Shown here in pieces: positions 1 through 64,000 of a stretch of DNA of 64,000 bases (position 1 is the stretch's first letter; each line of letters begins with the position of its first letter). The notes beneath the pieces were generated by a model. It did no database searches, was not told the origin of the DNA, and saw nothing but the letters and a program-made list of their open reading frames with translations. The stretch comes from Armatimonas rosea (GTDB lineage Bacteria > Armatimonadota > Armatimonadia > Armatimonadales > Armatimonadaceae): the NCBI RefSeq assembly GCF_014202505.1, contig NZ_JACHGW010000003.1:248001-312000 (forward strand). The letters are read 5' to 3'. The translations under genes were made by a program, and so were the position numbers.

Positions 1-138
1 CATGGCCTTGAGCATCTGCAAGCGGTGTCGCCAGTAGGGGCGCGGGATGCGGCAGTAGTGCATCTCGCCGCAGCGCAGAACCGTGGGCTTGCCATCAATG
101 AGGAAGTCCTTCTCCCCGATCTCGAACGTGTGCTTCAT
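1..138 (-). CDS. Beta-galactosidase, GH35 family (partial, N-terminus only)
   Basis: The first 46 codons of a minus-strand gene are present; the rest lies beyond the left edge. The peptide begins MKHTFEIGEKDFLIDGKP and continues with GEMHYCRIPRPYW. This matches the conserved opening of GH35 enzymes: a short strand with a 'DGKP' turn, then 'GE-HY-RIP--YW--RL---KAMG', the first strand and helix of the catalytic barrel. GH35 members usually remove terminal beta-galactose from glycans. The start is the ATG at 138-136, preceded by a weak GAGG ribosome site. No signal peptide is visible, which suggests a cytoplasmic enzyme. Family call is firm; substrate is unknown because the catalytic glutamates are outside the window. 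Confidence 0.8.
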   Translation of the reverse strand, partial: MKHTFEIGEKDFLIDGKPTVLRCGEMHYCRIPRPYWRHRLQMLKAM

Positions 139-204
139 AGCCTCACAGGTTCGCCGTGTGGACGGTTGTATCCTGCGTTCGTTTTGGAGCACTCCCATTT
201 TGAT

Positions 205-334
205 CGCCCCCGTTGGAGGGGAGCGTCTTGCTGTCCTCGTGCCTCGGACACAAAGGGCTCTGCCCATTCCGAATTATGGCCGAAGGCCTTCGTGTCGCGA
301 AGCGATAGCAAGACGCCCCCCTCCAACGGGGGCG
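205..334. repeat. Long imperfect inverted repeat (hairpin element) between GH35 and the membrane protein gene
   Basis: Positions 205-232 and 307-334 are inverted copies of 28 bases with one mismatch (outer arm begins CGCCCCCGTTGGAGGGG). The interior also folds: GACACAAAGG near 250 pairs with CCTTCGTGTC near 290 with one mismatch, so almost the whole 130 bases can form one hairpin. No gene is visible in 139-360. It could be a mobile palindromic element, a transcript-end structure for the converging transcripts, or both. Confidence 0.7.
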
Positions 335-360
335 GTCTAAACGCGAGCGATCCGATAGGG

Positions 361-792
361 CTACTTGCTTTCGTCGATTCGCTTGAGAAACCACGCGAAC
401 CAAGTGAAGACGAGGGCGACAATGAGGAGGGGCAAGATGTAGTAGATGAAATCTGATAGGCGGAACCCATTTTTTAACATCGCCCAAGCGGTGACGGCAA
501 AAAAGCCCAGAGCACCGGCCACGCCCAGCCACTGGGTCGCAAAGGCAAGGCGGCGCTGACGCAGAAACACGAGGATGCCGGTGAGGATTGCCCCAAGAGC
601 TCCCAGCGCTCCGGTGCTACCGGGGAGAAGGAAGATGGGGCTATCCCCAAGATGGATCAGGAGGTCAAAGGCGCTCCAGGCCCCGACTGCCCCGATCAGC
701 AGGTTGAGAATAGCAACCACAACCTCCCCGACACTGAGGCGCTGCTTGGGGGAGGAGTTTTGCTTGGTCGGTTTTTGTTGCTGGGCTTGCAT
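361..792 (-). CDS. Small integral membrane protein, unknown function
   Basis: The 143-residue product starts with a polar Gln/Lys-rich tail (MQAQQQKPTKQN) and then has about four hydrophobic helices: roughly residues 22-47, 52-76, 84-106 and 115-135, ending in FLKRIDESK. I do not recognise a family. The ATG at 792 lies one base after the stop codon of the upstream helical-repeat gene (stop 796-794), so the two are almost certainly co-transcribed and translationally coupled. The membrane protein may anchor or partner the repeat protein, but this is inference from position only. Confidence 0.65.
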   Translation of the reverse strand: MQAQQQKPTKQNSSPKQRLSVGEVVVAILNLLIGAVGAWSAFDLLIHLGDSPIFLLPGSTGALGALGAILTGILVFLRQRRLAFATQWLGVAGALGFFAVTAWAMLKNGFRLSDFIYYILPLLIVALVFTWFAWFLKRIDESK

Positions 793-793
793 A

Positions 794-2383
794 CTACGAC
801 CTCTCTGTCTCCGTGGGGGTCTTCGCCGCCAGAATGCCGTGGCAGCGCAGAGTCAGGCGATCCACCGGCGTGGGGACTCCTGCGAGGACGATCTGGAGAC
901 CGTCGATGTCTCCACACCGGGCGAGGTGCTCCACGACGGAGAGAAGGACTTGTCGGGCTTGGTAGCTATTGGGGGAAAAGCTTCTTACCTGCTCCATCGC
1001 ACGGGTGAGAGTCGCATGCGCTCCCTCACGATCTTGTGCGGCTTCTTGCACCTTGGCAATCTGGAGAAGAGTGGTGGAGCGCTCCTGTGGGCTCTTGATC
1101 TCGTCACAGGTCTGCTTGGCACGAGCCAGCTCCCCAAGGGTGGCCTCCACGACCGCCAGGCCCGCCAGGCTCGTGTCGCCAGATGCCGCCTGGTGTGCAA
1201 GCGCAAGGAGCGGGCGTGGGTCCTCGTGGAGTGCTGCGCGTGCCTTTGCGACGTCAACGAGGGCACTTGCACGCCAGGAGGGGTGGGGGATCGCCTCGGC
1301 GGTCTGCTGGGCTCCCGCTCGGTCACCTGCCTCGCACTGCAGGGCCGCGATCTGAGAGAGGGTCCTGGAGCGAACCTCGACAGAGGCGATCGCGTTCGCG
1401 GTCTTGCGTGCCTCGGTGAGGGCGTCGGCCTTGGCCTGGGCAAGTGCGATCTGGCTGAGTCCCTGAGACTTTTTGTTGCTCCAGGGGTTGGCAGGAGTCT
1501 CGGGGAGATACTCCAGGAGCTGACGGGCGCTAGTGAGATCACCGACTGCGGCAAGTGCCGCCAGCACGGAGGCGATCATATCCTCTCGAAGTGTTGATTT
1601 CGTCATGCCCAGTGCCAGCCGCCGCGCTTCGTAGGGATTTCTCGCGTTGATATGGGCGTGCACGAGATGGACCGTTCGTGAGTCTTTGTCGGCGATGGTC
1701 TGGATCTGTTTCTCTAGGCCCACGAGATCCCCCCGCCGTACGAGGGCTAGGGTAATACAGCTCTGCGCCCAGTCTCTGATCGAGGGATCTGCGATCGACT
1801 CTGTCGTCCGCCGTGCACCGTGGAGATCGTTGCTCTCTGCTTGCGCCTCGGCAATCTCGAAGAGCAGGCGGCTCTGGTAGTAGGGGGGCAAGAGGGCGGC
1901 AAGCTGTCTCTGCTGCGCAATCGCCTGCGGGGTTGTGAGGGGGACTACCTGCGAGAGCGCTATAATCGCCGCGTCATCGCGCTGCTCGGTGTCTTTGAGG
2001 AGGCGAATCGTCTTGACGACACCCTCGAGATCGCCCTTTTCCCGTTGCTTTCGTGCGACTATGCCGACGGTCTCGACCTGGTCTACGGGGGCATCCGCGC
2101 CAAGTCCAAGGCGGAGTGCGGTCGTAAGCTCATCCGCCTCGACAAGTGCTTCCACAACCCAGATAAGTCCGTTGGAGCTCTTGCCGACAAACTCCCCGGC
2201 TTCCTTCAGGTACTTGGCAACTTCAGGCGAGGGCTTTGGCTGGAGAGCCAAGTTCGCACGCACCAAGAGAGGCAGCTCTCGTAGCGCCGGGGCATTGGAG
2301 GGCAACCCAAGCGTGGGAAGGAGCTCTAGGACCTGTCTCCAGAGCACGGTAGCAACATTTGACGGGCTTTGACGAGCGGCCAT
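794..2383 (-). CDS. Helical tandem-repeat protein (TPR/HEAT-like), unknown function
   Basis: The 529-residue product is almost entirely alpha-helical and consists of degenerate repeats of about 35-40 residues. A recurring pattern is 'GD--GA--T---I--P--R--AL--IA-A--', for example around GDLTSARQLLEYL, GDRAGAQQTAEAI and AQDREGAHATL. Such solenoids normally mediate protein-protein contact. No signal peptide or enzymatic motif is seen, so it is probably cytoplasmic. The start ATG (2383-2381) has no ribosome site. Instead a perfect -10 box ends six bases upstream, so the mRNA is probably leaderless. It is co-transcribed with the small membrane protein gene that follows. Confidence 0.7.
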   Translation of the reverse strand: MAARQSPSNVATVLWRQVLELLPTLGLPSNAPALRELPLLVRANLALQPKPSPEVAKYLKEAGEFVGKSSNGLIWVVEALVEADELTTALRLGLGADAPVDQVETVGIVARKQREKGDLEGVVKTIRLLKDTEQRDDAAIIALSQVVPLTTPQAIAQQRQLAALLPPYYQSRLLFEIAEAQAESNDLHGARRTTESIADPSIRDWAQSCITLALVRRGDLVGLEKQIQTIADKDSRTVHLVHAHINARNPYEARRLALGMTKSTLREDMIASVLAALAAVGDLTSARQLLEYLPETPANPWSNKKSQGLSQIALAQAKADALTEARKTANAIASVEVRSRTLSQIAALQCEAGDRAGAQQTAEAIPHPSWRASALVDVAKARAALHEDPRPLLALAHQAASGDTSLAGLAVVEATLGELARAKQTCDEIKSPQERSTTLLQIAKVQEAAQDREGAHATLTRAMEQVRSFSPNSYQARQVLLSVVEHLARCGDIDGLQIVLAGVPTPVDRLTLRCHGILAAKTPTETERS

Positions 2384-2388
2384 GCGAC

Positions 2389-2394
2389 ATTATA
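2389..2394 (-). promoter_or_regulatory. -10 box (TATAAT) of a predicted leaderless promoter
   Basis: On the minus strand TATAAT is followed by five bases (GTCGC) and then the ATG of the helical-repeat gene at 2383. Transcription normally begins 6-7 bases after the -10 box, which places the first transcribed base at or next to the A of ATG. A convincing -35 box is not visible; the best match keeps only its ACA end. Confidence 0.6.
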
Positions 2395-2430
2395 CTCGTC
2401 TAGGAAGAGCTTTGTAGGCCGTTGCTCGGC

Positions 2431-4128
2431 TTAATCTGCGGATTCAAGCAGTCGCGCACTATGTGGCGGAAGCTCTATGGTGACACTGCCGCTGTGCGTG
2501 CCTAGATCCTCGCCGCTCCAGATATCAGTGAGGTGGGCGGGTTTAGGGAGGGGAATGGTGCGCTGTGCCGGTGAGTCTTCCCCGTTAAAGAGTGCCCAGT
2601 GGGTCTTGCCGCGCAGGCGAATCTCTCCGACCGTGAAGCCCTCGTCGGCGAAGCGGGCGCAGACACCCGTGGCGGGGAGCATTTTCTTCAGCATCGCGAG
2701 GCGCTCGGGGGGGAACTGGGTGAGATCGTCGCCGGAGAGCAGCATCCCGCCTGTGGCGTAGAGCAGGGTGGCGTGGAAGAGAAACTCGCTCTCAGGGAGG
2801 TCGCCGGTGAGCAACAAACAGTCCGGGTCGTTCCACCAGAAGCGCCCGTTCTGCCAGCCGCGGTAGAGGTTCTCTCGGCCTGTCTTGGTAAACGACTCCC
2901 AGGAGCGCTCGATATCGTTCGACGACCGCGAGGCGTGGATCAGGCCCAGCGACGGCCAGATCGGGTGGTTGCAGCCGAGAATGACGCTGTTCTTGCCCGC
3001 GCCCCGGAGAATGGCCTCCATGCCGCGCCGGTAGGCCTCGATACGAGTCGCGTTTTTATCGAAGTGGTGGCCGCCGTGGATCGCGCCCCAGTAGTTGGCA
3101 TCGAGCTTGAAGTAGGTCACGCCCCAGTCTTGATGGAGCGTGCGAAAGAGTGCTTCGAGGTGCTTCTGGACCGCGGGGTGGGTGCCATCGAGGCAGTACC
3201 ATGGCCCCCTGCGCCAGCCGCCAAAGCCGATCTTGTTGGAGGGAAGGGGAGCGCCGGTCTCGTCTTTGACAAACCAGTCCGGGTGCTGGGCAAAGAGGCG
3301 TGACTCCCGCTCGGCGATAAAGGGGGCGACCCAGAGTGCGGGCTCGAAGCCCTTTTGCGCGATTGCCTTGAGCACGGTCTGCACCGAGCCGCCAAACGCC
3401 TTGCCGGTGTCGAGCCAGTCGCCCATGTACGGCTGGTAGCCATCGTCGATCTGGATGTAGCGCAGGGACGGAAGGTGTCTCGCGGCCCACTCCAGGTTGT
3501 CGTAGATGTTCTTGTCGGTGACCTCGGGGCCGAAGCAGTACCAGGAGCACCAGCCAGTCGGGACGGGATTGTGGCGGAGGCGAGGGTGGTGCTTGGAGAT
3601 TGCGCCCGTGAGCTTGTCTAGGAGTGCCTCGCGATCGGGGCCGGTGAGGGCGAGAAACTCCTCTAGCTCCCAGTGCTCACCGGGCGCGATGGTGCGGTTT
3701 TCCGTGTCGAGCGAGATGCGCAGACGGACGGTGTCGAAGCTAAAGCGACCGATAAAGCGCTTGCAGGATGCAAAGCCCAGCAAGACACGCTCTTGGTTCT
3801 GCGGAGCGAGCATGAGCATCCCATAGCCCGTGCGTAGGCCCTCCGGCTCCGGGATTTTGTAGTGCGTGCGGTCCGGGTAGTGGCCCACGTCGGTGGGGGC
3901 TTGAAGGGTTCCCGCGAGCTGGCTGAGCATCTGGAATGCCTCGCCGTAGAGAGGCGTGCTGGGGGCGAGCCCATGCGCCAGGTCAAAAAGCACGACTTCG
4001 GGGACGGTGATCGGGGCGCTGGTGGGGTTGGTGAGCGTGGCACGACAGGTGCTTCCGTGCCACATGCGGGTGAGGGTCAGACCGGCCGGAACCGCAAAAG
4101 CGCTGGTTCTGAGGCGCTCTTGCAGCAC
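2431..4128 (-). CDS. Alpha-galactosidase-like glycoside hydrolase, GH36 clan
   Basis: The 565-residue protein has a beta-sandwich N-terminal part (about 1-175), a TIM barrel beginning near PTGWCSWYCFG (190-200), and a short C-terminal beta domain. Barrel signatures are IQIDDGYQ (226-232), LWVAPF (265-270), the KLD motif with predicted nucleophile D343, and SSND-IERSW with predicted acid/base D405. The spacing fits GH36 alpha-galactosidases and raffinose-synthase-like relatives. There is no signal peptide, so it should act on imported oligosaccharides. The start is GTG at 4128, four bases after the stop of the response regulator gene, giving an unusual regulator-enzyme operon. Exact linkage specificity cannot be read from sequence. 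Confidence 0.8.
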   Translation of the reverse strand: MLQERLRTSAFAVPAGLTLTRMWHGSTCRATLTNPTSAPITVPEVVLFDLAHGLAPSTPLYGEAFQMLSQLAGTLQAPTDVGHYPDRTHYKIPEPEGLRTGYGMLMLAPQNQERVLLGFASCKRFIGRFSFDTVRLRISLDTENRTIAPGEHWELEEFLALTGPDREALLDKLTGAISKHHPRLRHNPVPTGWCSWYCFGPEVTDKNIYDNLEWAARHLPSLRYIQIDDGYQPYMGDWLDTGKAFGGSVQTVLKAIAQKGFEPALWVAPFIAERESRLFAQHPDWFVKDETGAPLPSNKIGFGGWRRGPWYCLDGTHPAVQKHLEALFRTLHQDWGVTYFKLDANYWGAIHGGHHFDKNATRIEAYRRGMEAILRGAGKNSVILGCNHPIWPSLGLIHASRSSNDIERSWESFTKTGRENLYRGWQNGRFWWNDPDCLLLTGDLPESEFLFHATLLYATGGMLLSGDDLTQFPPERLAMLKKMLPATGVCARFADEGFTVGEIRLRGKTHWALFNGEDSPAQRTIPLPKPAHLTDIWSGEDLGTHSGSVTIELPPHSARLLESAD

Positions 4129-4132
4129 GGCG

Positions 4133-4510
4133 CTACTCCTTCTCGCTAGTCAGCATCCGCCCCACCCAGACCCGAAGCTCATTGGGATCAAAGGGCTTGG
4201 TGAGGTAGAGATCGGTGCCCTTGATGTAGCCGCGGGTGATATCGTTCTCGCTGGAGCGGGCCGTGAGCAAGATCACGGGCAGCTTGACCAGCTCCGGGCT
4301 CTGGCGGATGTGCTCGATAAGCTCAAGGCCGTCCATCTCGGGCATCATCACATCGGAGATCAGCAGGTCGTAGTCGTTTTGCAGAAGGCAGGTGAGCGCC
4401 TCGTGTCCGCTGGCGGCAGTATCGACCGTGTAGCCCGCTCGCTCCAGGTTCACTTGGAGAATACGAGTGATACTGTCCTCGTCGTCAACGGCCAGAATGC
4501 GTTTGGTCAT
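4133..4510 (-). CDS. Stand-alone response regulator receiver (CheY-like)
   Basis: The 125-residue product is a single receiver domain with no output domain. Key residues are visible: acidic pair D9-D10, phospho-acceptor D53 in LLISDVMMPEMDG, switch T83 and conserved K105 in LTKPFDP. Such proteins relay phosphate or act by protein contact. It begins 18 bases after the stop of a second receiver gene and ends four bases before the GH36 start, so the three form one operon. No histidine kinase is in the window. The sequence is closely similar to the neighbour at 4529-4912 and to the receiver at 19631-20026. Confidence 0.85.
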   Translation of the reverse strand: MTKRILAVDDEDSITRILQVNLERAGYTVDTAASGHEALTCLLQNDYDLLISDVMMPEMDGLELIEHIRQSPELVKLPVILLTARSSENDITRGYIKGTDLYLTKPFDPNELRVWVGRMLTSEKE

Positions 4511-4528
4511 AGTGGTTTCTCTGAAGAT

Positions 4529-4912
4529 TTAGCTTGGTAAGATGCGCTCGACAAAGGCGACGAGCTCGGCAGGATCGAAGGGCTTGGTGAGGTAGAGATC
4601 GGTGCCGCTGGTGTAGCCATGCACCATGTCGTCCTCACTCGTGCGTGCGGTGAGCATGATGACCGGAAGGTCGCTGAGCTTCTCATCCCGGCGCAGGGCC
4701 GCGACCAGCTCGTAGCCATCCATCTCGGGCATCATGATATCGGTGATCAGGAGGCTCGGGCGCTGGAGGAGCATCTGGCGCAGAGCATCCGCCCCCGATA
4801 CGGCGGTGGTGACTTGGTAGCCATGACTCTTAAGGTTGAACTCAATCTGCCGAAGAATGTGGGGATCGTCTTCCACAACAAGAATCGGCAGCGCGTCGAC
4901 GGTCTGTGACAT
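4529..4912 (-). CDS. Stand-alone response regulator receiver (CheY-like)
   Basis: I take the start at ATG 4912, giving 127 residues from MSQTVDALPILVVEDDP; the longer open frame upstream has no receiver homology. It is a single receiver domain with acidic pair D15-D16, phospho-acceptor D58 in LLITDIMMPEMDG, T87 and K110 in LTKPFDP. A TACAAT -10 box lies eight bases before the ATG, so the leader would be very short. It is the first gene of the minus-strand operon that continues with a second receiver and a GH36 enzyme, and it is divergent from the MntR-like gene. Pairing of two near-identical receivers suggests a phosphorelay or duplication. Confidence 0.85.
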   Translation of the reverse strand: MSQTVDALPILVVEDDPHILRQIEFNLKSHGYQVTTAVSGADALRQMLLQRPSLLITDIMMPEMDGYELVAALRRDEKLSDLPVIMLTARTSEDDMVHGYTSGTDLYLTKPFDPAELVAFVERILPS

Positions 4913-4920
4913 TTCTTGGC

Positions 4921-4926
4921 ATTGTA
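4921..4926 (-). promoter_or_regulatory. -10 box (TACAAT) for the receiver/GH36 operon
   Basis: TACAAT on the minus strand lies eight bases upstream of the ATG at 4912. It sits in the short divergent gap shared with the MntR-like gene, so the two transcription units could influence each other. No clear -35 box is seen. Confidence 0.45.
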
Positions 4927-4973
4927 CCGAAGAATCTGGCGAAGCGCAGTAGAGAGTGATAGAATTCACCCTG

Positions 4974-4994
4974 GTTAAATTAACTATGGTTAAC
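4974..4994. promoter_or_regulatory. Predicted MntR-type operator overlapping promoter and start codon
   Basis: Three half-sites are packed in 21 bases: GTTAA (4974-4978), TTAAC (4980-4984) and GTTAAC (4989-4994). They form two overlapping inverted repeats, one with a one-base centre and one with a four-base centre. They cover a TTAAAT -10 element with the extended TGG (4972-4980) and the ATG at 4986. This is a natural position for autorepression by the DtxR/MntR-like protein encoded immediately downstream. Binding is inferred, not shown. Confidence 0.5.
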
Positions 4995-5426
4995 TTTGAA
5001 CGCGAGAGACATCTAGGGAAGGCGACAGGCGATATGCTCAAGGCGATCCACGCCCTCCAGAGCGATGTCACGCTAGCTCCCCCCTCGGCGATTGCGGAGC
5101 GGACGGGGACATCGCGTGCCTTTGTGACCAAGATGCTCCAGAGCATGGATCGGGAAGGGCTGGTCTGCTACACCCCCTACAAAGGTGTCCGCCTTACTCC
5201 GGATGGCGAGCGCCTTGCCCGCGAGCTCTCCCGGCACCACCGGCTCTTGGAGCGCTTTCTGACCGATATTCTGGGCTTCACCCCCGATGGGGCCCACGAT
5301 GAGGCCGAGCGCCTGGAGCACGTGATCTCCGAGGAGTTCGAGGAGCGTCTCGCGGCCTTCCTGAACCACCCGACTACCTGTCCCCATGGCTCCCCGATCC
5401 CAGAACACGAAGGAGAGACGAAATGA
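4986..5426 (+). CDS. MntR/DtxR-family metal-dependent transcriptional regulator
   Basis: The 146-residue product (from ATG 4986) has an N-terminal winged helix ([27 protein letters not shown]) and a helical dimerisation domain (about 75-125). The metal site resembles manganese-type MntR: D16, H85, E108, E111 and H112 are in place. E108 stands where DtxR has a cysteine. MntR's second N-terminal acidic ligand appears replaced by lysine. An in-frame GTG at 4956 would add 10 residues, but ATG 4986 follows a -10-like TTAAAT by five bases, consistent with a leaderless start. The last four bases form an ATGA overlap with the pilin-like gene. The NRAMP transporter two genes downstream is the likely target. 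Confidence 0.82.
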
Positions 5427-6208
5427 GACGAACCTTTACACTGATAGAGCTCTTGGTGGTAATTGCGATTATCGCGATCTTGGCGGCGATCCTCTTCCCC
5501 GTCTTTGCCCAGGCACGTGCCAAGGCGCGACAAGTCACCGCCCTGAGCAACCTCAGGCAGATCGGCACAGCAGTGCTGATGTACCTCCAAGACTACGATG
5601 AGGCCTTTCCCATGACCATGGACACCCAGAGTGGGACTCCCCAGACGGTCTCCTACTGGGCGATCCAGAACTACCACGGCGCGATCGATCCCTATATCAA
5701 GATGGGGAGAGGCCAACAAAACAAACAAAATGTCTGGTGGGACCCCTCCGACCCGGATCGGAGTGTTGCCGCGATGTGGGGGAGCTTTACCGACAATGGG
5801 TTTCTCACGGGGACACCTCGGACTCTGGCAGGGATTAGCGCCCCCGCGGCCACGGTCTACGCAACCCTCCGCGGCGACAACTGGAGCCAGCTGGTGGGGG
5901 TTACACCACCGGTTCCCCTTCCCACGACCGACCATCCGTTCTGGGAGAGCGAGTTCTTCGACATGTGCCTCGATCCCTGGGACCCCACCAACAACATCAG
6001 CAGTCCCTACCACTGGAGCAAGGGTAAGGCGCTTCCTCCCTGCTCCCTCTTCCCGACGGCAGCCCCCTGTGGCGACTGGGACCTGCAGATTGCCAAGAAG
6101 CGCCACAACGGGCTGGCTCTGTTTCTCTATGCCGATGGCCACGCGAAGGCACAGCCCTTTGAGCGAACCTGGCGCACGACCGACGACTCCGATTGGGACC
6201 TACAATGA
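5423..6208 (+). CDS. Pilin-like protein with prepilin N-terminus and H-X9-DG motif
   Basis: The 261-residue product begins [20 protein letters not shown], a type IV prepilin methylation site with conserved glutamate and a hydrophobic spine, followed by [12 protein letters not shown] and [20 protein letters not shown]. Near the C-terminus [17 protein letters not shown] carries the H-x9-DG motif (prepilin-type processing-associated H-X9-DG domain). It should be processed by a prepilin peptidase and remain at the membrane or in a pseudopilus; no assembly genes are nearby. It overlaps the regulator upstream (ATGA at 5423-5426) and the NRAMP gene downstream (ATGA at 6205-6208). That placement between a metal regulator and a metal transporter is unusual. 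Confidence 0.85.
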
Positions 6209-7605
6209 GCTCTCCTGAGACAACCCTTCCTTCACTTCCCGAGGCCTTCCGCAGTGTGGCTATCCCCAAGACGGGCACGGGCTGGCGGCGCCTGCTGGCC
6301 TTTGCTGGACCCGGGTATCTGGTAAGCGTCGGCTACATGGACCCCGGAAACTGGGGCACCGATATCGCGGGGGGGGCAAAGTACGGCTACCAGCTGCTCT
6401 GGGTCATTCTTGCGAGCAACCTCATGGCGATCCTGCTCCAGACCCTCTGTGCCCGCTTGGGGCTTGTGACCGGCAAGGACCTCGCCCAGGCCTGCCGTGA
6501 CTACTACAAAAAGCCCGCCGCGGTCGCGCTCTGGCTGCTCTGTGAGGTGGCGATTATCGCCTGTGACCTGGCGGAGGTGATCGGGAGCGCGGTGGCGCTG
6601 AACCTCCTCTTTGGTATCCCTCTTCTGTGGGGGGTACTCATCACGGGCCTCGATGTCTTGCTCCTGCTGGGACTGATGCGCTTTGGCTTCCGCAAGATCG
6701 AGGCGCTCGTGGTGACTCTTGTGGGAACCATTGCGCTGTGCTTCGCCCTCCAGCTGTTCTACGCTCACCCAGACTGGGGCGGTGTTGCGCGCGGCCTCGT
6801 CACCCCACAGCTCCCCGATAAAGACGCTCTCTTTATCGCCTTGGGGATTCTTGGTGCAACCGTCATGCCCCACAACCTCTACCTGCACTCGTCGATTGTC
6901 CAGACCCGTGCCTACGAAAAGACCGACTCCGGCCTGCGCGATGCACTCCGTGGGGCGACACTGGACACGGTGCTCTCGCTGGGCATGGCCTTCTTTGTCA
7001 ACGCCGCGATCTTGGTGGTTGCCGCCGCCGCGTTTCATAGCGCAGGAAAGCTCGATGTAGAGGGACTGGAGGAGGCGCATGTCCTGCTCAAGCCCATGCT
7101 GGGAGGAGCCGCCGCCACGGCGTTTGCGGTCGCGCTGCTTGCCAGTGGACAGTCCTCGACCATTACAGGAACCCTGGCGGGGCAGATCGTGATGGAGGGC
7201 TTCCTCAACTTCCGAATCGCGCCCTGGCTCCGGCGGCTCATCACCCGCACACTGGCGATCGTCCCCGCGATGGTCTTGATCGCCGCCAGTGGAGGCAAGA
7301 ACACGGTTGACCTGCTGATCTTCTCCCAGGTTGTGCTCTCGATGCAGCTCTCCTTTGCGATCTTCCCTCTTCTCGCCTTCACGTCGGATCGACGACGAAT
7401 GGGGGAGCATGCCAACCCCCTCTGGCTCAAGCTACTGGGCGGCATCGTCTGCACCCTGATCGCCGGACTCAATATCAAGTACCTGATCGATAGCCGCGGT
7501 CCCGTCTTTGTCCTGGGAGGAGCCGCCGCGATTGCCGCCTTTGCCGCTTGGGTCACGTGGGGCTACAAAGAGAAAAACGATCTTGCAAAGCCTCCACAGG
7601 CATGA
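6205..7605 (+). CDS. mntH: NRAMP-family divalent metal (Mn2+/Fe2+) transporter, MntH-like
   Basis: The 466-residue protein has about 11 transmembrane helices. The two metal-binding signatures are intact: DPGN (46-49, in [11 protein letters not shown]) in helix 1 and MPHN (221-224) in helix 6. These coordinate Mn2+ or Fe2+ in proton-coupled NRAMP importers. The start is the ATG at 6205, whose bases overlap the stop codon of the pilin-like gene. With the MntR-like regulator at the head of the operon, manganese uptake is the best guess. The gene symbol is by family and context; iron transport is not excluded. Confidence 0.88.
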
Positions 7606-7622
7606 TAAACTTCCCCTCGCAC

Positions 7623-7640
7623 ACCACTTTTTTAAGTGGT
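7623..7640. terminator. Hairpin after the NRAMP gene
   Basis: ACCACTT (7623-7629) pairs with AAGTGGT (7634-7640) around a four-T loop, 18 bases after the NRAMP stop. No T-run follows it, so it may only stabilise the 3' end. It lies just seven bases before the tRNA gene. Confidence 0.4.
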
Positions 7641-7646
7641 CTGTAG

Positions 7647-7719
7647 GCCGCCTTAGCTCAGTTGGTAGAGCATCGGACTGAAAATCCGAGTGTCACTGGT
7701 TCAAGTCCGGTAGGCGGCA
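7647..7719 (+). tRNA. tRNA-Phe (anticodon GAA)
   Basis: The 73 bases fold as a complete cloverleaf. The acceptor GCCGCCT (7647-7653) pairs with AGGCGGC (7712-7718), with discriminator A at 7719. The D-arm is GCTC/GAGC with AGTTGGTA, the anticodon stem is TCGGA/TCCGA with loop CTGAAAA (anticodon GAA), and the T-arm is ACTGG/CCGGT with loop TTCAAGT. The 3' CCA is not encoded. Confidence 0.97.
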
Positions 7720-7724
7720 CGTTG

Positions 7725-7757
7725 AAAATCCTCCCAGGTATTTGGGGGGATTTTTCT
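7725..7757 (+). terminator. Rho-independent terminator after tRNA-Phe
   Basis: AAAATCCTCCC (7725-7735) pairs with GGGGGGATTTTT (7744-7755) with one T-G pair, and the descending arm merges into a T-rich run. It ends the tRNA transcript just before the promoter of the HNH gene. Confidence 0.8.
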
Positions 7758-7765
7758 GTTTTTGC

Positions 7766-7774
7766 TGGTATAAT
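7766..7774 (+). promoter_or_regulatory. Extended -10 promoter (TGGTATAAT) of the HNH gene
   Basis: TGG plus a perfect TATAAT (7769-7774) follows the tRNA terminator. The predicted first transcribed base is near 7780, where an in-frame ATA codon begins a conserved zinc-binding N-terminus. The same TGGTATAAT occurs upstream of pspA at 9130-9138. Confidence 0.6.
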
Positions 7775-7779
7775 CTGTC

Positions 7780-8268
7780 ATAAAAACAAAAGTTTGTTCT
7801 TGTGGTAATCCCATACCCTTTAAGGCGGTAATTGGTGGTGTGGAGCGGCAGCTTAAGAACCGCCGTCGTTGCCTCAGCTGCTCACCATTTCAAGGACGGA
7901 ATAACCGAGACTTAGTGACAGTGCTCGGACGAGAACGATCGCCTGGTAATGAGAAGTACCGACGGTGGCAAGAGAAGGCGCGGCGGGAACGAAAGGCACT
8001 GCTTGTAGCGCAGTGTGGTGGGAAGTGTGCCACATGCGGCTATGATCGCTGCGTGGCTGCACTAGAGTTCCATCATCGTGACCCTACAACAAAGCGGTTT
8101 AATCTTGGGAAGGACAACTTGCTCAAGGCTTGGTCACTTGTCTTGGCCGAAGCACAAAAGTGCGATCTGTTATGTGCGAACTGCCATCGTGAGCTTGAGG
8201 AGCGTCTGCGTCTTGAGGCGCAGGAATCTTGGGACGCAGGGAACTTTTCCGAGATGTTGAATTGTTAG
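7780..8268 (+). CDS. HNH endonuclease-like protein with N-terminal zinc motif
   Basis: The HNH core is CATCGYDRCVAALEFHHRDP followed by CDLLCANCHRELE, a zinc-stabilised beta-beta-alpha metal nuclease fold. A GTG at 7840 would give 142 residues, but the frame upstream stays open to a stop at 7771. It encodes VCSCGNPIPFKAVIGG, which with RRRCLSCSPF forms a CxC...CxxC zinc motif that I recall as usual for this family. I therefore extend the gene to the ATA at 7780, five bases after the -10 box (162 residues). ATA is a rare start, and if it is not used the protein is N-terminally shortened. Such stand-alone HNH proteins are often mobile or domesticated nucleases; the DNA target is unknown. Confidence 0.7.
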   Translation: MKTKVCSCGNPIPFKAVIGGVERQLKNRRRCLSCSPFQGRNNRDLVTVLGRERSPGNEKYRRWQEKARRERKALLVAQCGGKCATCGYDRCVAALEFHHRDPTTKRFNLGKDNLLKAWSLVLAEAQKCDLLCANCHRELEERLRLEAQESWDAGNFSEMLNC

Positions 8269-8274
8269 CCTGAT

Positions 8275-8829
8275 ATGACATCTTCTGTACGTGACGACTA
8301 TGCCCGTATGGCGCGTGGGTGTGAGTCGACTTTGATCGCCACCGCACGGCGCTTGGTGCGCGACGACGACCGGGTGCTGGACTTGGTGCAAGAGGCGCTT
8401 GTGCGTGGCTACGAGGCCTTTCGTGCAGGGAAGTTTGTGGCGGGGGGAAAGCCTTGTGCCTGGCTTGCTCGCATTCTGACCAATCACTTTATCAATGAGT
8501 GGCGTCGTGAGAAGAAATGGGGGGCGGGTGTCACGGTGGAGGATGTCACGGCAGGCGGGGAGATTGGCCCCGAGGCGACCCGAACCGCGAGCGCCGATAT
8601 GCTTCTGCTCGAGGCCACGCTAGAAGAACCCCTCGAAAAAGCCCTCGCTGAGCTGCCCGATGCCCTCCGCCTGACCGTGATTCTCGTGGACATGCAGGAG
8701 CTGAGCTATCAAGAAGCGGCGGAGAGGCTCTCGGTGCCTGTGGGGACGATTCGCTCACGGCTGGCCCGGGCGCGCTTTCAGCTCGCCGAGCGCCTGCAGG
8801 TATGGGGGAGAGAGAGGGGCCTGGTATGA
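8275..8829 (+). CDS. ECF-type RNA polymerase sigma factor
   Basis: The 184-residue product has a sigma region 2 (about 20-80, including DRVLDLVQEALVRGYEAF and ARILTNHFINEWRR) and a sigma region 4 helix-turn-helix (about 125-175, with LSYQEAAERLSVPVGTIRSRLARAR). This is the two-domain layout of extracytoplasmic-function sigma factors. Its stop codon overlaps the start of a ZAS-type anti-sigma gene (ATGA at 8826-8829), the classic pairing. It starts six bases after the HNH stop, so it may share the HNH transcript. The target promoters are unknown. Confidence 0.9.
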   Translation: MTSSVRDDYARMARGCESTLIATARRLVRDDDRVLDLVQEALVRGYEAFRAGKFVAGGKPCAWLARILTNHFINEWRREKKWGAGVTVEDVTAGGEIGPEATRTASADMLLLEATLEEPLEKALAELPDALRLTVILVDMQELSYQEAAERLSVPVGTIRSRLARARFQLAERLQVWGRERGLV

Positions 8830-9089
8830 AAAGCACGAAACCCTGTCCGCACATGACAACACTGCTCTCGGCGCTGGCAGACGACTCGCTCCAAGGGATT
8901 GCCCGCTGGTACACACAGAACCACGCCCAGCGCTGTCCGGGGTGTGGAAGCGCCCTCAGCGACCTGCGGACGCTGCGGGAGCGTATTCGAACTCTCGGGG
9001 TGCCTGCGGGGGAGACCCTGCAGCTCTCGGCGGAGCACTGGGAGCGCCTGGAGGCAGCCTGGGAAGAAGTCGATAAAACGGGAACCTGA
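8826..9089 (+). CDS. Small zinc-binding anti-sigma factor (ZAS motif)
   Basis: The 87-residue product begins MKSTKPCPHM, and the start ATG overlaps the sigma factor stop. It contains H33-AQR-C37-PG-C40, which fits the HxxxCxxC signature of zinc anti-sigma factors exactly; an upstream Cys-7/His-9 pair may add ligands. No transmembrane helix follows, so it would be a soluble, possibly redox-responsive anti-sigma rather than a membrane-bound one. Function is inferred from the motif plus the strict coupling to the sigma gene. Confidence 0.72.
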   Translation: MKSTKPCPHMTTLLSALADDSLQGIARWYTQNHAQRCPGCGSALSDLRTLRERIRTLGVPAGETLQLSAEHWERLEAAWEEVDKTGT

Positions 9090-9129
9090 GGCTAGTGCTC
9101 TTGCGTACCGAAGTTTAGAAATATCTGTC

Positions 9130-9138
9130 TGGTATAAT
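9130..9138 (+). promoter_or_regulatory. Extended -10 promoter (TGGTATAAT) of the pspA operon
   Basis: TGG followed by TATAAT (9133-9138) lies about 90 bases upstream of the pspA start, leaving a leader of about 85 bases. An AGGAGAG ribosome site sits before ATG 9230. Confidence 0.6.
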
Positions 9139-9229
9139 TTCACATGCAACCGAACGCGCTCTGCCAGTGTCGGATAAGCCAGTACAGAAAACGCGCCGCT
9201 AGCAAGTGCGCAGGAGAGAGTGAACAATC

Positions 9230-9997
9230 ATGTGGAAGCGATTCCTTGCGGTAATCCGATCCTGGTTCGGAGCCGGTCTTGACAAGCTGGAGGATCCTGG
9301 GATCCTTTTGGATGACGCCAAGCGCCAGATGCAAGAGATGCACGCCCGAAACCGCGAGCGTGCTGTCGTTGCCATCACCCAGAAAAACAACCTCCAAAAC
9401 CAGGTCGATGATCTTCAGAAGACCGTTGATAATCTTCAAGCCAAGGCGGAGTTCGCCCTTAAGCGTGGCGACCGTGAGCTTGCTCTTCAGCTCCTCAAGG
9501 AAAAACAGAGCTACGAGCAGAGCCTGGTGAGCGCCAAGGAGACCCTGGCACAGGCTATCGAGACCTCCGAGCAAGTCAAGGTCGCCATCAAGCGTGAGGA
9601 AGAGCAGATCCGCCAGAAGACGGCTGAGGCACTCGCCCTCAAGGCCAAGTGGAAGCAAGCTCAGATCCAGTCCGAGATGGAGAAGCAGCTCCAGGGCATG
9701 GGAAGCTGGGAAGACCACAACAATGTCTTCAACCAGGCCAAGAGCAAGATCAACAACAAGCTCAACGAAGCCAAGGCGATGAATGAGATCGGCCAGACCA
9801 ATGTCGAGAGCCGTCTGCGCCAGCTTGAGGTCACTGAGGCGGATGTGGTTGCTCAGAGTGAGCTAGAGGCTCTGGAGGCCAAGCTAGGGCTTGCCGCGCC
9901 AATCGCCCAGACCACGACCGCTCCTACCAACGAGATCGAAGCCGAGCTCGCCCGACTGGAACAAAAAGTCGGCGGCAGTGGTGGCACAGGTAGCTAG
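9230..9997 (+). CDS. pspA: PspA/IM30 (Vipp1) family membrane-stress protein
   Basis: The 255-residue protein is nearly all coiled-coil (about 25-215). The amphipathic N-terminus MWKRFLAVIRSWFGAGLDKLEDPG, followed by LLDDAKRQMQEM, is typical of PspA/Vipp1. These ESCRT-III-like proteins polymerise on the inner membrane and stabilise it under stress. The C-terminal 25 residues are a flexible Thr/Gly-rich tail and helix. It heads a four-gene operon with a three-base gap to the glutamine amidotransferase gene. No pspF, pspB or pspC is adjacent. Confidence 0.9.
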   Translation: MWKRFLAVIRSWFGAGLDKLEDPGILLDDAKRQMQEMHARNRERAVVAITQKNNLQNQVDDLQKTVDNLQAKAEFALKRGDRELALQLLKEKQSYEQSLVSAKETLAQAIETSEQVKVAIKREEEQIRQKTAEALALKAKWKQAQIQSEMEKQLQGMGSWEDHNNVFNQAKSKINNKLNEAKAMNEIGQTNVESRLRQLEVTEADVVAQSELEALEAKLGLAAPIAQTTTAPTNEIEAELARLEQKVGGSGGTGS

Positions 9998-10000
9998 AGC

Positions 10001-10840
10001 GTGTGTCGTCTTTTAGGAATGGTGGCAGGCCCGCCGGGGGACTCTCCGGCGGGCCTGCCGTCCTGGCAGCACTGTGTGGGAGCTCCTCATGCCTTGCGAC
10101 ACCAGGCAAGTATCGGTAAGGTCCCCCCTGACAACCCACCCGGCCATGAGGACTCCTGGGGAGTGGGCTGGTTTGACACATCGGGGCAGATCTCTCTCTT
10201 GCGCCAGGTAGGGTCCGCCAATACGTCTGCGTACTTTGTCTTCGCCTCAGAGGCCGCGTCCAAGGGGGCTTGTGTTTTTCTGGGCCACCTCAGGAAGGCA
10301 TCGTGTGGCGCGGTGACCAGCGACAATGCTCATCCGGTTCGGATCGATCCGCTTGAGGGTAAGAGTGGCGATAGCCTCCTCGTGATCCACAACGGTACCC
10401 TCAAAGGGGAGCTCCTGAACTGGGTACGCTCGGAGGGGGCGGCTTGGGGCCGAAGCGAGGCACGCTCCGACTCGGATACCGTCGCCTTGGCGGGCTGGCT
10501 AGCCTCGCAGATTGGGAGTGTCTCCCCAGAGCAGCGGCTCACCAAGCTCGCAGGCGCACTCCGGCGCTTGCTCGTGCAGGCTGCTCTTGAGGGGGACGCG
10601 ACCCGTAGCTACACCGCGATCAACCTCTTGATTGCAGCCCCTGAGGGACTCTATGCCCTGCGGCAGTTCTCTAAAAATCCCGATTATTACACCCTGGCAG
10701 CTCGCCCCCTTACCGAGGGGGGCTGGGTTCTTGCCTCTGAGCCGACGGACCATGAGCCGGGCTGGGAGGCACTAACCCCCGGCGAGCTGGTATTCTATGG
10801 GACAAAGGACCGCACGGTACAGAAAGAGATGGTGGTATGA
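10001..10840 (+). CDS. Class II (Ntn-type) glutamine amidotransferase
   Basis: The 279-residue protein begins MCRLLGMVAG. Cys2 becomes the N-terminal nucleophile of Ntn-type glutaminases once Met is removed. Other conserved parts are EDSWGVGWFD, GHLRKASCGAVTSDNAHPV and IHNGTLKGEL. This is a stand-alone amidotransferase of the EgtC/YafJ-like group; the ammonia acceptor is unknown. The start is GTG 10001, three bases after the pspA stop. The 3' end overlaps the next gene (ATGA, 10837-10840). Confidence 0.85.
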   Translation: MCRLLGMVAGPPGDSPAGLPSWQHCVGAPHALRHQASIGKVPPDNPPGHEDSWGVGWFDTSGQISLLRQVGSANTSAYFVFASEAASKGACVFLGHLRKASCGAVTSDNAHPVRIDPLEGKSGDSLLVIHNGTLKGELLNWVRSEGAAWGRSEARSDSDTVALAGWLASQIGSVSPEQRLTKLAGALRRLLVQAALEGDATRSYTAINLLIAAPEGLYALRQFSKNPDYYTLAARPLTEGGWVLASEPTDHEPGWEALTPGELVFYGTKDRTVQKEMVV

Positions 10841-11358
10841 GCATTCCAGATAGACTCGGGCGACTAGGGAAGGCCTATGTGGGCGCGATCAAGGACAAGA
10901 TTGAGTCCGAGCTCTCCGAGCGTGAAGCGGCAGTGAGTGAGCTTGACGGGGGCGAGGCACGGCGAGGCAAGGCGGTTCCTCCTCCGCCTGCGAGCGAGCT
11001 CTCTGATCTGGATAGCCTGATGCGTCGGGCGGAAGAGAAGATCGCCGCAGCACGCCAGGGGCTTGAGGCGCGTGAGGAGCTTGCCCCCACCGCAAAAGCT
11101 GCCGCCGTAGCACCGGTCGACACCAATCCCCTGGCCTCCGACTACCGGGTTCTGGGGCTCTCCGCCGGAGCGAGCCTTGCCGAGGTGCAGGCCGCCTACG
11201 ACGACCTCACACGCCGGAGCGATCCCAAGCGCTTCCCCGAGGGCTCTCAGGAGCAAGCGCAGGCACGCCGTATCTTGGAGCGGGTCATCCTCGCCTACGA
11301 CAACATCCGTCGTGAGAACAACCCAACCGAGGATCGCTTCGCAAAACTGGAGCTGTGA
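10837..11358 (+). CDS. J-domain-like protein lacking the HPD motif
   Basis: The 173-residue product has a charged N-terminal coiled region (1-95) and a C-terminal J-like domain (about 102-160: DYRVLGLSAGASLAEVQAAYDDLTRR, later ILAYDNIRREN). Where true J-domains have His-Pro-Asp, this has Ser-Asp-Pro (128-130). It is therefore unlikely to stimulate DnaK in the normal way and may be a scaffold, as in other J-like proteins. It overlaps its neighbours on both sides (ATGA upstream, GTGA downstream), so production is tightly coupled to the PspA operon. Confidence 0.7.
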   Translation: MSIPDRLGRLGKAYVGAIKDKIESELSEREAAVSELDGGEARRGKAVPPPPASELSDLDSLMRRAEEKIAAARQGLEAREELAPTAKAAAVAPVDTNPLASDYRVLGLSAGASLAEVQAAYDDLTRRSDPKRFPEGSQEQAQARRILERVILAYDNIRRENNPTEDRFAKLEL

Positions 11359-12197
11359 GTTCACCAGACGTCGTTGTCTATGGCACGGTTGCGCTGGATC
11401 GTTTTTTCCCCAGTGGGCGTGAGCTTGCGGGGGGCGAGGCCCTCAACACCGCCTCTCAGCTGGCAGGCTGGGGGCTCTCGGTAGCGCTGGTCGGTACGAC
11501 CCTTGGCGATGATGCTGAGGGGCGACGGCTCCGTGAGCTGATCACGGCAGGGGGCCTAGAGCGCACCTACATCCCCGATCACCCCGCGGCGGTCACTCCC
11601 CTCTGTGAGATTACCGTCGCCCCGGACGGAGAGCGCACGATGCGCGGGCGTGGCTTTGCTGAGGCGCTTGCCCCTCCCGTCCCTGTCGAGCTTCTCCAAA
11701 ACCAGCCTGTGGTCGCAGTGGATCCCAACTTGGGCGAGGGCGCGATTGCCATGGCCCGTGCGGCGCTTGCGGCGGGCTGCCCCTTGGTCGCAATGGACTT
11801 CTTTCGGCCCTTAGATATTGTCACGAAAGCGACGATCCTTCAGTGTAGCCCGGAGTCCCTGGGACGCTTTGGGGGGCCAAAAGGAAGCCCTGAGGAGATC
11901 GTGCATGCCTTGGCTGCTCCCACCTGCATCCTCACGGAGGGAGCCGTGGGAGGGCTAGTCAAAGAAGCGGCGGGGCTCTGGCGCTACCCGGCCCATCCCC
12001 TTCTCGATATCCTCGATACCACGGGCGCGGGCGATGCCTTTCGCGCGGGGCTCTGCTATGGCCTGGTGCAATGCTGGCCTCTCAAGCGTACTGTCGCGTT
12101 TGCTAGCGCGGCTGCGGCATGCCACTGTCGGCGGCTGGGGGGAAGCTCTCAAATTCCCTTGGAGGAAATTCAGGCACTCTTGTCAAAAAACTCCTAA
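11355..12197 (+). CDS. PfkB-family carbohydrate kinase
   Basis: The 280-residue product has the ribokinase/PfkB fold. Near the N-terminus is GGEALNTASQLAGWG, the substrate-side Gly-rich segment, and at about 220-228 is DTTGAGDAF, the ATP-site signature with the catalytic Asp. The family phosphorylates sugars or nucleosides; this one is short and has lost some mid-domain length. The start is GTG 11355, overlapping the J-like gene's stop. It is the last gene of the operon. Being coupled to PspA is unexpected for a sugar kinase. Confidence 0.85.
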   Translation: MSSPDVVVYGTVALDRFFPSGRELAGGEALNTASQLAGWGLSVALVGTTLGDDAEGRRLRELITAGGLERTYIPDHPAAVTPLCEITVAPDGERTMRGRGFAEALAPPVPVELLQNQPVVAVDPNLGEGAIAMARAALAAGCPLVAMDFFRPLDIVTKATILQCSPESLGRFGGPKGSPEEIVHALAAPTCILTEGAVGGLVKEAAGLWRYPAHPLLDILDTTGAGDAFRAGLCYGLVQCWPLKRTVAFASAAAACHCRRLGGSSQIPLEEIQALLSKNS

Positions 12198-12228
12198 AAT
12201 TTTTTCGAGATTTTGTCAGATTCCGCCT

Positions 12229-13011
12229 ATGTCAACCGTTATAGAGCCGGAGGAAAGCATTGTCCAGCTTCGTTGGGCACTGCGCTCTGGAGATAGTGCT
12301 TCTATTGACCGTGCTGTCGCGCCCCTTATCGAGGCGCTCTGGCAGCCACTTGTGGACCAAGCGCGGCGTATGGTGCGCTCGTCTTGGCGCCCGCTGGGGC
12401 TAGAAGGAGAGGATCTTGTCCAGGAGGCATGGCTCCGGGCACTTACCTACCTGACGGAGCCCGCGGGTGAGGGGATCCAGACCCAGGAGCACCTCCAGCG
12501 GCTCTTGTTACGGATGGTGCGTCAGCGCTTTCTGGATAGTGTAGACCGCGCAGAAGGACGAGATGATCAGGAGTATGACGAAGGGAAGGCAGAGGCCCAG
12601 GCAGGCCAAGAAGAGCTGGGAGAGGGACTCCTCTGGTTGGAGGAGGGGCCACGACAGCAGCTCCTGGGAGCTCTGTTTGAGAGCGAGGAGGCGTTTCAGG
12701 CAGCCTGCGCCCGAAAGCCAAAGCGTCGTCGGCGGCACTACCAGGCCTATGTCTTGTTCTTGTTGGCTACCTACTACCGCACGGAGGTTCTCGCGAGTGC
12801 AGAGACCGCTGCGATTTTTCAGCGCTATGTCTCGCTTTTGGGAGTGGCGAGCGAGGACTGGAGGGTGCTGGAGCAGGCCGCAGCGCTCCCGGAGTCTGGT
12901 GACAGCGAGCTCTTTGCGGCCGTCAATACCGTCTGTGGGACTACCCTGGCGGAGCGTGGAGCGCTGTATGTCTTTCGGTATGAGCTGGGACAGCTCGCAG
13001 GTGAGAGATGA
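12229..13011 (+). CDS. Sigma-70-like (region 2) regulatory protein
   Basis: From ATG 12229 the product has 260 residues. Residues about 30-110 resemble sigma region 2: WQPLVDQARRMVRSSW, LEGEDLVQEAWLRALTYL, and LLLRMVRQRFLDSVDRAEGRDD, the core-binding and -10 recognition helices. The C-terminal half is helical but shows no convincing region 4 helix-turn-helix, so it may be a divergent sigma or a sigma-derived adaptor. The stop overlaps the following anti-sigma-like gene (ATGA, 13008-13011). An alternative upstream start would run into the PfkB gene and lacks homology. Confidence 0.65.
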   Translation: MSTVIEPEESIVQLRWALRSGDSASIDRAVAPLIEALWQPLVDQARRMVRSSWRPLGLEGEDLVQEAWLRALTYLTEPAGEGIQTQEHLQRLLLRMVRQRFLDSVDRAEGRDDQEYDEGKAEAQAGQEELGEGLLWLEEGPRQQLLGALFESEEAFQAACARKPKRRRRHYQAYVLFLLATYYRTEVLASAETAAIFQRYVSLLGVASEDWRVLEQAAALPESGDSELFAAVNTVCGTTLAERGALYVFRYELGQLAGER

Positions 13012-13673
13012 CAAGAGTAACCAATGAGGAGCTAGTGGCAGTTGTCGAGGGAAGTGCGGATGCCCTCACCGAGCGACGCGTGCTCGCCGCAGCGCTGACC
13101 GATCCTATGGTGCGTCGCCGCCTTGATGTACTTCGGACTGCTGCGGAAGACACCACGCCTCTGCCTGCACTAACCCCGGGGGAGGTTGCTCGGCTTCAAG
13201 AGAACCTTCAGATCGCTGCACGGCGGGTGGGGCGTGAGCTCCAGGAGCGTGCCATGGGAGAGACCGAGCCGACCGTGGACTGGCAAAAACTGCTGGGAGC
13301 ACGAATACGCTCTTTTCTCTCGCTCCCCAAAAAGCGCTTGCACCTACCCGCCTTGGCTCCCGCTCTGGCGGCACCCGTGCCTCCGATCCAGGTACAGCGT
13401 GAGGTCCTGGAGACGCAGGGGATTCATCTCGAAGTTCACCAGCTCCCTGGGGAGCCTGCACAGCTACGCTTCTATGCAGATGCGAGCACCGCAGCGGAGT
13501 TTATCTCAGGAGAGACGACGGGGGTCGCTCTTGCCTTGCGTGAGGAGGGAGCGACAGAGCTTTGGGTGGAGGTGATTCCTCTGAATGAGGAGGGACGTGG
13601 CGTCCTAGAGCGCCCTGCTCCTGTTGTGCAGGGGAGCGTCGAGCTTCTCGCTGCGGCCTTGGTAACCGACTGA
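13008..13673 (+). CDS. Anti-sigma-like coupling protein, unknown function
   Basis: The 221-residue product opens with TNEELVAVVEGSADALTERR and then LAAALTDPMVRRRLDVLR. This resembles the N-terminal helices of zinc-less anti-sigma proteins ('EEL-A-VDG-L------V-A-L--DP--R--L'). A proline/alanine linker follows (about 105-125), then a beta-rich domain (125-221). No transmembrane helix is evident. It overlaps the sigma-like gene upstream (ATGA) and the STAND gene downstream (TGATG, 13671-13675), so all three products are made together. A role linking the sigma-like protein and the STAND protein is inferred. Confidence 0.55.
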   Translation: MTRVTNEELVAVVEGSADALTERRVLAAALTDPMVRRRLDVLRTAAEDTTPLPALTPGEVARLQENLQIAARRVGRELQERAMGETEPTVDWQKLLGARIRSFLSLPKKRLHLPALAPALAAPVPPIQVQREVLETQGIHLEVHQLPGEPAQLRFYADASTAAEFISGETTGVALALREEGATELWVEVIPLNEEGRGVLERPAPVVQGSVELLAAALVTD

Positions 13674-16600
13674 TGGCACAGGTAGCTCTGGGGCGGCTCC
13701 AAGCACTCTTAGAGGCGATCGTGCTGAGCGCACCCGCGACTCAGGCTGCGTTGCTCTGGGTCGCACAGGGGGCCATTGTCCATCCTGACCTTCAGCCCCA
13801 TCTCTCCGATCCACTCTTGCCCTTGGATGGAGCCTTTTTAAGCTTGGATAGCCAGCAACGCGCGATTGACCAGGCGCTCGCAGCGCTCCCGACGACCGGG
13901 GGGTGGGTAGGGATGCTCTGGGGGGCGCTCTATCTTCCCGCACAGCAAAAGGCCCAGCCTTGCCGTGTTGCAGTCGTGGCGCTACCAACTGAGGAAGGGA
14001 TACTCTGGACAACGCCTGAGCCGGTGTTACCCGTGAGCCCAGATATCGCGCAGAGCATTCAGCAGGCACTGACAGAAGCGCTACGGCTCATTGAGCGAGC
14101 AAGGCTCACACCTCCTCGGCCCGTCCGCTTGCTCTACCGTGTCGAGTGGGGGGAGAGGGCCGTGGGCGACTCACTGGGGCTCCCCCTTTTTCTGGCAGTC
14201 CTATCGGCGCTCACTGGGCGGGAGATTCGGCCAAACCTGGGGGCGACCGGTGCACTGGGAGTCGATACGCTGCGCCCCGTGGACTGGGTTGCAGAGAAGG
14301 AAGCGGCTCTCAAGGAGATTGGAAGTGAGCTCCTCTCTCCTTTGACTACCCCAACCCTGGTGGACGCTGCTGATAAAGCACTCGTAGGCGGCGGTATTTT
14401 TATCTCCCCAAAGGCTCCCTCGATCCCTCCCTTGGTTGCCGAGCCGACATTCCTGGCAGTGGATCTAGAGCTGGAGATAGGTACCACCCGACGGTCGCAG
14501 ATCATTGCTTTTGAGGAGACAGCCTGTGCTGCGCTTGAGCGGGCAGGAGGCTTTCTGTATCGGAGTAACGCTGGTGTCGAAGAGGGAATTCGTGCCGTGT
14601 TTGCCACTCCCGAAGCGGCTTGCCAGGGGGCTGTCATGGTACAGCAAGCGCTGTATCATCGGCAGTGGCAGCCAGATACGAAGCCACTGCTGGGGCGTAT
14701 TGGGATCTATCGTGGGGGCGCCGAGCGCCTGCCCGACGGCTACCTTGGCGAGGCACCACGTATGGCGGTCCGGCTCATGCAGGCAGCACAGGCGGGGCAG
14801 GTGCTCCTTCCACGTGCACTAACCACCACCACAGAATTCCCTGCCACGGTGTTGGGTACGCATCGCTTGCGAGATCTGTCGAGTATTGAGGAGCTCTGTC
14901 AGCTCAACCCACCTGATGTCCCTCCCTGCACCCTCCCCCCGCGTACCTTGCGTCTGCGGCAACATAACCTCCCTCTCGAACCCAATCCCCTCCTAGGGCG
15001 AGCCACAGAGCTGGCTTCCATACGGGCGATTCTGAACTCAGGGCGGCGGTTGCTGACCCTAACGGGGCCAGGGGGTATAGGGAAGACTCGCCTTGCGCTT
15101 CAGGTTGCCGCAGAGCTGGTGGAGCAGTACCCAGATGGTGTTTGGTTTGTTCCCCTAGCGGAGGTAGCGGGCGAGGACCAGCTGGTGACAGCAATCGCAG
15201 ATGCGATGGGGCTCGTGATTCGTGATAGCCGGGTTAACTTCGTCGAGGCACTCGCTCACCGACGCGCCTTGCTTGTGCTAGACAACTTTGAGAGTGTTCT
15301 TGACTGTGCTCCTCGTGTCGCACAGCTCCTACGTGATGCCCCAGGTGTTGTTTGCCTTGTCACCTCGCAAGCCCTCCTCTCTCTAAGTGGCGAGTGGCGA
15401 TTTGAGGTTGCTAACCTCACTCCTGAGGAAGCATGTCAGCTCTTTATGGAGCGCGCACATCAGGCCAACACCGCTCTGTTACTGACGACTGAGGACCAGA
15501 GGAGCATCCAAAATATCTGTGAACGCTTAGAAAGAATGCCTCTGGCGATTGAACTTGCCGCAGTCCGCGTCAGATTATTTTCTCTGCCTGAGATTGAGAG
15601 GCGTCTTGATGATGCCCTGAACTTGTTGGTCACACGAGCTCGCGACGTCCCAGAGCGGCAGCGGACTCTCCGTGGTGCGCTAGAGTGGTCCTACAATCTC
15701 TTGGACTCCACGGAACGTCAGTATTTTTTGCGTCTCTCTATTTTTCCCGGCAGTTTCCTTCCTGATGCTGCTAGCCTCGTCTGTGAGGAAGCTGATATCT
15801 TGGAGTGGCTCTGTGTCTTGGAAGACAAGTCTCTGATCCGTCGCGAGAGCAATGGTCGTTGGCGCATGCTCAGCCTCGTTCGCCAGTTTGCTCAAGAATA
15901 TTTATCTTGCCTGCCTCTGGAAGAAAATCTTGCACAAAAGGGCTTAATTAGCTACTGTAGTGGTATCGCGCAGAATGCAGCAAATAATCTCGATTCACCG
16001 AGAGAAGGTAAAACCTTCGATATCCTAGAAGCTGATTTTGAACTAATTCGCCTTTCCGTGGACTTACTCTGCAAGGACAAATCTGAATATTTAGTTCCAT
16101 TACTTCTGAATCTTGATTATTTTCTAAGGAGGCGTAGGTATTTACGGGAAATAGAAAATTGGTGTCAGTTTGCATTGAAGAATATTGATGAATGTGATTC
16201 TGTAAGTAGGGGGAAGTTATGCTTGGCATTATTTGCTGTTCTGAAGGATAAAGATGTTGAAGAATCATTTGAATTGATCAATGGTGTGATTGATATTGCT
16301 TTACTGATTTCAGATGAATCATTATATGCTGAGGCGTTAAGTTATAAGGGTATATTATTGGTTAGGGAAAAAGCTTTTGATGAGGCCTTAATATTGTATC
16401 GTATTGCTATGGGTATATATGAACGCAATAATGATAATGTTCGTTGTGTGCGGTTACTTAATAGTATTGCGCAAGCTAAAATACGATTGGGAAGATTTGA
16501 TGATGCTGAGAAGGATATCAATGATGCGATTGATATAGGAAGAAGAATTGGATGCACAAGAGATTTGATCGTGTCTATGAATAGTCGTGGTTTTTTGTGC

Positions 16601-16966
16601 CATGAATCAGGAGATTATGAAGGATCAGGTATTGTGTCTCGTGAGTTGGTTGATCTATGTTTGGAAATGAATGATATTTTGCCAATGATTGCGTCAGTAG
16701 CGAATTATTTTGATGTGAAGTTATGTAATAGTACTGTAGATATTGAGGTATTTTTGTTGATTGCTAAAATTTCAAAAGATATTGGTGATGTGGCGAATTA
16801 TGAGCACGTGCGTAAGATAATTTTAACTAAATATTTAGTTAGTGAAGATGCAATACCTGTATGTAGGCATCAATATGATTTGAAGGACTTAAAAGGCTTG
16901 TGGCAGCTGATTAATATTGTTGCAGATGGGAGATTTTTGGTTGACGGCGATGAAGTATCAAATTAG
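13673..16966 (+). CDS. Lon-like protease / cyclase-like / STAND NTPase / TPR fusion protein
   Basis: The 1097-residue product has four parts. (1) About 150-240: a Lon (S16)-like proteolytic domain, with GDSLGLPLFLAVLSALTG and TGALGVDTLRPVDWVAEK; S167 and K209 align with the Ser/Lys dyad. (2) About 258-412: a class III cyclase-homology domain (GIYRGGAERLPDGYLGEAP), missing the GDG metal loop and so probably inactive. (3) About 438-740: an NB-ARC/STAND NTPase, with P-loop GPGGIGKT (465-472) and Walker B LLVLDN (D537). (4) About 740-1097: TPR-like helical repeats. The last part is AT-rich compared with the rest. STAND proteins switch on when their repeat region senses a trigger; here a protease could be the output. 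Regulator or defence are both possible. Confidence 0.75.
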   Translation: MAQVALGRLQALLEAIVLSAPATQAALLWVAQGAIVHPDLQPHLSDPLLPLDGAFLSLDSQQRAIDQALAALPTTGGWVGMLWGALYLPAQQKAQPCRVAVVALPTEEGILWTTPEPVLPVSPDIAQSIQQALTEALRLIERARLTPPRPVRLLYRVEWGERAVGDSLGLPLFLAVLSALTGREIRPNLGATGALGVDTLRPVDWVAEKEAALKEIGSELLSPLTTPTLVDAADKALVGGGIFISPKAPSIPPLVAEPTFLAVDLELEIGTTRRSQIIAFEETACAALERAGGFLYRSNAGVEEGIRAVFATPEAACQGAVMVQQALYHRQWQPDTKPLLGRIGIYRGGAERLPDGYLGEAPRMAVRLMQAAQAGQVLLPRALTTTTEFPATVLGTHRLRDLSSIEELCQLNPPDVPPCTLPPRTLRLRQHNLPLEPNPLLGRATELASIRAILNSGRRLLTLTGPGGIGKTRLALQVAAELVEQYPDGVWFVPLAEVAGEDQLVTAIADAMGLVIRDSRVNFVEALAHRRALLVLDNFESVLDCAPRVAQLLRDAPGVVCLVTSQALLSLSGEWRFEVANLTPEEACQLFMERAHQANTALLLTTEDQRSIQNICERLERMPLAIELAAVRVRLFSLPEIERRLDDALNLLVTRARDVPERQRTLRGALEWSYNLLDSTERQYFLRLSIFPGSFLPDAASLVCEEADILEWLCVLEDKSLIRRESNGRWRMLSLVRQFAQEYLSCLPLEENLAQKGLISYCSGIAQNAANNLDSPREGKTFDILEADFELIRLSVDLLCKDKSEYLVPLLLNLDYFLRRRRYLREIENWCQFALKNIDECDSVSRGKLCLALFAVLKDKDVEESFELINGVIDIALLISDESLYAEALSYKGILLVREKAFDEALILYRIAMGIYERNNDNVRCVRLLNSIAQAKIRLGRFDDAEKDINDAIDIGRRIGCTRDLIVSMNSRGFLCHESGDYEGSGIVSRELVDLCLEMNDILPMIASVANYFDVKLCNSTVDIEVFLLIAKISKDIGDVANYEHVRKIILTKYLVSEDAIPVCRHQYDLKDLKGLWQLINIVADGRFLVDGDEVSN

Positions 16967-17111
16967 CTCCTTTATTTTTATTTTTAGATGCTTGCCTAGT
17001 CGGAAACAATAGGGTACACTCTGTCGAATCTTGTAGGCTCAACTGCTAGAGGGAACGTAGTCAAGGTCGCTGGCGACACGTTTTCTGATTACCAGTTGTG
17101 TTTATATTTAC

Positions 17112-17117
17112 TATACT
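17112..17117 (+). promoter_or_regulatory. -10 box (TATACT) of the small gene at 17134
   Basis: TATACT lies 16 bases before ATG 17134, with a GGAG ribosome site at 17122-17125 in between. It suggests the small gene is transcribed independently of the STAND gene. Confidence 0.5.
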
Positions 17118-17133
17118 GAAACGGAGAATTATC

Positions 17134-17346
17134 ATGGCCTATAGTCATGTATCGAAAAAAAATGGGGTGGCTTACTATCTTCATGCTCGTGTGACCCCCA
17201 CTGCAAATGGCACGCGCACTATGTACTTCTTTGCGAAAGAAGTTAAAGCTGGTGACGACGTAACCAAGGCACTTGATGAAGTACCTGCTGGATATATTGT
17301 TGTTGAGAGTGATGCGACAGGTCTGCCACTCTTGAAAAAAGGGTAG
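17134..17346 (+). CDS. Small conserved-type protein, unknown function
   Basis: The 70-residue product begins MAYSHVSKKNGVAYYLHARV and ends TGLPLLKKG. It has the layout 'YYLH---------YFFAKE---------P-GY-V-E---TGLP-LKK', which I recall from short hypothetical proteins in several phyla without assigned function. It looks like a small beta-strand/helix fold with basic C-terminus. A GGAG ribosome site precedes ATG 17134, which is why I prefer it over the ATG at 17098. It has its own promoter and terminator and sits in the AT-rich island beside the STAND cassette. Confidence 0.65.
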   Translation: MAYSHVSKKNGVAYYLHARVTPTANGTRTMYFFAKEVKAGDDVTKALDEVPAGYIVVESDATGLPLLKKG

Positions 17347-17371
17347 TTGTACTTCGTTTAGTGGGAAATGG

Positions 17372-17411
17372 ATGGCATGATGAGTGAAATACTCATCATG
17401 CCATTTTCTTA
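17372..17411. terminator. Strong hairpin terminator between convergent genes
   Basis: A perfect 14-bp stem, ATGGCATGATGAGT (17372-17385) with ACTCATCATGCCAT (17391-17404), has a five-base loop and is followed by TTTCTTAT. It ends the small plus-strand gene, and may also serve the SPFH operon arriving from the right, whose stop codon is at 17409. Confidence 0.75.
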
Positions 17412-18251
17412 TCTGCCTAAGGTTAAATCGGTAAAGGGAATACGTCCATCTCCCGTTAATGGAGCGACTCCATCCCATTTTGTAATTGCCTTACGCCGTA
17501 GCTCAATCTTTTTAAGCGCGACTGCCTTATCACCCGCCTCGCCGAGGAGACGGTTAACTTCGGCTTGTTCTTTTGCTTTTGTCTGGATGGTCTCTGCCTC
17601 CACCGTGGCGCGTTTTAGGGTGACTTGAGCGGTGTCGAGCTCCGCACGGACGGAGATGCGCTCGTTGACTTTTTGTTTTACCTCTTCGGGGGGGTAGACC
17701 TCACCGGTGAAGACATCATCGACCGTTAGGCCCCATGCAGCGAGCTTTGGGGTGAGCAGGGTCTTGACCCGCTGGCCAAACTGCGCACGTTCTTTGCTAG
17801 TGAGCTCAAAGACACTCTTTTGACCACTGACACTATTGACTGCCCAGTTGGTAGCAGGACGGATGAACTCTGTCTGGATCTCCTGGATGTCATTGGTGCC
17901 GAAGTTCTTGTAGACGGTCATGACGTTAGTGGGATCGACATGGTAGCTCACGGTGACATCGACAGGGAGGATGGCCCCTTCGTTGGTGGAGCACTGGATG
18001 GAGTCGTTGCCAGAGCGCTCGGCACCACCATGGCCACCTCGTGTGTAGGTAGCGTTTCGGATATTGGTGGGGTAGAGAACCAGGCGCTGGCGAGGTAGTA
18101 CCCAGACGACTTGTGGCTTGAGGAGCCTTTCCTCGTTACCACTCATCGACGAGAACTTAACCCCGACTTGCGCGGGAGGGATCTCTCGGGCACAGCCGGC
18201 GAGCAGGGGGAGAGCTAGCCAGAGAAGAAGGTTGGGGGATAGGGTTTTCAT
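17409..18251 (-). CDS. SPFH/Band-7 domain lipoprotein
   Basis: The 280-residue product begins with a lipoprotein signal (LLLWLALPLLAGCAREIPP, Cys at about 20). A Band-7/prohibitin-like domain follows (about 25-190: VSYHVDPTNVMTVYKNFG, IRPATNWAVNSVSG), then a charged coiled-coil (about 195-255). SPFH proteins assemble into large membrane rings that organise proteases or lipids. Being a lipoprotein it would sit outside the cytoplasmic membrane, which is less common. The start overlaps the stop of the second SPFH gene (ATGA, 18248-18251), so the two probably form a hetero-oligomer like HflK/HflC. Confidence 0.8.
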   Translation of the reverse strand: MKTLSPNLLLWLALPLLAGCAREIPPAQVGVKFSSMSGNEERLLKPQVVWVLPRQRLVLYPTNIRNATYTRGGHGGAERSGNDSIQCSTNEGAILPVDVTVSYHVDPTNVMTVYKNFGTNDIQEIQTEFIRPATNWAVNSVSGQKSVFELTSKERAQFGQRVKTLLTPKLAAWGLTVDDVFTGEVYPPEEVKQKVNERISVRAELDTAQVTLKRATVEAETIQTKAKEQAEVNRLLGEAGDKAVALKKIELRRKAITKWDGVAPLTGDGRIPFTDLTLGR

Positions 18252-19183
18252 TGTCCGTTTTCTCCTTGTGGGCGTGCTGTAGCTGCTGGGGCAGTGGCGC
18301 GGCGCTTACTGAGGGCGGCGAGTGAGCTTCCATCAAGGATCATGGTCTGGTTGCCTCCGGTACGAATCTCGGGGAGGTGGCCGTCCCACTTCTCGATTGC
18401 CTCCTCGTCGGCCTGGAGCTGGAGCTGCTCCAAGCCCTTGTCTTTTGCGGTGGCGCTGGTGAGCTGGGTGGCTGTCATCCGGGCTTGGGCGGTGATGACA
18501 TTGGTCTGGCGGGAGACCTCGGCGATCTGTTTTCGGAGAACTGCAATATCGTACTCGGTGTACTGATTGACCCGGCGGGTGATCTTCTCCATGGTCTCGG
18601 GGGCGGGGTAAGCGGTCATGAGCATGAGGGAGTCGATGGCGATCCCTTTGGAGTCCATGCGCTTCTTGAGCGAGTCCGTGGCAAGCTGGCAGAACTCCTG
18701 GCGCTTGGGGCCCATGAGCTCAAAGACATCGTACTTGGGGCCGATCTCATTGACGACATCCTTGATGGCGCGGCGCAGGTGGTTGGCCTGGATGGTCTCC
18801 ACATCGATGGGGCCAAAGCTGTTGAATACCTTGATGGCGTTCTCCTCGCTGATGCGGTAGATGACGCAGACATCGAAGGTTGTGTTGGCGTTGTCGCTCG
18901 TGGTGATGAGGATGCCATCGGCGACCTTCTGCTCCCCTTCGTTGGCATCCTGGACGTACTTGGCGCTCATGAGCTTGGTGGGGAAGGAGTAGAGCCGCTG
19001 GCGCCAGCCCACAAAGACGCGTCCCGGCTTGAGGGGCTTGGGCTGGACCCCCGAGCTAGCGTCGTAGAGAATCCCGACATAGCCCGCATCGATCCAGGCC
19101 GAGCGGGACTCGATAAAGCTCCAGATGGCGATTCCGGCGACTAGCACCCCCCCGCAACCTAGAGCAAACGTTTTAAACTTCAT
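18248..19183 (-). CDS. SPFH/Band-7 domain membrane protein
   Basis: The 311-residue product has one N-terminal transmembrane anchor (about 5-25: FALGCGGVLVAGIAIWSFI), a Band-7 domain (about 30-200: DVCVIYRISEENAIKVFNSFG) and a coiled-coil to about residue 270, then an Ala-rich tail. It is clearly related to its partner at 17409-18251, and translation is coupled by an ATGA overlap. It follows the small membrane protein gene by three bases. The pair resembles HflK/HflC or prohibitin pairs, though no FtsH is in the window. Confidence 0.82.
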   Translation of the reverse strand: MKFKTFALGCGGVLVAGIAIWSFIESRSAWIDAGYVGILYDASSGVQPKPLKPGRVFVGWRQRLYSFPTKLMSAKYVQDANEGEQKVADGILITTSDNANTTFDVCVIYRISEENAIKVFNSFGPIDVETIQANHLRRAIKDVVNEIGPKYDVFELMGPKRQEFCQLATDSLKKRMDSKGIAIDSLMLMTAYPAPETMEKITRRVNQYTEYDIAVLRKQIAEVSRQTNVITAQARMTATQLTSATAKDKGLEQLQLQADEEAIEKWDGHLPEIRTGGNQTMILDGSSLAALSKRRATAPAATARPQGENGQ

Positions 19184-19186
19184 GAC

Positions 19187-19441
19187 TTACTGTCTCTGCA
19201 GGGGCACCTGCTCCTGCGTCTCGTCGTCTTCGTGCAGGTACTGCTGCACTTCTTTCTCCGCCTGCTGGCGCTGCTTGGCCTGCTGGCGGGCCTCTTCTTC
19301 GGCGCGGCGGTCGCGCTCGATCCAGTTGATAAAGTAGCGTCCTGCTCGCTTCAGCTGAGGCCGTAGCAGCCAGGCAAGCGCTGCTAGGGCGCTCAGGGCA
19401 AGCAGAAACACCATGAGGTAGGTTCCACCTACGGGTCCCAT
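19187..19441 (-). CDS. Small single-pass membrane protein upstream of SPFH pair
   Basis: The 84-residue product has one hydrophobic helix (about 8-28: YLMVFLLALSALAALAWLL) followed by a highly charged coiled-coil (DRRAEEEARQQAKQRQQAEK). A GAAGGAG ribosome site precedes the ATG at 19441. It is the first gene of a three-gene operon with two SPFH proteins, with a three-base gap to the next. A role as an accessory subunit of the SPFH assembly is likely but inferred. Confidence 0.65.
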   Translation of the reverse strand: MGPVGGTYLMVFLLALSALAALAWLLRPQLKRAGRYFINWIERDRRAEEEARQQAKQRQQAEKEVQQYLHEDDETQEQVPLQRQ

Positions 19442-19630
19442 TGTCTCTGAGTACTCCTTCTTCTCCGACCCCTCTCGGAGCGATCGGTTGCATCGGTTAC
19501 CCTATTTAAGCCTAAATCCCCGTATCCTGCAGAATGGCCTTGTGGACCGATAATCCCCATTGACGTGAGCCGTCGCGATGGGATAAAATACCCGCACAGG
19601 GTTTTCCGCAGGAAAGGGTAATTAAAGAGA

Positions 19631-20026
19631 ATGGCACGAATTCTAGCCGTGGACGACGAACCCAATATCGTCCGATTGATTCAAGTGAACCTGGAGCGCA
19701 TGGGTTACACCGTCGAGACCGCCAACAATGGCGTCCAGGCTTTAGAGAAGATTAGAGCGAACCGTCCCGATCTGGTTGTCTCCGATGTGATGATGCCGGA
19801 GATGGATGGCTTTGAGCTCCTCTCCTCCATTCGGCGCGATCCCGCGCTGGAGACACTTCCCGTGATCATGCTGACCGCGAAGACCCAGGATAAGGACGTT
19901 CTAAGTGGGTACTCCCGTGGCGCAGACATGTACTTGACCAAGCCCTTCAACCCGATGGAGCTGATCTCGTTTGTCAAGCGCATCTTGCAGACATCCAACG
20001 AGAGCGACGGTCGCTACAAGATCTAG
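19631..20026 (+). CDS. Stand-alone response regulator receiver (CheY-like)
   Basis: The 131-residue product is a single receiver domain: acidic pair D8-D9, phospho-acceptor D52 in VVSDVMMPEMDG, T82 and K104 in LTKPFNP. It is closely related to the two receivers at 4133-4912. It stands alone with its own promoter-like TAAAAT about 45 bases upstream and a strong terminator downstream. No kinase gene is adjacent, so it probably belongs to a branched or orphan signalling system. Confidence 0.88.
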   Translation: MARILAVDDEPNIVRLIQVNLERMGYTVETANNGVQALEKIRANRPDLVVSDVMMPEMDGFELLSSIRRDPALETLPVIMLTAKTQDKDVLSGYSRGADMYLTKPFNPMELISFVKRILQTSNESDGRYKI

Positions 20027-20039
20027 GGTCTCTCCCTGT

Positions 20040-20068
20040 GCCCCCGCGCTGGCTCGCGGGGGCTTTTT
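20040..20068 (+). terminator. Rho-independent terminator after response regulator
   Basis: GCCCCCGCG (20040-20048) pairs with CGCGGGGGC (20055-20063), followed directly by TTTTTC. This is a textbook intrinsic terminator, 13 bases after the stop codon. Confidence 0.9.
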
Positions 20069-20122
20069 CTATTTTTCGCGGATTCGGGCTGCTAGCTCGT
20101 CTTTGATTGTGGAGGTTGCTCA

Positions 20123-21628
20123 ATGTCTAGGAAATATCTCACACTTGCCCTCACGGGAGGGCTACTTCTCGGTGCTCTACCCTTCTCCGCCCGCTTGACG
20201 GCGCGGGACTCGGCAGCGAAGATCCAGGAAGGCCGGGAGACTGCTCAGTCGCTGGAGACGACCTTTACCCACTTGGCAGAGACTATAGGACCCTCTGCGG
20301 TCTCGATCAGTGCTGTTGCCGAGGTCTCCCCCGCGGAGTCTGGACTGGAGCAGCTCTTTGCCCCGCGTACCCAGCGCCGGCGTCCCAACGCCCCCAGCAC
20401 CCCAAAGCCGGGAGAGGGGACTGAGGAGCCCGAGCCACTGCTACGGCCTATCGGTGGCTCTGGTGTGATCATCCGCAGCGATGGCTATATCCTCACCAAC
20501 GACCATGTGGTGGAGAAGGCGCGCGACGGCAAGGTTAAGGTCAAGCTCTCGACGGGCGAGACCTTCACGGGGCGCGTCTTCCGGGACGACCGTTCGGACC
20601 TCGCAGTGGTGAAGATTGATGCCAAGCGGCCCCTGCCCGCTATCAAGTTTGCCGATTCTGGGCGCATCCAAGTGGGGCAGTGGGCGATTGCGATTGGCTC
20701 TCCCTTTGGCCAAGACAACACGGTTACCACGGGGATCATCTCCGCACTCCAGCGCAAGTCCACGATTGGCGGGCCGATGGATGGCCGCTACTACCCCGAG
20801 CTGATCCAGACCGATGCCGCTATCAACCCGGGCAACTCGGGCGGGCCCCTGCTCAATATCAAGGGCGAGCTGATCGGGATCAATGTTGGAATCGACACGC
20901 CGTCGGGGGGGAGTGTGGGGATTGGGTTTGCCATTCCTGCCAACACCGCCAAGTTTGTCTCGGACCAGCTGATCGCCAAGGGGAAGGTCACGCGTGGCTA
21001 TCTCGGGCTCACTCCCGTGGACCTGGAGCCTGAGCTGCGCTCCGCCCTCAAGGTCTCGCACGGTGCCTATGTCTCCACCGTCAGCCAAGACAGCCCTGCC
21101 GACACCGCGGGAATCGATGCGGGTGATGTGGTGGTGAAGTTTGGCACGACCGAGATTCGGGATGAGGTCAGCCTGCGAAACGCAATCGCGACCGCCGAGC
21201 CTGGCACCAAGATTCCGATTGCGGTGCTCCGTGAAGGCAAGCCGCTGGCACTTACCGCCAAGCTAGAGAAGGTACCCGAGAAGAGTGAGGCGACCCCACC
21301 CAAGCCATTGGCTAAGCTCAAGGCAATCGCGCCACTTGAGGCGAGCTTTGAGCCGCTCGACGATGAGATTCGCTCGCAGCTAAAGCTCAGTGACACGTTC
21401 AAGGGGGTCTATGTCGCTGCGGTTCGGCCCGGCACGCCCACGGATGAAGCAGGGCTGGCACGGGGCATGATCGTCGTCAGTGTCAATGGGAAAACCGTCA
21501 CCACCGATGCCGAGGCCAAGAAGATCGCCGCTACGGTCTCGTCGGGGAGCTTGGTGACCCTGCGGACGCTCATTGTCCCACGCGACGGTAAGCCGAGCCG
21601 TGGGATCATCAATATCCCCGTCCCGTAG
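20123..21628 (+). CDS. HtrA/DegP-type periplasmic serine protease (S1C) with two PDZ domains
   Basis: The 501-residue protein has an N-terminal signal/anchor helix (about 5-22) and a trypsin-like domain with catalytic triad H128 (LTNDHVV), D159 (RSDLAVV) and S239 (NPGNSGGPL). Two PDZ domains follow (about 290-375 and 395-495). HtrA proteases degrade or refold damaged envelope proteins and respond to peptide binding at the PDZ domains. A proline-rich insertion (about 82-106) replaces the LA-loop region. It is flanked by terminators on both sides, so it is probably monocistronic. Confidence 0.92.
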   Translation: MSRKYLTLALTGGLLLGALPFSARLTARDSAAKIQEGRETAQSLETTFTHLAETIGPSAVSISAVAEVSPAESGLEQLFAPRTQRRRPNAPSTPKPGEGTEEPEPLLRPIGGSGVIIRSDGYILTNDHVVEKARDGKVKVKLSTGETFTGRVFRDDRSDLAVVKIDAKRPLPAIKFADSGRIQVGQWAIAIGSPFGQDNTVTTGIISALQRKSTIGGPMDGRYYPELIQTDAAINPGNSGGPLLNIKGELIGINVGIDTPSGGSVGIGFAIPANTAKFVSDQLIAKGKVTRGYLGLTPVDLEPELRSALKVSHGAYVSTVSQDSPADTAGIDAGDVVVKFGTTEIRDEVSLRNAIATAEPGTKIPIAVLREGKPLALTAKLEKVPEKSEATPPKPLAKLKAIAPLEASFEPLDDEIRSQLKLSDTFKGVYVAAVRPGTPTDEAGLARGMIVVSVNGKTVTTDAEAKKIAATVSSGSLVTLRTLIVPRDGKPSRGIINIPVP

Positions 21629-21640
21629 ACGGGGAAGACG

Positions 21641-21682
21641 AAAAAAAACAGCACCGGGGGAGGCTAGCCCGGTGCTGTTTTT
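21641..21682. terminator. Bidirectional terminator between HtrA and STN-domain genes
   Basis: CAGCACCGGG (21649-21658) pairs with CCCGGTGCTG (21668-21677). It has A8 on the left and T5 on the right, so it works for both converging genes. Confidence 0.9.
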
Positions 21683-21690
21683 GCGTGTGG

Positions 21691-22386
21691 CTAGCGCCCG
21701 AAGCGCTGGCCAAACCCGCTGCCCGGCCCCGAGCCGAGCATGTTGTTTCCCATCCCAGGCTGGCCCATGCCAAACCCGCTCGGGCCACGGCCCGCGCCGA
21801 GCTGGCTGGCACCCATGCCGCTCATGCCGTTGCCTGTCTGACCGAGGAGCCCCGTTCCCCCGCCCGTCCCAATCAGGCCATTGCCCGACGAGAAGCCTTG
21901 GCCGCCGCGCTGACGCGTGAAGCTGGGGATGGTGAGGACTCCGCCTAGGAGCTGCTCCAGATCGGCGGGATCGAGGTAGGTGAGGTTGATCCGCTCGTAG
22001 TGGGGGCCGCTGGGGGCTTGGACAACGGGCGCTTCCGGGGCGCTCGGGGCGGGACTGAGAGAGGGGATGCGCGGCTTGACGATCCAGACGCCGTTCTCAA
22101 TGGTGTAGGTCAGGGGCTGGGAGCTGGCGCGCATGAAGAGCTTGAGGGTGTTCTCCAGGGGCTGCTCGGTGAGCTTGAGGGTCACAAAGCCGACGACATT
22201 GTTGTCGATGACATAGTTCTGGATCCCCGCTTGCTTGAAGATCGCCTCAATGGCATCGCGTGTCGGGGCGTCTTTCAGATCGACGCTCACCCGAGCGGTG
22301 AGGTCTGCTTTCTGGGCAAGGGCGGTGTGGGGGATCGCAGTCAGGCTGAGCGCGATGGCGATAGTGGCAAAGGTACCGAATTTCAT
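21691..22386 (-). CDS. Secreted STN-domain (secretin N-terminal-like) protein with Gly-rich tail
   Basis: The 231-residue product has a signal peptide (MKFGTFATIAIALSLTAIPHTALAQ). A short secretin/TonB N-terminal-like domain follows (about 30-105: VSVDLKDAPTRDAIEAIFKQAG, VTLKLTEQPLENTLKLFM, YTIENGVWIVKP). After a second partial segment (YERINLTYLDPADLEQLLGG) comes a low-complexity Gly/Met/Ser tail (165-231). The STN fold occurs in PilQ-type secretins and FecA-type receptors, but no secretin pore is present here. The AGGAG ribosome site before ATG 22386 supports the start. It could bind a pilus or secretion partner; the exact role is unknown. Confidence 0.75.
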   Translation of the reverse strand: MKFGTFATIAIALSLTAIPHTALAQKADLTARVSVDLKDAPTRDAIEAIFKQAGIQNYVIDNNVVGFVTLKLTEQPLENTLKLFMRASSQPLTYTIENGVWIVKPRIPSLSPAPSAPEAPVVQAPSGPHYERINLTYLDPADLEQLLGGVLTIPSFTRQRGGQGFSSGNGLIGTGGGTGLLGQTGNGMSGMGASQLGAGRGPSGFGMGQPGMGNNMLGSGPGSGFGQRFGR

Positions 22387-22440
22387 AGGAATCTCCTGTA
22401 AGGTGGTTGCTTAGTAGGACTCCCCGCCGTGCGCCTGCCT

Positions 22441-23577
22441 TCAAATAAACTTTGCCATCGCCTCACTGGCCAGGAAGAGTCCCTTGGGCTCGGTGAGGCG
22501 CAGGTGGGTAGGCGTGTGCTCTAAGAGGCCCTGCGCCACGAGCTCGGCGATCGTCGGGGCCCAGTGCTGCTCGGCGCGGACACCAAAGCGCGCCGCGAAG
22601 TCGTTAAGTGAGACACCCTCCACGAGGCGCAGTCCCAGCATCATGGTCTCGCCCATGGTCTCCTCGGCAGAGAGAGTCTCCGTTTCGAGAGCCAGCTCCC
22701 GGCCTGCCAGGGCGGCGTCGATATAGGCCGAGGGGCGACGGATATTCACCCGGCGCACGCCGTCTAAGTACCCTGTTGCGCCGGCCCCTAGTCCGAAGTA
22801 GGGCTCGTTGCGCCAGTAGACCCGGTTATGGCGGCAGGCAAAGCCCGGCCTGGCGTAGTTGCTGATCTCGTAGCGTGCGAGGCCTGCAGCCTGGGTCTTC
22901 TCCAGCGCGCGGCTAAACATCGCCGCCTCCGCACTCTCCTCTGGTAGGGGGAGCTTGCCACGCTCGCGGCGGGCGAAGAACGGGGTGCCTTCCTCGACAA
23001 TCAGCCCGTAGATCGAGAGATGGGGGATATCGAGCGTGAGGGCGGTCTCCAGGGTGCGCTCAAAATCGGAGACTGTCTGGCGGGGCAGGCCAAACATCAG
23101 GTCTAGCGAGAGGTTCTCAAAGCCCGCGGCACGCGCGTGGACAATCGCCTGCCTTGCCGCCTCGCCGCTATGCTCGCGGTCGATGAGCTTGAGGAGGCTG
23201 TCGTTGAAGGTCTGGACACCAAAGGAGATGCGGTTGAAGCCTGCCGCGCGGAGCGTCTCTAGGTAGGGAAGATCCGCATCCGAGGGGTTGGCCTCCAGCG
23301 AGATCTCCGCGTCGCTGGCAACCGTGAAGTGGCTCTTGACCGTACTGAGGATTTGCACGAGGGCAGGGGCCTCTAAGTTCGTCGGGGTTCCGCCGCCAAA
23401 AAAGATCGTCTGGAGCGCGCTCCCCTCGCCCGCCGCGGCAATCTCACGGCAGAGGGCCTCTACATAGCGTGCCTTGGTGCCGTCTTTGTAGCCCGAGTAG
23501 GCATTAAAATCGCAGTAGCCGCACTTGCGTGAGCAGAAGGGAATGTGGAGGTAGAGCGCGGATGCGGAGCGTGACAT
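22441..23577 (-). CDS. hemW: HemW-like radical SAM protein (coproporphyrinogen III oxidase family)
   Basis: The 378-residue product carries the radical SAM cluster motif C15-SRK-C19-GY-C22 near LYLHIPFCSRKCGYCDF, the GGGTP SAM-binding segment, and the C-terminal HemN-like domain. Extra HemW traits are the Cys after Phe in YCDFNAYSGY and NYARPGFACRHNRVYW. HemW is a heme-binding chaperone rather than the true anaerobic oxidase HemN. I choose ATG 23577 because family homology begins there; the frame is open 14 codons further. Its promoter region is shared with the divergent AraC gene. Confidence 0.85.
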   Translation of the reverse strand: MSRSASALYLHIPFCSRKCGYCDFNAYSGYKDGTKARYVEALCREIAAAGEGSALQTIFFGGGTPTNLEAPALVQILSTVKSHFTVASDAEISLEANPSDADLPYLETLRAAGFNRISFGVQTFNDSLLKLIDREHSGEAARQAIVHARAAGFENLSLDLMFGLPRQTVSDFERTLETALTLDIPHLSIYGLIVEEGTPFFARRERGKLPLPEESAEAAMFSRALEKTQAAGLARYEISNYARPGFACRHNRVYWRNEPYFGLGAGATGYLDGVRRVNIRRPSAYIDAALAGRELALETETLSAEETMGETMMLGLRLVEGVSLNDFAARFGVRAEQHWAPTIAELVAQGLLEHTPTHLRLTEPKGLFLASEAMAKFI

Positions 23578-23598
23578 AGGCAAAACTTGTTGTATCAT
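23571..23598 (+). promoter_or_regulatory. Promoter of the AraC-family gene (GTGACA - 16 bp - TATCAT)
   Basis: The -35 GTGACA (23571-23576, five of six consensus bases) and -10 TATCAT (23593-23598) are 16 bp apart. Nine bases separate the -10 box from ATG 23608, so the leader is at most two or three bases. The -35 box overlaps the first codons of the divergent HemW gene. Confidence 0.6.
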
Positions 23599-23607
23599 GC
23601 CCGCAGA

Positions 23608-24495
23608 ATGCTTGGTCAAGAACTTCTCGGACAGCTCAGTGTCTCGCTACGCTGGGCAAACGACCACGACTGGAAAGCGGGAACCGACACGGCCTCGACC
23701 CACAGCGATACGGGGGCACTCTGGTACGTGGGGCAGGGACAGCTGGAGGCGACTCTCAATGGCAAGCACTGGGTGGTGCCTACGGGGAGTGCGCTTCTCT
23801 TGCCACGGAACGTGGTCCGTGAGCGCCTCCGTACCGACCGGGGTGCGGTCTGGTGGTCGGTGGGGTTTGAGGCCCTACTCTTTGGCCGTCTGGATGTCTT
23901 GCAGCTGCTCCACCCGCCGGTTCTGTGGCAGCCAGACCTGCCAACCCGGACCCTGCTCCTGCAGTGGATGACCCAGGCAGCGCAGCAGTGGCCCGACGAT
24001 GGCCTGGGCTACTTGCCCACGAGCCTGCCCCGCGATGAGCAGGCACGCCTGATCGGGGATGGGCTGGCGAAGGCGATCTTTGGCCTCTGCTGGCGCGTGC
24101 TGAGCGTGCGCGAGAGCGGCGAGGACCGCCCCCTGCGGATCACCGGGGCCCCGGACTGGCTCGTCCCCGCGCTCTGGGCGATCCAGGACAACCCCGCCCT
24201 CACCCCCGTACAGCTCAGCGAGACATACGCGGTGAGCCCGGCCCACCTGCGGCGCTGCTTCCACCGGTTTGTGGGGGTCTCTCCCCAAGCCTACCTGACC
24301 GAGCGTCGGCTGGAGCGTGCCTGCCGCCTGCTCCGAAGTACCCACATGACGGTCGCGGCGGTAGGGGAGGCGATCGGCTTTGAGAGTGTCTACACCTTCA
24401 GCCGTGTCTTCACCGAGCGCTTTCTGGTTCCTCCGTCGAAGTGGCGCGCTCTGAGCGAATCCGATAACAAGATTGCCGTGCTGGATAAACCCTAA
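23608..24495 (+). CDS. AraC-family transcriptional regulator
   Basis: The 295-residue product has an N-terminal cupin-like sensing domain (about 20-110: GALWYVGQGQLEATLNGKHWVVPTGSALLLPR) and a C-terminal double helix-turn-helix (about 195-290: LSETYAVSPAHLRRCFHRFVGVSPQAYLTERRLERA, then VAAVGEAIGFESVYTFSRVF). Such regulators sense a sugar or related ligand and activate nearby genes. It is paralogous to the regulator at 50984-51841. The start at ATG 23608 follows from the promoter position. A predicted AraC-type operator lies inside its own 3' end, in front of the GH43-like operon. Confidence 0.9.
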   Translation: MLGQELLGQLSVSLRWANDHDWKAGTDTASTHSDTGALWYVGQGQLEATLNGKHWVVPTGSALLLPRNVVRERLRTDRGAVWWSVGFEALLFGRLDVLQLLHPPVLWQPDLPTRTLLLQWMTQAAQQWPDDGLGYLPTSLPRDEQARLIGDGLAKAIFGLCWRVLSVRESGEDRPLRITGAPDWLVPALWAIQDNPALTPVQLSETYAVSPAHLRRCFHRFVGVSPQAYLTERRLERACRLLRSTHMTVAAVGEAIGFESVYTFSRVFTERFLVPPSKWRALSESDNKIAVLDKP

Positions 24496-24516
24496 TTAGC
24501 TTTGCTCCCGTAGAAT
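24457..24516 (+). promoter_or_regulatory. AraC-type box A and promoter of the 24527-32987 operon
   Basis: The box starts GAATCCGATAACAAG and ends GGATAAACC (24457-24491). The direct repeats GATAAC (24463) and GATAAAC (24484) are 21 bp apart, two helical turns. After 19 bp comes the -10 box TAGAAT (24511-24516), and the ATG at 24527 is 10 bases further. No -35 box is visible, as expected for activator-dependent promoters. Near-identical boxes lie at 39322 and 55097. Confidence 0.65.
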
Positions 24517-24526
24517 GGGGAGCACG

Positions 24527-25519
24527 ATGAAGCTCACTCTCTTGCCCGCTCCGGCGCGGGCGATCTTTCGTGATCCGGACTACTACATCTGGTGCGGGAG
24601 CATGGTCCGCACCGACGACGGTAAGTGCCATTTGTTCTACTCCCGCTGGCCGCGCAAGCTGGGGCACTACGCCTGGGTGACCCACTCCGAGATCGCCCAT
24701 GCGGTCGCGGACTCGCCGCTGGGGCCGTATCGACATGCGGATGTCGCGCTGCCCGTGCGGGGAAAAGAGCTCTGGGACGGCCTCTGCACGCACAACCCGA
24801 CCATCCATAGGTTCGGCAACAAGTTCTATCTCTACTACATGGGCAACACCGGCGATGGGGTGGCGATGAAGACCCTCAACTGGACCCACCGTAACAACCA
24901 GCGTATCGGGGTTGCCGTGGCAGACTCGCCCAACGGTCCGTGGAAGCGCTTCGACAAGCCTCTGATCGACGTGACACCTGGCTTCCACGATGCCCTCATG
25001 ACCAGCAATCCCGCGGTCTGTGCGACTCCCGAGGGCAAGACACTCATGGTCTACAAAGCCGTAGGAACGCAGAAACCCGCTCCGTTTGGCGGCCCTGTTG
25101 TCCATATCGCCGCCCTCGCCGAGACCCCGACCGGGCCGTTTGTGAAGCACCCAACCCCGGTCTTCACCAAAGAGGGCGTGCTCTTTGCCGCCGAGGACCC
25201 GTATATCTGGCTAGACAGTTCGGGCAAGCGCTTCTGGGCAATTGTGAAGGACAACGAGGGGCACTTCACCCACGCGGGCAAGTCTCTGGCGCTCTTCACA
25301 TCGCCCAACGGTCTGGACTGGGCACCCACCGAGAGCCCCTTGATCTCCACGACCGAGATTACTTGGGCCGATGGTAGGAAACAAAAGCTCAACTCCCTGG
25401 AGCGGCCCCAGCTCTGGCGCTCCGCAGACGGAAGAGAGGCCGCACTGTTCTGTGCCTGCGACGAGACCAAGGAGCGCACGCACTCGTTCAATCTCGCGAT
25501 CCCGGTGGAGCTAGGCTAG
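24527..25519 (+). CDS. GH43-like five-bladed beta-propeller glycoside hydrolase
   Basis: The 330-residue protein has propeller-type repeats with '[10 protein letters not shown]', '[13 protein letters not shown]' and 'AEDPYIW' segments. Acidic residues sit at the usual places: Asp in [13 protein letters not shown] at the start and Glu in FAAEDPYIW. This is the GH43/GH117-like fold, acting on arabinose-, xylose- or galactose-containing glycans. No signal peptide is seen, so it is probably cytoplasmic. I place the start at ATG 24527 because the earlier ATG at 24515 lies within the -10 box. Its stop codon overlaps the GTG of the next gene by one base. Confidence 0.72.
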
Positions 25520-28290
25520 TGCGGACTGTTCTGAAGAACGCGGCCTACACGCTGACCGTCCTCGCGGAGGGCACTCTCTCGCTGGTCGCCAACGCGGGGG
25601 GCGCCCCTGTCCGCTTTGCGTCGCAGTTCTTGGTGCTCCGGCGCGACGACGACCCAAAAGTGACGCTTCGTCGCGCTGAGCTGCCGCAGAACATCAACTA
25701 CAGTGTCCCCACCTGGCTGCGTGCCTCCGGGGCCGCCGATAGCTCCTTGAAAACCGCCGCGACCGATACCAAGGTCGCCGCAGGCGATGGCCTCGACCCT
25801 GCGACCCTCCAGGGCAGTGGGGCCAACCGTACGGGGAGTCTCTTCCGCGCCGCCGCTTCTACGATACTCACGGCAGTACGCACGGAGGTGGTCGGGCAGA
25901 CGGTCCACTGGCACTTCCCTGAGCACGCCGACTTCTCGTTGACCGCCGAGGTCACGCTCCTGCCCGGACGCGAGAGCCCACGCCTGCGCTTTGTGGTCAC
26001 GCCCAAGCGGGCAGGGTTCTACTCCGTGGGCTATCTCGGGGCCGCTGCGACCGAGCCCGCAGGCACACAGGAGAGCTGGCAACCCCTGATCTGGCAAGAG
26101 AAGCGCTTCCCCAGTGCCTCGTTTCTCACGCCCGCCTTCCACTGCCCCCTCCCGACAACCCTGGTGATGGCCCAAGACCGCACCTACGGCCTGATCGCCG
26201 AGCCCAGCGAGCTACCGTTTCAGCCCCTCCCGACCTTTGAGAACTCCCGCTTTGGGGTGGCGCTCCGCGACAGCGACGGCAAGGCGCGCCCGATGCTCTT
26301 TGCCCCGATGCTCGGGGGCACGGGCTCGCAGCGCCAGCCGGGCGAGGCGTTCACGTTTTCGCTACGGCTGATCGTGCAGCCCGGGTCGCTGCTCGCCACC
26401 TACCAGAGCCTCGCGCGGGAGCTCTACGGCTTCCAGGACTACCGCCAGAGCACGACCCACTCACTGAACCAGGCTCTGGAGAACATGGTGACCTACGGGC
26501 TGAGCGAGTACAGCCGGTTCAACACGGAGCTCAAGGGCTTCTCCTACGAGACCGATGCGCCTGGGACCGTCAAGAATGTCTCCGCGCTCCACCCGCTCTC
26601 CGCGGCGCTGGTGCTCGATGACCGTGAGATCTTTGAGAAGCGGGCCTACCCACAGATCGAGTACGTGCTCTCGCGGGAGAAGTTTCTCTTCTCCACAACC
26701 CCCGATATCAAGATCCAGAACCCGTCGTGGCGCTTGCTTGGTCCCTGTGCACCGCTCTCGGAGCTCACGGCACTCTACGCCATCGGCCAGCGCCGCTCGC
26801 CCTTGCTGCTGCGCGATGCCACGGCGCTCTTGAAGCAAAAACGCACCCTGAACCTGGACACGCCCCAGTCCGAGGACACCTGGCAGAACCTGCTGGCGCT
26901 CTACGAAGCAACCGGGGAGCGGCGCTGGCTCGATGCGGCACGCACGAAGGCCGATGCGTACCTCAAGTCCTACGTGCAGACCCGGCAGAGCGAGTTCGCA
27001 CCGGGCTCGTTCTTCTGGAATAGCTTTGTCCCTGACTTTTTCTCGCTCCTCACTCTCTACGAAGCGACGGGCGAGAAGCACTACCTGGAGGCCGCCCACG
27101 AAGCAGCCCTGCGCTTCACGCAGTTTATCTGGCTCTGTCCGCTGATTCCCCGCCAGGCCGTGACTGTCAACAAGGGAGGCAAGGCACCGGTCTACAGCTA
27201 CCTGGCGAAGCGCACCGACGGCCCAATGTCCGTACCCGAGGAGACCGTCCCCGCCTGGCAGCTCTCGGAGATTGGGCTGACGGCGGAGGCAGCGGGGACG
27301 AGCGTGGGGCACCGGGGGATCTTTCTGACCTGCTTTGCCCCATGGCTCCTGCGGATTGCCGCCCTCACCGGCGATTCCTTCCTGCACGACCTGGCACGCG
27401 CCGCCGTGGTGGGGCGCTACGCCAGCTTCCCAGGCTACCACATGAACACGGCGCGGACGACGGTCTACGAGAAGCCGGACTACCCGCTTCGTCCCTTTGA
27501 GAAGCTAAGCTACAACTCGTTCCACTTTAACCACAGCTGGCCGCATATCGCACTCCTGCTGGACTACCTGATCTCCGAGGTCGAGACCCGTAGCCACGGC
27601 ACGATCCGCTTCCCGGGGCGCTACGCCGAGGGCTATGCCTACCTCAAGAACCGCATCTACGGTGATCGTCCCGGAGTCTGGCAGGGAGAAAAAGATGTCT
27701 GGCTCTGGATGCCGCGTGGGCTTGTCAAGGTGAGCGTCCCACAGGTCAACTACATCGCTGCCCGAAGCGGCGACAACAAGACGCTCTATCTCGCACTGAC
27801 GAACCAGTCGTCGGAGCTGGTGCAGGTTACGCTGACACTCAACCAAGCACTCCTGCCTGGCCTGAAAGGGAACCAGCGGCGCGTGCGCATTGGGCCGAAA
27901 GGGATCGCCACCCTTAAGATTTCTGGTGTGCAGATTCAGCCTCGCTTCCAGACAGAGCTGCTCGGCACGCCGGGGAAGCCCTGGGCACGCGACGAAGCCC
28001 GGGCGGCGTTTATCCAAGGGGAGGTGATCGGGATGGTTCTCAACCTGGGCCCGAGTCTCCAGAGCGCCTTTGTCTACCTCCAGGGCACCTCGCAAGAGAT
28101 CCGTGAGGCGCGGCTGACCTACCAGATAAACGACTCTCCCGAGGTCACCCAAACCGACAGCCGTTACCCCTTTGAGTTCACCGTGGCCCTTCCCCCGAAC
28201 GCTACCGCCTTTCGCTACCGAGTCGAAGCCGTGACTGTCGGCGGCAAACTTCAAAAAACGGAGCCTCAGACGCTCCAGAGAGAACCATGA
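25519..28290 (+). CDS. Large (alpha/alpha)-toroid glycan-active protein, family unassigned
   Basis: The 923-residue product has an N-terminal beta-sandwich (about 1-290), a helical toroid (about 310-680, with repeats such as LLALYEATGERRWLDAARTKADAY and LLTLYEATGEKHYLEAAHEAALRF) and C-terminal beta domains (about 700-923). The layout fits polysaccharide lyases or six-hairpin glycosidases. It shares architecture and sequence with the protein at 41564-43891, so the two are paralogues in the same utilisation region. There is no signal peptide. The start is GTG 25519, overlapping the upstream stop. Catalytic residues cannot be named with confidence. Confidence 0.65.
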   Translation: MRTVLKNAAYTLTVLAEGTLSLVANAGGAPVRFASQFLVLRRDDDPKVTLRRAELPQNINYSVPTWLRASGAADSSLKTAATDTKVAAGDGLDPATLQGSGANRTGSLFRAAASTILTAVRTEVVGQTVHWHFPEHADFSLTAEVTLLPGRESPRLRFVVTPKRAGFYSVGYLGAAATEPAGTQESWQPLIWQEKRFPSASFLTPAFHCPLPTTLVMAQDRTYGLIAEPSELPFQPLPTFENSRFGVALRDSDGKARPMLFAPMLGGTGSQRQPGEAFTFSLRLIVQPGSLLATYQSLARELYGFQDYRQSTTHSLNQALENMVTYGLSEYSRFNTELKGFSYETDAPGTVKNVSALHPLSAALVLDDREIFEKRAYPQIEYVLSREKFLFSTTPDIKIQNPSWRLLGPCAPLSELTALYAIGQRRSPLLLRDATALLKQKRTLNLDTPQSEDTWQNLLALYEATGERRWLDAARTKADAYLKSYVQTRQSEFAPGSFFWNSFVPDFFSLLTLYEATGEKHYLEAAHEAALRFTQFIWLCPLIPRQAVTVNKGGKAPVYSYLAKRTDGPMSVPEETVPAWQLSEIGLTAEAAGTSVGHRGIFLTCFAPWLLRIAALTGDSFLHDLARAAVVGRYASFPGYHMNTARTTVYEKPDYPLRPFEKLSYNSFHFNHSWPHIALLLDYLISEVETRSHGTIRFPGRYAEGYAYLKNRIYGDRPGVWQGEKDVWLWMPRGLVKVSVPQVNYIAARSGDNKTLYLALTNQSSELVQVTLTLNQALLPGLKGNQRRVRIGPKGIATLKISGVQIQPRFQTELLGTPGKPWARDEARAAFIQGEVIGMVLNLGPSLQSAFVYLQGTSQEIREARLTYQINDSPEVTQTDSRYPFEFTVALPPNATAFRYRVEAVTVGGKLQKTEPQTLQREP

Positions 28291-29016
28291 TGCTATACCT
28301 CGCACTTGCGCTTGCGCTACAGCCTCCCGCTTCTGAGCCACCCCGCTGGACAGGGGAGGGGTACACACTTGCCTGGTCGGATGAGTTCACCAGCAAGTCC
28401 CTCGACACGAAAAAGTGGGTTTTCCGCACCGATAGCAAGCACTGGAGCACCCAGAAGCCCGAGAACGTGCGGGTCGCAGATGGCTTCTTGCGCCTGGAGC
28501 TCAAGAAAGAGGACGCCGGCGATAAGCACTACACGGGCGCTGGGGTGATCTCTAAGAAAACCTTTACCTACGGCTACTACGAGGCGCGCTTCAAGACCCC
28601 GCCCGGCGCCGGCTGGCACTCGTCGTTCTGGCTCATGACCCACGATGGCTCGGGGGGAACCAGCCCCAAGGCCACCAACCAGGAGCTGGATATCATCGAG
28701 AATGACTCCATCAGCCCCCTCGGCTACGGCGTCAATACCCACAAGTGGAACCCCGAGCCCCACCAGAGCTTTGGCGGCAAGCACGTCAAGACCCCCGATC
28801 TCTCCGCCGACTTCCATACGTTTGGCTGCGAGTTCACCCCGGCTACCGTCAAGTACTACTTCGATGGCGCGCTGGTGCAGACGGTCGATGCCACGAAGTT
28901 TGCCCACAGCCCCCAGCACATCTGGCTGACCAGTATCGCCTCCCAGCTCGGGCGAACGACAGCCGTAGACGATACCAAGCTCCCCGCCGCCGTGCTCTTT
29001 GACTATGTCCGCTACT

Positions 29017-29033
<17 letters not shown>
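28287..29033 (+). CDS. GH16-family endo-glycosidase
   Basis: The 248-residue product is a concanavalin-like jelly-roll enzyme. The active-site strand reads NQELDIIEND with nucleophile E133, assisting D135 and acid/base E138. The FSDEF-like WSDEFTS and GYYEARFK segments are typical. GH16 enzymes cut beta-1,3/1,4-glucans, galactans or related polymers. The first 13 residues (MMLYLALALALQP) may be a very short signal peptide. The start overlaps the preceding stop codon (ATGATG at 28287). It is the smallest of three GH16 enzymes in this window. Confidence 0.85.
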
Positions 29034-31059
<2,026 letters not shown>

Positions 31060-31061
31060 AG

Positions 31062-32987
31062 ATGAAACGAAACTTCTTTCGCCGCCGGTTGGAAACCGGC
31101 GTCTGCAATGGCGTGCCGCCGCAAAGCCCGTGCCGGGCTACCAATACTGTCCCCCTTCGCGAAGCCGGAGGGGGTCGCGCTCTAAGGCGCGGGGGGAGGC
31201 TAGCCCACATCCTGGCGTCCCTCTTGGTGCTCGGGGCCACGCTTCCGGCACACGCGCAGCCGCCTGTGGGCGCGGGCTACGAGCTGCTCTTCTCCGATGA
31301 GTTCGACGGCGACAAGGTCAATCCGGCCCACTGGCGCTTCCGCGAGGACCGGCGCACCGACAGCTACATGAACGGGCTCAACCGGCGGCAGAATGTCGCG
31401 GTGGCGGGCGGCTCGCTCTTGATCACGGCGCGGCAGGAAATGATCGACGGCAAGCCGGAGAACACGGGCGGCGGGGTGATCAGCACGCACCAGTTCGGCT
31501 ACGGCTACTACGAGACCCTCTCTAAGCCGTTCATGGCGGGGCGCGGGGTGCACTCGGCGTTCTGGCAGCGCGGTGGCTCGATTCCCAACAACACCATCTT
31601 CGAGATCGACTCCTACGAGATCGACTCAGGCTCGTGGATCGGGTGCAATAACCTCTATCTTCAGCTGGGGACAAAAAACCAGAGTGTCCCTTGGCCACAC
31701 CGGGCCAATATCCCCTTCGCTCTCCGCCCCGATGGCTGGTTCCTCGATGCCTACGAGTACACCCCCGAGGGCGTGATCTTCTACGACAACGGCAAAGTGG
31801 TCGCAAGAGCCGAGTGGAAGGAGCTGACCGCGGCCCAGTGTGTCTGGCTGACGGCGCTCAACGGGGTGGGGAAGGTGGATGCGGCGAAACAGCCCGCGAC
31901 CACGGAGTTTGCCTACTTCCGTTACTATGCGAAAGACTATCCGGGGGTGAATCTCCTGCCCAACGGGAGCTTCGAGTACAACCAGGACCGCGGCGACCAG
32001 CCCATCGCCTGGCAGCAAGACGGCACGCCCGGCGCGGGGAAGGTGGTTGCGGGGGAGGCGGCGCGGGATCGCTACAAGCTCCGCCACGCCAGCCCCGGCG
32101 GGGCGTACCAGCTCTCCACCTCTCAGAGCCTGGAGTTTATCCGCAACGGGGACTACCAGCTCACGGCACGCGTCCGTAGCTCCGGCGGGCAGAAGACCGC
32201 GCGCCTGGTTGTTCGTGGTTACGGTGGCCCGGAGCTAGTGCTGACGGTCCCTGCGACGGCAAGCTGGACACCGCTCACGCTCCCGAAGATTCCCGTCACC
32301 AACCACAGTGTCACAGTTGCGATTGAGTCCGCGGGGGAGGCGGGGCAGTGGCTCGAGGTGGATGCTATCCAGTTCCTAAAGCCCACCAAGACGCCGCCCC
32401 CGGCCCCGGAGCCGTTCTCCCTGCGCCTGGAGCCGGCCTGGCAGCTGGCGCAGAGCGAGCCGATTGCCTTCACGGGGGACAATAAGTTCTACTTCTTCGA
32501 CCGCAGTGTGGGCCGTGGCGCGGCGATCACGGTCGACTTTACGATGAACCCGGCCAAGCGCCAGGACGCCGCCCCGCTCGCGCGTCAGCCTAAGACGGGG
32601 ACGGCAGGCTGGTCGGTCTTGCTCACGCAGCAGGGACAGGTGGTCTTTCGGATCGGAAGCGGCGCGACCCACCAGGACGTGGTCGCCGATGTGGGCTATG
32701 CGGTGGGGAAAGAGACACGTGTCGTCTGCGTGTTTGACCGGGGCACGGCGACGATCTCGCTCGATGGGAAGCAGGTTGCCCAAGCGACAGGGATCACCTT
32801 CACCACCGACGATGCCACGGCGGCGGGGCGGCTCGGTGCGGTGAACGATATCTACGATGCGGTGGGGGATGTGATCGCCCCCGGCACGCCGTCGGCGGCA
32901 CCCCGCAAGTACAAGAACTATGTCGGCACCCTCCGCGCAGTTACGGTCGATAACGCCGTCCCCGGCCAAGCGCGTAGAGCGAACTAA
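31062..32987 (+). CDS. Secreted GH16 enzyme with carbohydrate-binding-like C-terminal domains
   Basis: The 641-residue product has a GH16 domain (about 72-300) with active-site strand IFEIDSYEID (E181, E186). A jelly-roll domain follows (about 305-480: NLLPNGSFEYNQD, then VDAIQFLKPT), and after a proline linker a LamG-like domain (about 490-640). The signal peptide is unusual. The hydrophobic core (ILASLLVLGATLPAHAQ, 50-66) is preceded by about 35 extra residues coded by a hairpin-rich insertion at 31083-31174. The start is ATG 31062, two bases after the GH95 stop. The last 47 bases overlap the convergent gene at 32941-33513. Confidence 0.82.
   Translation: MKRNFFRRRLETGVCNGVPPQSPCRATNTVPLREAGGGRALRRGGRLAHILASLLVLGATLPAHAQPPVGAGYELLFSDEFDGDKVNPAHWRFREDRRTDSYMNGLNRRQNVAVAGGSLLITARQEMIDGKPENTGGGVISTHQFGYGYYETLSKPFMAGRGVHSAFWQRGGSIPNNTIFEIDSYEIDSGSWIGCNNLYLQLGTKNQSVPWPHRANIPFALRPDGWFLDAYEYTPEGVIFYDNGKVVARAEWKELTAAQCVWLTALNGVGKVDAAKQPATTEFAYFRYYAKDYPGVNLLPNGSFEYNQDRGDQPIAWQQDGTPGAGKVVAGEAARDRYKLRHASPGGAYQLSTSQSLEFIRNGDYQLTARVRSSGGQKTARLVVRGYGGPELVLTVPATASWTPLTLPKIPVTNHSVTVAIESAGEAGQWLEVDAIQFLKPTKTPPPAPEPFSLRLEPAWQLAQSEPIAFTGDNKFYFFDRSVGRGAAITVDFTMNPAKRQDAAPLARQPKTGTAGWSVLLTQQGQVVFRIGSGATHQDVVADVGYAVGKETRVVCVFDRGTATISLDGKQVAQATGITFTTDDATAAGRLGAVNDIYDAVGDVIAPGTPSAAPRKYKNYVGTLRAVTVDNAVPGQARRAN
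31083..31174. repeat. Hairpin-rich element inserted in frame in the signal-peptide region
   Basis: Three tight hairpins lie in 92 bases: CGCCGGTT/AACCGGCG (31083-31101), GCCCG/CGGGC (31126-31138) and CCCCC/GGGGG (31151-31174). The reading frame stays open through them and adds a long basic N-region before the signal peptide core of the GH16 enzyme. Confidence 0.6.
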
Positions 32988-33513
32988 GCGCGAGGAGGCC
33001 CCCTACGACCCATGGCAGGTGTGAGGGCGGCGGCACTTGCGCCGGGAGGGTGAAGGTAAAGCCGAGCTGCTGCTGGCGCGCATCACGGGTCTGGGGGCCA
33101 ATCGTGATCCCCCCCGTGCCCGCCAGAGCCGCGGCGAGGTAGGCGCTCTTAAGCGGGGCGTAGCGGTTCTCGTAGCGGAGCTGGTGCGGGCCGGGCGCGA
33201 GCGTGGGAAGGGCAGCGGAGAGCCGCAATGGCAGAGTCGTGCTCTGGAGCCGGAGCGGGACGAGCGTGCCATCCACCCAGAGCCGGAGCGCCGCCGCCGC
33301 CTCACTGGCAAACGTAGGGTCCTGGCTTCGCTTTTGAAAGGCCTCGGTGAGCTGCTCTCCGGGGGTGAAAACCAGCTCGACCGTGACCTCCCGCGGCGTG
33401 ACCCCGAGGTAGCTTGTCTGCGCCAGCTCATCGCGCGGATGGGCATGGGCAGAGAGCGGCATCAGAGCCACAAGCACCAGCAGGCTACTTGGTAAGCGCA
33501 GCGCCGTAGTCAT
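32941..33513 (-). CDS. Secreted/membrane-anchored protein paired with DUF3500 protein
   Basis: From ATG 33513 the product has 190 residues: a signal peptide (RLPSSLLVLVALMPLSAHAHP), a beta-rich domain (YLGVTPREVTVELVFTPG to LGFTFTLPAQ), and a C-terminal transmembrane helix (LPWVVGGLLALSSLYAL) before a basic tail. The form resembles the extracytoplasmic N-terminal part of HupE/UreJ-type proteins, but without the transporter helices. It overlaps the DUF3500 gene by 29 bases and the convergent GH16 gene by 47 bases at its 3' end. The longer frame upstream lacks homology, so I start at the signal peptide. Confidence 0.6.
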   Translation of the reverse strand: MTTALRLPSSLLVLVALMPLSAHAHPRDELAQTSYLGVTPREVTVELVFTPGEQLTEAFQKRSQDPTFASEAAAALRLWVDGTLVPLRLQSTTLPLRLSAALPTLAPGPHQLRYENRYAPLKSAYLAAALAGTGGITIGPQTRDARQQQLGFTFTLPAQVPPPSHLPWVVGGLLALSSLYALGRGRRYRP

Positions 33514-34537
33514 TTCCAGGCTCGCGGTAGATGCAGTGGGTGTGGCCCGTGCCATCGCCGCCCATGCGCTGGGGAGAGTACTCCAGCACGATCGTGGGAC
33601 CGGTGACACGGTAGTAGGCCGCGCTTCCCGTCGTGGTCGGGCCGCCCCAGGCAAAGTAGGTCTTGTCCAGGTTCGCCTTCGCTGCCGCCAGCTTCGGGGC
33701 CGCGTCGTTGTCGTTCACATTCCCAATCCACTCGGCCATCAGGTCCAAAAGCAGCTTCTTCTGGGGCTCGGTGAGCGCCGAGCCGGGGATTCCCTCCGGG
33801 GCGAGCGTCTTGCCGTCTTGGCCCGGCCCCAGCACGAGGTCAATAAAGTAAGGGGCGCGGATCGCGGTCTTTTGCTGCTCGGGGGTGAGTGCCTGGATCA
33901 GCGCAAAGCCCTTGCTCAGCTCGCGCCCCAGTGGCTGGATGGTCTTGCCTCCCAGGGTGTACTTGGCGGGCTGGGCGGCGGGCAGGCTCGGAGCTAGGGT
34001 GATGTCCTTGCCGACGACGGTCGCGTTGACCGCGAGGTGGTGCCCCCCAAACTGGAACATCCAGGGGCTGGTTGCCGATGGCTTGCCCAGGAACGAGAGA
34101 TAGTACTCCGCCTTGCCAAAGATCAGCCGCCCCCCGCCGTCGGTCTGGCGCAGGACCTCATCGCCATTGACAATATCCACGACTTTTTGGTAGCCCTGCT
34201 TGCTCAGGATCGCCTGGAGGAGCGCGTGGACGGCCTTTTGCTGGGTCTCATTGAGGTCGCCCATGCGGAGGCCGGCGCGCTGGACAATCCCGGTGGGCAG
34301 GTTCGACCAGCGGACGCGCTGCTGGGAGTCGGTGAAGGCAAAGCTCACAGCCTTGCGCTGCTCGGGGGTGAGAGTCGCTAGGAGCGCATCGGCTGCGGCG
34401 ACCACGCTCTTGGTCGTGGGATCGGCGATGAGCGTGGGGGTTTTAGGAGCCTGGAGCGAGCGGGCATAGACCCCAAGCCCACAGAGCCCCATGCCCAGGA
34501 CAAGGGCGAGAGGGAGCGTGAGTGCTGTCTTTTTCAT
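33485..34537 (-). CDS. DUF3500-family secreted protein
   Basis: The 350-residue product has a signal peptide (MKKTALTLPLALVLGMGLCGLG). The family pattern follows: LLATLTPEQRKAVSFAFTD, RVRWSNLP, RAGLRMGDLNETQQKAVHALLQAILSKQGYQKVVDI, FGKAEYYLSFLGKPS and PWMFQFGGHHLAVNATVVG. The C-terminal HTHCIYREPGNDYG with conserved histidines could bind a metal or act in catalysis; the biochemical role of DUF3500 is not known to me. The start ATG 34537 lies nine bases after a TATCCT -10-like box, giving a nearly leaderless mRNA. It is divergent from the GH43-like gene at 34582. Confidence 0.78.
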   Translation of the reverse strand: MKKTALTLPLALVLGMGLCGLGVYARSLQAPKTPTLIADPTTKSVVAAADALLATLTPEQRKAVSFAFTDSQQRVRWSNLPTGIVQRAGLRMGDLNETQQKAVHALLQAILSKQGYQKVVDIVNGDEVLRQTDGGGRLIFGKAEYYLSFLGKPSATSPWMFQFGGHHLAVNATVVGKDITLAPSLPAAQPAKYTLGGKTIQPLGRELSKGFALIQALTPEQQKTAIRAPYFIDLVLGPGQDGKTLAPEGIPGSALTEPQKKLLLDLMAEWIGNVNDNDAAPKLAAAKANLDKTYFAWGGPTTTGSAAYYRVTGPTIVLEYSPQRMGGDGTGHTHCIYREPGNDYGAALTK

Positions 34538-34581
34538 GGTGGAGAGAGGATATCGCCGGATCGTAAGGAAATTATGAAGAC

Positions 34582-35520
34582 ATGGATACCCCAGAAATGT
34601 ACTACGGCGATACCTCGCGCCTGGGACGCCCCTTTGCCAAAGACCCCTCGGTGATTTCATTTAAGGGGAAGTACTGGCTCTACTACTCGATGCCGCCCTT
34701 TGACCCCAAGCTCGCCCCGCCCGATGCTCCCAAGGGCTGGGGAATTGGGATCGCCACGAGCACGGACCTGACGCACTGGACGAAGGTGGGAGAGGTGCTA
34801 GGCCAGCCCGGGACGGTCGAGGAGAGCGGTATCTGTGCACCCGGGGCTCGTGTCCTCGATGGTAAAGTTCATCTCTTCTACCAGACCTACGGCATGGGGC
34901 CCAAGGATGCGATCTGCCATGCGGTCTCCAGCGACGGCCTGCACTTCGACCATGACCCGACCAACCCGGTCTTTCGGCCAAACGGCGCTTGGAACTGTGG
35001 ACGCGCGATCGATGCCGAGGTCTTTCCCTTCAAGGGCAAGCTCTATCTCTACTACGCCACCCGCGACCCGGCGTTCAAGATCCAGCAGCTCGGTGTCGCG
35101 GTCGCGGACCTGAAGTCGGACTTTGGGCGGGCGGCGTGGACCAATCTCTCCACCGACGGCCCCATGCTCGCCCCGGAGCTGCCGTGGGAGCGGGACTGCC
35201 TGGAAGCCGCGACTCTCTGCCAGCGCGGCAAGACCCTCTTTCTGTTCTACGCGGGGGCCTACAACAACGCGCCGCAGCAGATCGGGGTGGCGAGTAGTAC
35301 GGATGGCGTCCACTGGAAGCGCCTCAGCGACCAGCCGCTGCTCGCCAACGGCAAGCCCGGCGAGTGGAACGCGTCGGAGTCGGGGCACCCGGGCATCTAC
35401 GACGAGGAGGGCAAGACGGTGCTTTTCTTCCAGGGCAACAATGATAAGGGCAAGACCTGGTTTCTCTCGCAGCGGCGCCTTCGTTGGACGCGAAAAAATC
35501 TCCCCGAGCTCGTGGAGTAA
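34582..35520 (+). CDS. GH43-like beta-propeller glycosidase
   Basis: The 312-residue product has five propeller blades with motifs AKDPSVISFKGKYWLYYSMPP, GIGIATSTDLTHW, ESGICAPGARVLDGKVHLFYQ and IDAEVFPFKGKLYLYYATRD. The candidate catalytic acids are D21 (AKDPSV), and the Glu of IDAEVF. The layout is GH43/GH32-like (clan of five-bladed propellers). It has no signal peptide and is probably intracellular. It is not closely similar to the enzyme at 24527. It appears monocistronic, being divergent from the DUF3500 gene and followed by a short gap before the thioredoxin-fold gene. Confidence 0.72.
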   Translation: MDTPEMYYGDTSRLGRPFAKDPSVISFKGKYWLYYSMPPFDPKLAPPDAPKGWGIGIATSTDLTHWTKVGEVLGQPGTVEESGICAPGARVLDGKVHLFYQTYGMGPKDAICHAVSSDGLHFDHDPTNPVFRPNGAWNCGRAIDAEVFPFKGKLYLYYATRDPAFKIQQLGVAVADLKSDFGRAAWTNLSTDGPMLAPELPWERDCLEAATLCQRGKTLFLFYAGAYNNAPQQIGVASSTDGVHWKRLSDQPLLANGKPGEWNASESGHPGIYDEEGKTVLFFQGNNDKGKTWFLSQRRLRWTRKNLPELVE

Positions 35521-35559
35521 GATTGAACTAATGCCCGCTTCTTATTTGTAAGACAGAAC

Positions 35560-36135
35560 ATGAAAGCCCGAATTAGTCGTCTTGGAGTGATGCTGACTGT
35601 CGTCGCTCTCCTCCCTCTCTCGCTGATGGCTGCCGCTTTTGCCGGCCCTGCGAACCCGCCGAAAGTCGGGGAGAAGGCACCCGATGTCACCTGGCAGACA
35701 CCCAGCGCGACCTCGGTGACCCTCTCCAAGCTGCTGGCGACAGGCCCTGTGGCGCTGGTGGTTCTCCGCGGCTTCCCTGGCTACCAGTGCCCGATCTGCA
35801 CGGTGCAAGTGGGGGAGCTCCTGAGTAAGAGTGAGGCGTTCGCCGCGACAAAGACACAGCTGGTGCTGGTCTATCCGGGGCCAGCCGAAGGCCTGAAGCA
35901 GCGTGCCGAGGAGTTTGTTCGTGGGAAGACGCTCCCCACCAATATCACGCTGGTCCTTGATCCTGACTACGCCTTCACCAACCAGTACGGCCTGCGCTGG
36001 AACGCCCCCCACGAGACCGCATTTCCTTCGACCTTTGTGATCGACAAGAGCGGCAAGGTGGTCTTTGCAAAGATCAGCCGCTCTCACGGTGGCCGCGCCA
36101 AGGCTGCAGAGATCCTTGACGTACTTTCGCGCTGA
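35560..36135 (+). CDS. Secreted peroxiredoxin-like (AhpC/TSA) thioredoxin-fold protein
   Basis: The 191-residue product has a signal peptide (about 1-29, ending MAAAFAG). A thioredoxin fold follows: PKVGEKAPDVTWQTPSAT, then VVLRGFPGYQCPICTVQVGELL, where the first Cys of CPIC is the likely peroxidatic residue. FPSTFVIDKSGKVVFAKISRSHGGR gives the cis-Pro region. Peroxiredoxins reduce peroxides; the CxxC could instead support thiol exchange. It lies 39 bases after the GH43-like gene and ends at a perfect hairpin. Confidence 0.8.
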   Translation: MKARISRLGVMLTVVALLPLSLMAAAFAGPANPPKVGEKAPDVTWQTPSATSVTLSKLLATGPVALVVLRGFPGYQCPICTVQVGELLSKSEAFAATKTQLVLVYPGPAEGLKQRAEEFVRGKTLPTNITLVLDPDYAFTNQYGLRWNAPHETAFPSTFVIDKSGKVVFAKISRSHGGRAKAAEILDVLSR

Positions 36136-36143
36136 AAACCTCC

Positions 36144-36180
36144 CTCTGCCGTCACGACGACTACCGTCGTGACGGCAGAG
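36144..36180. terminator. Perfect 16-bp hairpin between convergent genes
   Basis: CTCTGCCGTCACGACG (36144-36159) pairs fully with CGTCGTGACGGCAGAG (36165-36180) around a five-base loop. It lies between the converging peroxiredoxin and pilin-like genes. No T-run follows, so it may act with another factor. Confidence 0.65.
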
Positions 36181-36191
36181 AGGCCTCTAAC

Positions 36192-36935
36192 CTACAGACG
36201 CCACCAAGGGTTGGAGCCGTCGTTGCTGGCTTTTTGAGGTCGCCCCCCGATGCCTGCGACGTTGTCGCTTGCAAAGTCGGTGTTGGTGGTTTTGAACTGG
36301 CTGGGCTTAAACCACTTGGCATGGCTGTCCGCAAAGACATTGTTCATACCGCCGCCATGCCGCTCCTGCGACTTCACACAGATGGGGTTGGTGCCGCACC
36401 ACTCGCTGGGAGGCCCAGGCCAGGTGTGCTGCCCATTGTTGGTCGGCCCCTCACAGAAGGTTACGGTCGTTGCCGGGTAGTTAATCTCCGGCAGGGAGAC
36501 CGAGCTCATTCCGAAGGATGCTCCCGACCAGCGGGTGATATAGGCATTCTGCCAGTAGCTCGACGATGTCCAGGAGGCCCGAGCATCTGCCGTATCCCAG
36601 TAGAGGTTGAGACCGTCGTTGGAGTCACTGGGGCACTTGAAGATCTGCATGTTCTTGGCATAGGGCTGGAGGATCTGCACCCAGGTCTGCTTCCAGCCAT
36701 TGACACGCTGCATGGGGTTCCAGTAGCCCCAGAGCGGATAGACCTCGTCGTAGTCTTGCACATACATCATCTGTGCGGTTCCGATCTGCTTGCAGTTAGA
36801 GAGACAGCTTGTCTGCCTGGCTTTTTCACGAGCCTGGGCAAAGACCGGAAAGAGGATGGCAGCAAGAATTGCGATAATTGCAATGACCACAAGAAGCTCA
36901 ATCAGTGTAAAACCGAGTCGGGAAGATTTCTTCAT
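36192..36935 (-). CDS. Pilin-like protein with prepilin N-terminus (H-X9-DS variant)
   Basis: From ATG 36935 the 247-residue product begins [20 protein letters not shown], the prepilin cleavage/methylation site (G|F, E at +5), then [24 protein letters not shown]. The C-terminal processing motif reads [18 protein letters not shown], an H-x9-DG variant with Ser for Gly. A good ribosome site (AAAGGTGAT) precedes the start, and TATACT upstream on the minus strand is a possible -10 box. It is a single-gene unit, divergent from the GH78 gene. Confidence 0.87.
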
Positions 36936-37063
36936 GAAAATCACCTTTGGAGTGGCACGCGTTGCCAGTGAGTCTGGCAACGGTCTGCCAGCTAAGCTGA
37001 GTATAACATAATTCTAATACGAATTGCTCCGAGTCAGCGGGCCTTAGAAGCCGTTGAGGTGGG

Positions 37064-37069
37064 TAAAAT
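37064..37069 (+). promoter_or_regulatory. -10 box (TAAAAT) of a predicted leaderless promoter
   Basis: TAAAAT is followed by six bases and then ATG 37076 of the GH78 gene. No ribosome site can fit. No clear -35 box is seen. Confidence 0.5.
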
Positions 37070-37075
37070 ACGCGC

Positions 37076-39304
37076 ATGAAATCGCCTGACCCACGTGGTC
37101 CCATTACCCGCAAGGCTGTCCAGCCCCGAGTCACCTCTGAGGGGGTTGAAGCCAAGGGCTACAAGTCCGAGAACACCGCACCCCGTGGTAGGCCACAGGC
37201 GGGCAAGTGGATCTGGCTGGCGGGGGAGAGCCACGCCGCGCTCTTTCGCAAAGAGGTGATCGTAGCGTGTGTGCCCAAGCAGGCCCTAGCCTACCTGAGC
37301 GCGGACAATGCCTACCGGCTCTGGATCAACGGGGTCCTGGTGGCACGTGGCCCGGCGGATATCGGCATGGACTACCACCGGGTGCCTACCGGCAAGTGGT
37401 TCTACGACACGGTCGACCTTGCGCCGTATCTAAAGCCCAGTGTCAATACCATCGCCGCTGAGGTCTTCTTTACCAAGCTGATCGGCTGGGAGGGCTCGCG
37501 TGGGCAGGGGGGCTTCTTCCTCGATGCGCCGGGAATCACCACCACCGACGCTACCTGGCACGCGGCGCCGTGCAAGCACTGGGTCAAGAAGGGCAGCTGG
37601 CACTACGAGGCCGCCGCGGAGCCCGACAGCTGGCGGGAGAGCGGTTTTGACGTGTCGGGCTGGAGCGCCGCGACACCTGTCTCTGACCTCTGGCAGCCGC
37701 TTGTTCCCAGCCAGATTCCCGCCCGCATGGAGGTGGTCTACCCGCACCTGCCCACCACGCTCCCCCGTTGGACGGGGGCGGGGGGGGCGGAAGTGCGCAT
37801 CCGCTGGGACCGTGTGCTTCCGGCGTATCTCAGCCTCGTGGTCAAGGGCGGCAAGGGCGCGACCCTGACGATCGAGCCCAACGAGCCCAATGCACCGGGC
37901 CACCACCGCATGGCGACCGCGACCCTGGCAGGCGGGCTGCAGACCTTCGAGCTGCCCTTCATGGATAGCTTCTCGGTCGTGAACCTCAGCGCCAAGAATG
38001 TCACCGAGCCGCTGGAGATTCTCGATATCCGCGCCAGCTTTGTCTCCCAGCCCGTGGCCTATCGGGGGAGCTTTGCCTGTAGCGACCCCGCCCTCACCCG
38101 CCTCTGGTCGGTGTGCCGCTGGGCGACCCAGATCTGCCTCCAGACTCATCACCTCGACTCGCCCCACCACCAGGAGCCCATCAGCGACCCCGGCGATTAC
38201 TTGATCGCCTCCCTGGTCAACTACGCCGCATTCTTCCAGCCCGCCCTCACGGTCCAAGACTCCCGCAAGTACGCCTGGATTTTGGAGCAGTGCAAGAACC
38301 AGAACTTCCACACTAGCTACGCGCTGCTCTGGCTCCAGATGGTGCTAGACTACGGGGACCACACTGGCGACGACTCCCTAGCTCGTGAGCTTGCGCCGCA
38401 GATTCACTCTCTCTTGGATACCTTCACGGGCTATATCGGCAAGAATGGCCTGGTCTCGGAGGCACCCAACTACATGTTCATGGACTGGGTGGATATCGCG
38501 GGCTTCCCCGGCCACCACCCGCCCGCCGTGATCGGGCAGGGCTACATGACCGCCTTTGTCTACCGCGCCCTCGCCGATGGCATCCGGGTGGCGGAGCTGC
38601 TGAAAGACACGGCTCGTGCCCAAGCCTACACCCGCACGCGCGCCGCGCTGTTCGCCGCCTTTGAGCGCGAGCTCTGGGTGCCAGAGAAGGGGCTCTACCG
38701 TGATGGGAAGCCGTTCCAGACCCATGTCAAGCCCGGCCAGTGGCTCCCCGCGGATAAAGAGATCGAGACCTTTACGGCACACCTGCAGTTTTTGGCCGCG
38801 CTCTACGACCTCGCCCCGAAAGAGCGGCAGGCGGCGATTGTCGAGAAGGCGATCACGGCGGCGAACTTTACCTGCCAGCCGTACTTTATGCACTTTGTCT
38901 TCGCGGCGCTGGCTCACACAGGGCTCTTTGAGAAGCATGCGCCCGAGCAGCTACGGCGGTGGAAGGTGAACGAGGACACGCAGTCGCTGCTGGAGATGTG
39001 GGACCGTGGGGACCTGAGCCACTCGTGGGGCGGGACACCGCTCTACCAGCTCACGACCCAGGTCCTGGGGGTGCGCCCGACCACGCCAGGCTTTGCGACA
39101 TTCACGGTCGCGCCCCTGCCCTGCGGCCTTGCTTGGGCGAAGGGAGTCGTCCCCACACCCCACGGAGACATCGCGGTGAGCTGGCGCAAGCAGGGCGAGC
39201 GAATCGTGCTGGAGCTGACAGTACCCAAGAGCTGCCAGGCCGAGGTCGTGCTCCCCGGCAGCGACTCCCCCAAGCGGGTCGGGGCGGGACGGCACGTGCT
39301 GTGA
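37076..39304 (+). CDS. GH78-like alpha-L-rhamnosidase
   Basis: The 742-residue protein has N-terminal beta-sandwich domains (about 40-330: FRKEVIVACVPKQALAYLSADNAYRLWINGVLVARGP), an (alpha/alpha)6 barrel (about 340-650) and a C-terminal beta domain (650-742: SWGGTPLYQLTTQVLGVRPTTPGF). The barrel entry TRLWSVCRWATQICLQTHHLDSPHHQEP fits the GH78 'D-P-RE' catalytic region with a Glu as general acid. The family removes terminal alpha-L-rhamnose by inversion. No signal peptide is present. A TAAAAT box six bases upstream suggests a leaderless transcript. Confidence 0.82.
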   Translation: MKSPDPRGPITRKAVQPRVTSEGVEAKGYKSENTAPRGRPQAGKWIWLAGESHAALFRKEVIVACVPKQALAYLSADNAYRLWINGVLVARGPADIGMDYHRVPTGKWFYDTVDLAPYLKPSVNTIAAEVFFTKLIGWEGSRGQGGFFLDAPGITTTDATWHAAPCKHWVKKGSWHYEAAAEPDSWRESGFDVSGWSAATPVSDLWQPLVPSQIPARMEVVYPHLPTTLPRWTGAGGAEVRIRWDRVLPAYLSLVVKGGKGATLTIEPNEPNAPGHHRMATATLAGGLQTFELPFMDSFSVVNLSAKNVTEPLEILDIRASFVSQPVAYRGSFACSDPALTRLWSVCRWATQICLQTHHLDSPHHQEPISDPGDYLIASLVNYAAFFQPALTVQDSRKYAWILEQCKNQNFHTSYALLWLQMVLDYGDHTGDDSLARELAPQIHSLLDTFTGYIGKNGLVSEAPNYMFMDWVDIAGFPGHHPPAVIGQGYMTAFVYRALADGIRVAELLKDTARAQAYTRTRAALFAAFERELWVPEKGLYRDGKPFQTHVKPGQWLPADKEIETFTAHLQFLAALYDLAPKERQAAIVEKAITAANFTCQPYFMHFVFAALAHTGLFEKHAPEQLRRWKVNEDTQSLLEMWDRGDLSHSWGGTPLYQLTTQVLGVRPTTPGFATFTVAPLPCGLAWAKGVVPTPHGDIAVSWRKQGERIVLELTVPKSCQAEVVLPGSDSPKRVGAGRHVL

Positions 39305-39321
39305 GCCTCTAAAGTGAGAGC

Positions 39322-39381
39322 GAATCCGATAACAAGTCGTCTGTGGCGGATAAACCACGGGCGGGACGTAGCTTCTAAAAT
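39322..39381 (+). promoter_or_regulatory. AraC-type box B and promoter of the pilin-like gene at 39441
   Basis: The 35-bp box (39322-39356) starts GAATCCGATAACAAG and ends GGATAAACC, with GATAAC at 39328 and GATAAAC at 39349, 21 bp apart. After 19 bp comes TAAAAT (39376-39381). The first 15 bases are identical to box A. The leader to ATG 39441 is about 55 bases. Confidence 0.65.
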
Positions 39382-39440
39382 GGTGCTTGTGTGAGGTCAG
39401 GAAGCCACACACAGGCACTCTCTCATTTTAGGAGCTATTT

Positions 39441-40160
39441 ATGCGAAGTCGCAATCGAGCCTTTACGCTCATTGAACTCTTAGTCGTTATCGCCATTATC
39501 GCGATCTTAGCCGCCATCCTCTTCCCCGTCTTTGCCCAAGCGCGCGAGAAAGCACGCGCGACAGCTTGTCTCTCCAACCTCAAGCAAGTGGGGCTCGCCC
39601 TGATGATGTACACGCAGGACTACGACGAGACCAACCCGCCCTACAACGACGGTGTGGTCAACTTCAACGACCCTGCGGTGGTTGCCAGGACCCCGAACTT
39701 TCTGGGTGTGCTGACTCCCTACTCGAAGAACAAGGACATCTACGCCTGTCCATCGGTGCCCAATGTCACCGGAGCACAGGCCTGCGACCCAGTTACCTAC
39801 CCCAATAGCTGCACCAGCTACCTGGGCAACGCCGCCGTGATCGGTGCCACGCTTGCGGTGATCCCCAACCCCGCCGATGTGGTCTACACCCAGGAGCTCT
39901 TCAACAAGCGCAACTACGCCTTTATGCGGCCGCGTTTGTTGAGCGCTGCGGCAGGAACCTACCAGTGGTGGCACTTCCCCCGTGGAATAGGAACCCTGGA
40001 GAACTACACCACCGTCCACATGGAGGGGGGAAATGTCCTCTTCTGCGATGGCCATGCCAAGCACCGCAAGGCCAAGTCCATGCGCTCTAGCGACTACGGT
40101 CTGGCCCCGGACGATCCGATCACGGTCGATTACAACAAGGCCTACACCCGCGCGTTCTAA
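39441..40160 (+). CDS. Pilin-like protein with prepilin N-terminus and H-X9-DG motif
   Basis: The 239-residue product begins [20 protein letters not shown], continues [24 protein letters not shown], and ends with [17 protein letters not shown] (H-x9-DG). An AGGAG ribosome site precedes the ATG. It is the first gene behind AraC-type box B, and transcription that reads past the terminator at 40175-40220 would enter the long operon 40238-50047. It therefore looks like a sugar-regulated surface or pseudopilus component rather than a housekeeping pilin. Confidence 0.88.
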
Positions 40161-40174
40161 GTTTTGTCTGCCCT

Positions 40175-40220
40175 GCCCGAAGTCACTCTCTTTCACAGAA
40201 AGGGCTTCGGGCGTCTTTTT
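40175..40220 (+). terminator. Intrinsic terminator after pilin-like gene
   Basis: GCCCGAAG (40175-40182) pairs with CTTCGGGC (40205-40212); the loop contains a small CTTT/AAAG inner stem. TCTTTTT follows. Incomplete termination could feed the operon that starts at 40238. Confidence 0.75.
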
Positions 40221-40237
40221 GTGAACGTACTACGACC

Positions 40238-40987
40238 ATGGACTTTAGGCTGACTCCCGCTGAGCTCACGCACTTTCACGAGCAAGGCTACCTTGGCCCC
40301 TACACGCTCTGCTCCCCAGAGAAGATGGCAGCGATTCGCACGCGCATTGAAACCGAGGTTCTGACCACCGACGGTCCCAATCCCAAGACACGCCTCCAGT
40401 GCCGCCACCTAGACCAGCGCTTTCTCTACGACCTCTGCGCCCACCCGGCGATCTTGGACCGCGCCGAGAGCCTCTTTGGGCCGGATCTCATTCTCTGGGC
40501 CACTTATTTTTTCAATAAAGAACCTGGAGGGAGCGAGATTCCCTGGCACCAGGACTTCAACTACTGGCCGCTGGAGCCCGTGGTGAACCTCTCGGTCTGG
40601 CTGGCGATCGACCCGGTGACGGTCGAGAACGCGTGTGTCAACCTGATCCCGGGCTCCCACAAGAAGATCATCAAGCACCTGCCCAGCCGCGACGGCATGG
40701 CGTTTGGCGAGGAGGCCGACCCCGCGCAGGTGGATGCGAGCAAGGCGATCTCGATGGAGCTCCAGCCCGGGGAGTTCTTTCTCTTCAATGAGCGCACGCT
40801 CCACCAGTCCCATAAAAACGCCTCGCAGAAGCGGCGGCTGGGGATGACCATGCGGATCACCGTGCCGTTTGTGAAGATCACCCACGACATCAGCCCGCTC
40901 TTTCCGGGGCACGCCAATATCCAGCTCCGTGGCACCGATCCCCTCGGCTTCAACCGCCTGACCCTCCCACCCGAGGCCAACCCATGA
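40238..40987 (+). CDS. Phytanoyl-CoA dioxygenase (PhyH)-family Fe(II)/2-oxoglutarate oxygenase
   Basis: The 249-residue product is a double-stranded beta-helix oxygenase. The Fe(II) motif H104-x-D106 is in IPWHQDFNYW, the distal His is probably H188 in ERTLHQS, and a 2-oxoglutarate-binding Arg lies just after. In this setting the substrate may be a sugar or sugar-derived compound; PhyH proteins are common in polysaccharide loci of this phylum and Planctomycetes, but the substrate is unknown. It is the first gene of a seven-gene operon and overlaps the esterase gene (ATGA, 40984-40987). Confidence 0.82.
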   Translation: MDFRLTPAELTHFHEQGYLGPYTLCSPEKMAAIRTRIETEVLTTDGPNPKTRLQCRHLDQRFLYDLCAHPAILDRAESLFGPDLILWATYFFNKEPGGSEIPWHQDFNYWPLEPVVNLSVWLAIDPVTVENACVNLIPGSHKKIIKHLPSRDGMAFGEEADPAQVDASKAISMELQPGEFFLFNERTLHQSHKNASQKRRLGMTMRITVPFVKITHDISPLFPGHANIQLRGTDPLGFNRLTLPPEANP

Positions 40988-41562
40988 CCCGCATCATGCC
41001 TATCGGGGACTCGATCACGGAGGGAGGGAGCACCTTTGTGACCTACCGCGTCCCCCTCGCGGAGAAGCTCGCCAAGGCAGGCTATCAAGCCGAGTTTGTT
41101 GGCTCGCGCCAGAGCTTTGGTCTGCGCCACGAGGGCTACGGAGGCAAGAACGCCGAGTTCCTCGCCGCGACTGTCCCCGCCAACTTTCAGAAGTTCCCCG
41201 CGGAGGTCGTGCTGATCCACGCGGGCCACAACCACTTTGTCGAGGAGAAGCCTGTCGCCGGGATCTTGGCCGCGACCGAGAGCCTCATCACCGCGCTACG
41301 CACGATCGATCCAAAGGTGGTGGTCTTGCTGGCACAAGTGATTCCAGCGGGGAAGCTTCCCAAGTACGCCTACATCCCGGAGCTCAATGTCGGACTTGCG
41401 GCTCTGGCAAAGCGCCTCAAGGTTATTGGGGTAGATCAGGCGACGGGCTTTGACTGGCACACCGATACCATTGCGGACCATGTCCACCCCAATGCCCAAG
41501 GTGCGGAGAAGCTGGCACTGCGCTGGTTTGACGCACTCCAGCGAGTTGTGGAGAGACGCTAA
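40984..41562 (+). CDS. SGNH/GDSL-family esterase
   Basis: The 192-residue product has all SGNH blocks: GDSITEG with nucleophile S10, a Gly in HEGYGG, GHN (81-83, block III) and the D165/H168 pair in ADHVHPN. Members remove acetyl or other acyl groups from polysaccharides. There is no signal peptide, so it probably acts on imported oligosaccharides. It overlaps its upstream neighbour by ATGA and is followed after one base by the toroid gene's ATG, so the products are made together. Confidence 0.85.
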   Translation: MTRIMPIGDSITEGGSTFVTYRVPLAEKLAKAGYQAEFVGSRQSFGLRHEGYGGKNAEFLAATVPANFQKFPAEVVLIHAGHNHFVEEKPVAGILAATESLITALRTIDPKVVVLLAQVIPAGKLPKYAYIPELNVGLAALAKRLKVIGVDQATGFDWHTDTIADHVHPNAQGAEKLALRWFDALQRVVERR

Positions 41563-41563
41563 G

Positions 41564-43891
41564 ATGGAGACCTGGGAGCTGCGCGATGCGCTCTGTCGGC
41601 TAGCGTGGAAAAAGACGGACGCTGGCTGGGCACTGACGACTGTAGACGTAGAGGGCCGCGCGCTGGGGAAACCCGCAGGGCAGTACACGATCCTCTTCTC
41701 CGAGACCAAGCCCGATCCTAAAGAGGTCGCCGCCAACACCGCAGGCGAGGCCTTTCGCTTCTTGCTGTCGGTGCGCGATAAAAATACCTTCTCCGGCGAG
41801 TGCCCCGCCGCGACCGTCCAGGCGGAGTGGCGCCTGAGCCCAGAGACACCCGGTGAGGTGCGGGTGGCGCTCACCCTCACGGCCAAGCGGCGCGGCTACT
41901 TCTCGCTGGCGTCACCAGCACTGACAACCCTGACCACCCGCGAGCTGACCTGGGGGATGATCCCCGGGCACTGGCAAGGCACCGCGCTCCAGCCCGATCT
42001 TGACCTGGCCTACACCTACGGCCAGGGGATTCCGAGTAAGCCCGTGCTCGCCCGGGAGCGCACCACGACCACGCTGCTCGCGCTCCTCAGCACTCGGGCC
42101 GCCACGCTGGCAGCGGTCGCAGAGCCGGGGACGGGGCGCGATCCCTGGGAGCGGGATGCCCTGACACACAACACCTGGAAGCTGGGCCTCTCCCTGATGG
42201 AGCGTGCCGGAGCGCTCACCCCGACCCTCTACGCTCCGGTCCTCGGCGAGGCGGGCTCGCTACTGGAGCCGGGGCAGACCGCGACCCTCAACCTGCGCTT
42301 TGTGCTGCGTCCGGGGGGCTGGGAGCCGGTCTACACCCATGTCGTGGAGAAGATCTATGCGTTCTCGGCGGCGCTGGCGCTGAAAAAACAGACCCTCTCG
42401 CTCACGGATCGCCTAGCAAAGATGCACACCTACGTGAGCGACCCGGTCGCCTCCCGCTGGCAAGAAGACACCGCACGTGGCCTGCGGGTAGGGGCGCAGT
42501 CGTACCTGGGAGGGGTGAAGGGCGCGACCAAGGGCGAGGCGATGAAAAACTCCGATCTCGGGGCGCTCTGGATGCTCGCCAAGGTGACGGGAGACCCCGT
42601 GCTGGAGCGTGAGCGTCTGCCGCTGGTGCGCAACTTCAAGCTCGCCCAGCAAGAGACCACGGGGGGCTTTTTCCAGGGCGCGGTGCTGGGGCAGTACTGG
42701 CTCCAGACCCAGAAGAAGTTTGTCGAGGAGTGGGGGCCGTATGTCGAGCCCATGGCCCTGACCTACTACACTCTGATCGACATGGGCAATATCCTGCTCT
42801 TTTCCCCCCAAGACACGGAGCTTCGTGGGCGCCTCAAGCTCGGGGCGGAGACTCTGCTGCGCTGGCAGAAGCCCGATGGCTCCTTTGATGTTGCCTACGA
42901 CCGCGAGAGCCACCAGCTCTCTTACCCCAAGCTCACCGATCTGCGCCCGACCTGGTACGGCCTCTATGTTGCCTGGCGGATTCTAGGCGAGAGGCGCTAC
43001 CTAGAGGCGGCGCGGCGCGGCGCGGACTGGTTTGTCAAGAGTGCGGTGGAGCGCGGCCACTACCTTGGGGTCTGTGGCGATGCGGACTTTGTGATGGACT
43101 TTGCCACGGGCCAGAGTGCCCAGTGCCTTCTCGATCTCTACGCCGCGACGGGAGAGCGACGCTACAAAGACGCGGCACTCAAGGCGGGGCGGCTCTATTG
43201 GACCTGGACCTACACGCACCCGGTCCCGACACGGAAGAAGAAAACCGTCAAGAATCTCCCGCGTGAGGACTGGGAGCTCACGCAAGCGGGGCTCAGCATG
43301 GAGCATGGGGGGACACACGGCTCCGCCAACTCCATGGGACCGATCCAGCTCTGTAGCCACGCCGGGCTCTTTGTTCGTCTTTATGAGGCAACCCACGAGC
43401 GGCTTTTCCTGGACATGGCGCGCCACGCCGCGCTGGGCCGGGATGCGTTTGTGGACCCAAAATCCGGCGTGGCATCGTACTACTGGAAGGCGATGAACGC
43501 CGGGCCGGGGCCGTATCCCCACCACGCCTGGTGGCAGGTCGGCTGGATCATGGACTATCTCCTCGCTGAGGCGCAGCTGCGCTCGGAGGGTAAGGTTGTC
43601 TTTCCGCGTGGCTTTGTGACTCCGAAAGTGGGGCCGCAGCAGAGTGTGGGGTTTGCGCCCGGCACGGTCTACGGGAAGTCCGCGCACCTCTGGATGCCCG
43701 CCGGCCAGCTTGCCTCAAGCAACCCCATGACCGAGGTGCTCGCGGCCCGGTCCGACGATCACAAGACGCTCTTTGTGCTCGTGCTCAGTGACAGTGCGGC
43801 GGTGCAGTCGGCGACGGTCACGGCGCACGGGACGACTCTGGCACTAACGCTGCCGCCCTATGGTCTTGTGGTGAAGGAGGTCTCTCTATGA
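41564..43891 (+). CDS. (Alpha/alpha)-toroid glycan-active protein, paralogue of 25519-28290
   Basis: From ATG 41564 the 775-residue product has an N-terminal beta-sandwich (about 1-275), a helical toroid (about 290-650: LYVAWRILGERRYLEAARRGADWFV, LLDLYAATGERRYKDAALKAGRLY, LFVRLYEATHERLFLDMARHAAL) and a C-terminal beta domain. It matches the protein at 25519-28290 in order and motifs (LWMP, then ARS-D-KTL), so it is a paralogue. The C-terminal extension of that protein is missing here. The role is probably a lyase or unsaturated-uronide-type hydrolase, judged only from fold. No signal peptide. Confidence 0.65.
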   Translation: METWELRDALCRLAWKKTDAGWALTTVDVEGRALGKPAGQYTILFSETKPDPKEVAANTAGEAFRFLLSVRDKNTFSGECPAATVQAEWRLSPETPGEVRVALTLTAKRRGYFSLASPALTTLTTRELTWGMIPGHWQGTALQPDLDLAYTYGQGIPSKPVLARERTTTTLLALLSTRAATLAAVAEPGTGRDPWERDALTHNTWKLGLSLMERAGALTPTLYAPVLGEAGSLLEPGQTATLNLRFVLRPGGWEPVYTHVVEKIYAFSAALALKKQTLSLTDRLAKMHTYVSDPVASRWQEDTARGLRVGAQSYLGGVKGATKGEAMKNSDLGALWMLAKVTGDPVLERERLPLVRNFKLAQQETTGGFFQGAVLGQYWLQTQKKFVEEWGPYVEPMALTYYTLIDMGNILLFSPQDTELRGRLKLGAETLLRWQKPDGSFDVAYDRESHQLSYPKLTDLRPTWYGLYVAWRILGERRYLEAARRGADWFVKSAVERGHYLGVCGDADFVMDFATGQSAQCLLDLYAATGERRYKDAALKAGRLYWTWTYTHPVPTRKKKTVKNLPREDWELTQAGLSMEHGGTHGSANSMGPIQLCSHAGLFVRLYEATHERLFLDMARHAALGRDAFVDPKSGVASYYWKAMNAGPGPYPHHAWWQVGWIMDYLLAEAQLRSEGKVVFPRGFVTPKVGPQQSVGFAPGTVYGKSAHLWMPAGQLASSNPMTEVLAARSDDHKTLFVLVLSDSAAVQSATVTAHGTTLALTLPPYGLVVKEVSL

Positions 43892-45144
43892 GCCTACGCT
43901 GGGTCTTGGTAGGAATGCTCTTTCTGGCATCGGTACTGAACTACGTGGATCGGCAGACCCTGGCCATTCTCGCCCCGACCATCCAGAAAGACCTGGGCAT
44001 GACCGACCCGCAGTACGCGGCGGTCAATAACTTCTTTCTGGTTGCCTACACGATCTCGTATCTGGTCTCCGGGCGCCTCACCGATAAGCTAGGGCCACGA
44101 AAGGCGCTCTCGCTCTATATCTCGTTCTGGTCCGTGGCCAACATGCTCACCGGACTGGCACGCTCGATGGCCTCGCTGAGTGCGTTTCGCTTCCTGCTGG
44201 GCCTGGGGGAGGCGGGGAACTGGACAACCGCGCCCAAGTTGGTCTCGGAGTGGTTTACGGCCAAGGAGCGGGGCTTGGCTGTGGGCATCTACACCCTGGG
44301 GGCGACTATCGGGGCGACCATCGCGCCGCCGCTGATCCTCTGGCTCGCCTCGACCGGCCACTGGCAGAACGCGTTCTTTGCCACGGGAGCTGCGGGCCTT
44401 GTCTGGCTGGTGCCCTGGCTGCTGGTGTACAAGTCTAACCTCTCCCCTAGCCCCTCTCCCGGGCGTTCGTACCTCACTGGGAAAGGGGAACCTGAAGGGG
44501 ATTGCCTCCCTCCTTTCCCAGCGAAGAATGAGCGCCCGGGAGAGGAGGGTTGGGGAGGAGAGGTCGCGCTTTGGAAGCAACCTGTACTTTGGAGTTTGCT
44601 CCTCGCACGCCTGCTCACCGACCCACTGTGGTACTTTATCCAGTCCTGGCTCGCCAAGTATCTTGTCGCGGAGCGCGGGCTGACCCAGCAGCAGGTCAGC
44701 ATCACCTGGGTGGTCTTTCTCGCCGCGGACTTTGGGGCACTCGGCGGGGGCTGGCTCTCGGGAGTACTCATCAAGCGTGGGATGCCGACCGTGGCAGGGC
44801 GCCTGCGGGTGATGCTCCTCTGTGCCTGCCTGACACCCCTCACGGCGCTGATCGTCCTTGCGCCAACGGTCAATGCGGCACTGGCCTTTGCGATGGTCGT
44901 GACCCTGGCGCACATGGCCTGGATGATCAATGGGAGCACCCTGGTCACCGATCTCGTGCCAAAAGACAAGCTGGCGACGGTCTTTGGCTTGGTGGCGGCC
45001 GGGAGCACACTCGGAGGACTCCTGATGAACTCTCTGGTCGGAAATACCGTCGGTGCTTTCGGCTACCGCCCGACCTTCTTTGCGCTCTCCGGGCTCCACC
45101 TCTGCGCTTTCGCTCTCTTGAGCGTGGCCCTGAAGAAAAAATAA
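43888..45144 (+). CDS. MFS sugar-acid transporter (ACS/ExuT-like) with in-frame repeat insert
   Basis: The 418-residue protein has 12 predicted helices. The N-terminus NYVDRQTLAILAPTIQKDLGM and GLGEAGNWTTAPKLVSEWF are typical of the anion:cation symporter (hexuronate) group. The central loop between helices 6 and 7 carries about 43 extra residues (184-226, Pro/Gly/Ser-rich) coded by a palindromic DNA element at 44437-44564. After it the protein resumes normally at LWKQPVLWSLLLARLLTDP. The start overlaps the previous stop (ATGA). It probably imports an oligosaccharide or uronate breakdown product for the operon. Confidence 0.85.
   Translation: MSLRWVLVGMLFLASVLNYVDRQTLAILAPTIQKDLGMTDPQYAAVNNFFLVAYTISYLVSGRLTDKLGPRKALSLYISFWSVANMLTGLARSMASLSAFRFLLGLGEAGNWTTAPKLVSEWFTAKERGLAVGIYTLGATIGATIAPPLILWLASTGHWQNAFFATGAAGLVWLVPWLLVYKSNLSPSPSPGRSYLTGKGEPEGDCLPPFPAKNERPGEEGWGGEVALWKQPVLWSLLLARLLTDPLWYFIQSWLAKYLVAERGLTQQQVSITWVVFLAADFGALGGGWLSGVLIKRGMPTVAGRLRVMLLCACLTPLTALIVLAPTVNAALAFAMVVTLAHMAWMINGSTLVTDLVPKDKLATVFGLVAAGSTLGGLLMNSLVGNTVGAFGYRPTFFALSGLHLCAFALLSVALKKK
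44437..44564. repeat. GC-rich palindromic element in frame inside the MFS transporter gene
   Basis: Arms of about 50 bases face each other. The left begins AACCTCTCCCCTAGCCCC and ends ACTGGGAAAGG. The right begins CCTTTCCCAGCGAAG and ends GGGGAGGAGAGGT. Both share the core TCTCCCGGGCG. The middle is about 25 bases. The frame stays open through both arms. Related sequence lies at 46606-46661 and 54132-54276. Confidence 0.75.
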
Positions 45145-45145
45145 C

Positions 45146-46003
45146 ATGATGTTTCTTTTCCCCCTCCTTTGTTTGTCGCAGACCACGCCGAGCCTGGTGG
45201 ACCCCCAGACTCCCGCGCAGGCACGGCCCGTGTCGGTGGCGGCTAGCGATAAAGACCGCTGGAAGCTGGTCTTCTCCGACGAGTTCAACGACACGGTGAT
45301 CGACCCGCGCAAGTGGACCGTGGAGACAACCACCCGCAAGCGCCCCGATATCCTGGTGAAGTCCGATGCCGAGCAGGTCGAGGAAAAAGACGGCTATGCC
45401 TATCTCTACTACCGAAAATCCAAGACCGAGGACAATACCTACTTTGCAGGGCGCTTCAACTCCCAGGGGCACTTTGCGACGACCTATGGCTATCTGGAGG
45501 CGCGCCTGCACCTGGTCAAGCCCGATGGCTACCAGACCGCGTTCTGGATGATGCCCGATCAGGCAGGGCTGACCGCTCCCAAAGGTGTGACCGATGGCAC
45601 GGCCAACGATGGTGCCGAGATCGATATTATCGAGGGCAATAAAGCAGGGGATACCTACTCGACGGGCCTGCACTGGGACGGCTACGCCAAGCCCGCGCAT
45701 AAGTCCAACGGGGCCATGGTTAAGGCACCCGGCCTACACACTCAAGAGCTTCACACCATTGGCTTTGAGTGGTCCCCGACGGCGCTAAAGTTCTACTACG
45801 ATGGCAACCTCGTCCGCACGATCGACAAGCCCACGCTCATCCCGCAGGTGCCGCACTACCTCATCTTCTCCGGGAGCTGCTTTGGCGTAAACGACTGGGT
45901 GACGGGCACGATCTTCCAAAACAAGCTCATCCAAGACGGTGGCACGGCACGAGCCTATATCGATTATGTGCGAGTTTTTAAGCGAAATGACACCACAAAC
46001 TAA
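45146..46003 (+). CDS. GH16-family endo-glycosidase
   Basis: The 285-residue product has a short hydrophobic start (MMFLFPLLCLSQ), possibly a signal peptide, then the jelly-roll catalytic domain. Signatures are KLVFSDEFND (40-49) and AEIDIIEGN with nucleophile E158 and acid/base E163. The DG-ANDG insert before the active site and the FNSQGHFATTYGYLEAR segment are typical of beta-glucanase/galactanase types. It sits between the transporter and the GH9-like gene; its 3' end overlaps the next gene by 17 bases. Confidence 0.85.
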   Translation: MMFLFPLLCLSQTTPSLVDPQTPAQARPVSVAASDKDRWKLVFSDEFNDTVIDPRKWTVETTTRKRPDILVKSDAEQVEEKDGYAYLYYRKSKTEDNTYFAGRFNSQGHFATTYGYLEARLHLVKPDGYQTAFWMMPDQAGLTAPKGVTDGTANDGAEIDIIEGNKAGDTYSTGLHWDGYAKPAHKSNGAMVKAPGLHTQELHTIGFEWSPTALKFYYDGNLVRTIDKPTLIPQVPHYLIFSGSCFGVNDWVTGTIFQNKLIQDGGTARAYIDYVRVFKRNDTTN

Positions 46004-48194
46004 CCTTGCGACGACGGCGATTCTCAAAGCCTCGTCGGTGCTCAATCCTAGCTACGCACCGAGCAATCTCACCGATGGCAAGCTGACCAACGAGAGCCGC
46101 TGGGTGAGTGGGAGCACGGGGCCGCACACGCTCACTCTCACGTGGGCCACGCCACAGACAATCGCCTGCCTGCAGCTCGGCACGGGCTGGCTCAATGAGG
46201 GCGCGTGGGGGAGCGAGTTCCACGACCTGAGCGTGCGGGATGGACGGGGGCGCGAGCTAGCCAAGGTGACGGGCAACGATAAGACCGTGGTCGAGCTACG
46301 CTTGCCCGCGCCCGTCACCACCGACACACTCCAGCTGGTCTTTGCCGAGCCGAGCACTGTGCGCCTGGTCGAGGTACGTGTCTTTGGACCGTCTGCGAGC
46401 TACCCCGCCCTGACACTCCCCGGTGCGACGCCTCGCCCGCGGCCCGTCCCCCTCTTTCTCAACCAGACCGGCTACGACCCGGACTCTCCCAAGCGCTTCA
46501 CCGCTCCCACCCTCCCCGACGGCACGCCGTTTGTCGTCAAGCAAGGCGAAAAAGTACTCTTTAAGGGCGTGATTCGAGGCGGCATCGGCGACTTCACCGC
46601 GCTCAAACTCCCCTTTCCCAGCGAGGGACGAGCGCCCGGGAGAGGGGCAGGGGGAGAGGTTACTCAGGCAGAGGTTCACATCGAAGCGGCTGGGTTGGTC
46701 TCTGATCCGTTTGAGATCGCGCCCCTTGTCACGCTTCGGGCCTCGCTCGACCCTGCGCTGCGTTTCTTTGTTGACTGCCGCTCCCTGATCGGCACGCACC
46801 CCTCGGCCTACGGCGGGTCGGCCTGGCGCGATGGGACGTACTACAGCTACGAGGTGCCCTCGCTGGTGATGCTCTATCTCGCCAACCCGTCGTTCTTTGA
46901 CCAAGCAAAGCGCGAGGTGGAGTGGAGGCCGCTGGCGGCAAGCTTCAAGCAAGTAAAAGCCAATGGCGATGCCGGGGCGCTCGAAGCCGCTCAAGCGTAC
47001 TTTCGAGAGATCGAGCCGCCCAAATCCGATGCGCCTGATATTGCCAAGCTGATTCACTGGGGTGTCGGCTGGCTCCTGGTCAAGCCCGAGAGCGCGGATC
47101 CGTCGGGGGACCCCAAGGGACGACGTCTGCATCCACAGACTGTCGAGCAGCTCGCCTTTTTTGTCTATGCCTGGCCGCAGCTCTCCCGCTGGCTTCCGGT
47201 GAGTGTTTACGAGCGTGCCAAGGCCTTCGTGCTGAAGAACTGGAACTTTGAGATCCAGACCGAAGTCGGGGACTACAAGGGCCGAGAGTGCCCGGGACAC
47301 TCGATCTTGCCCAATGTCCTGCTCCACGAAGCGACCAAAGACAAGCGCTTCTTAGACACGGCGATCGCGCAGGCACGCTGGGTCTGCACGACACTCGATC
47401 CGACCGACCCCAAAGTCACCAAGGGCCAGCGCATGAGCGAGCACATGCTTGTCACCGGTCTGACGGCGCTCCTGCCACACGCCGAGCCACTGATTCGGCC
47501 CTGGCTGGCGAAGTGGGCCGAGGTGATGATCGCGCGCTCCGAAAATGCCTACGACTTTCGCAAGTACGACGAGACCAACTGGACCCTGCCGCGCTTCACG
47601 GCGGGCTCGCACGGCGGGGCGGGCTGGAACGAGCCGGGCAATGTCGCGGGCTTTCCTGCCTGCGCGCTCTCCGTGGCACGGCTCACGGGTGATAAAAAGC
47701 GTGCGGAGCGGCTGCGAGTGATCGCCACGGCCCACTTCGATGCGCTCTTTGGTCGCAATCCCCTCGGGGCACACGCGGCGTTTCGTGGCCCCCAGGACTT
47801 CTATGGAGTGGAGCGCGGCTGGCCCAAGAAGTTCAGCGACGATACCTGCGCCCGGCTGGAGCTCGTCCGCGGCACGCTCTCGTCCACGGCGGCGACGGAG
47901 CACTACCCCAACAACCCCGACGGCGCGTTTCGACACCCGGAGGGCTGGACGGCTTTCAATGCGGCGTTTAATGTCGGGCTTGCCTATGCCTGCCGCGAGG
48001 CGACGCGCCTCACCCGCAAGGGCAAGACCATCACGCTCCAAGCACCGATCTTTGCGCCGACGGCGACTGTCCTGGTAGGCCAGACAGCAGTGCGCCTCAA
48101 GGCAATCAACCCAGAGCAGACGCTCTTTCAAGCAACCACAACGGCCACGGGAACCCTGCGCTACGGCCACGGGTTCCTGGCAACGGAACTGTAA
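45987..48194 (+). CDS. GH9-like glycoside hydrolase with N-terminal F5/8C-like domain
   Basis: From ATG 45987 the 735-residue product has a discoidin-like (CBM32-type) domain (about 1-140: SNLTDGKLTNESRWVS), then an Ig-like domain (about 150-250) opening with FLNQTGYDPDSPKRF as in CelD-type GH9 enzymes, and an (alpha/alpha)6 domain (about 260-680). The Ig-like domain is interrupted by about 19 residues (PFPSEGRAPGRGAGGE) coded by a palindromic half-element at 46606-46661. The usual GH9 catalytic acids are not obvious, so this is a relative rather than a proven cellulase. No signal peptide; gap to the next gene is two bases. Confidence 0.65.
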   Translation: MTPQTNLATTAILKASSVLNPSYAPSNLTDGKLTNESRWVSGSTGPHTLTLTWATPQTIACLQLGTGWLNEGAWGSEFHDLSVRDGRGRELAKVTGNDKTVVELRLPAPVTTDTLQLVFAEPSTVRLVEVRVFGPSASYPALTLPGATPRPRPVPLFLNQTGYDPDSPKRFTAPTLPDGTPFVVKQGEKVLFKGVIRGGIGDFTALKLPFPSEGRAPGRGAGGEVTQAEVHIEAAGLVSDPFEIAPLVTLRASLDPALRFFVDCRSLIGTHPSAYGGSAWRDGTYYSYEVPSLVMLYLANPSFFDQAKREVEWRPLAASFKQVKANGDAGALEAAQAYFREIEPPKSDAPDIAKLIHWGVGWLLVKPESADPSGDPKGRRLHPQTVEQLAFFVYAWPQLSRWLPVSVYERAKAFVLKNWNFEIQTEVGDYKGRECPGHSILPNVLLHEATKDKRFLDTAIAQARWVCTTLDPTDPKVTKGQRMSEHMLVTGLTALLPHAEPLIRPWLAKWAEVMIARSENAYDFRKYDETNWTLPRFTAGSHGGAGWNEPGNVAGFPACALSVARLTGDKKRAERLRVIATAHFDALFGRNPLGAHAAFRGPQDFYGVERGWPKKFSDDTCARLELVRGTLSSTAATEHYPNNPDGAFRHPEGWTAFNAAFNVGLAYACREATRLTRKGKTITLQAPIFAPTATVLVGQTAVRLKAINPEQTLFQATTTATGTLRYGHGFLATEL
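46606..46661. repeat. Half copy of the palindromic element, in frame inside the GH9-like gene
   Basis: The sequence from TTTCCCAGCGAGGGACGAGC to GGGGAGAGGTT matches only the right arm of the element at 44437-44564. It is read in a different frame at its start than in the MFS gene, yet remains open and re-joins the same GGEV ending. Confidence 0.7.
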
Positions 48195-48196
48195 CT

Positions 48197-50047
48197 ATGT
48201 ACGAAGTAAACCATGAGTTTGATGTCTGTGTGATCGGGGGCGGGATGTCGGGGATCTGCGCCGCGATCGCCGCCGCACGCAACGGGGCACGCACTGCCCT
48301 CGTCCACGACCGGCCCGTCTTTGGCGGCAACGCGTCCAGTGAGATTCGGATGTGGATCTGCGGAGCGCACGGCAAGCACAACAAAGAGACCGGAATTCTT
48401 GAGGAGATTCAGCTGGAGAATCTCTACCTCAACCCGGCGCGCAACTACTCGGTCTGGGATGCGGTGCTCTGGAGCAAGATCCGCTTCCAGCCGAACCTCA
48501 CGCCGTTCCTGAACTGTTCCTGCGCCGATGCCACGATGGACGGCGAGAGGATCGTCTCGGTGCGCGCCTGGCAGCTCACCAGCCAGACCTGGCACACGAT
48601 CACGGCCAAGCAGTTTATCGACTGCTCGGGCGATAGCATCCTCGCGGAGCTGACCCCCGCCGAGTACCGGGTTGGGCGGGAGGCACGGGCGGAGTTCGAC
48701 GAGGACATCGAGCCGCTGGAGGCCGACCATAAGACCATGGGCAACTCGCTCCTGATCCAGCTGCGCCGCACCGACGAGCCCCAGCCCTTCACCGCGCCGC
48801 GCTGGGCCTATAAGTTCAATGGGGAAGCAGACTTCAGCTACCGAATGAGCGGGGTGAGCGGCCACAACTTCTGGTGGATCGAGCTGGGCGGGATCAACGA
48901 CACGATCCGCGACTCCGAGGCGATCCGCGATGAGCTCGTCCGGGTGGGCTACGGGGTCTGGGACTACCTCAAGAACAAGGCCGATGAGCGTGAAAAGGCC
49001 ACCAACTGGGCGCTGGAGTGGCTGGGCTCGCTGCCCGGAAAGCGCGAGAGCCGCCGCTATGTGGGGGACTATATCCTCACCCAGAACGATATTCGCGCGG
49101 AAGGAAAATTCGACGATATTGTCGCCTACGGGGGCTGGAGCATGGACGATCACCACCCGGCGGGGCTGCTCTACCCGGGCCGCCCGACGATTTTTCATCC
49201 CGCGCCCTCGCCCTACGGCATTCCCTACCGCTCGCTCTACTCGAAAAACGTCCCGAATCTCCTCTTCGCCGGGCGCAATATCTCGGTGACACACGCCGCG
49301 CTCTCGTCGACGCGCGTCATGGCGACCTGCGCCGTGATCGGGCAGGCGGCGGGCACGGCGGCGGCGCTGTGTATCTCGGAAAACTGCAACCCACGCCTGC
49401 TCGATATCGCGCTCCTCCAAGAAACCCTCATGGACGACGACTGCTGGCTCCCGGGCAAGCTCAAGCTTCCCGGGGCACTCGCCTGCGCCGCGACTCTCTG
49501 CGGCGACCCGGCCAAGCGACTCCTCGATGGCATGGAGCGGGACCGCGAGGACGAGGCCCATGCCTGGGAAGCACCGGTGGGGGAGAGTGTCTCCTACCAC
49601 TGGGCGACTCCGCAGACCATTGCCGGGGCACGCCTTGTCTTCGATAGTGACCTGAGCAACACCAAGCGCATGGCCCATGTCTACCCCCAGAGCGCCGATC
49701 GCTGCGCTGTCCCGGACTCGCTCGTGAGAGCGTTTCGCCTAGAGGCTGAGGACGAGAGCGGCACCTGGCGCGAGGTCTACACCGAGGAAAACAACTACCA
49801 GCGCCTCGTGCTCGTCCCCCTCGACATCCAAGCGACCGCCCTGCGCCTGACCTGCACCGAGACCTGGGGCGATGCGCTGGCACGGGTCTTTGCCTTCGAG
49901 CCTCTGGCGACCTTTGTGGACAAGATCCCGGCCCTCCCGGAAGGCCCCGCCTTCGCTGAGGTGCGTGCGCTTGTCTCCCCAGACGACCTCGCCGCGCCCG
50001 ACAGTGGGCTGGAGGAGAGTGCCAAGCACGGTGCCCACGGGGCATAG
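48197..50047 (+). CDS. FAD-dependent oxidoreductase (FAD_oxidored type) with C-terminal F5/8-like domain
   Basis: The 616-residue product has a Rossmann FAD-binding start (VCVIGGGMSGICAAIAAARNG, GGGMSG at 14-19) and FGGNASSEIRMWICGAHG, which is typical of this family in polysaccharide loci. NLLFAGRNISVTHAALSSTRVMATCAVIGQAAGTAAAL is the second FAD segment. After about residue 430 a beta-sandwich-like domain follows (VSYHWATPQTIAGARLVFDSDL). It may oxidise sugars or polyols. It is the last gene of the seven-gene operon; a hairpin at 50072-50105 may mark the end. Confidence 0.8.
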   Translation: MYEVNHEFDVCVIGGGMSGICAAIAAARNGARTALVHDRPVFGGNASSEIRMWICGAHGKHNKETGILEEIQLENLYLNPARNYSVWDAVLWSKIRFQPNLTPFLNCSCADATMDGERIVSVRAWQLTSQTWHTITAKQFIDCSGDSILAELTPAEYRVGREARAEFDEDIEPLEADHKTMGNSLLIQLRRTDEPQPFTAPRWAYKFNGEADFSYRMSGVSGHNFWWIELGGINDTIRDSEAIRDELVRVGYGVWDYLKNKADEREKATNWALEWLGSLPGKRESRRYVGDYILTQNDIRAEGKFDDIVAYGGWSMDDHHPAGLLYPGRPTIFHPAPSPYGIPYRSLYSKNVPNLLFAGRNISVTHAALSSTRVMATCAVIGQAAGTAAALCISENCNPRLLDIALLQETLMDDDCWLPGKLKLPGALACAATLCGDPAKRLLDGMERDREDEAHAWEAPVGESVSYHWATPQTIAGARLVFDSDLSNTKRMAHVYPQSADRCAVPDSLVRAFRLEAEDESGTWREVYTEENNYQRLVLVPLDIQATALRLTCTETWGDALARVFAFEPLATFVDKIPALPEGPAFAEVRALVSPDDLAAPDSGLEESAKHGAHGA

Positions 50048-50071
50048 GGGAGCGATAATCACAAATTTTGA

Positions 50072-50105
50072 GCCCGGAGGCGGTCGGCGCTCGGCCGCCT
50101 TGGGC
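50072..50105. terminator. Hairpin at the end of the FAD oxidoreductase operon
   Basis: GCCC-GG-AGGCGG (50072-50083) pairs with CCGCCT-T-GGGC (50095-50105). No T-run follows. It overlaps the upstream part of the leaderless promoter of the next gene, so the two may interfere. Confidence 0.45.
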
Positions 50106-50111
50106 TACAAT
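50106..50111 (+). promoter_or_regulatory. -10 box (TACAAT) of a predicted leaderless promoter
   Basis: TACAAT is followed by six bases (AGAGCC) and then ATG 50118 of the PhyH gene. No ribosome site fits in the gap. Confidence 0.55.
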
Positions 50112-50117
50112 AGAGCC

Positions 50118-50981
50118 ATGCCTTCCCTCACCGATGAACAGCGTCGCGAGCTGATTGCACAGCTGGAAGACGACGGTTACTTTATTCTGCCAGAGCTCCT
50201 CCCCGAGGCACTCTGCAAGGCGGCACTGGCGGCGATCGACCGGGTAACCACGGCGCAGCGCGGGGACCATACCCGGCGCAGCGTGAAGGTGGCCAACTGC
50301 GTGGTCCACGACCCGGCGCTGCTGGACCTCGCCCTCTACGAGCCCGCCCTTCAGCTCGCCTACGATGTCTTTGGGCCGATGTTTCACCTGTGCCAGTCCA
50401 ACTTTGTGAGCCGCCCCAACGATGGCACCGGCAAGAGCGACTTTGTCAGCGCCTCACCGTGGCACGCCGATGGGCCGCGGCCGGGTCTCTTTCCCAAGAT
50501 CGACGGGGCTATGGGGCTGCACTACCTGAAGTTTGGCTACTTTCTCACCGATCTTACCCATGGCAACGGCGGGAGCCTGCAGGTCGTGCGGGGCTCGCAC
50601 AAGCGGCCGGAGCTGGATGGCAAGCGCGGCACGGGATTTCAGATCGAGGACTACGCCCGCGACCTCGTGAAGCTCGACTGCCCGGCAGGAACCGTGGTTG
50701 CCTTTCACCAGGCACAGTGGCACGCCGCCCCGCCCAACGAGAGCCCGATCGAGCGCAAGAATGCCTACATCTCCTACTGCCCGACCTGGATGCGGCCCCT
50801 GGACCGGGAGTTCCCCCGCGAGGGCGAGCTGGAGGGGCTCTCGGCAGAGGCGCGCTGGCTCTTGGGAGAGTGGCGACCGGCGCAGCGCTGGTGGCTCCCG
50901 CAGCCTGAGGATGTGCAGCGCATGGCACGCTTCCGCCGCACCGCCGATACGCCGGTCGGGGCCGTGCGGAACTACGACTAG
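50118..50981 (+). CDS. PhyH-family Fe(II)/2-oxoglutarate oxygenase
   Basis: From ATG 50118 the 287-residue product has the oxygenase fold with Fe ligands H116-x-D118 in SPWHADGPRPG and a distal His in HQAQWHAAPPNES. The N-terminal DDGYFILPELLPEALCKAAL is typical for the family. It is only distantly related to the PhyH protein at 40238-40987. The start is supported by the -10 box six bases upstream; the frame upstream has no homology. The AraC gene starts two bases after its stop, so regulator and oxygenase are co-expressed. Confidence 0.82.
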   Translation: MPSLTDEQRRELIAQLEDDGYFILPELLPEALCKAALAAIDRVTTAQRGDHTRRSVKVANCVVHDPALLDLALYEPALQLAYDVFGPMFHLCQSNFVSRPNDGTGKSDFVSASPWHADGPRPGLFPKIDGAMGLHYLKFGYFLTDLTHGNGGSLQVVRGSHKRPELDGKRGTGFQIEDYARDLVKLDCPAGTVVAFHQAQWHAAPPNESPIERKNAYISYCPTWMRPLDREFPREGELEGLSAEARWLLGEWRPAQRWWLPQPEDVQRMARFRRTADTPVGAVRNYD

Positions 50982-50983
50982 CC

Positions 50984-51841
50984 GTGTTTGACGAGGCACT
51001 GCTCTCCGGGGCAGAGGTCGCTGTGGTCTGGGCCAGCCTGCGGGACTGGAAGCCGGGGGCGGTCGTGCGCGGCTGGAGCGGGGTGGGCCTGGGAGTGGGG
51101 CTCTATGTGGTCCAGGCGGGCGTGTTGGAGGTCGAGCTGGGGGGCAAGACCTGGCGCGTCCAGCCCGGCGAGGCTTTCCTGGTGCCAACCGATCTCCCCC
51201 GTGACCGGATCGAGACACCCCAGGGCGCTCAGTGGCTCTCCGTGGGGCTCCGGGTGCAGTTTCACGGCCGCCTCAACCTGGCCCCGCTCCTTGGGGGGCC
51301 ACAGCTCTGGACACCGTCGGTTCCCCTCGCACCCTTGGCCGCCGCGATTGTCGCGGAGTGGGAGGACGTCGGAGGGCCGGCTCTGGTGCCAAGCCGACGG
51401 CCCAAAAACGCGACCTCGCGCCTGATCGCCAACGGGCTGGCGACCGGAGTCTTTGGTATCTGCTGGCGGGACCTGCGTGCCAGCTCGGAGTCTGCGACCC
51501 TCACCCGTCTCGATGCACCGCTCTGGCTCTGGCAGGCGCTCCAGCGTATCCGCCGCGAGCCCAGCCACGACATTACCCAGCTCTGCCAGCAGCTGAGTGT
51601 CAGCCCCGCTCACCTGCGGCGCACCTTCCATCGGTTCTTGGGCCAGTCTCCCCAGAGCTACCTCACCGAGGAGCGCCTCCGCGCCGCCCGCCAGCTGCTA
51701 GTCACCACCGACCAGACAGTCGCTGTGATCGCCACCGAGGTCGGCTTTGAGAGCCTGAGCCACTTTACGCGAATCTTCACCCAGCGCTACCTCCACCCAC
51801 CCGCCCGCTACCGCCAGCTCCTGCGTAGCCCCGGCGCGTAA
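50984..51841 (+). CDS. AraC-family transcriptional regulator
   Basis: The 285-residue product has an N-terminal cupin-like sensing domain (GLYVVQAGVLEVELGGKTWRVQPGEAFLVP) and a C-terminal double helix-turn-helix (QLSVSPAHLRRTFHRFLGQSPQSYLTEERLRAARQLL, then IATEVGFESLSHFTRIF). It is a paralogue of the regulator at 23608-24495, with near-identical recognition-helix region (AHLRR-FHRF-G-SPQ-YLTE). Either could bind the repeated GATAA(A)C boxes. The start is GTG 50984, two bases after the PhyH stop. Confidence 0.9.
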   Translation: MFDEALLSGAEVAVVWASLRDWKPGAVVRGWSGVGLGVGLYVVQAGVLEVELGGKTWRVQPGEAFLVPTDLPRDRIETPQGAQWLSVGLRVQFHGRLNLAPLLGGPQLWTPSVPLAPLAAAIVAEWEDVGGPALVPSRRPKNATSRLIANGLATGVFGICWRDLRASSESATLTRLDAPLWLWQALQRIRREPSHDITQLCQQLSVSPAHLRRTFHRFLGQSPQSYLTEERLRAARQLLVTTDQTVAVIATEVGFESLSHFTRIFTQRYLHPPARYRQLLRSPGA

Positions 51842-51901
51842 GACGAGCGAAAACCACAAAGAGTACGTCTAGGAGCGGCTGAAATCCCTGTAGGGGAAAT
51901 C

Positions 51902-51930
51902 TATAATGCACCATCTTTTCCGCAGGAGGA
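51902..51930 (+). promoter_or_regulatory. -10 box and ribosome site of the pilin-like gene at 51939
   Basis: A perfect TATAAT (51902-51907) precedes an AGGAGGA ribosome site (51924-51930). The ATG is at 51939. The ATG at 51908-area reading MHHLF lies in front of the ribosome site, so the later start is preferred. Confidence 0.6.
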
Positions 51931-51938
51931 ACTTTCTG

Positions 51939-52700
51939 ATGCAACGCAGAGCATTTACCCTTATTGAGCTTCTTGTTGTGATCGCGATCATTGCGATTCT
52001 TGCCGCTATCCTCTTTCCTGTCTTTGCCCAGGCCCGTGAGAAGGCCCGCGCAACCACCTGTCTCTCCAATCTGAAGCAGCAGGGGCTTGGAGCGATGATG
52101 TATGCCCAGGACTACGACGAGACAATCATGCCGTTCTGGTATGTGGATGTCCCCTACACCGGTCAGCCCTTCTCACAGCGCACTACCTACTATCTCTTGA
52201 TCCAGCCCTACATTAAAAACTGGCAGATCTTTAAGTGCCCCAGCGCACCCGTACAAAATATCGTCATCCGAGACACGAGTACCACGGCGGGGACGCGCAC
52301 GCTCGATGTTTCCTACGCCTACAGCTCGATCCGTGACCAGAACCAGAACTTCCGTGTTGCGGGCTCGTATCTGGGCGCATCGGAGTGGGTGGGCACCGGT
52401 GCCGCGGGGCAAGGGGAGGGCAAGTTTGGTGTCTCGCTAGCCTCCATCGCCCTGCCAGCGGACACGATTCTGATCACCGATGCGAAGAACCTCGATCTCT
52501 GGGCGGAGAATATCGCCGATTACTGGCCGCTGACCTGTCCGGTTACCACGAACAACCCGGCCGGCGAGTGCTGGAACAACAACACCAACATGGTCATGAC
52601 ACGCCGCCACAACGAGGGCTTCAATATCTGCTTCACGGATGGCCACGCGAAGTTTCAGAAAAAATCACTGCGCCGTCAGTGGACACGCGCTGAGGATTAA
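51939..52700 (+). CDS. Pilin-like protein with prepilin N-terminus and H-X9-DG motif
   Basis: From ATG 51939 the 253-residue product begins [20 protein letters not shown], continues [24 protein letters not shown] and ends with [18 protein letters not shown] (H-x9-DG). An AGGAGGA ribosome site lies eight bases upstream. It is the fourth pilin-like gene in the window and is probably co-transcribed with the large unknown protein that starts 15 bases after its stop. Confidence 0.9.
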
Positions 52701-52715
52701 GGCAAGAGACGCACG

Positions 52716-55085
52716 ATGCAAAAGCCGCACTCTGTCTCGGGGATCTATCCCCACTTGGCGATGTTCAACGATGAAGGCGAGTGCGGCACGGGCGCGGTCG
52801 TGGTCTGGGCTGGGCGGCTGTGGGCGGTGACCTATGCCCCCCACAAGCCAACCGGCTCGTCGGACAAGCTCTACGAGCTCACGCCCGATCTGAAACAGAC
52901 CATCCGCCCCGAGAGTATCGGGGGGACACCCGCCAACCGCTTTATTCACCGCGAGTCCCAGCAGCTCTTTATCGGGCCGTATGTGATCGACGCCACGGGG
53001 AAAGTTCGCACGATCCCCTACAGCAAGATGTTCGGGCGGCACACGGGCAATGCACGCCACCTCACCGATCCCAAGAACAAGGTCTACTGTGCGACCATGG
53101 AGGAGGGGCTCTACGAGCTCGATGTCCACTCGCTCGCGGTCACGGAGCTCTGGGCCGACGAGCAGCAGAAGACTGGGCGCAAGGCCAATCTCCCCGGCTA
53201 CCACGGCAAGGGGCTCTACTCGGGGCAGGGGCGCGTGGTCTATGCCAACAACGGCGAGCACGGCGACCTCGCGCTCGTGAAGCCCGATATTCCCTCCGGC
53301 TGCCTGGCCGAGTGGAGCGGGCAGGAGTGGCGGGTCGTGCGGCGCAACCAGTTCACGGAGGTGACCGGCCCCGGCGGGATCGAGGGCAATAAAAACGACT
53401 CGGACCCGCTTTGGAGTATCGGCTGGGACCACCGCTCGCTGATCTTGCAGGTGCTGGATGGTGGCAAGTGGCACAGCTATAGGTTGCCCAAGGCGAGCCA
53501 CTGCTACGACGGTGCCCATGGCTGGAACACGGAGTGGCCGCGCATCCGGGAGATCGGGGAGCGGGACCTGCTGATGACGATGCACGGCACCCTCTGGCGC
53601 TTCCCCCGCGGCTTCCGCCCGAGCCAGTCTGCCGGGATCGCGCCCCGCTCGACCTATCTGAAAGTCATCGGGGACTTCTGCCGCTGGGGCGAGCGCGTGG
53701 TCTTTGGCTGCGACGACACGGCCAAGAACGAGTTTCTCAACAAGCGCGCCGCCAAGGGCAAGCTCGCCGGGCCGGGGCAGTCGCAGTCCAACCTATGGTT
53801 TGTTGAGCCCAAGCGCCTCGATCACCTCGGTCCCGCTTTCGGGCGCGGTGCACTCTGGCTGAAGGACATGGTCGCGGCCAACACGCCGTCGGATGCCTTC
53901 CTCCTTGCGGGCTATGCCAAGCGCGGGCTGCATATTACCCACACGGGAAATACCCCCGTGACGGTCACGCTAGAGCTCGACGAGCGCGGCGACAACCGCT
54001 GGCGCACAGCACGGAAGATGACTCTTCCCCCGCAAGGCACGCTCTGGACCGAGCTGAAAGAGCGTGGCGCGTGGCTCCGCCTTCGCACCGACAAGCCCTG
54101 CCAGAGCATCACCGCCGTGGTACAGTATCGGAACCTCTCCCCGAGTTACCTCTCCCCCCAGCCCCCTCCCCCGGGCGCTCATTCTTCGCTGGGGAAGGGG
54201 GAATCCGAAATAGCCCCTTTCCCAAGGAGGAACGACTGCCCGCACCCAGGGGGTACCCGGGGGTTGGGGAGAGGTTTGCTCTACGCCCGTGGCGCGAATC
54301 TCAAGACCCTGCGCGCGGTTACTACAGACGGCGGTGTCTACGATCTGGATGAGTCGCTAACCCTGCGCCGGATCGCCGATCCCACGGGGGCGGCTTGGGC
54401 ACAGGCGAACTACGCGATCCCGCAGAATGTCTTGCAGGAAGACGCGGCCTCTGTGATCTACACCGACGAGCAAAAGCAGCGCTGGCGGCTTCCCAAGTTC
54501 CAGGCAAGCGAGGGCCGGGTCTGCCGCGAGGTCTGCACCGAGCGCGATCTCTTCCATGCCCACGGGACCTTCTACGAGCTCCCCGCCGAGAACGCCGGGG
54601 GCTTTGCCAAGATTCGCCCGATCACCACCCACGACCGAGCGCTCTACGACTACGCGTCCTGGCGTGGCTTGTTGGTGGTCAGTGGCATCGTCAGCGAGGA
54701 CTTTGGGCACATTGTCCGCTCCGACGACGGCAAATTGACGTTCTGGCTGGGGGTCGTGGACGATCTCTGGGCGCTGGGCAAGCCGCAGGGGGAGGGGGGG
54801 CCGTGGAAAGGCACGCTCGTGCGTGCCCAAGTCCCCTCCGATCCCTACCTCATGACCGGCTACGACAAGAAGACCCTGCAGCTGGAGCACCAAGAGCGCA
54901 CGCCACGGGCCTTTCGGATCGAGGTGGACATCACGGGCTCGGGTCTCTGGGTTCCCTACGAGCGCTTCACGGTCGCACCCGGCAAGCCGCTCGTCCATAC
55001 GTTTCCCGCCGCCTTTGGGGCCTACTGGGTGCGCTGCATTGCGGAGCAAGACGCCACCGCGACGGCGCGATTTATCTACGCGTAG
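52716..55085 (+). CDS. Large beta-rich protein (propeller-like), unknown function, with in-frame repeat insert
   Basis: The 789-residue product has many short beta-strand repeats, such as GAVVVWAGRLWAVTYAPH, DATGKVRTIPYSKMFG and TYLKVIGDFCRWGERVVFGCDD, suggesting a propeller. It lacks a signal peptide and any catalytic motif I can name. I recall similar hypothetical proteins in polysaccharide loci of related phyla. Residues about 473-520 (SPSYLSPQPPPPGAHSSLGK onward) come from a palindromic DNA element at 54132-54276 that interrupts the strand pattern between QYRN and LYARG. It follows a pilin-like gene by 15 bases. Confidence 0.6.
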   Translation: MQKPHSVSGIYPHLAMFNDEGECGTGAVVVWAGRLWAVTYAPHKPTGSSDKLYELTPDLKQTIRPESIGGTPANRFIHRESQQLFIGPYVIDATGKVRTIPYSKMFGRHTGNARHLTDPKNKVYCATMEEGLYELDVHSLAVTELWADEQQKTGRKANLPGYHGKGLYSGQGRVVYANNGEHGDLALVKPDIPSGCLAEWSGQEWRVVRRNQFTEVTGPGGIEGNKNDSDPLWSIGWDHRSLILQVLDGGKWHSYRLPKASHCYDGAHGWNTEWPRIREIGERDLLMTMHGTLWRFPRGFRPSQSAGIAPRSTYLKVIGDFCRWGERVVFGCDDTAKNEFLNKRAAKGKLAGPGQSQSNLWFVEPKRLDHLGPAFGRGALWLKDMVAANTPSDAFLLAGYAKRGLHITHTGNTPVTVTLELDERGDNRWRTARKMTLPPQGTLWTELKERGAWLRLRTDKPCQSITAVVQYRNLSPSYLSPQPPPPGAHSSLGKGESEIAPFPRRNDCPHPGGTRGLGRGLLYARGANLKTLRAVTTDGGVYDLDESLTLRRIADPTGAAWAQANYAIPQNVLQEDAASVIYTDEQKQRWRLPKFQASEGRVCREVCTERDLFHAHGTFYELPAENAGGFAKIRPITTHDRALYDYASWRGLLVVSGIVSEDFGHIVRSDDGKLTFWLGVVDDLWALGKPQGEGGPWKGTLVRAQVPSDPYLMTGYDKKTLQLEHQERTPRAFRIEVDITGSGLWVPYERFTVAPGKPLVHTFPAAFGAYWVRCIAEQDATATARFIYA
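54132..54276. repeat. Palindromic element in frame inside the propeller-like gene
   Basis: The element begins AACCTCTCCCC and ends GGGGAGAGGTT, inverted copies of each other. The left arm contains CCCCCGGGCGCTCATTCTTC and CGCTGGGGAAGGGG, the right arm CCCCTTTCCCAAGGAGG. The right half also holds CGCACCCAGGGGGTACCCGG, shared with the intergenic element at 61890-62024. The left end is partly duplicated (ACCTCTCCCC twice). Confidence 0.75.
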
Positions 55086-55096
55086 CTAGCGAGAGC

Positions 55097-55157
55097 GAAT
55101 TTGATAAACAATCAAGCGCTACGGATAAACCTATTCTCGCTGGCCTTGGTATAGAAT
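55097..55157 (+). promoter_or_regulatory. AraC-type box C and promoter of the membrane protein gene at 55167
   Basis: The 35-bp box (55097-55131) starts GAATTTGATAAACAA and ends GGATAAACC; GATAA repeats begin at 55103 and 55124, 21 bp apart. TATAGAAT follows (TAGAAT at 55152-55157, or TATAGA at 55150). The ATG is nine bases after TAGAAT, so the leader is very short. Confidence 0.65.
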
Positions 55158-55166
55158 GCACCTGCA

Positions 55167-57029
55167 ATGTTCACACCGCGCGCTCTGATCCTAGGCCTTA
55201 TCGGGGCGGTGGTGGTCTGTGTCTGGACCCCCTACAACAACTACAAGGTTGCCGCGACCCTGCTGGGAGGCAACCAGTTTCCGACGGTCGCGTTTGCCGT
55301 ACTGGCCCTGCTTGCCGCGCTCCGCCAGCTCGTGCCTCGGCTGAAGATTAGCCCGGCGGAGCTCGCGACAGTCTGGACCATCTTGCTTGTCACCAGCGGG
55401 ATTCCCTCGTCGGGCTTGATGCGCACGCTGATTCCCAATATCCCCGCTCCCGTGGCGCTGAGTACAGCGAGCAACGAGTGGGAGCGCAAGGTCTGGGGGG
55501 CGCAGCCGAGCTGGCTCAAGATGCACGACGAAACCGCGGCGCGGGCGTTTTTCGGAGGCTACCCCCGTGGTCAGGAGCACGTCCCCTGGGGAGCCTGGCT
55601 CGGGCCGCTCCTGGCTTGGGGCGTCCCTGCTGTGCTCTTCTTGCTGGCATCGTTCTGTGTGGCAGCGGTCTTTCGGAAGCAGTGGATCGAGAGCGAGCGC
55701 TTCGCCTTTCCCCTTGTGACCCTCCCGCTCCAGCTCGCCACGGAGCCCCAGAGCCTGACACGCCGCCCGGTCTTCTGGCTCGGGCTGGTGCTCACGATGA
55801 GCCTCCACGGGCTCAAGGGCTTCCACCTGCTCTATCCCACCCTCCCCGATATCACCACCAACTGGAGCCTGATGGACTACCTCACCGAGCCACCCCTCAA
55901 CCAGATCGGGCCCTTTGCGATCTTTTTCTACCCCCTGGTTGTCGGGCTGGGCTATCTCCTCCCCGGCGAGGTGGGGCTCTCGGTGTGGCTCTTTCACCTG
56001 CTCTTTAAGCTGGAGTCTCTGATCGCGGCGGTCAATAACTGGGACCAGCCGGGGGCGCTGGGGTTCTTCTCGCAGCGCCAGTTCCATAGCCTACAGGCCT
56101 TTGGCGGCGCGATCGCGCTGACCGCATGGTGCCTCTGGACCGCGCGGCACCACCTGAAGCATGTCTTCTCGGAGCCGGAGTACGGGCGGGTGCGCCTCGG
56201 GCTGGCCGTGAGCTTTGGGGGCCTCGGGCTCTGGGAGCTCCTGGCAGGGGTCCCGGCTCCGCTGGTGCTGCTCTCCTTGCTCTTTGTCGTGCTGGCGCTG
56301 GTCACGGTCGGCTGGGCGACCTGCCAGGCGGGGATTCTCTTTATGGCGATGCCCTACACCAGCCTGGATGTCCTCGCCCCGACACTGGGCACGGCACCGT
56401 TCTCTCCCACGGCGCTCTATACGCTCTACCGGGTGGAGTACGCGACTGTCTACAACACCCGCGAGCTGCTCTTGCCCGGCCTGCTCAATGCCGCCAAGCT
56501 GGGGGAGGGAACCGGGCTGGGGGCCAAGACCCACACGCGCTGGCTGGGGATCGCGGTCGCGCTTGCTGTTGTTGTCGGTGCCTGGGCCTGTATCCGCCTG
56601 CCCTATCTCTCGGGCGGGGCGAGCATGCTCACGGAGCGCTGGACCTACGAGACCGGGCCGCAGATTCCCCTGAAGGTGCTGGGCAATGCCGCCTCGGTGC
56701 CCTACAAGCCCGCCCCGAGCAACGGGCTGCATGTTTTGGGCGGCTTTCTCCTCGTGGGCGGCCTGCTCCTGGCGCGACTCCGGCTCGGGGCGGGGCTCCA
56801 CCCGATTGGGTTTCTGGCGGCCTCGGTGCACGGGGTCCACACCACCTGGTTCTCTATCTTGCTGGGCTGGCTCGCCAAGTCGCTCATGATGCGCTACGGG
56901 GGGATGGGCCTCTACAAAGCGGCCCTCCCCTTCTTTCTGGGGCTGATTGTCGGGGATGTGCTGAGTGCGGCCTTTTGGATTGGGATGGGCTATGTTACCG
57001 GGGTGGGCTACAACAACCTCCCTAGCTAA
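55167..57029 (+). CDS. Polytopic membrane protein (DUF6785-like), putative transporter
   Basis: The 620-residue protein has about 14 hydrophobic helices. Recognisable parts are GAVVVCVWTPYNNYK in helix 1, VTSGIPSSGLMRTLIPNI, AVFRKQWIESERFAFPLVTLPLQL and the C-terminal GLIVGDVLSAAFWIGMGY. This resembles large uncharacterised membrane proteins (DUF6785/DUF6784) found in Armatimonadota and Planctomycetes, distantly like oligopeptide-type transporters. A substrate cannot be named. AraC-type box C is directly upstream, so it probably belongs to the same regulon as the hydrolases, which favours uptake of a glycan breakdown product. Confidence 0.65.
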   Translation: MFTPRALILGLIGAVVVCVWTPYNNYKVAATLLGGNQFPTVAFAVLALLAALRQLVPRLKISPAELATVWTILLVTSGIPSSGLMRTLIPNIPAPVALSTASNEWERKVWGAQPSWLKMHDETAARAFFGGYPRGQEHVPWGAWLGPLLAWGVPAVLFLLASFCVAAVFRKQWIESERFAFPLVTLPLQLATEPQSLTRRPVFWLGLVLTMSLHGLKGFHLLYPTLPDITTNWSLMDYLTEPPLNQIGPFAIFFYPLVVGLGYLLPGEVGLSVWLFHLLFKLESLIAAVNNWDQPGALGFFSQRQFHSLQAFGGAIALTAWCLWTARHHLKHVFSEPEYGRVRLGLAVSFGGLGLWELLAGVPAPLVLLSLLFVVLALVTVGWATCQAGILFMAMPYTSLDVLAPTLGTAPFSPTALYTLYRVEYATVYNTRELLLPGLLNAAKLGEGTGLGAKTHTRWLGIAVALAVVVGAWACIRLPYLSGGASMLTERWTYETGPQIPLKVLGNAASVPYKPAPSNGLHVLGGFLLVGGLLLARLRLGAGLHPIGFLAASVHGVHTTWFSILLGWLAKSLMMRYGGMGLYKAALPFFLGLIVGDVLSAAFWIGMGYVTGVGYNNLPS

Positions 57030-57093
57030 TTTTCTCTAAGACAGGAGAAAACGCATCTATTTTTAATCCAAAGCGTGTACAGTAACTCTTGAG

Positions 57094-58782
57094 ATGAAAC
57101 TACGCTCACTGCTTCCTTACACGATTCTTGCGGCTGGCCTCGCCGGTGGCATTGTCTGGCGACTCCAGGACAAGCGCACGGTTGCGGCCGACCTGGTCAA
57201 GGCCCAGACCGCCCGCAAGGGGGCGGCCCCCAGTGTGGTGCTGGCGACCGCCGGGCCAAAGCGCCTTGTCCAGACCCTGGAGCTGATCGGCTCGCTGGAG
57301 TCGCCGAGCACGGTAAAGCTTGCCGCACGGACCTCGGGGCGGGTGACCTTTCTGGCGGTGCGCGAGGGAAGCGTGGTCAAGGCGGGGGAGACCCTGGTGC
57401 GGATCGACCCCGTGGACCTCAAGGACGCTGTTCTCCAGCAGGAGGCGAACCTCGCCGAGGCACGCGCCCGCCTCGCGCAGGCACAGGCGACGGTCGATAC
57501 GGGCCGGGTGACGGTCCTCACGGGGATCGACCAGCGCCGCGCCGCTGTGGAGAGCGCTCAGTCTACCCTGAATCGTGCCCAGCAGACCCGCGATGCCCAG
57601 CTCGCCGCCGCCAAGGCCGCGGTCGCCGATGCCGATGCGCGGGTCAAGAGCGCCCAAGTCGTGGTGGAGAACGCCAAGAACGACCTGGCGAGTGCGGTCG
57701 CCAACCAGAGCAACCTCAAGGCTAAGCTGGCCCGCGCCGAGTCGCTCCTGAGCAAGGGCTTTGTGGCGGTGCAGGCGGTCGATGATGCCCGGACCGCACT
57801 GGAGGTCCAGGGCAACGTGGTCGAGACCGCAAAGGGACGAGTCGCCACTGCCGAGGCCGCTGTGGACTCCCAGAAGGCGCTCCTGACCGCGGCCCAGCAG
57901 CAGGTGAGTATCGCCGAGAAGGGAGCGACCACCGATATTGAGACGGCGCGCTCGGCCAAGAAATCCGCGGAGTCGGCGCTGGTCCTGGCCAACTCCAGCC
58001 GCTCCCAGACCATCGCGTCGCGGCAGAATATCGCAGCCCTGAAGCAGGGTGTCGCGGCCGCGGAGGCGCAACTTGCACAGGCCCGCGCCCGCCTCGGCGA
58101 GACCGAGCTTCGGAGCACGCTCTCGGGGACGGTCACCGCCCAGCCCGTGGATGCCGGCTCGACGGTCACCGCTGGGCAGACCCTTCTTACCGTGCAGCAG
58201 CTCGACTGGCTCTATGTCACGGCGACCGTTCCCGTGGAGCAGAGTGGGGTGGTCGGGGTGGGGACACGCGCCGAGATCATCCTCGATGGCCAGCCCGACA
58301 AGCCCCTGATCGCCACGGTTGCTGAGGTCAATCCCGCCGCCGACCCCCAGAGCCGGCAGTACACGATCCGCTTCAAGCTCGACAATGCGGGTGGCAAGCT
58401 CCGCCCCGGCATGTTCGCCCACCTGACTCTGGAGCTGCGGACGATCAACGCCGCCGTAGTGGTCTCCACGGATGCGGTCAAGACCACCCCGAAAGGCTCG
58501 ACCGTCACGGTGGTCGATTCCGAGAGTGTGGCCGCGGTTCGTCCGGTCACCTTGGGAACCAAGGTCGGCGGTGATGTCGAGATTCTCTCCGGGGTCTCCG
58601 CCGGCGAGCGTGTCGTCACTCTTTCTTACTCGCCGGTCAAAGACGGCCAAAAGGTCAAGGAGGGCGGCGGAAAAGAGAAAAAAGGCGACAAACCCGCCGA
58701 AGGCGCGGCCGCAGGCCCCACAGCCGGACGTTCACCGTCCGTAGAACCCGGACGTTCACCGTCCACGGGGGAGAAGCGATGA
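57094..58782 (+). CDS. RND efflux periplasmic adaptor (HlyD/MFP family)
   Basis: The 562-residue product has an N-terminal membrane anchor (about 5-20), a biotinyl-lipoyl half (ARTSGRVTFLAVREGSVVKAGETLV), a very long alpha-hairpin coiled coil (about 105-330) and the returning lipoyl and barrel domains (LRSTLSGTVTAQPVDAGSTV; LYVTATVPVEQSG). The hairpin is longer than in AcrA-type adaptors. The C-terminal tail is Lys-rich and then has GRSPSVEPGRSPSTGEKR coded by a duplicated 17-base palindrome. A TACAGT box lies 10 bases before the ATG. It overlaps the pump gene by ATGA (58779-58782). Confidence 0.88.
   Translation: MKLRSLLPYTILAAGLAGGIVWRLQDKRTVAADLVKAQTARKGAAPSVVLATAGPKRLVQTLELIGSLESPSTVKLAARTSGRVTFLAVREGSVVKAGETLVRIDPVDLKDAVLQQEANLAEARARLAQAQATVDTGRVTVLTGIDQRRAAVESAQSTLNRAQQTRDAQLAAAKAAVADADARVKSAQVVVENAKNDLASAVANQSNLKAKLARAESLLSKGFVAVQAVDDARTALEVQGNVVETAKGRVATAEAAVDSQKALLTAAQQQVSIAEKGATTDIETARSAKKSAESALVLANSSRSQTIASRQNIAALKQGVAAAEAQLAQARARLGETELRSTLSGTVTAQPVDAGSTVTAGQTLLTVQQLDWLYVTATVPVEQSGVVGVGTRAEIILDGQPDKPLIATVAEVNPAADPQSRQYTIRFKLDNAGGKLRPGMFAHLTLELRTINAAVVVSTDAVKTTPKGSTVTVVDSESVAAVRPVTLGTKVGGDVEILSGVSAGERVVTLSYSPVKDGQKVKEGGGKEKKGDKPAEGAAAGPTAGRSPSVEPGRSPSTGEKR
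58724..58764. repeat. Duplicated 17-base near-palindrome in the adaptor's 3' end
   Basis: CCGGACGTTCACCGTCC occurs at 58724-58740 and again at 58748-58764, 24 bases apart. Each copy contains GGACG/CGTCC inverted ends. In frame it codes for GRSPS twice, just before the stop codon. Confidence 0.8.
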
Positions 58783-61700
58783 ATATTGCGCGCTTCTCGG
58801 TACAGCGGCCCGTGGCGGTGGTCATGCGGATCGCGGCGCTGGTCTTGCTGGGGATTGTCTGTCTGACCAAGCTCCCGGTCGATCTGCTGCCCAAGATCAC
58901 GATCCCGACGGTTGTCGTCAATACTACCTGGCCCAATGTCGCCCCGGAGGAGATGGAGACCCAGGTCACGCGGCCCATCGAGCAAGCGGTCTCGTCGGCG
59001 CCGGGTATCCAGAGTATCAGCTCCAACTCCACAACCGGGAACTCGTCGGTGCGCGTGCAGTTCAACTGGGGCACGGATATCGGGCAGGCGGCTATCGATG
59101 TCTTGCAGCTGGTCCAGCGTGCCCGCCAGCAGCTCCCCGACGACCCAACCCTTCAGGCGCCCGTTGTCTTTAAGTTCGACCCCTCGACCCTCCCCATTCG
59201 CATCTACGGTGTCTCCGGCGTCCCCGATATCGTCAAGCTGCGCAGCCTCCTGGCAAACGAGGTCTCCCCGCTGATCGCCTCCGCCGACGGCGTCGCCACG
59301 GCGACCATCACCGGAGGGCAGACCCGCTCGATTATTGTCGAGGTCGATCCGGTGAAGCTCCAGGCCTATGGGCTCTCGCTCGATCTGGTGCAGCGACGGC
59401 TCGTTCAGGAGAACATCAATGTCCCCGCCGGGATCGCGCGGCAGGGCGAGCGAGAGTTCACGATCCGCTCGGTGGGGTACTTCACCAGCCTCAGCGATGC
59501 TGCCAAGATCCCGCTTGCTCAGGTCAATGGTCGGCCCGTGCTCCTGAGCGATGTCGCCAAGGTCGAGGATAGCCACCTGGAGACCCGCGTGCTCACCCGG
59601 CTCAATGGCGAGCTCGCGGCCAGCCTAGCGATCACCAAGCAGAGCGAGGCCAACACGGTGGCGACCGCGGAGGCGATCGAGAAGAAGCTGGAGCAGGTCC
59701 AGAAGCTCTATCCCCAGCTCAAGTTCCGGCTCGCCTACGACCAGTCGGGCTTTATCCAGAACTCGGTCACCGATCTTCAGCACACCGCGATTATCGGCGG
59801 CGTCCTAGCGATCCTGATTCTCCTGTTCTTCTTGCGCAATGTCCGAAGTACGCTTGTGGTCGCGCTCTCGATTCCCGTCTCGATCTTCTCGACCTTTGCC
59901 CTGATCTACTTCTGTGGCTTCACGCTCAACACCATCTCGCTCTCCGGGCTGGCGCTGGCGACCGGGCTGATTGTCGATGACGCGGTCGTGGTGCTGGAGA
60001 ATATCTTCCGGCACATCGAGCGCGACAAGCTCTCCTCCACGGAGGGCGCGGTGGCCGGCGCGACCGAGATTACCTCGGCGGTGGTGGCCTCGACTATCAC
60101 GGTGATGGTGGTGTTTCTGCCGATCTTGCTGATCAAGGGCCAGACCGGGCAGATGTTCACGCAGTTTGCGCTGGTGGTGGTCTTCTCCATGGCGGTCTCA
60201 CTTTTGGATGCGACCACGCTGGTGCCGATGCTGGCCTCGCGCTTGATCCACCGTGAGGAGCTGGAGCTGGAGCGCGAGCACCCGTCGAAGGGCTTCTTTG
60301 GCTGGGCCGGGCGCTACCTCGATGCGCTCGATTCCAACTACCGACGGCGGCTCACGTGGGCGCTGAAGCACCGCTGGTGGGTGCTGGCGGGCGCGGCACT
60401 GGTCTCGGGAGCGAGCTATCTCTTTGTCCCGCTGATCGGCTCCGAGACCCTGCCCCAGACCGATAGCGGGGACTTTACGGTCAATATCAAGCTCCCCATC
60501 GGGACCGCCTTTGCCAAGACCAATGAGATAATGCTGGAGGTGGAGAAGCGCCTGCTGGCCCACCCCGATGTAGAGACCGTCTTTGCGGCGTCGGGGGCGA
60601 CCCTGAGCCTGCGTGGCTCGGTGCGCGACCAAGCGAGCCACGTGGGCGGTGGGACCGTGCACCTGAAGGCCAACCGAAAGCACTCCACCCAGGACGTCAT
60701 CAAGGAGGTCCAGAAGAGCCTTGGTGGGATTCCCGGCATCCGTGCGACGGTCTCCCCCTACGATCTGGTGACTCAGCTGCTCACGGGCGGTGCGACCAAC
60801 ATGGAGGTCGATGTCTTCGGGCAGGACAATAAGGCGGTTGCGGAGCAGGCCAAGCGGGTGCTGGATGCGCTTAAGGGCGTCCCCGGCCTCGAAGGGCTGG
60901 ACCTCGGGGTCCAGGACGCGACCCCGGAGCTGCAGTGGAAGATCGACCGTGATAAGGCATCGGTGCTCGGGGTCTCGTTTGCGGATATCGCCACCGCGAT
61001 CAACACCAGCACGGGTGGCGCACAGTCCGGCTACTACTTGGAGAAGGGCTACCAGTACCCGATCTACGTCATCCTCCCCGAGAAGGACCGCAAGTCTGTG
61101 GAGTCCCTGGTGAACCTGCCGATCACGCCGCGCAGTGGGACGGGAACCAAGCCCGTGCTCCTGGGCCAAGTGGCGACTCCCTTTGAGACGGTTGGCCCCA
61201 ACGAGGTGACACGCCTCGACCGTCAGCGCTTTATCGCGGTGAACGGGCGCCTGGTGGACCGCTCCCAGGGCGATGTGGAGAGCGATGTGAAGAAGGCGCT
61301 TGAGAAAGTGGATTTCTTGCCGGGGACGTACTGGGACTTTGGGCAGAACCAGAAGCGGCGCGGGACGGAGTTTGCCGGCCTCGGGGTTGCGGTGGCGCTG
61401 GCCGTGGCGCTGATCTACATGCTGCTGGCGTCGCAGTTTGAGTCGTTTGTCTACCCGCTGATCGTCCTGACCTCGGTGCCGCTCTGCGCGGTGGGGGTGG
61501 TGCTGGCCCTCTTCTTGACCAACCGCGCCTTTGGGATCACGGCCTTTATCGGGCTCTTGATGCTCGTGGGAATCGTGGTGAAGAACGGCATTCTGCTCGT
61601 GGACTACACCAACCAGCTCCGTGAGCGGGGCACGCCGCGCGATGAGGCCATCCTCACCGCCAGCCCAACCCGCCTGCGCCCCATTCTCATGACCACATCG

Positions 61701-61880
61701 GCGGCGGTTCTGGGAATGCTCCCCCTCGCGCTCGCACTGGGCCAGGGCTCGGAGACACAGGCCCCGCTGGCAACCGCAGTGATCGGTGGCTTGATCACGT
61801 CGACCGTGCTCACGCTCTTTGTGGTCCCCTGTGTCTACACCCTCTTCGACGATCTCGGGCAGCGTCTCCGGCGGCGGTAG
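58779..61880 (+). CDS. RND-family multidrug efflux pump (AcrB/MexB-like)
   Basis: The 1033-residue inner-membrane transporter has the full RND layout: helix 1 (RPVAVVMRIAALVLLGIVCL), a large periplasmic loop, helices 2-6 with GLALATGLIVDDAVVVLEN (proton-relay Asp pair), a second loop and helices 7-12. It ends LFVVPCVYTLFDDLGQRLRRR. These trimers expel drugs, lipids or metals together with an adaptor and an outer-membrane channel. The adaptor gene overlaps upstream, but no TolC-like gene is in the window. Similarity is to the hydrophobe/amphiphile (HAE) group. Confidence 0.93.
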   Translation: MNIARFSVQRPVAVVMRIAALVLLGIVCLTKLPVDLLPKITIPTVVVNTTWPNVAPEEMETQVTRPIEQAVSSAPGIQSISSNSTTGNSSVRVQFNWGTDIGQAAIDVLQLVQRARQQLPDDPTLQAPVVFKFDPSTLPIRIYGVSGVPDIVKLRSLLANEVSPLIASADGVATATITGGQTRSIIVEVDPVKLQAYGLSLDLVQRRLVQENINVPAGIARQGEREFTIRSVGYFTSLSDAAKIPLAQVNGRPVLLSDVAKVEDSHLETRVLTRLNGELAASLAITKQSEANTVATAEAIEKKLEQVQKLYPQLKFRLAYDQSGFIQNSVTDLQHTAIIGGVLAILILLFFLRNVRSTLVVALSIPVSIFSTFALIYFCGFTLNTISLSGLALATGLIVDDAVVVLENIFRHIERDKLSSTEGAVAGATEITSAVVASTITVMVVFLPILLIKGQTGQMFTQFALVVVFSMAVSLLDATTLVPMLASRLIHREELELEREHPSKGFFGWAGRYLDALDSNYRRRLTWALKHRWWVLAGAALVSGASYLFVPLIGSETLPQTDSGDFTVNIKLPIGTAFAKTNEIMLEVEKRLLAHPDVETVFAASGATLSLRGSVRDQASHVGGGTVHLKANRKHSTQDVIKEVQKSLGGIPGIRATVSPYDLVTQLLTGGATNMEVDVFGQDNKAVAEQAKRVLDALKGVPGLEGLDLGVQDATPELQWKIDRDKASVLGVSFADIATAINTSTGGAQSGYYLEKGYQYPIYVILPEKDRKSVESLVNLPITPRSGTGTKPVLLGQVATPFETVGPNEVTRLDRQRFIAVNGRLVDRSQGDVESDVKKALEKVDFLPGTYWDFGQNQKRRGTEFAGLGVAVALAVALIYMLLASQFESFVYPLIVLTSVPLCAVGVVLALFLTNRAFGITAFIGLLMLVGIVVKNGILLVDYTNQLRERGTPRDEAILTASPTRLRPILMTTSAAVLGMLPLALALGQGSETQAPLATAVIGGLITSTVLTLFVVPCVYTLFDDLGQRLRRR

Positions 61881-61889
61881 GGAGTCCCC

Positions 61890-62024
61890 CCGATCAGAAC
61901 GGGGGGGCTGGAGAGCCTTTGGCTGGAAAGGGCGTGCCGCCCATAGGAATGGGGGATGGCCGCACCCAGAGGGTACCCGGCCTTCGTAGCGCGGAGCGCT
62001 CTCAAGTCCGGCCGTTCTGATCGG
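61890..62024. repeat. Intergenic hairpin element flanked by 13-bp perfect inverted repeats
   Basis: CCGATCAGAACGG (61890-61902) and CCGTTCTGATCGG (62012-62024) are exact inverted copies. Inside is CCGCACCCAGAGGGTACCCGG (61960-61980), shared with the element at 54132-54276 except for one base. The element fills the gap between the converging RND pump and PEP-CTERM-like genes and may also end their transcripts. Confidence 0.7.
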
Positions 62025-62031
62025 CCGGAGC

Positions 62032-62622
62032 TTACGCCTTCTTGAAGCGCTTTCGAGCCCCAACCAGCGCGACGGGCAGCAGAGCGGGGAGGAGCTGCAT
62101 CGTACCGGGAAGCTCCGGGGTGACAGCGGAAGCGGTATACAGCAAGGTCGCTGTGGAGTTCCGATTAAACGTGCCCGTCTCTAGGCTATTCAGCGTGACA
62201 CCTACCGTCCCTTGTGAGAAGTGGAAGACCTGGGTGCCTCCACTGGTGATATCAAATGTAGGGGTAACAATGTCATTGACGGTGACACTCTGGCTGAAGC
62301 TGTGGGTAACCCCATTGATCGCGACATCATGACTGAGTGTCTTGGACGCCGTGGTGTTGCTAAAGTCAAGCCCTAGGCTCTGGGTGCCACTGACAATGCT
62401 GACAGTCTGGGTGACACCCGTGGTGAGCGTGAGATTGCCAGAGAGCCCAAGGAAGTTATAGATATCCTCCGACCAGGGGCTGTTGCCAGGGTTGAACTGA
62501 AGGTTTGCGTTGGACGCGTAGCTGATCGTCAAGGTTTGCGCCTGTGCTACGTGGGGCAACACGGCGCTCCCAAGTAGCGTGAGAGCGAGGAGGGGAGTAC
62601 GAAACGATTGTGGATCTTGCAT
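62032..62622 (-). CDS. Secreted beta-rich protein with PEP-CTERM-like sorting signal
   Basis: The 196-residue product has a signal peptide (about 1-28, TLLGSAVLPHVAQAQ), a Ser/Thr-rich beta-strand region (SYASNANLQFNPGNSPWSED to LLYTASAV), and a C-terminal tail TPELPGTMQLLPALLPVALV followed by GARKRFKKA. The tail has the PEP-CTERM order: Pro-Glu-x-Pro, hydrophobic helix, basic end. Such proteins are cut and anchored by an exosortase, often in species with an exopolysaccharide layer. No exosortase gene is in the window. Function is unknown. Confidence 0.72.
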   Translation of the reverse strand: MQDPQSFRTPLLALTLLGSAVLPHVAQAQTLTISYASNANLQFNPGNSPWSEDIYNFLGLSGNLTLTTGVTQTVSIVSGTQSLGLDFSNTTASKTLSHDVAINGVTHSFSQSVTVNDIVTPTFDITSGGTQVFHFSQGTVGVTLNSLETGTFNRNSTATLLYTASAVTPELPGTMQLLPALLPVALVGARKRFKKA

Positions 62623-62717
62623 TCTATTTCTCTCACGCCTTCCCTTGGAGAGGGCGTCTTGGTCACTAGTATATATTATTTTAGCTGCTTTTGTAAGGTC
62701 CTTAAATGAGAGAGCCC

Positions 62718-62750
62718 AGCTCTATACGAAGTCTGTACTAAGTCTGTACA
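62718..62750 (+). promoter_or_regulatory. Three tandem 11-bp repeats upstream of the SARP-type gene
   Basis: Three adjacent 11-base units read AGCTCTATACG, AAGTCTGTACT and AAGTCTGTACA; the last two differ in one base. An 11-bp period places the repeats on one face of DNA, as in known SARP binding sites. A -10-like TATACT lies at 62779-62784, and an AGGAG ribosome site precedes GTG 62806. Confidence 0.55.
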
Positions 62751-62805
62751 AGGGGCGGGATGCTCTATAGGTCGGTGGTATACTGCCTCAGGAGTTTGTT
62801 TCTGG

Positions 62806-64000
62806 GTGTATCAGATTGAGCTTAAGGATGGCGTCCGTGTCCGCTACGAAGCGGTGACGGTTGAAAAGTTTCGCACACAGAAGGCAGTACGCCTACTGGC
62901 GTATCTCGCATTTCATCCGGGAATGCACAGCCGGGATAGGCTCCTGGAGCTGTTCTGGCCGGAGCTCGAGCTAGACTCAGCGCGCAATGGGCTCTCGGCG
63001 GCACTGGGACACCTGCGCGTCCCGCTGGAGGATGACCTTGGCCAGCGACGAGGGAGCCTGATCCGGGCGACACGGGACTACGTGGGGCTACTGCCGGGAA
63101 GCTTTACCACGGACTTCGACACGATCCAAGACCCCGAGCGCTTCCTGCCGGGCTACTACGATGACTGGGTGCTGGAGGTCCGCGAGAAGCTCCAAGCGCA
63201 GCTCCGTCGGGTAACTCGTCCTGAGCCACGGGCGGCGGTTCCCACCCCGGAGGATCTCCCCGCCGATATCACGCCGTATCTGGGCCGGGAGGCGCTGCGT
63301 GAGGAGGTTCGTACGGTCTTGGCCCAGACCCGCCTGCTGACTCTGGTGGGGCCTGGGGGGATCGGGAAGACCCGGCTGGCCTTAGAGACCCTCCGGTCGC
63401 AGGTGGCGACGGGGGCACGTGTGGCCTGGGTAGAGCTCTCGTCGCTTACCGACCCGAGCGGGATTCCGGCACGGATCGCCGGGGCACTGGGGCTCAAGAG
63501 TGTCGAGGCGCTCATGCCCGCGCTACGCCAGGGGCCTGTACTCCTGGGACTCGACAACTGCGAGCATCTCATCTTAGGCGTGGCTCGCGAGACGGAGTCG
63601 CTGCTCAAGGCCTGCCCACAGCTCACGGTGCTTGCGACCAGCCGCGAGCCGCTTACCTTGGTGGGGGAGAGTGTCCTGCGCCTCCCAAGCCTCACCGAAG
63701 ACGAGGCTATCGCGCTGTTTTGTGACCGTGCCCAGCGTGCTCAGCGGGGCTGGCAGCTCACGCCTGAGCAGCGCCCACTCCTCACCCAGCTCTGGCGGGC
63801 GCTGGATGGTCTGCCCCTCGCGCTGGAGCTGGCGGCGGCCAAGCTACGCACCCTCCCGCTCCCGGAGCTGGTCGCACGGCTGGAGGCGCGTCTGGCGGTC
63901 CTGACCAGTGGGAGCCGGAGCGCCGAGCCACGCCAGCAGACCCTCCGCGCCGCGATCGCCTGGAGCTACGAGCTCCTCACACCCGAGGAGCGCCTGCTCG
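62806..64000 (+). CDS. SARP/AfsR-type regulator with NB-ARC domain (partial, 3' end outside window)
   Basis: The 398 codons present run off the right edge without a stop. Residues 1-100 form an OmpR-like winged helix (FRTQKAVRLLAYLAFHPG, SRDRLLELFWPELELDSARNGLSAALGHLR), followed by a short BTAD-like stretch (FLPGYYDDWVLEVREKLQAQL). Then comes an NB-ARC NTPase: P-loop GPGGIGKT near 183-190, LLGLDNCEHLI (Walker B), TSREPL and GLPLALELAAAKLR. Such proteins activate transcription when nucleotide and ligand conditions are met. The start is GTG 62806 with AGGAG 11 bases upstream. Its NTPase is related to that of the STAND protein at 13673. Confidence 0.85.
   Translation, partial: MYQIELKDGVRVRYEAVTVEKFRTQKAVRLLAYLAFHPGMHSRDRLLELFWPELELDSARNGLSAALGHLRVPLEDDLGQRRGSLIRATRDYVGLLPGSFTTDFDTIQDPERFLPGYYDDWVLEVREKLQAQLRRVTRPEPRAAVPTPEDLPADITPYLGREALREEVRTVLAQTRLLTLVGPGGIGKTRLALETLRSQVATGARVAWVELSSLTDPSGIPARIAGALGLKSVEALMPALRQGPVLLGLDNCEHLILGVARETESLLKACPQLTVLATSREPLTLVGESVLRLPSLTEDEAIALFCDRAQRAQRGWQLTPEQRPLLTQLWRALDGLPLALELAAAKLRTLPLPELVARLEARLAVLTSGSRSAEPRQQTLRAAIAWSYELLTPEERLL

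Follow-up and report, generated by a model that had tools for sequence, protein, structure and literature searches.

Analysis of the window (the whole 64-kb stretch of DNA under study) revealed three adjoining genes encoding a sigma-like protein, a putative anti-sigma-like protein, and a large protein that joins a Lon proteolytic domain to a decayed cyclase domain, a STAND NTPase and TPR-like repeats. We lean, slightly more than evenly, towards interpreting this cassette as a three-protein, ligand-triggered proteolytic transcription switch, in which we infer the inhibition by gene 2, the cutting of its product, the oligomerisation and the ligand. A plausible mechanism, and the best supported and most economical reading, is that the STAND-gated protease cuts the gene 2 protein and frees the gene 1 protein; this had been suggested from the sequence-only reading and was partly supported by the results below.

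Organization and distribution of the cassette

The ORF coordinates showed that the three genes form one unit with overlaps of a few bases (Table 1). The gene 1 stop and gene 2 start overlap in AGATGACA (13008-13011), and the TGA stop of gene 2 (13671-13673) overlaps the gene 3 ATG at 13673; the coordinates and overlaps matched the earlier description of three linked plus-strand genes. The gene 1 start at 12229 (MSTV...) is supported by the orthologue in G001, which shares it, although a longer open frame extends from 12034. Directly upstream of the cassette is a run of genes read from their sequences as PspA, GATase, DnaJ-like and PfkB. Inspection by eye of four upstream regions of the cassette gave no clear result for a shared promoter motif, and no CRISPR-type repeats or arrays were found in the 64-kb window.

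Other features of the window were also observed. Two adjoining, related SPFH/prohibitin-like genes lie on the minus strand downstream of the cassette (17409-19183), and a direct repeat of 213 nt is present in two copies at 4155-4754, with 71% identity and 387 bases from start to start. A match to sigma region 4 (8629-8775), situated just before the PspA-like gene, is followed by a small ORF (8802-9089) with a CPGCG motif; this is apparently an ordinary ECF sigma/zinc anti-sigma pair (8629-9089), distinct from the cassette.

Table 1. Features of the three-gene cassette (positions in the window).
Feature	Positions	Strand	Description
Gene 1	12229..13011	+	260 aa; sigma region 2-like N-terminal half and conserved C-terminal domain
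Sigma region 2-like segment of gene 1	12259..12549	+	residues 11-107
Gene 1 C-terminal domain	12646..12996	+	kept in cassette and stand-alone homologues; RxxxxYQ, W211, V232, V248, E252 (alignment)
Gene 2	13008..13673	+	221 aa; putative soluble anti-sigma-like protein: helical N-terminal domain, linker, beta-sandwich
Gene 2 helical anti-sigma-domain-like region	13008..13253	+	residues 1-82; ChrR 2z2s_F Z 8.3, model residues 1-79
Gene 2 LxxLAPAxAA motif	13344..13373	+	residues 113-122; invariant in 5/5; linker pLDDT 43-55
Gene 2 C-terminal beta-sandwich	13386..13670	+	residues 127-221; from the model
Gene 3	13673..16966	+	1097 aa; Lon proteolytic domain, decayed cyclase domain, STAND NTPase, TPR
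Lon (S16) proteolytic domain	13895..14395	+	residues 75-241, without AAA+ part
Predicted catalytic Ser167 (GDSLGL)	14171..14173	+	invariant in 5/5; aligned with Lon Ser
Thr192 of ATGA motif (TG of Lon MTGE/ITGS)	14246..14248	+	invariant in 5/5
Predicted catalytic Lys209	14297..14299	+	invariant in 5/5; aligned with Lon Lys
Class III cyclase-homology domain, decayed metal site	14435..14887	+	residues 255-405; PDB cyclases E 1e-4
STAND (NB-ARC-type) NTPase	14960..15907	+	NB-ARC 1.5e-6, over its cut-off (Pfam)
P-loop GPGGIGKT	15065..15088	+	residues 465-472
TPR-like repeats	16010..16702	+	best match residues 927-983; TPR_12 1.3e-9; outer limits approximate

Among 291 Armatimonadota genomes, the N-terminus of the Lon-STAND protein and gene 2 were each found in the same five (G000, G001, G003, G006 and G008), all of which belong to the window's family of twelve genomes; gene 2 was present only where the Lon-STAND gene was. 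At each of the five loci, the three genes adjoin in the same order and on the same strand, overlapping or nearly so. The G008 contig carries only the end of gene 1, and the G003 gene meets a contig edge, with contig C46 appearing to carry the remainder (shared end sequence, same clade). The sequence-only reading had staked its proposal on homologues of the genes at 12229, 13008 and 13673 occurring together elsewhere, and this was found at every Lon-STAND locus.

The upstream genes are also conserved. PspA, GATase, DnaJ-like and PfkB genes precede the cassette in G000 and G001, and DnaJ-like and PfkB genes precede it in G003, so that the cassette follows the same DnaJ-like and PfkB genes in two genera. 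In G006 the cassette is located elsewhere and the linkage to the upstream genes is lost, while different genes come after pfkB in the other relatives that have it. The Lon profile found no related locus in viral contigs, and neither plasmids searched with gene 1 and the Lon domain nor phage records searched with gene 2 yielded a related protein; a pattern scan of a one-genome-per-species collection returned only the four family members already found. PADLOC assigned no defence family and reported only weak P-loop matches. The cassette thus has the appearance of an old regulator, specific to its family and retained by vertical descent, rather than of a defence gene that travels, and nothing was found that ties it to phage defence.

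Domain structures of the three proteins

Gene 1 contains a sigma region 2. The NCBIfam sigma70-ECF model matched at 2.2e-5, under that model's curated cut-off, and Pfam Sigma70_r2/ECF matched at 0.002, below cut-off, while a profile built from the gene 1 homologues found bona fide ECF sigma factors of other genomes at about 1e-7. Neither PF08281 nor any other region 4 match was found at the locus with Pfam, and the alignment of the gene 1 profile to the genome's own ECF factors stops at about residue 155. The earlier label of sigma-like therefore held for region 2 and failed for region 4. Since gene 1 has no recognisable region 4, it may not function as a sigma factor, and we describe it as sigma-like only and do not file it as an ECF sigma factor. 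Stand-alone homologues of about 350 aa (L058-L061) occur in G005, G009, G010 and G011, all from one genus (g5), with neither gene 2 nor the Lon fusion; several of these adjoin an M20-type peptidase gene and a tRNA nucleotidyltransferase-like gene. No second homologue of gene 1 or gene 2 was found in the window's genome. The 6.3-Mb genome G000 is very rich in ECF-type sigma factors, with 78 sigma region 4-type (PF08281) matches.

Gene 2 matched no known family in Pfam or NCBIfam. Its predicted structure was of middling quality (pLDDT 66), and the best match to this model among 350,542 PDB chains was the anti-sigma factor ChrR in complex with SigE (Foldseek 7.7e-4, probability 0.82; model pLDDT 66). 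Upon superposition, the similarity of the gene 2 model (pLDDT 66) to ChrR was modest, with a Z-score of 8.3 and an rmsd of 11 over 70 residues. Weak matches to TRAF/Siah-like and other beta-sandwich structures (Z 5-7.7) were treated as generic. The His/Cys zinc motif (ZAS) is absent, since the window's gene 2 protein contains neither His nor Cys in its first 80 residues, and hydropathy revealed no obvious transmembrane segment. The genes that follow the genome's ordinary ECF factors had diverged too far from one another to provide a set of anti-sigma factors with which gene 2 could be compared. Thus, the sequence-only description of gene 2 as anti-sigma-like found no sequence family behind it and gained modest structural support from ChrR (model pLDDT 66). 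The LxxLAPAxAA motif in the linker is, speculatively, a candidate cleavage site.

The Lon domain of gene 3 went unseen in the window's protein by single-sequence Pfam search, and PF05362 appeared in two of the five homologues, with a best E of 0.015. It was revealed only by the fold and by a family profile made from the five known copies, aligned over their N-terminal 256 residues. In the PDB, this profile matched Lon proteases that ranged from that of M. jannaschii (8e-7) via human LONP1 to CalpL (7qda; 0.0018). Its weak matches in the 291 Armatimonadota genomes fell at identical positions of the profile, most of them in frames about 800 aa long, which is the length of ordinary Lon. The AlphaFold2 model of the domain had a mean pLDDT of 89.7, and its top Foldseek matches were Lon proteolytic domains (5e-10). 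VIA-align superposed model residues 75-241 on Lon proteolytic domains with a Z-score of 21.3 and an rmsd of 1.9 Å over 160 residues. The model thus predicts a full Lon fold with high confidence; residues 1-74 form a largely helical extension.

Ser167, Lys209 and Thr192-Gly193 are invariant in all five copies, which share about 37% identity. About one fifth of the alignment columns are invariant, so dyad conservation in these sequences supports activity and is no proof of it. The motif flanking the serine is altered, with GDSLGL in place of PKDGPSAG, and no Glu follows the TG; profile alignment placed GDS and TGS motifs at the equivalent positions of archaeal LonB. LonA and LonB carry an AAA+ unfoldase in the same chain, and the P-loop of gene 3 is instead of the NB-ARC/STAND type and lies after the Lon domain. 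Profile, model and fold match agree on a Lon-type domain lacking its AAA+ part, as proposed from the sequence, and the proposed S167 and K209 indeed align with the Lon pair. Residues 150-240, where S16 similarity had been placed, are S16-like with a conserved dyad, although these limits were too narrow (Table 1).

The remaining domain assignments of the sequence-only reading also stood: a cyclase-homology domain without its metal loop, an NB-ARC NTPase with an intact P-loop, and TPR-like repeats (Table 1). In particular, none of the five cassette copies has the second metal Asp of the cyclase domain, and three have Glu in place of the first, while both are retained in the 14 paralogues in which this region is visible. 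The STAND domain has the Walker B sequence LLVLDN in addition to its intact P-loop, and in G000 and G001 Gln takes the place of the Arg in its TSR motif. At least 11 further matches to the cyclase/STAND/TPR part occur in the window's genome. A tree of 33 STAND sequences placed the cassette proteins in a single group with support of 100/99, and the Lon fusion therefore probably arose once.

A steep G+C drop was observed within gene 3 at 15774-16966 (codons 701-1097). The G+C content falls from 0.63 (codons 1-400) to 0.33 (codons 800-1097) and GC3 from 0.66 to 0.27, and the coding strand of the 3' part shows a GC skew of up to about +0.5 with strong C depletion. This is the only low-GC stretch of such kind in the 64-kb window; the same fall is present in the G001 orthologue and absent in G006. 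Among the paralogues looked at, only the cyclase-STAND-TPR pair L150 (G000:C5:1-13000) and L154 (G001:C4:3000-9921) showed a similar fall, with G+C decreasing at the 3' sensor end from 0.68 to 0.43 and from 0.61 to 0.39, without skew. Over codons 721-840, the proteins of G000 and G001 share an identity of 0.47-0.48, near the bottom of the range seen in the remaining protein. It is possible that the sensor part of gene 3 has been replaced or is unusually fast-changing.

Proposed mechanism and alternative explanations

In the proposed switch at rest, the helical domain of the gene 2 protein would hold the gene 1 protein (sigma region 2), and the STAND/TPR part would keep the Lon domain of gene 3 inactive or monomeric. 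Binding of a ligand by the TPR/STAND part would lead to nucleotide exchange and oligomerisation, which would bring the Lon domains together and render the Ser167/Lys209 dyad active. The active dyad would cut the gene 2 protein, possibly in the linker near the LAPAxAA motif, and the freed gene 1 protein would redirect transcription. Because the Lon domain has an invariant dyad and no AAA+ unfoldase, it is expected to cut a specific substrate and not to degrade proteins in bulk. The switch is supported by the confinement of gene 2 to the Lon-STAND genomes and its linkage at all five loci, by the top structural neighbour of gene 2 being an anti-sigma factor caught with its sigma factor, by the sigma region 2 of gene 1, and by the same logic having been proven in Calp and Craspase. 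The loss in the cassette proteins of a cyclase metal site that is kept in the paralogues fits a changed role. Counting against the switch are the lack of a recognisable region 4 in gene 1, the stand-alone gene 1 homologues in four genomes without gene 2 or the Lon fusion, the poor gene 2 model (pLDDT 66) and the modest ChrR match.

Since gene 2 has no family and only a modest anti-sigma resemblance, the polarity could be reversed, with gene 3 cutting or unfolding gene 1 or another regulator, gene 2 acting as an adaptor or substrate guide, and shut-off as the output. Lon enzymes frequently destroy regulators, as such a scheme would have it; however, Calp and Craspase have been proven to work by release and the top structural match of gene 2 is an anti-sigma factor, and we consider reversal unlikely. 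The Lon domain might alternatively be a non-catalytic or assembly module in an ordinary STAND regulator that binds gene 1 or gene 2. The Lon-like domain of RadA (5h45), which is non-proteolytic, also matched the model, and the altered flanking motif and missing Glu would suit this role. Invariance of Ser167, Lys209 and Thr192 across five copies as divergent as these, together with the LonB motifs at the same places, argues for catalysis instead and leaves the assembly module an improbable explanation.

Two further readings concern what the protease acts upon and what it senses. Activated Lon could be a direct effector that attacks general cell proteins, in abortive infection or growth arrest, with genes 1 and 2 controlling only expression of the cassette. 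Antiviral defence commonly employs STAND proteins fused to effectors (PMC7159879), but the absence of PADLOC matches other than weak P-loop ones, the lack of a related locus in viral contigs or in the plasmid and phage searches made, and a fixed chromosomal site by pfkB in two genera, unlike a mobile defence island, make this a very unlikely reading. The input may instead be an endogenous metabolite or stress rather than phage, making the cassette a housekeeping or envelope-stress regulator; this retains the same switch logic and is compatible with our preferred explanation. Its single origin, its family-restricted spread and its position after the PspA, DnaJ-like and PfkB genes conserved in G000 and G001 (DnaJ-like and PfkB in G003) point in this direction, whereas the linkage is lost in G006 and such STAND sensors serve defence too. 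We regard an endogenous input as a possibility of some weight, clearly below even.

Comparison with known systems

The proposed switch was compared with systems in which a protease controls a sigma factor. In regulated proteolysis of the DegS/RseA/RpoE and RsiW types, a protease likewise cuts an anti-sigma factor and frees the sigma factor; those anti-sigma factors are membrane proteins, in contrast to gene 2 with no transmembrane segment by hydropathy. Regulators of the class III cyclase-STAND-TPR and SARP-STAND (AfsR-type) kinds have the same chassis as gene 3, although the cyclase-STAND-TPR paralogues have no Lon domain and keep the metal site where it is present. EACC2-caspase cassettes with an ECF sigma factor and DUF1822, predicted by Burroughs and Aravind (PMC8195603), show a similar three-gene logic of a protease with variable sensor domains, an ECF sigma factor and a third protein, but the protease is a caspase and there is no Lon domain, and gene 2 has no DUF1822 match in Pfam. 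A match of the three genes to the cyanobacterial ECF/DUF1822/caspase-CHAT cassettes was considered and set aside, as Pfam gave no DUF1822, caspase-fold or CHAT match.

In the type III-E system Craspase, Csx29 cuts the sigma inhibitor Csx30, with CASP-sigma as the sigma factor (PMC10028731). The Craspase/CASP locus (Cas7-11-Csx29, Csx30 and CASP-sigma) combines a TPR-bearing, sensor-gated protease, a sigma inhibitor and a sigma-like protein, as the cassette is predicted to do. The Craspase protease, however, is RNA-guided and of caspase (CHAT) fold, whereas the putative protease of the cassette has a Ser/Lys Lon fold and a STAND sensor.

In Calp, CalpL (Lon-SAVED) cuts the anti-sigma factor CalpT bound to CalpS (PMC11417357). 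As in the cassette, an N-terminal Lon domain without AAA+ is joined to a C-terminal sensor and encoded with a sigma factor and its inhibitor, to which a sigma-like protein and a putative anti-sigma-like protein would correspond in the cassette, and the cassette Lon profile also finds CalpL (7qda, E 0.0018). The cassette sensor is of the cyclase-like/STAND/TPR type, with no match in Pfam to SAVED, the sensor of Calp that binds cyclic oligoadenylate, and where Calp has a linked type III CRISPR the 64-kb window holds no CRISPR array. The partner genes differ as well: gene 2, with its structural resemblance to ChrR (model pLDDT 66), has no detectable relationship to MazF or CalpT, and gene 1 offers region 2 only, with no recognisable region 4. 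With no SAVED domain and no CRISPR array in the window, we describe the cassette as probably working like Calp and do not file it as Calp.

The sequence-only reading had known of no described system with this gene order. That holds for the sensor and the order, but the protease/anti-sigma/sigma principle is known, including Lon without AAA+ in CalpL. No description of a STAND-Lon fusion with sigma partners was found in the literature searched, which included few subscription papers. The new element appears to be the NLR-type STAND sensor, which takes the role of SAVED or CRISPR. STAND sensors belong to the class of plant and animal immune receptors. The cassette may represent, with a likelihood that we place just short of even, the first receptor of the NLR (STAND) type with a Lon protease built directly into it for cutting a dedicated anti-sigma protein; such a switch would be independent of CRISPR and cyclic oligonucleotides and would have evolved separately from Calp and Craspase. 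If this is true, the small system would offer a simple readout of STAND activation in gene 2 cleavage and gene 1-dependent transcription, the ligand of a bacterial STAND-TPR receptor could be screened for directly, and the cassette could form the basis of a ligand-programmable protease switch. The protease/anti-sigma/sigma output module would then be interchangeable among sensors, working with SAVED in Calp, with RNA-guided Cas7-11 in Craspase and with an NLR-like STAND receptor in the cassette.
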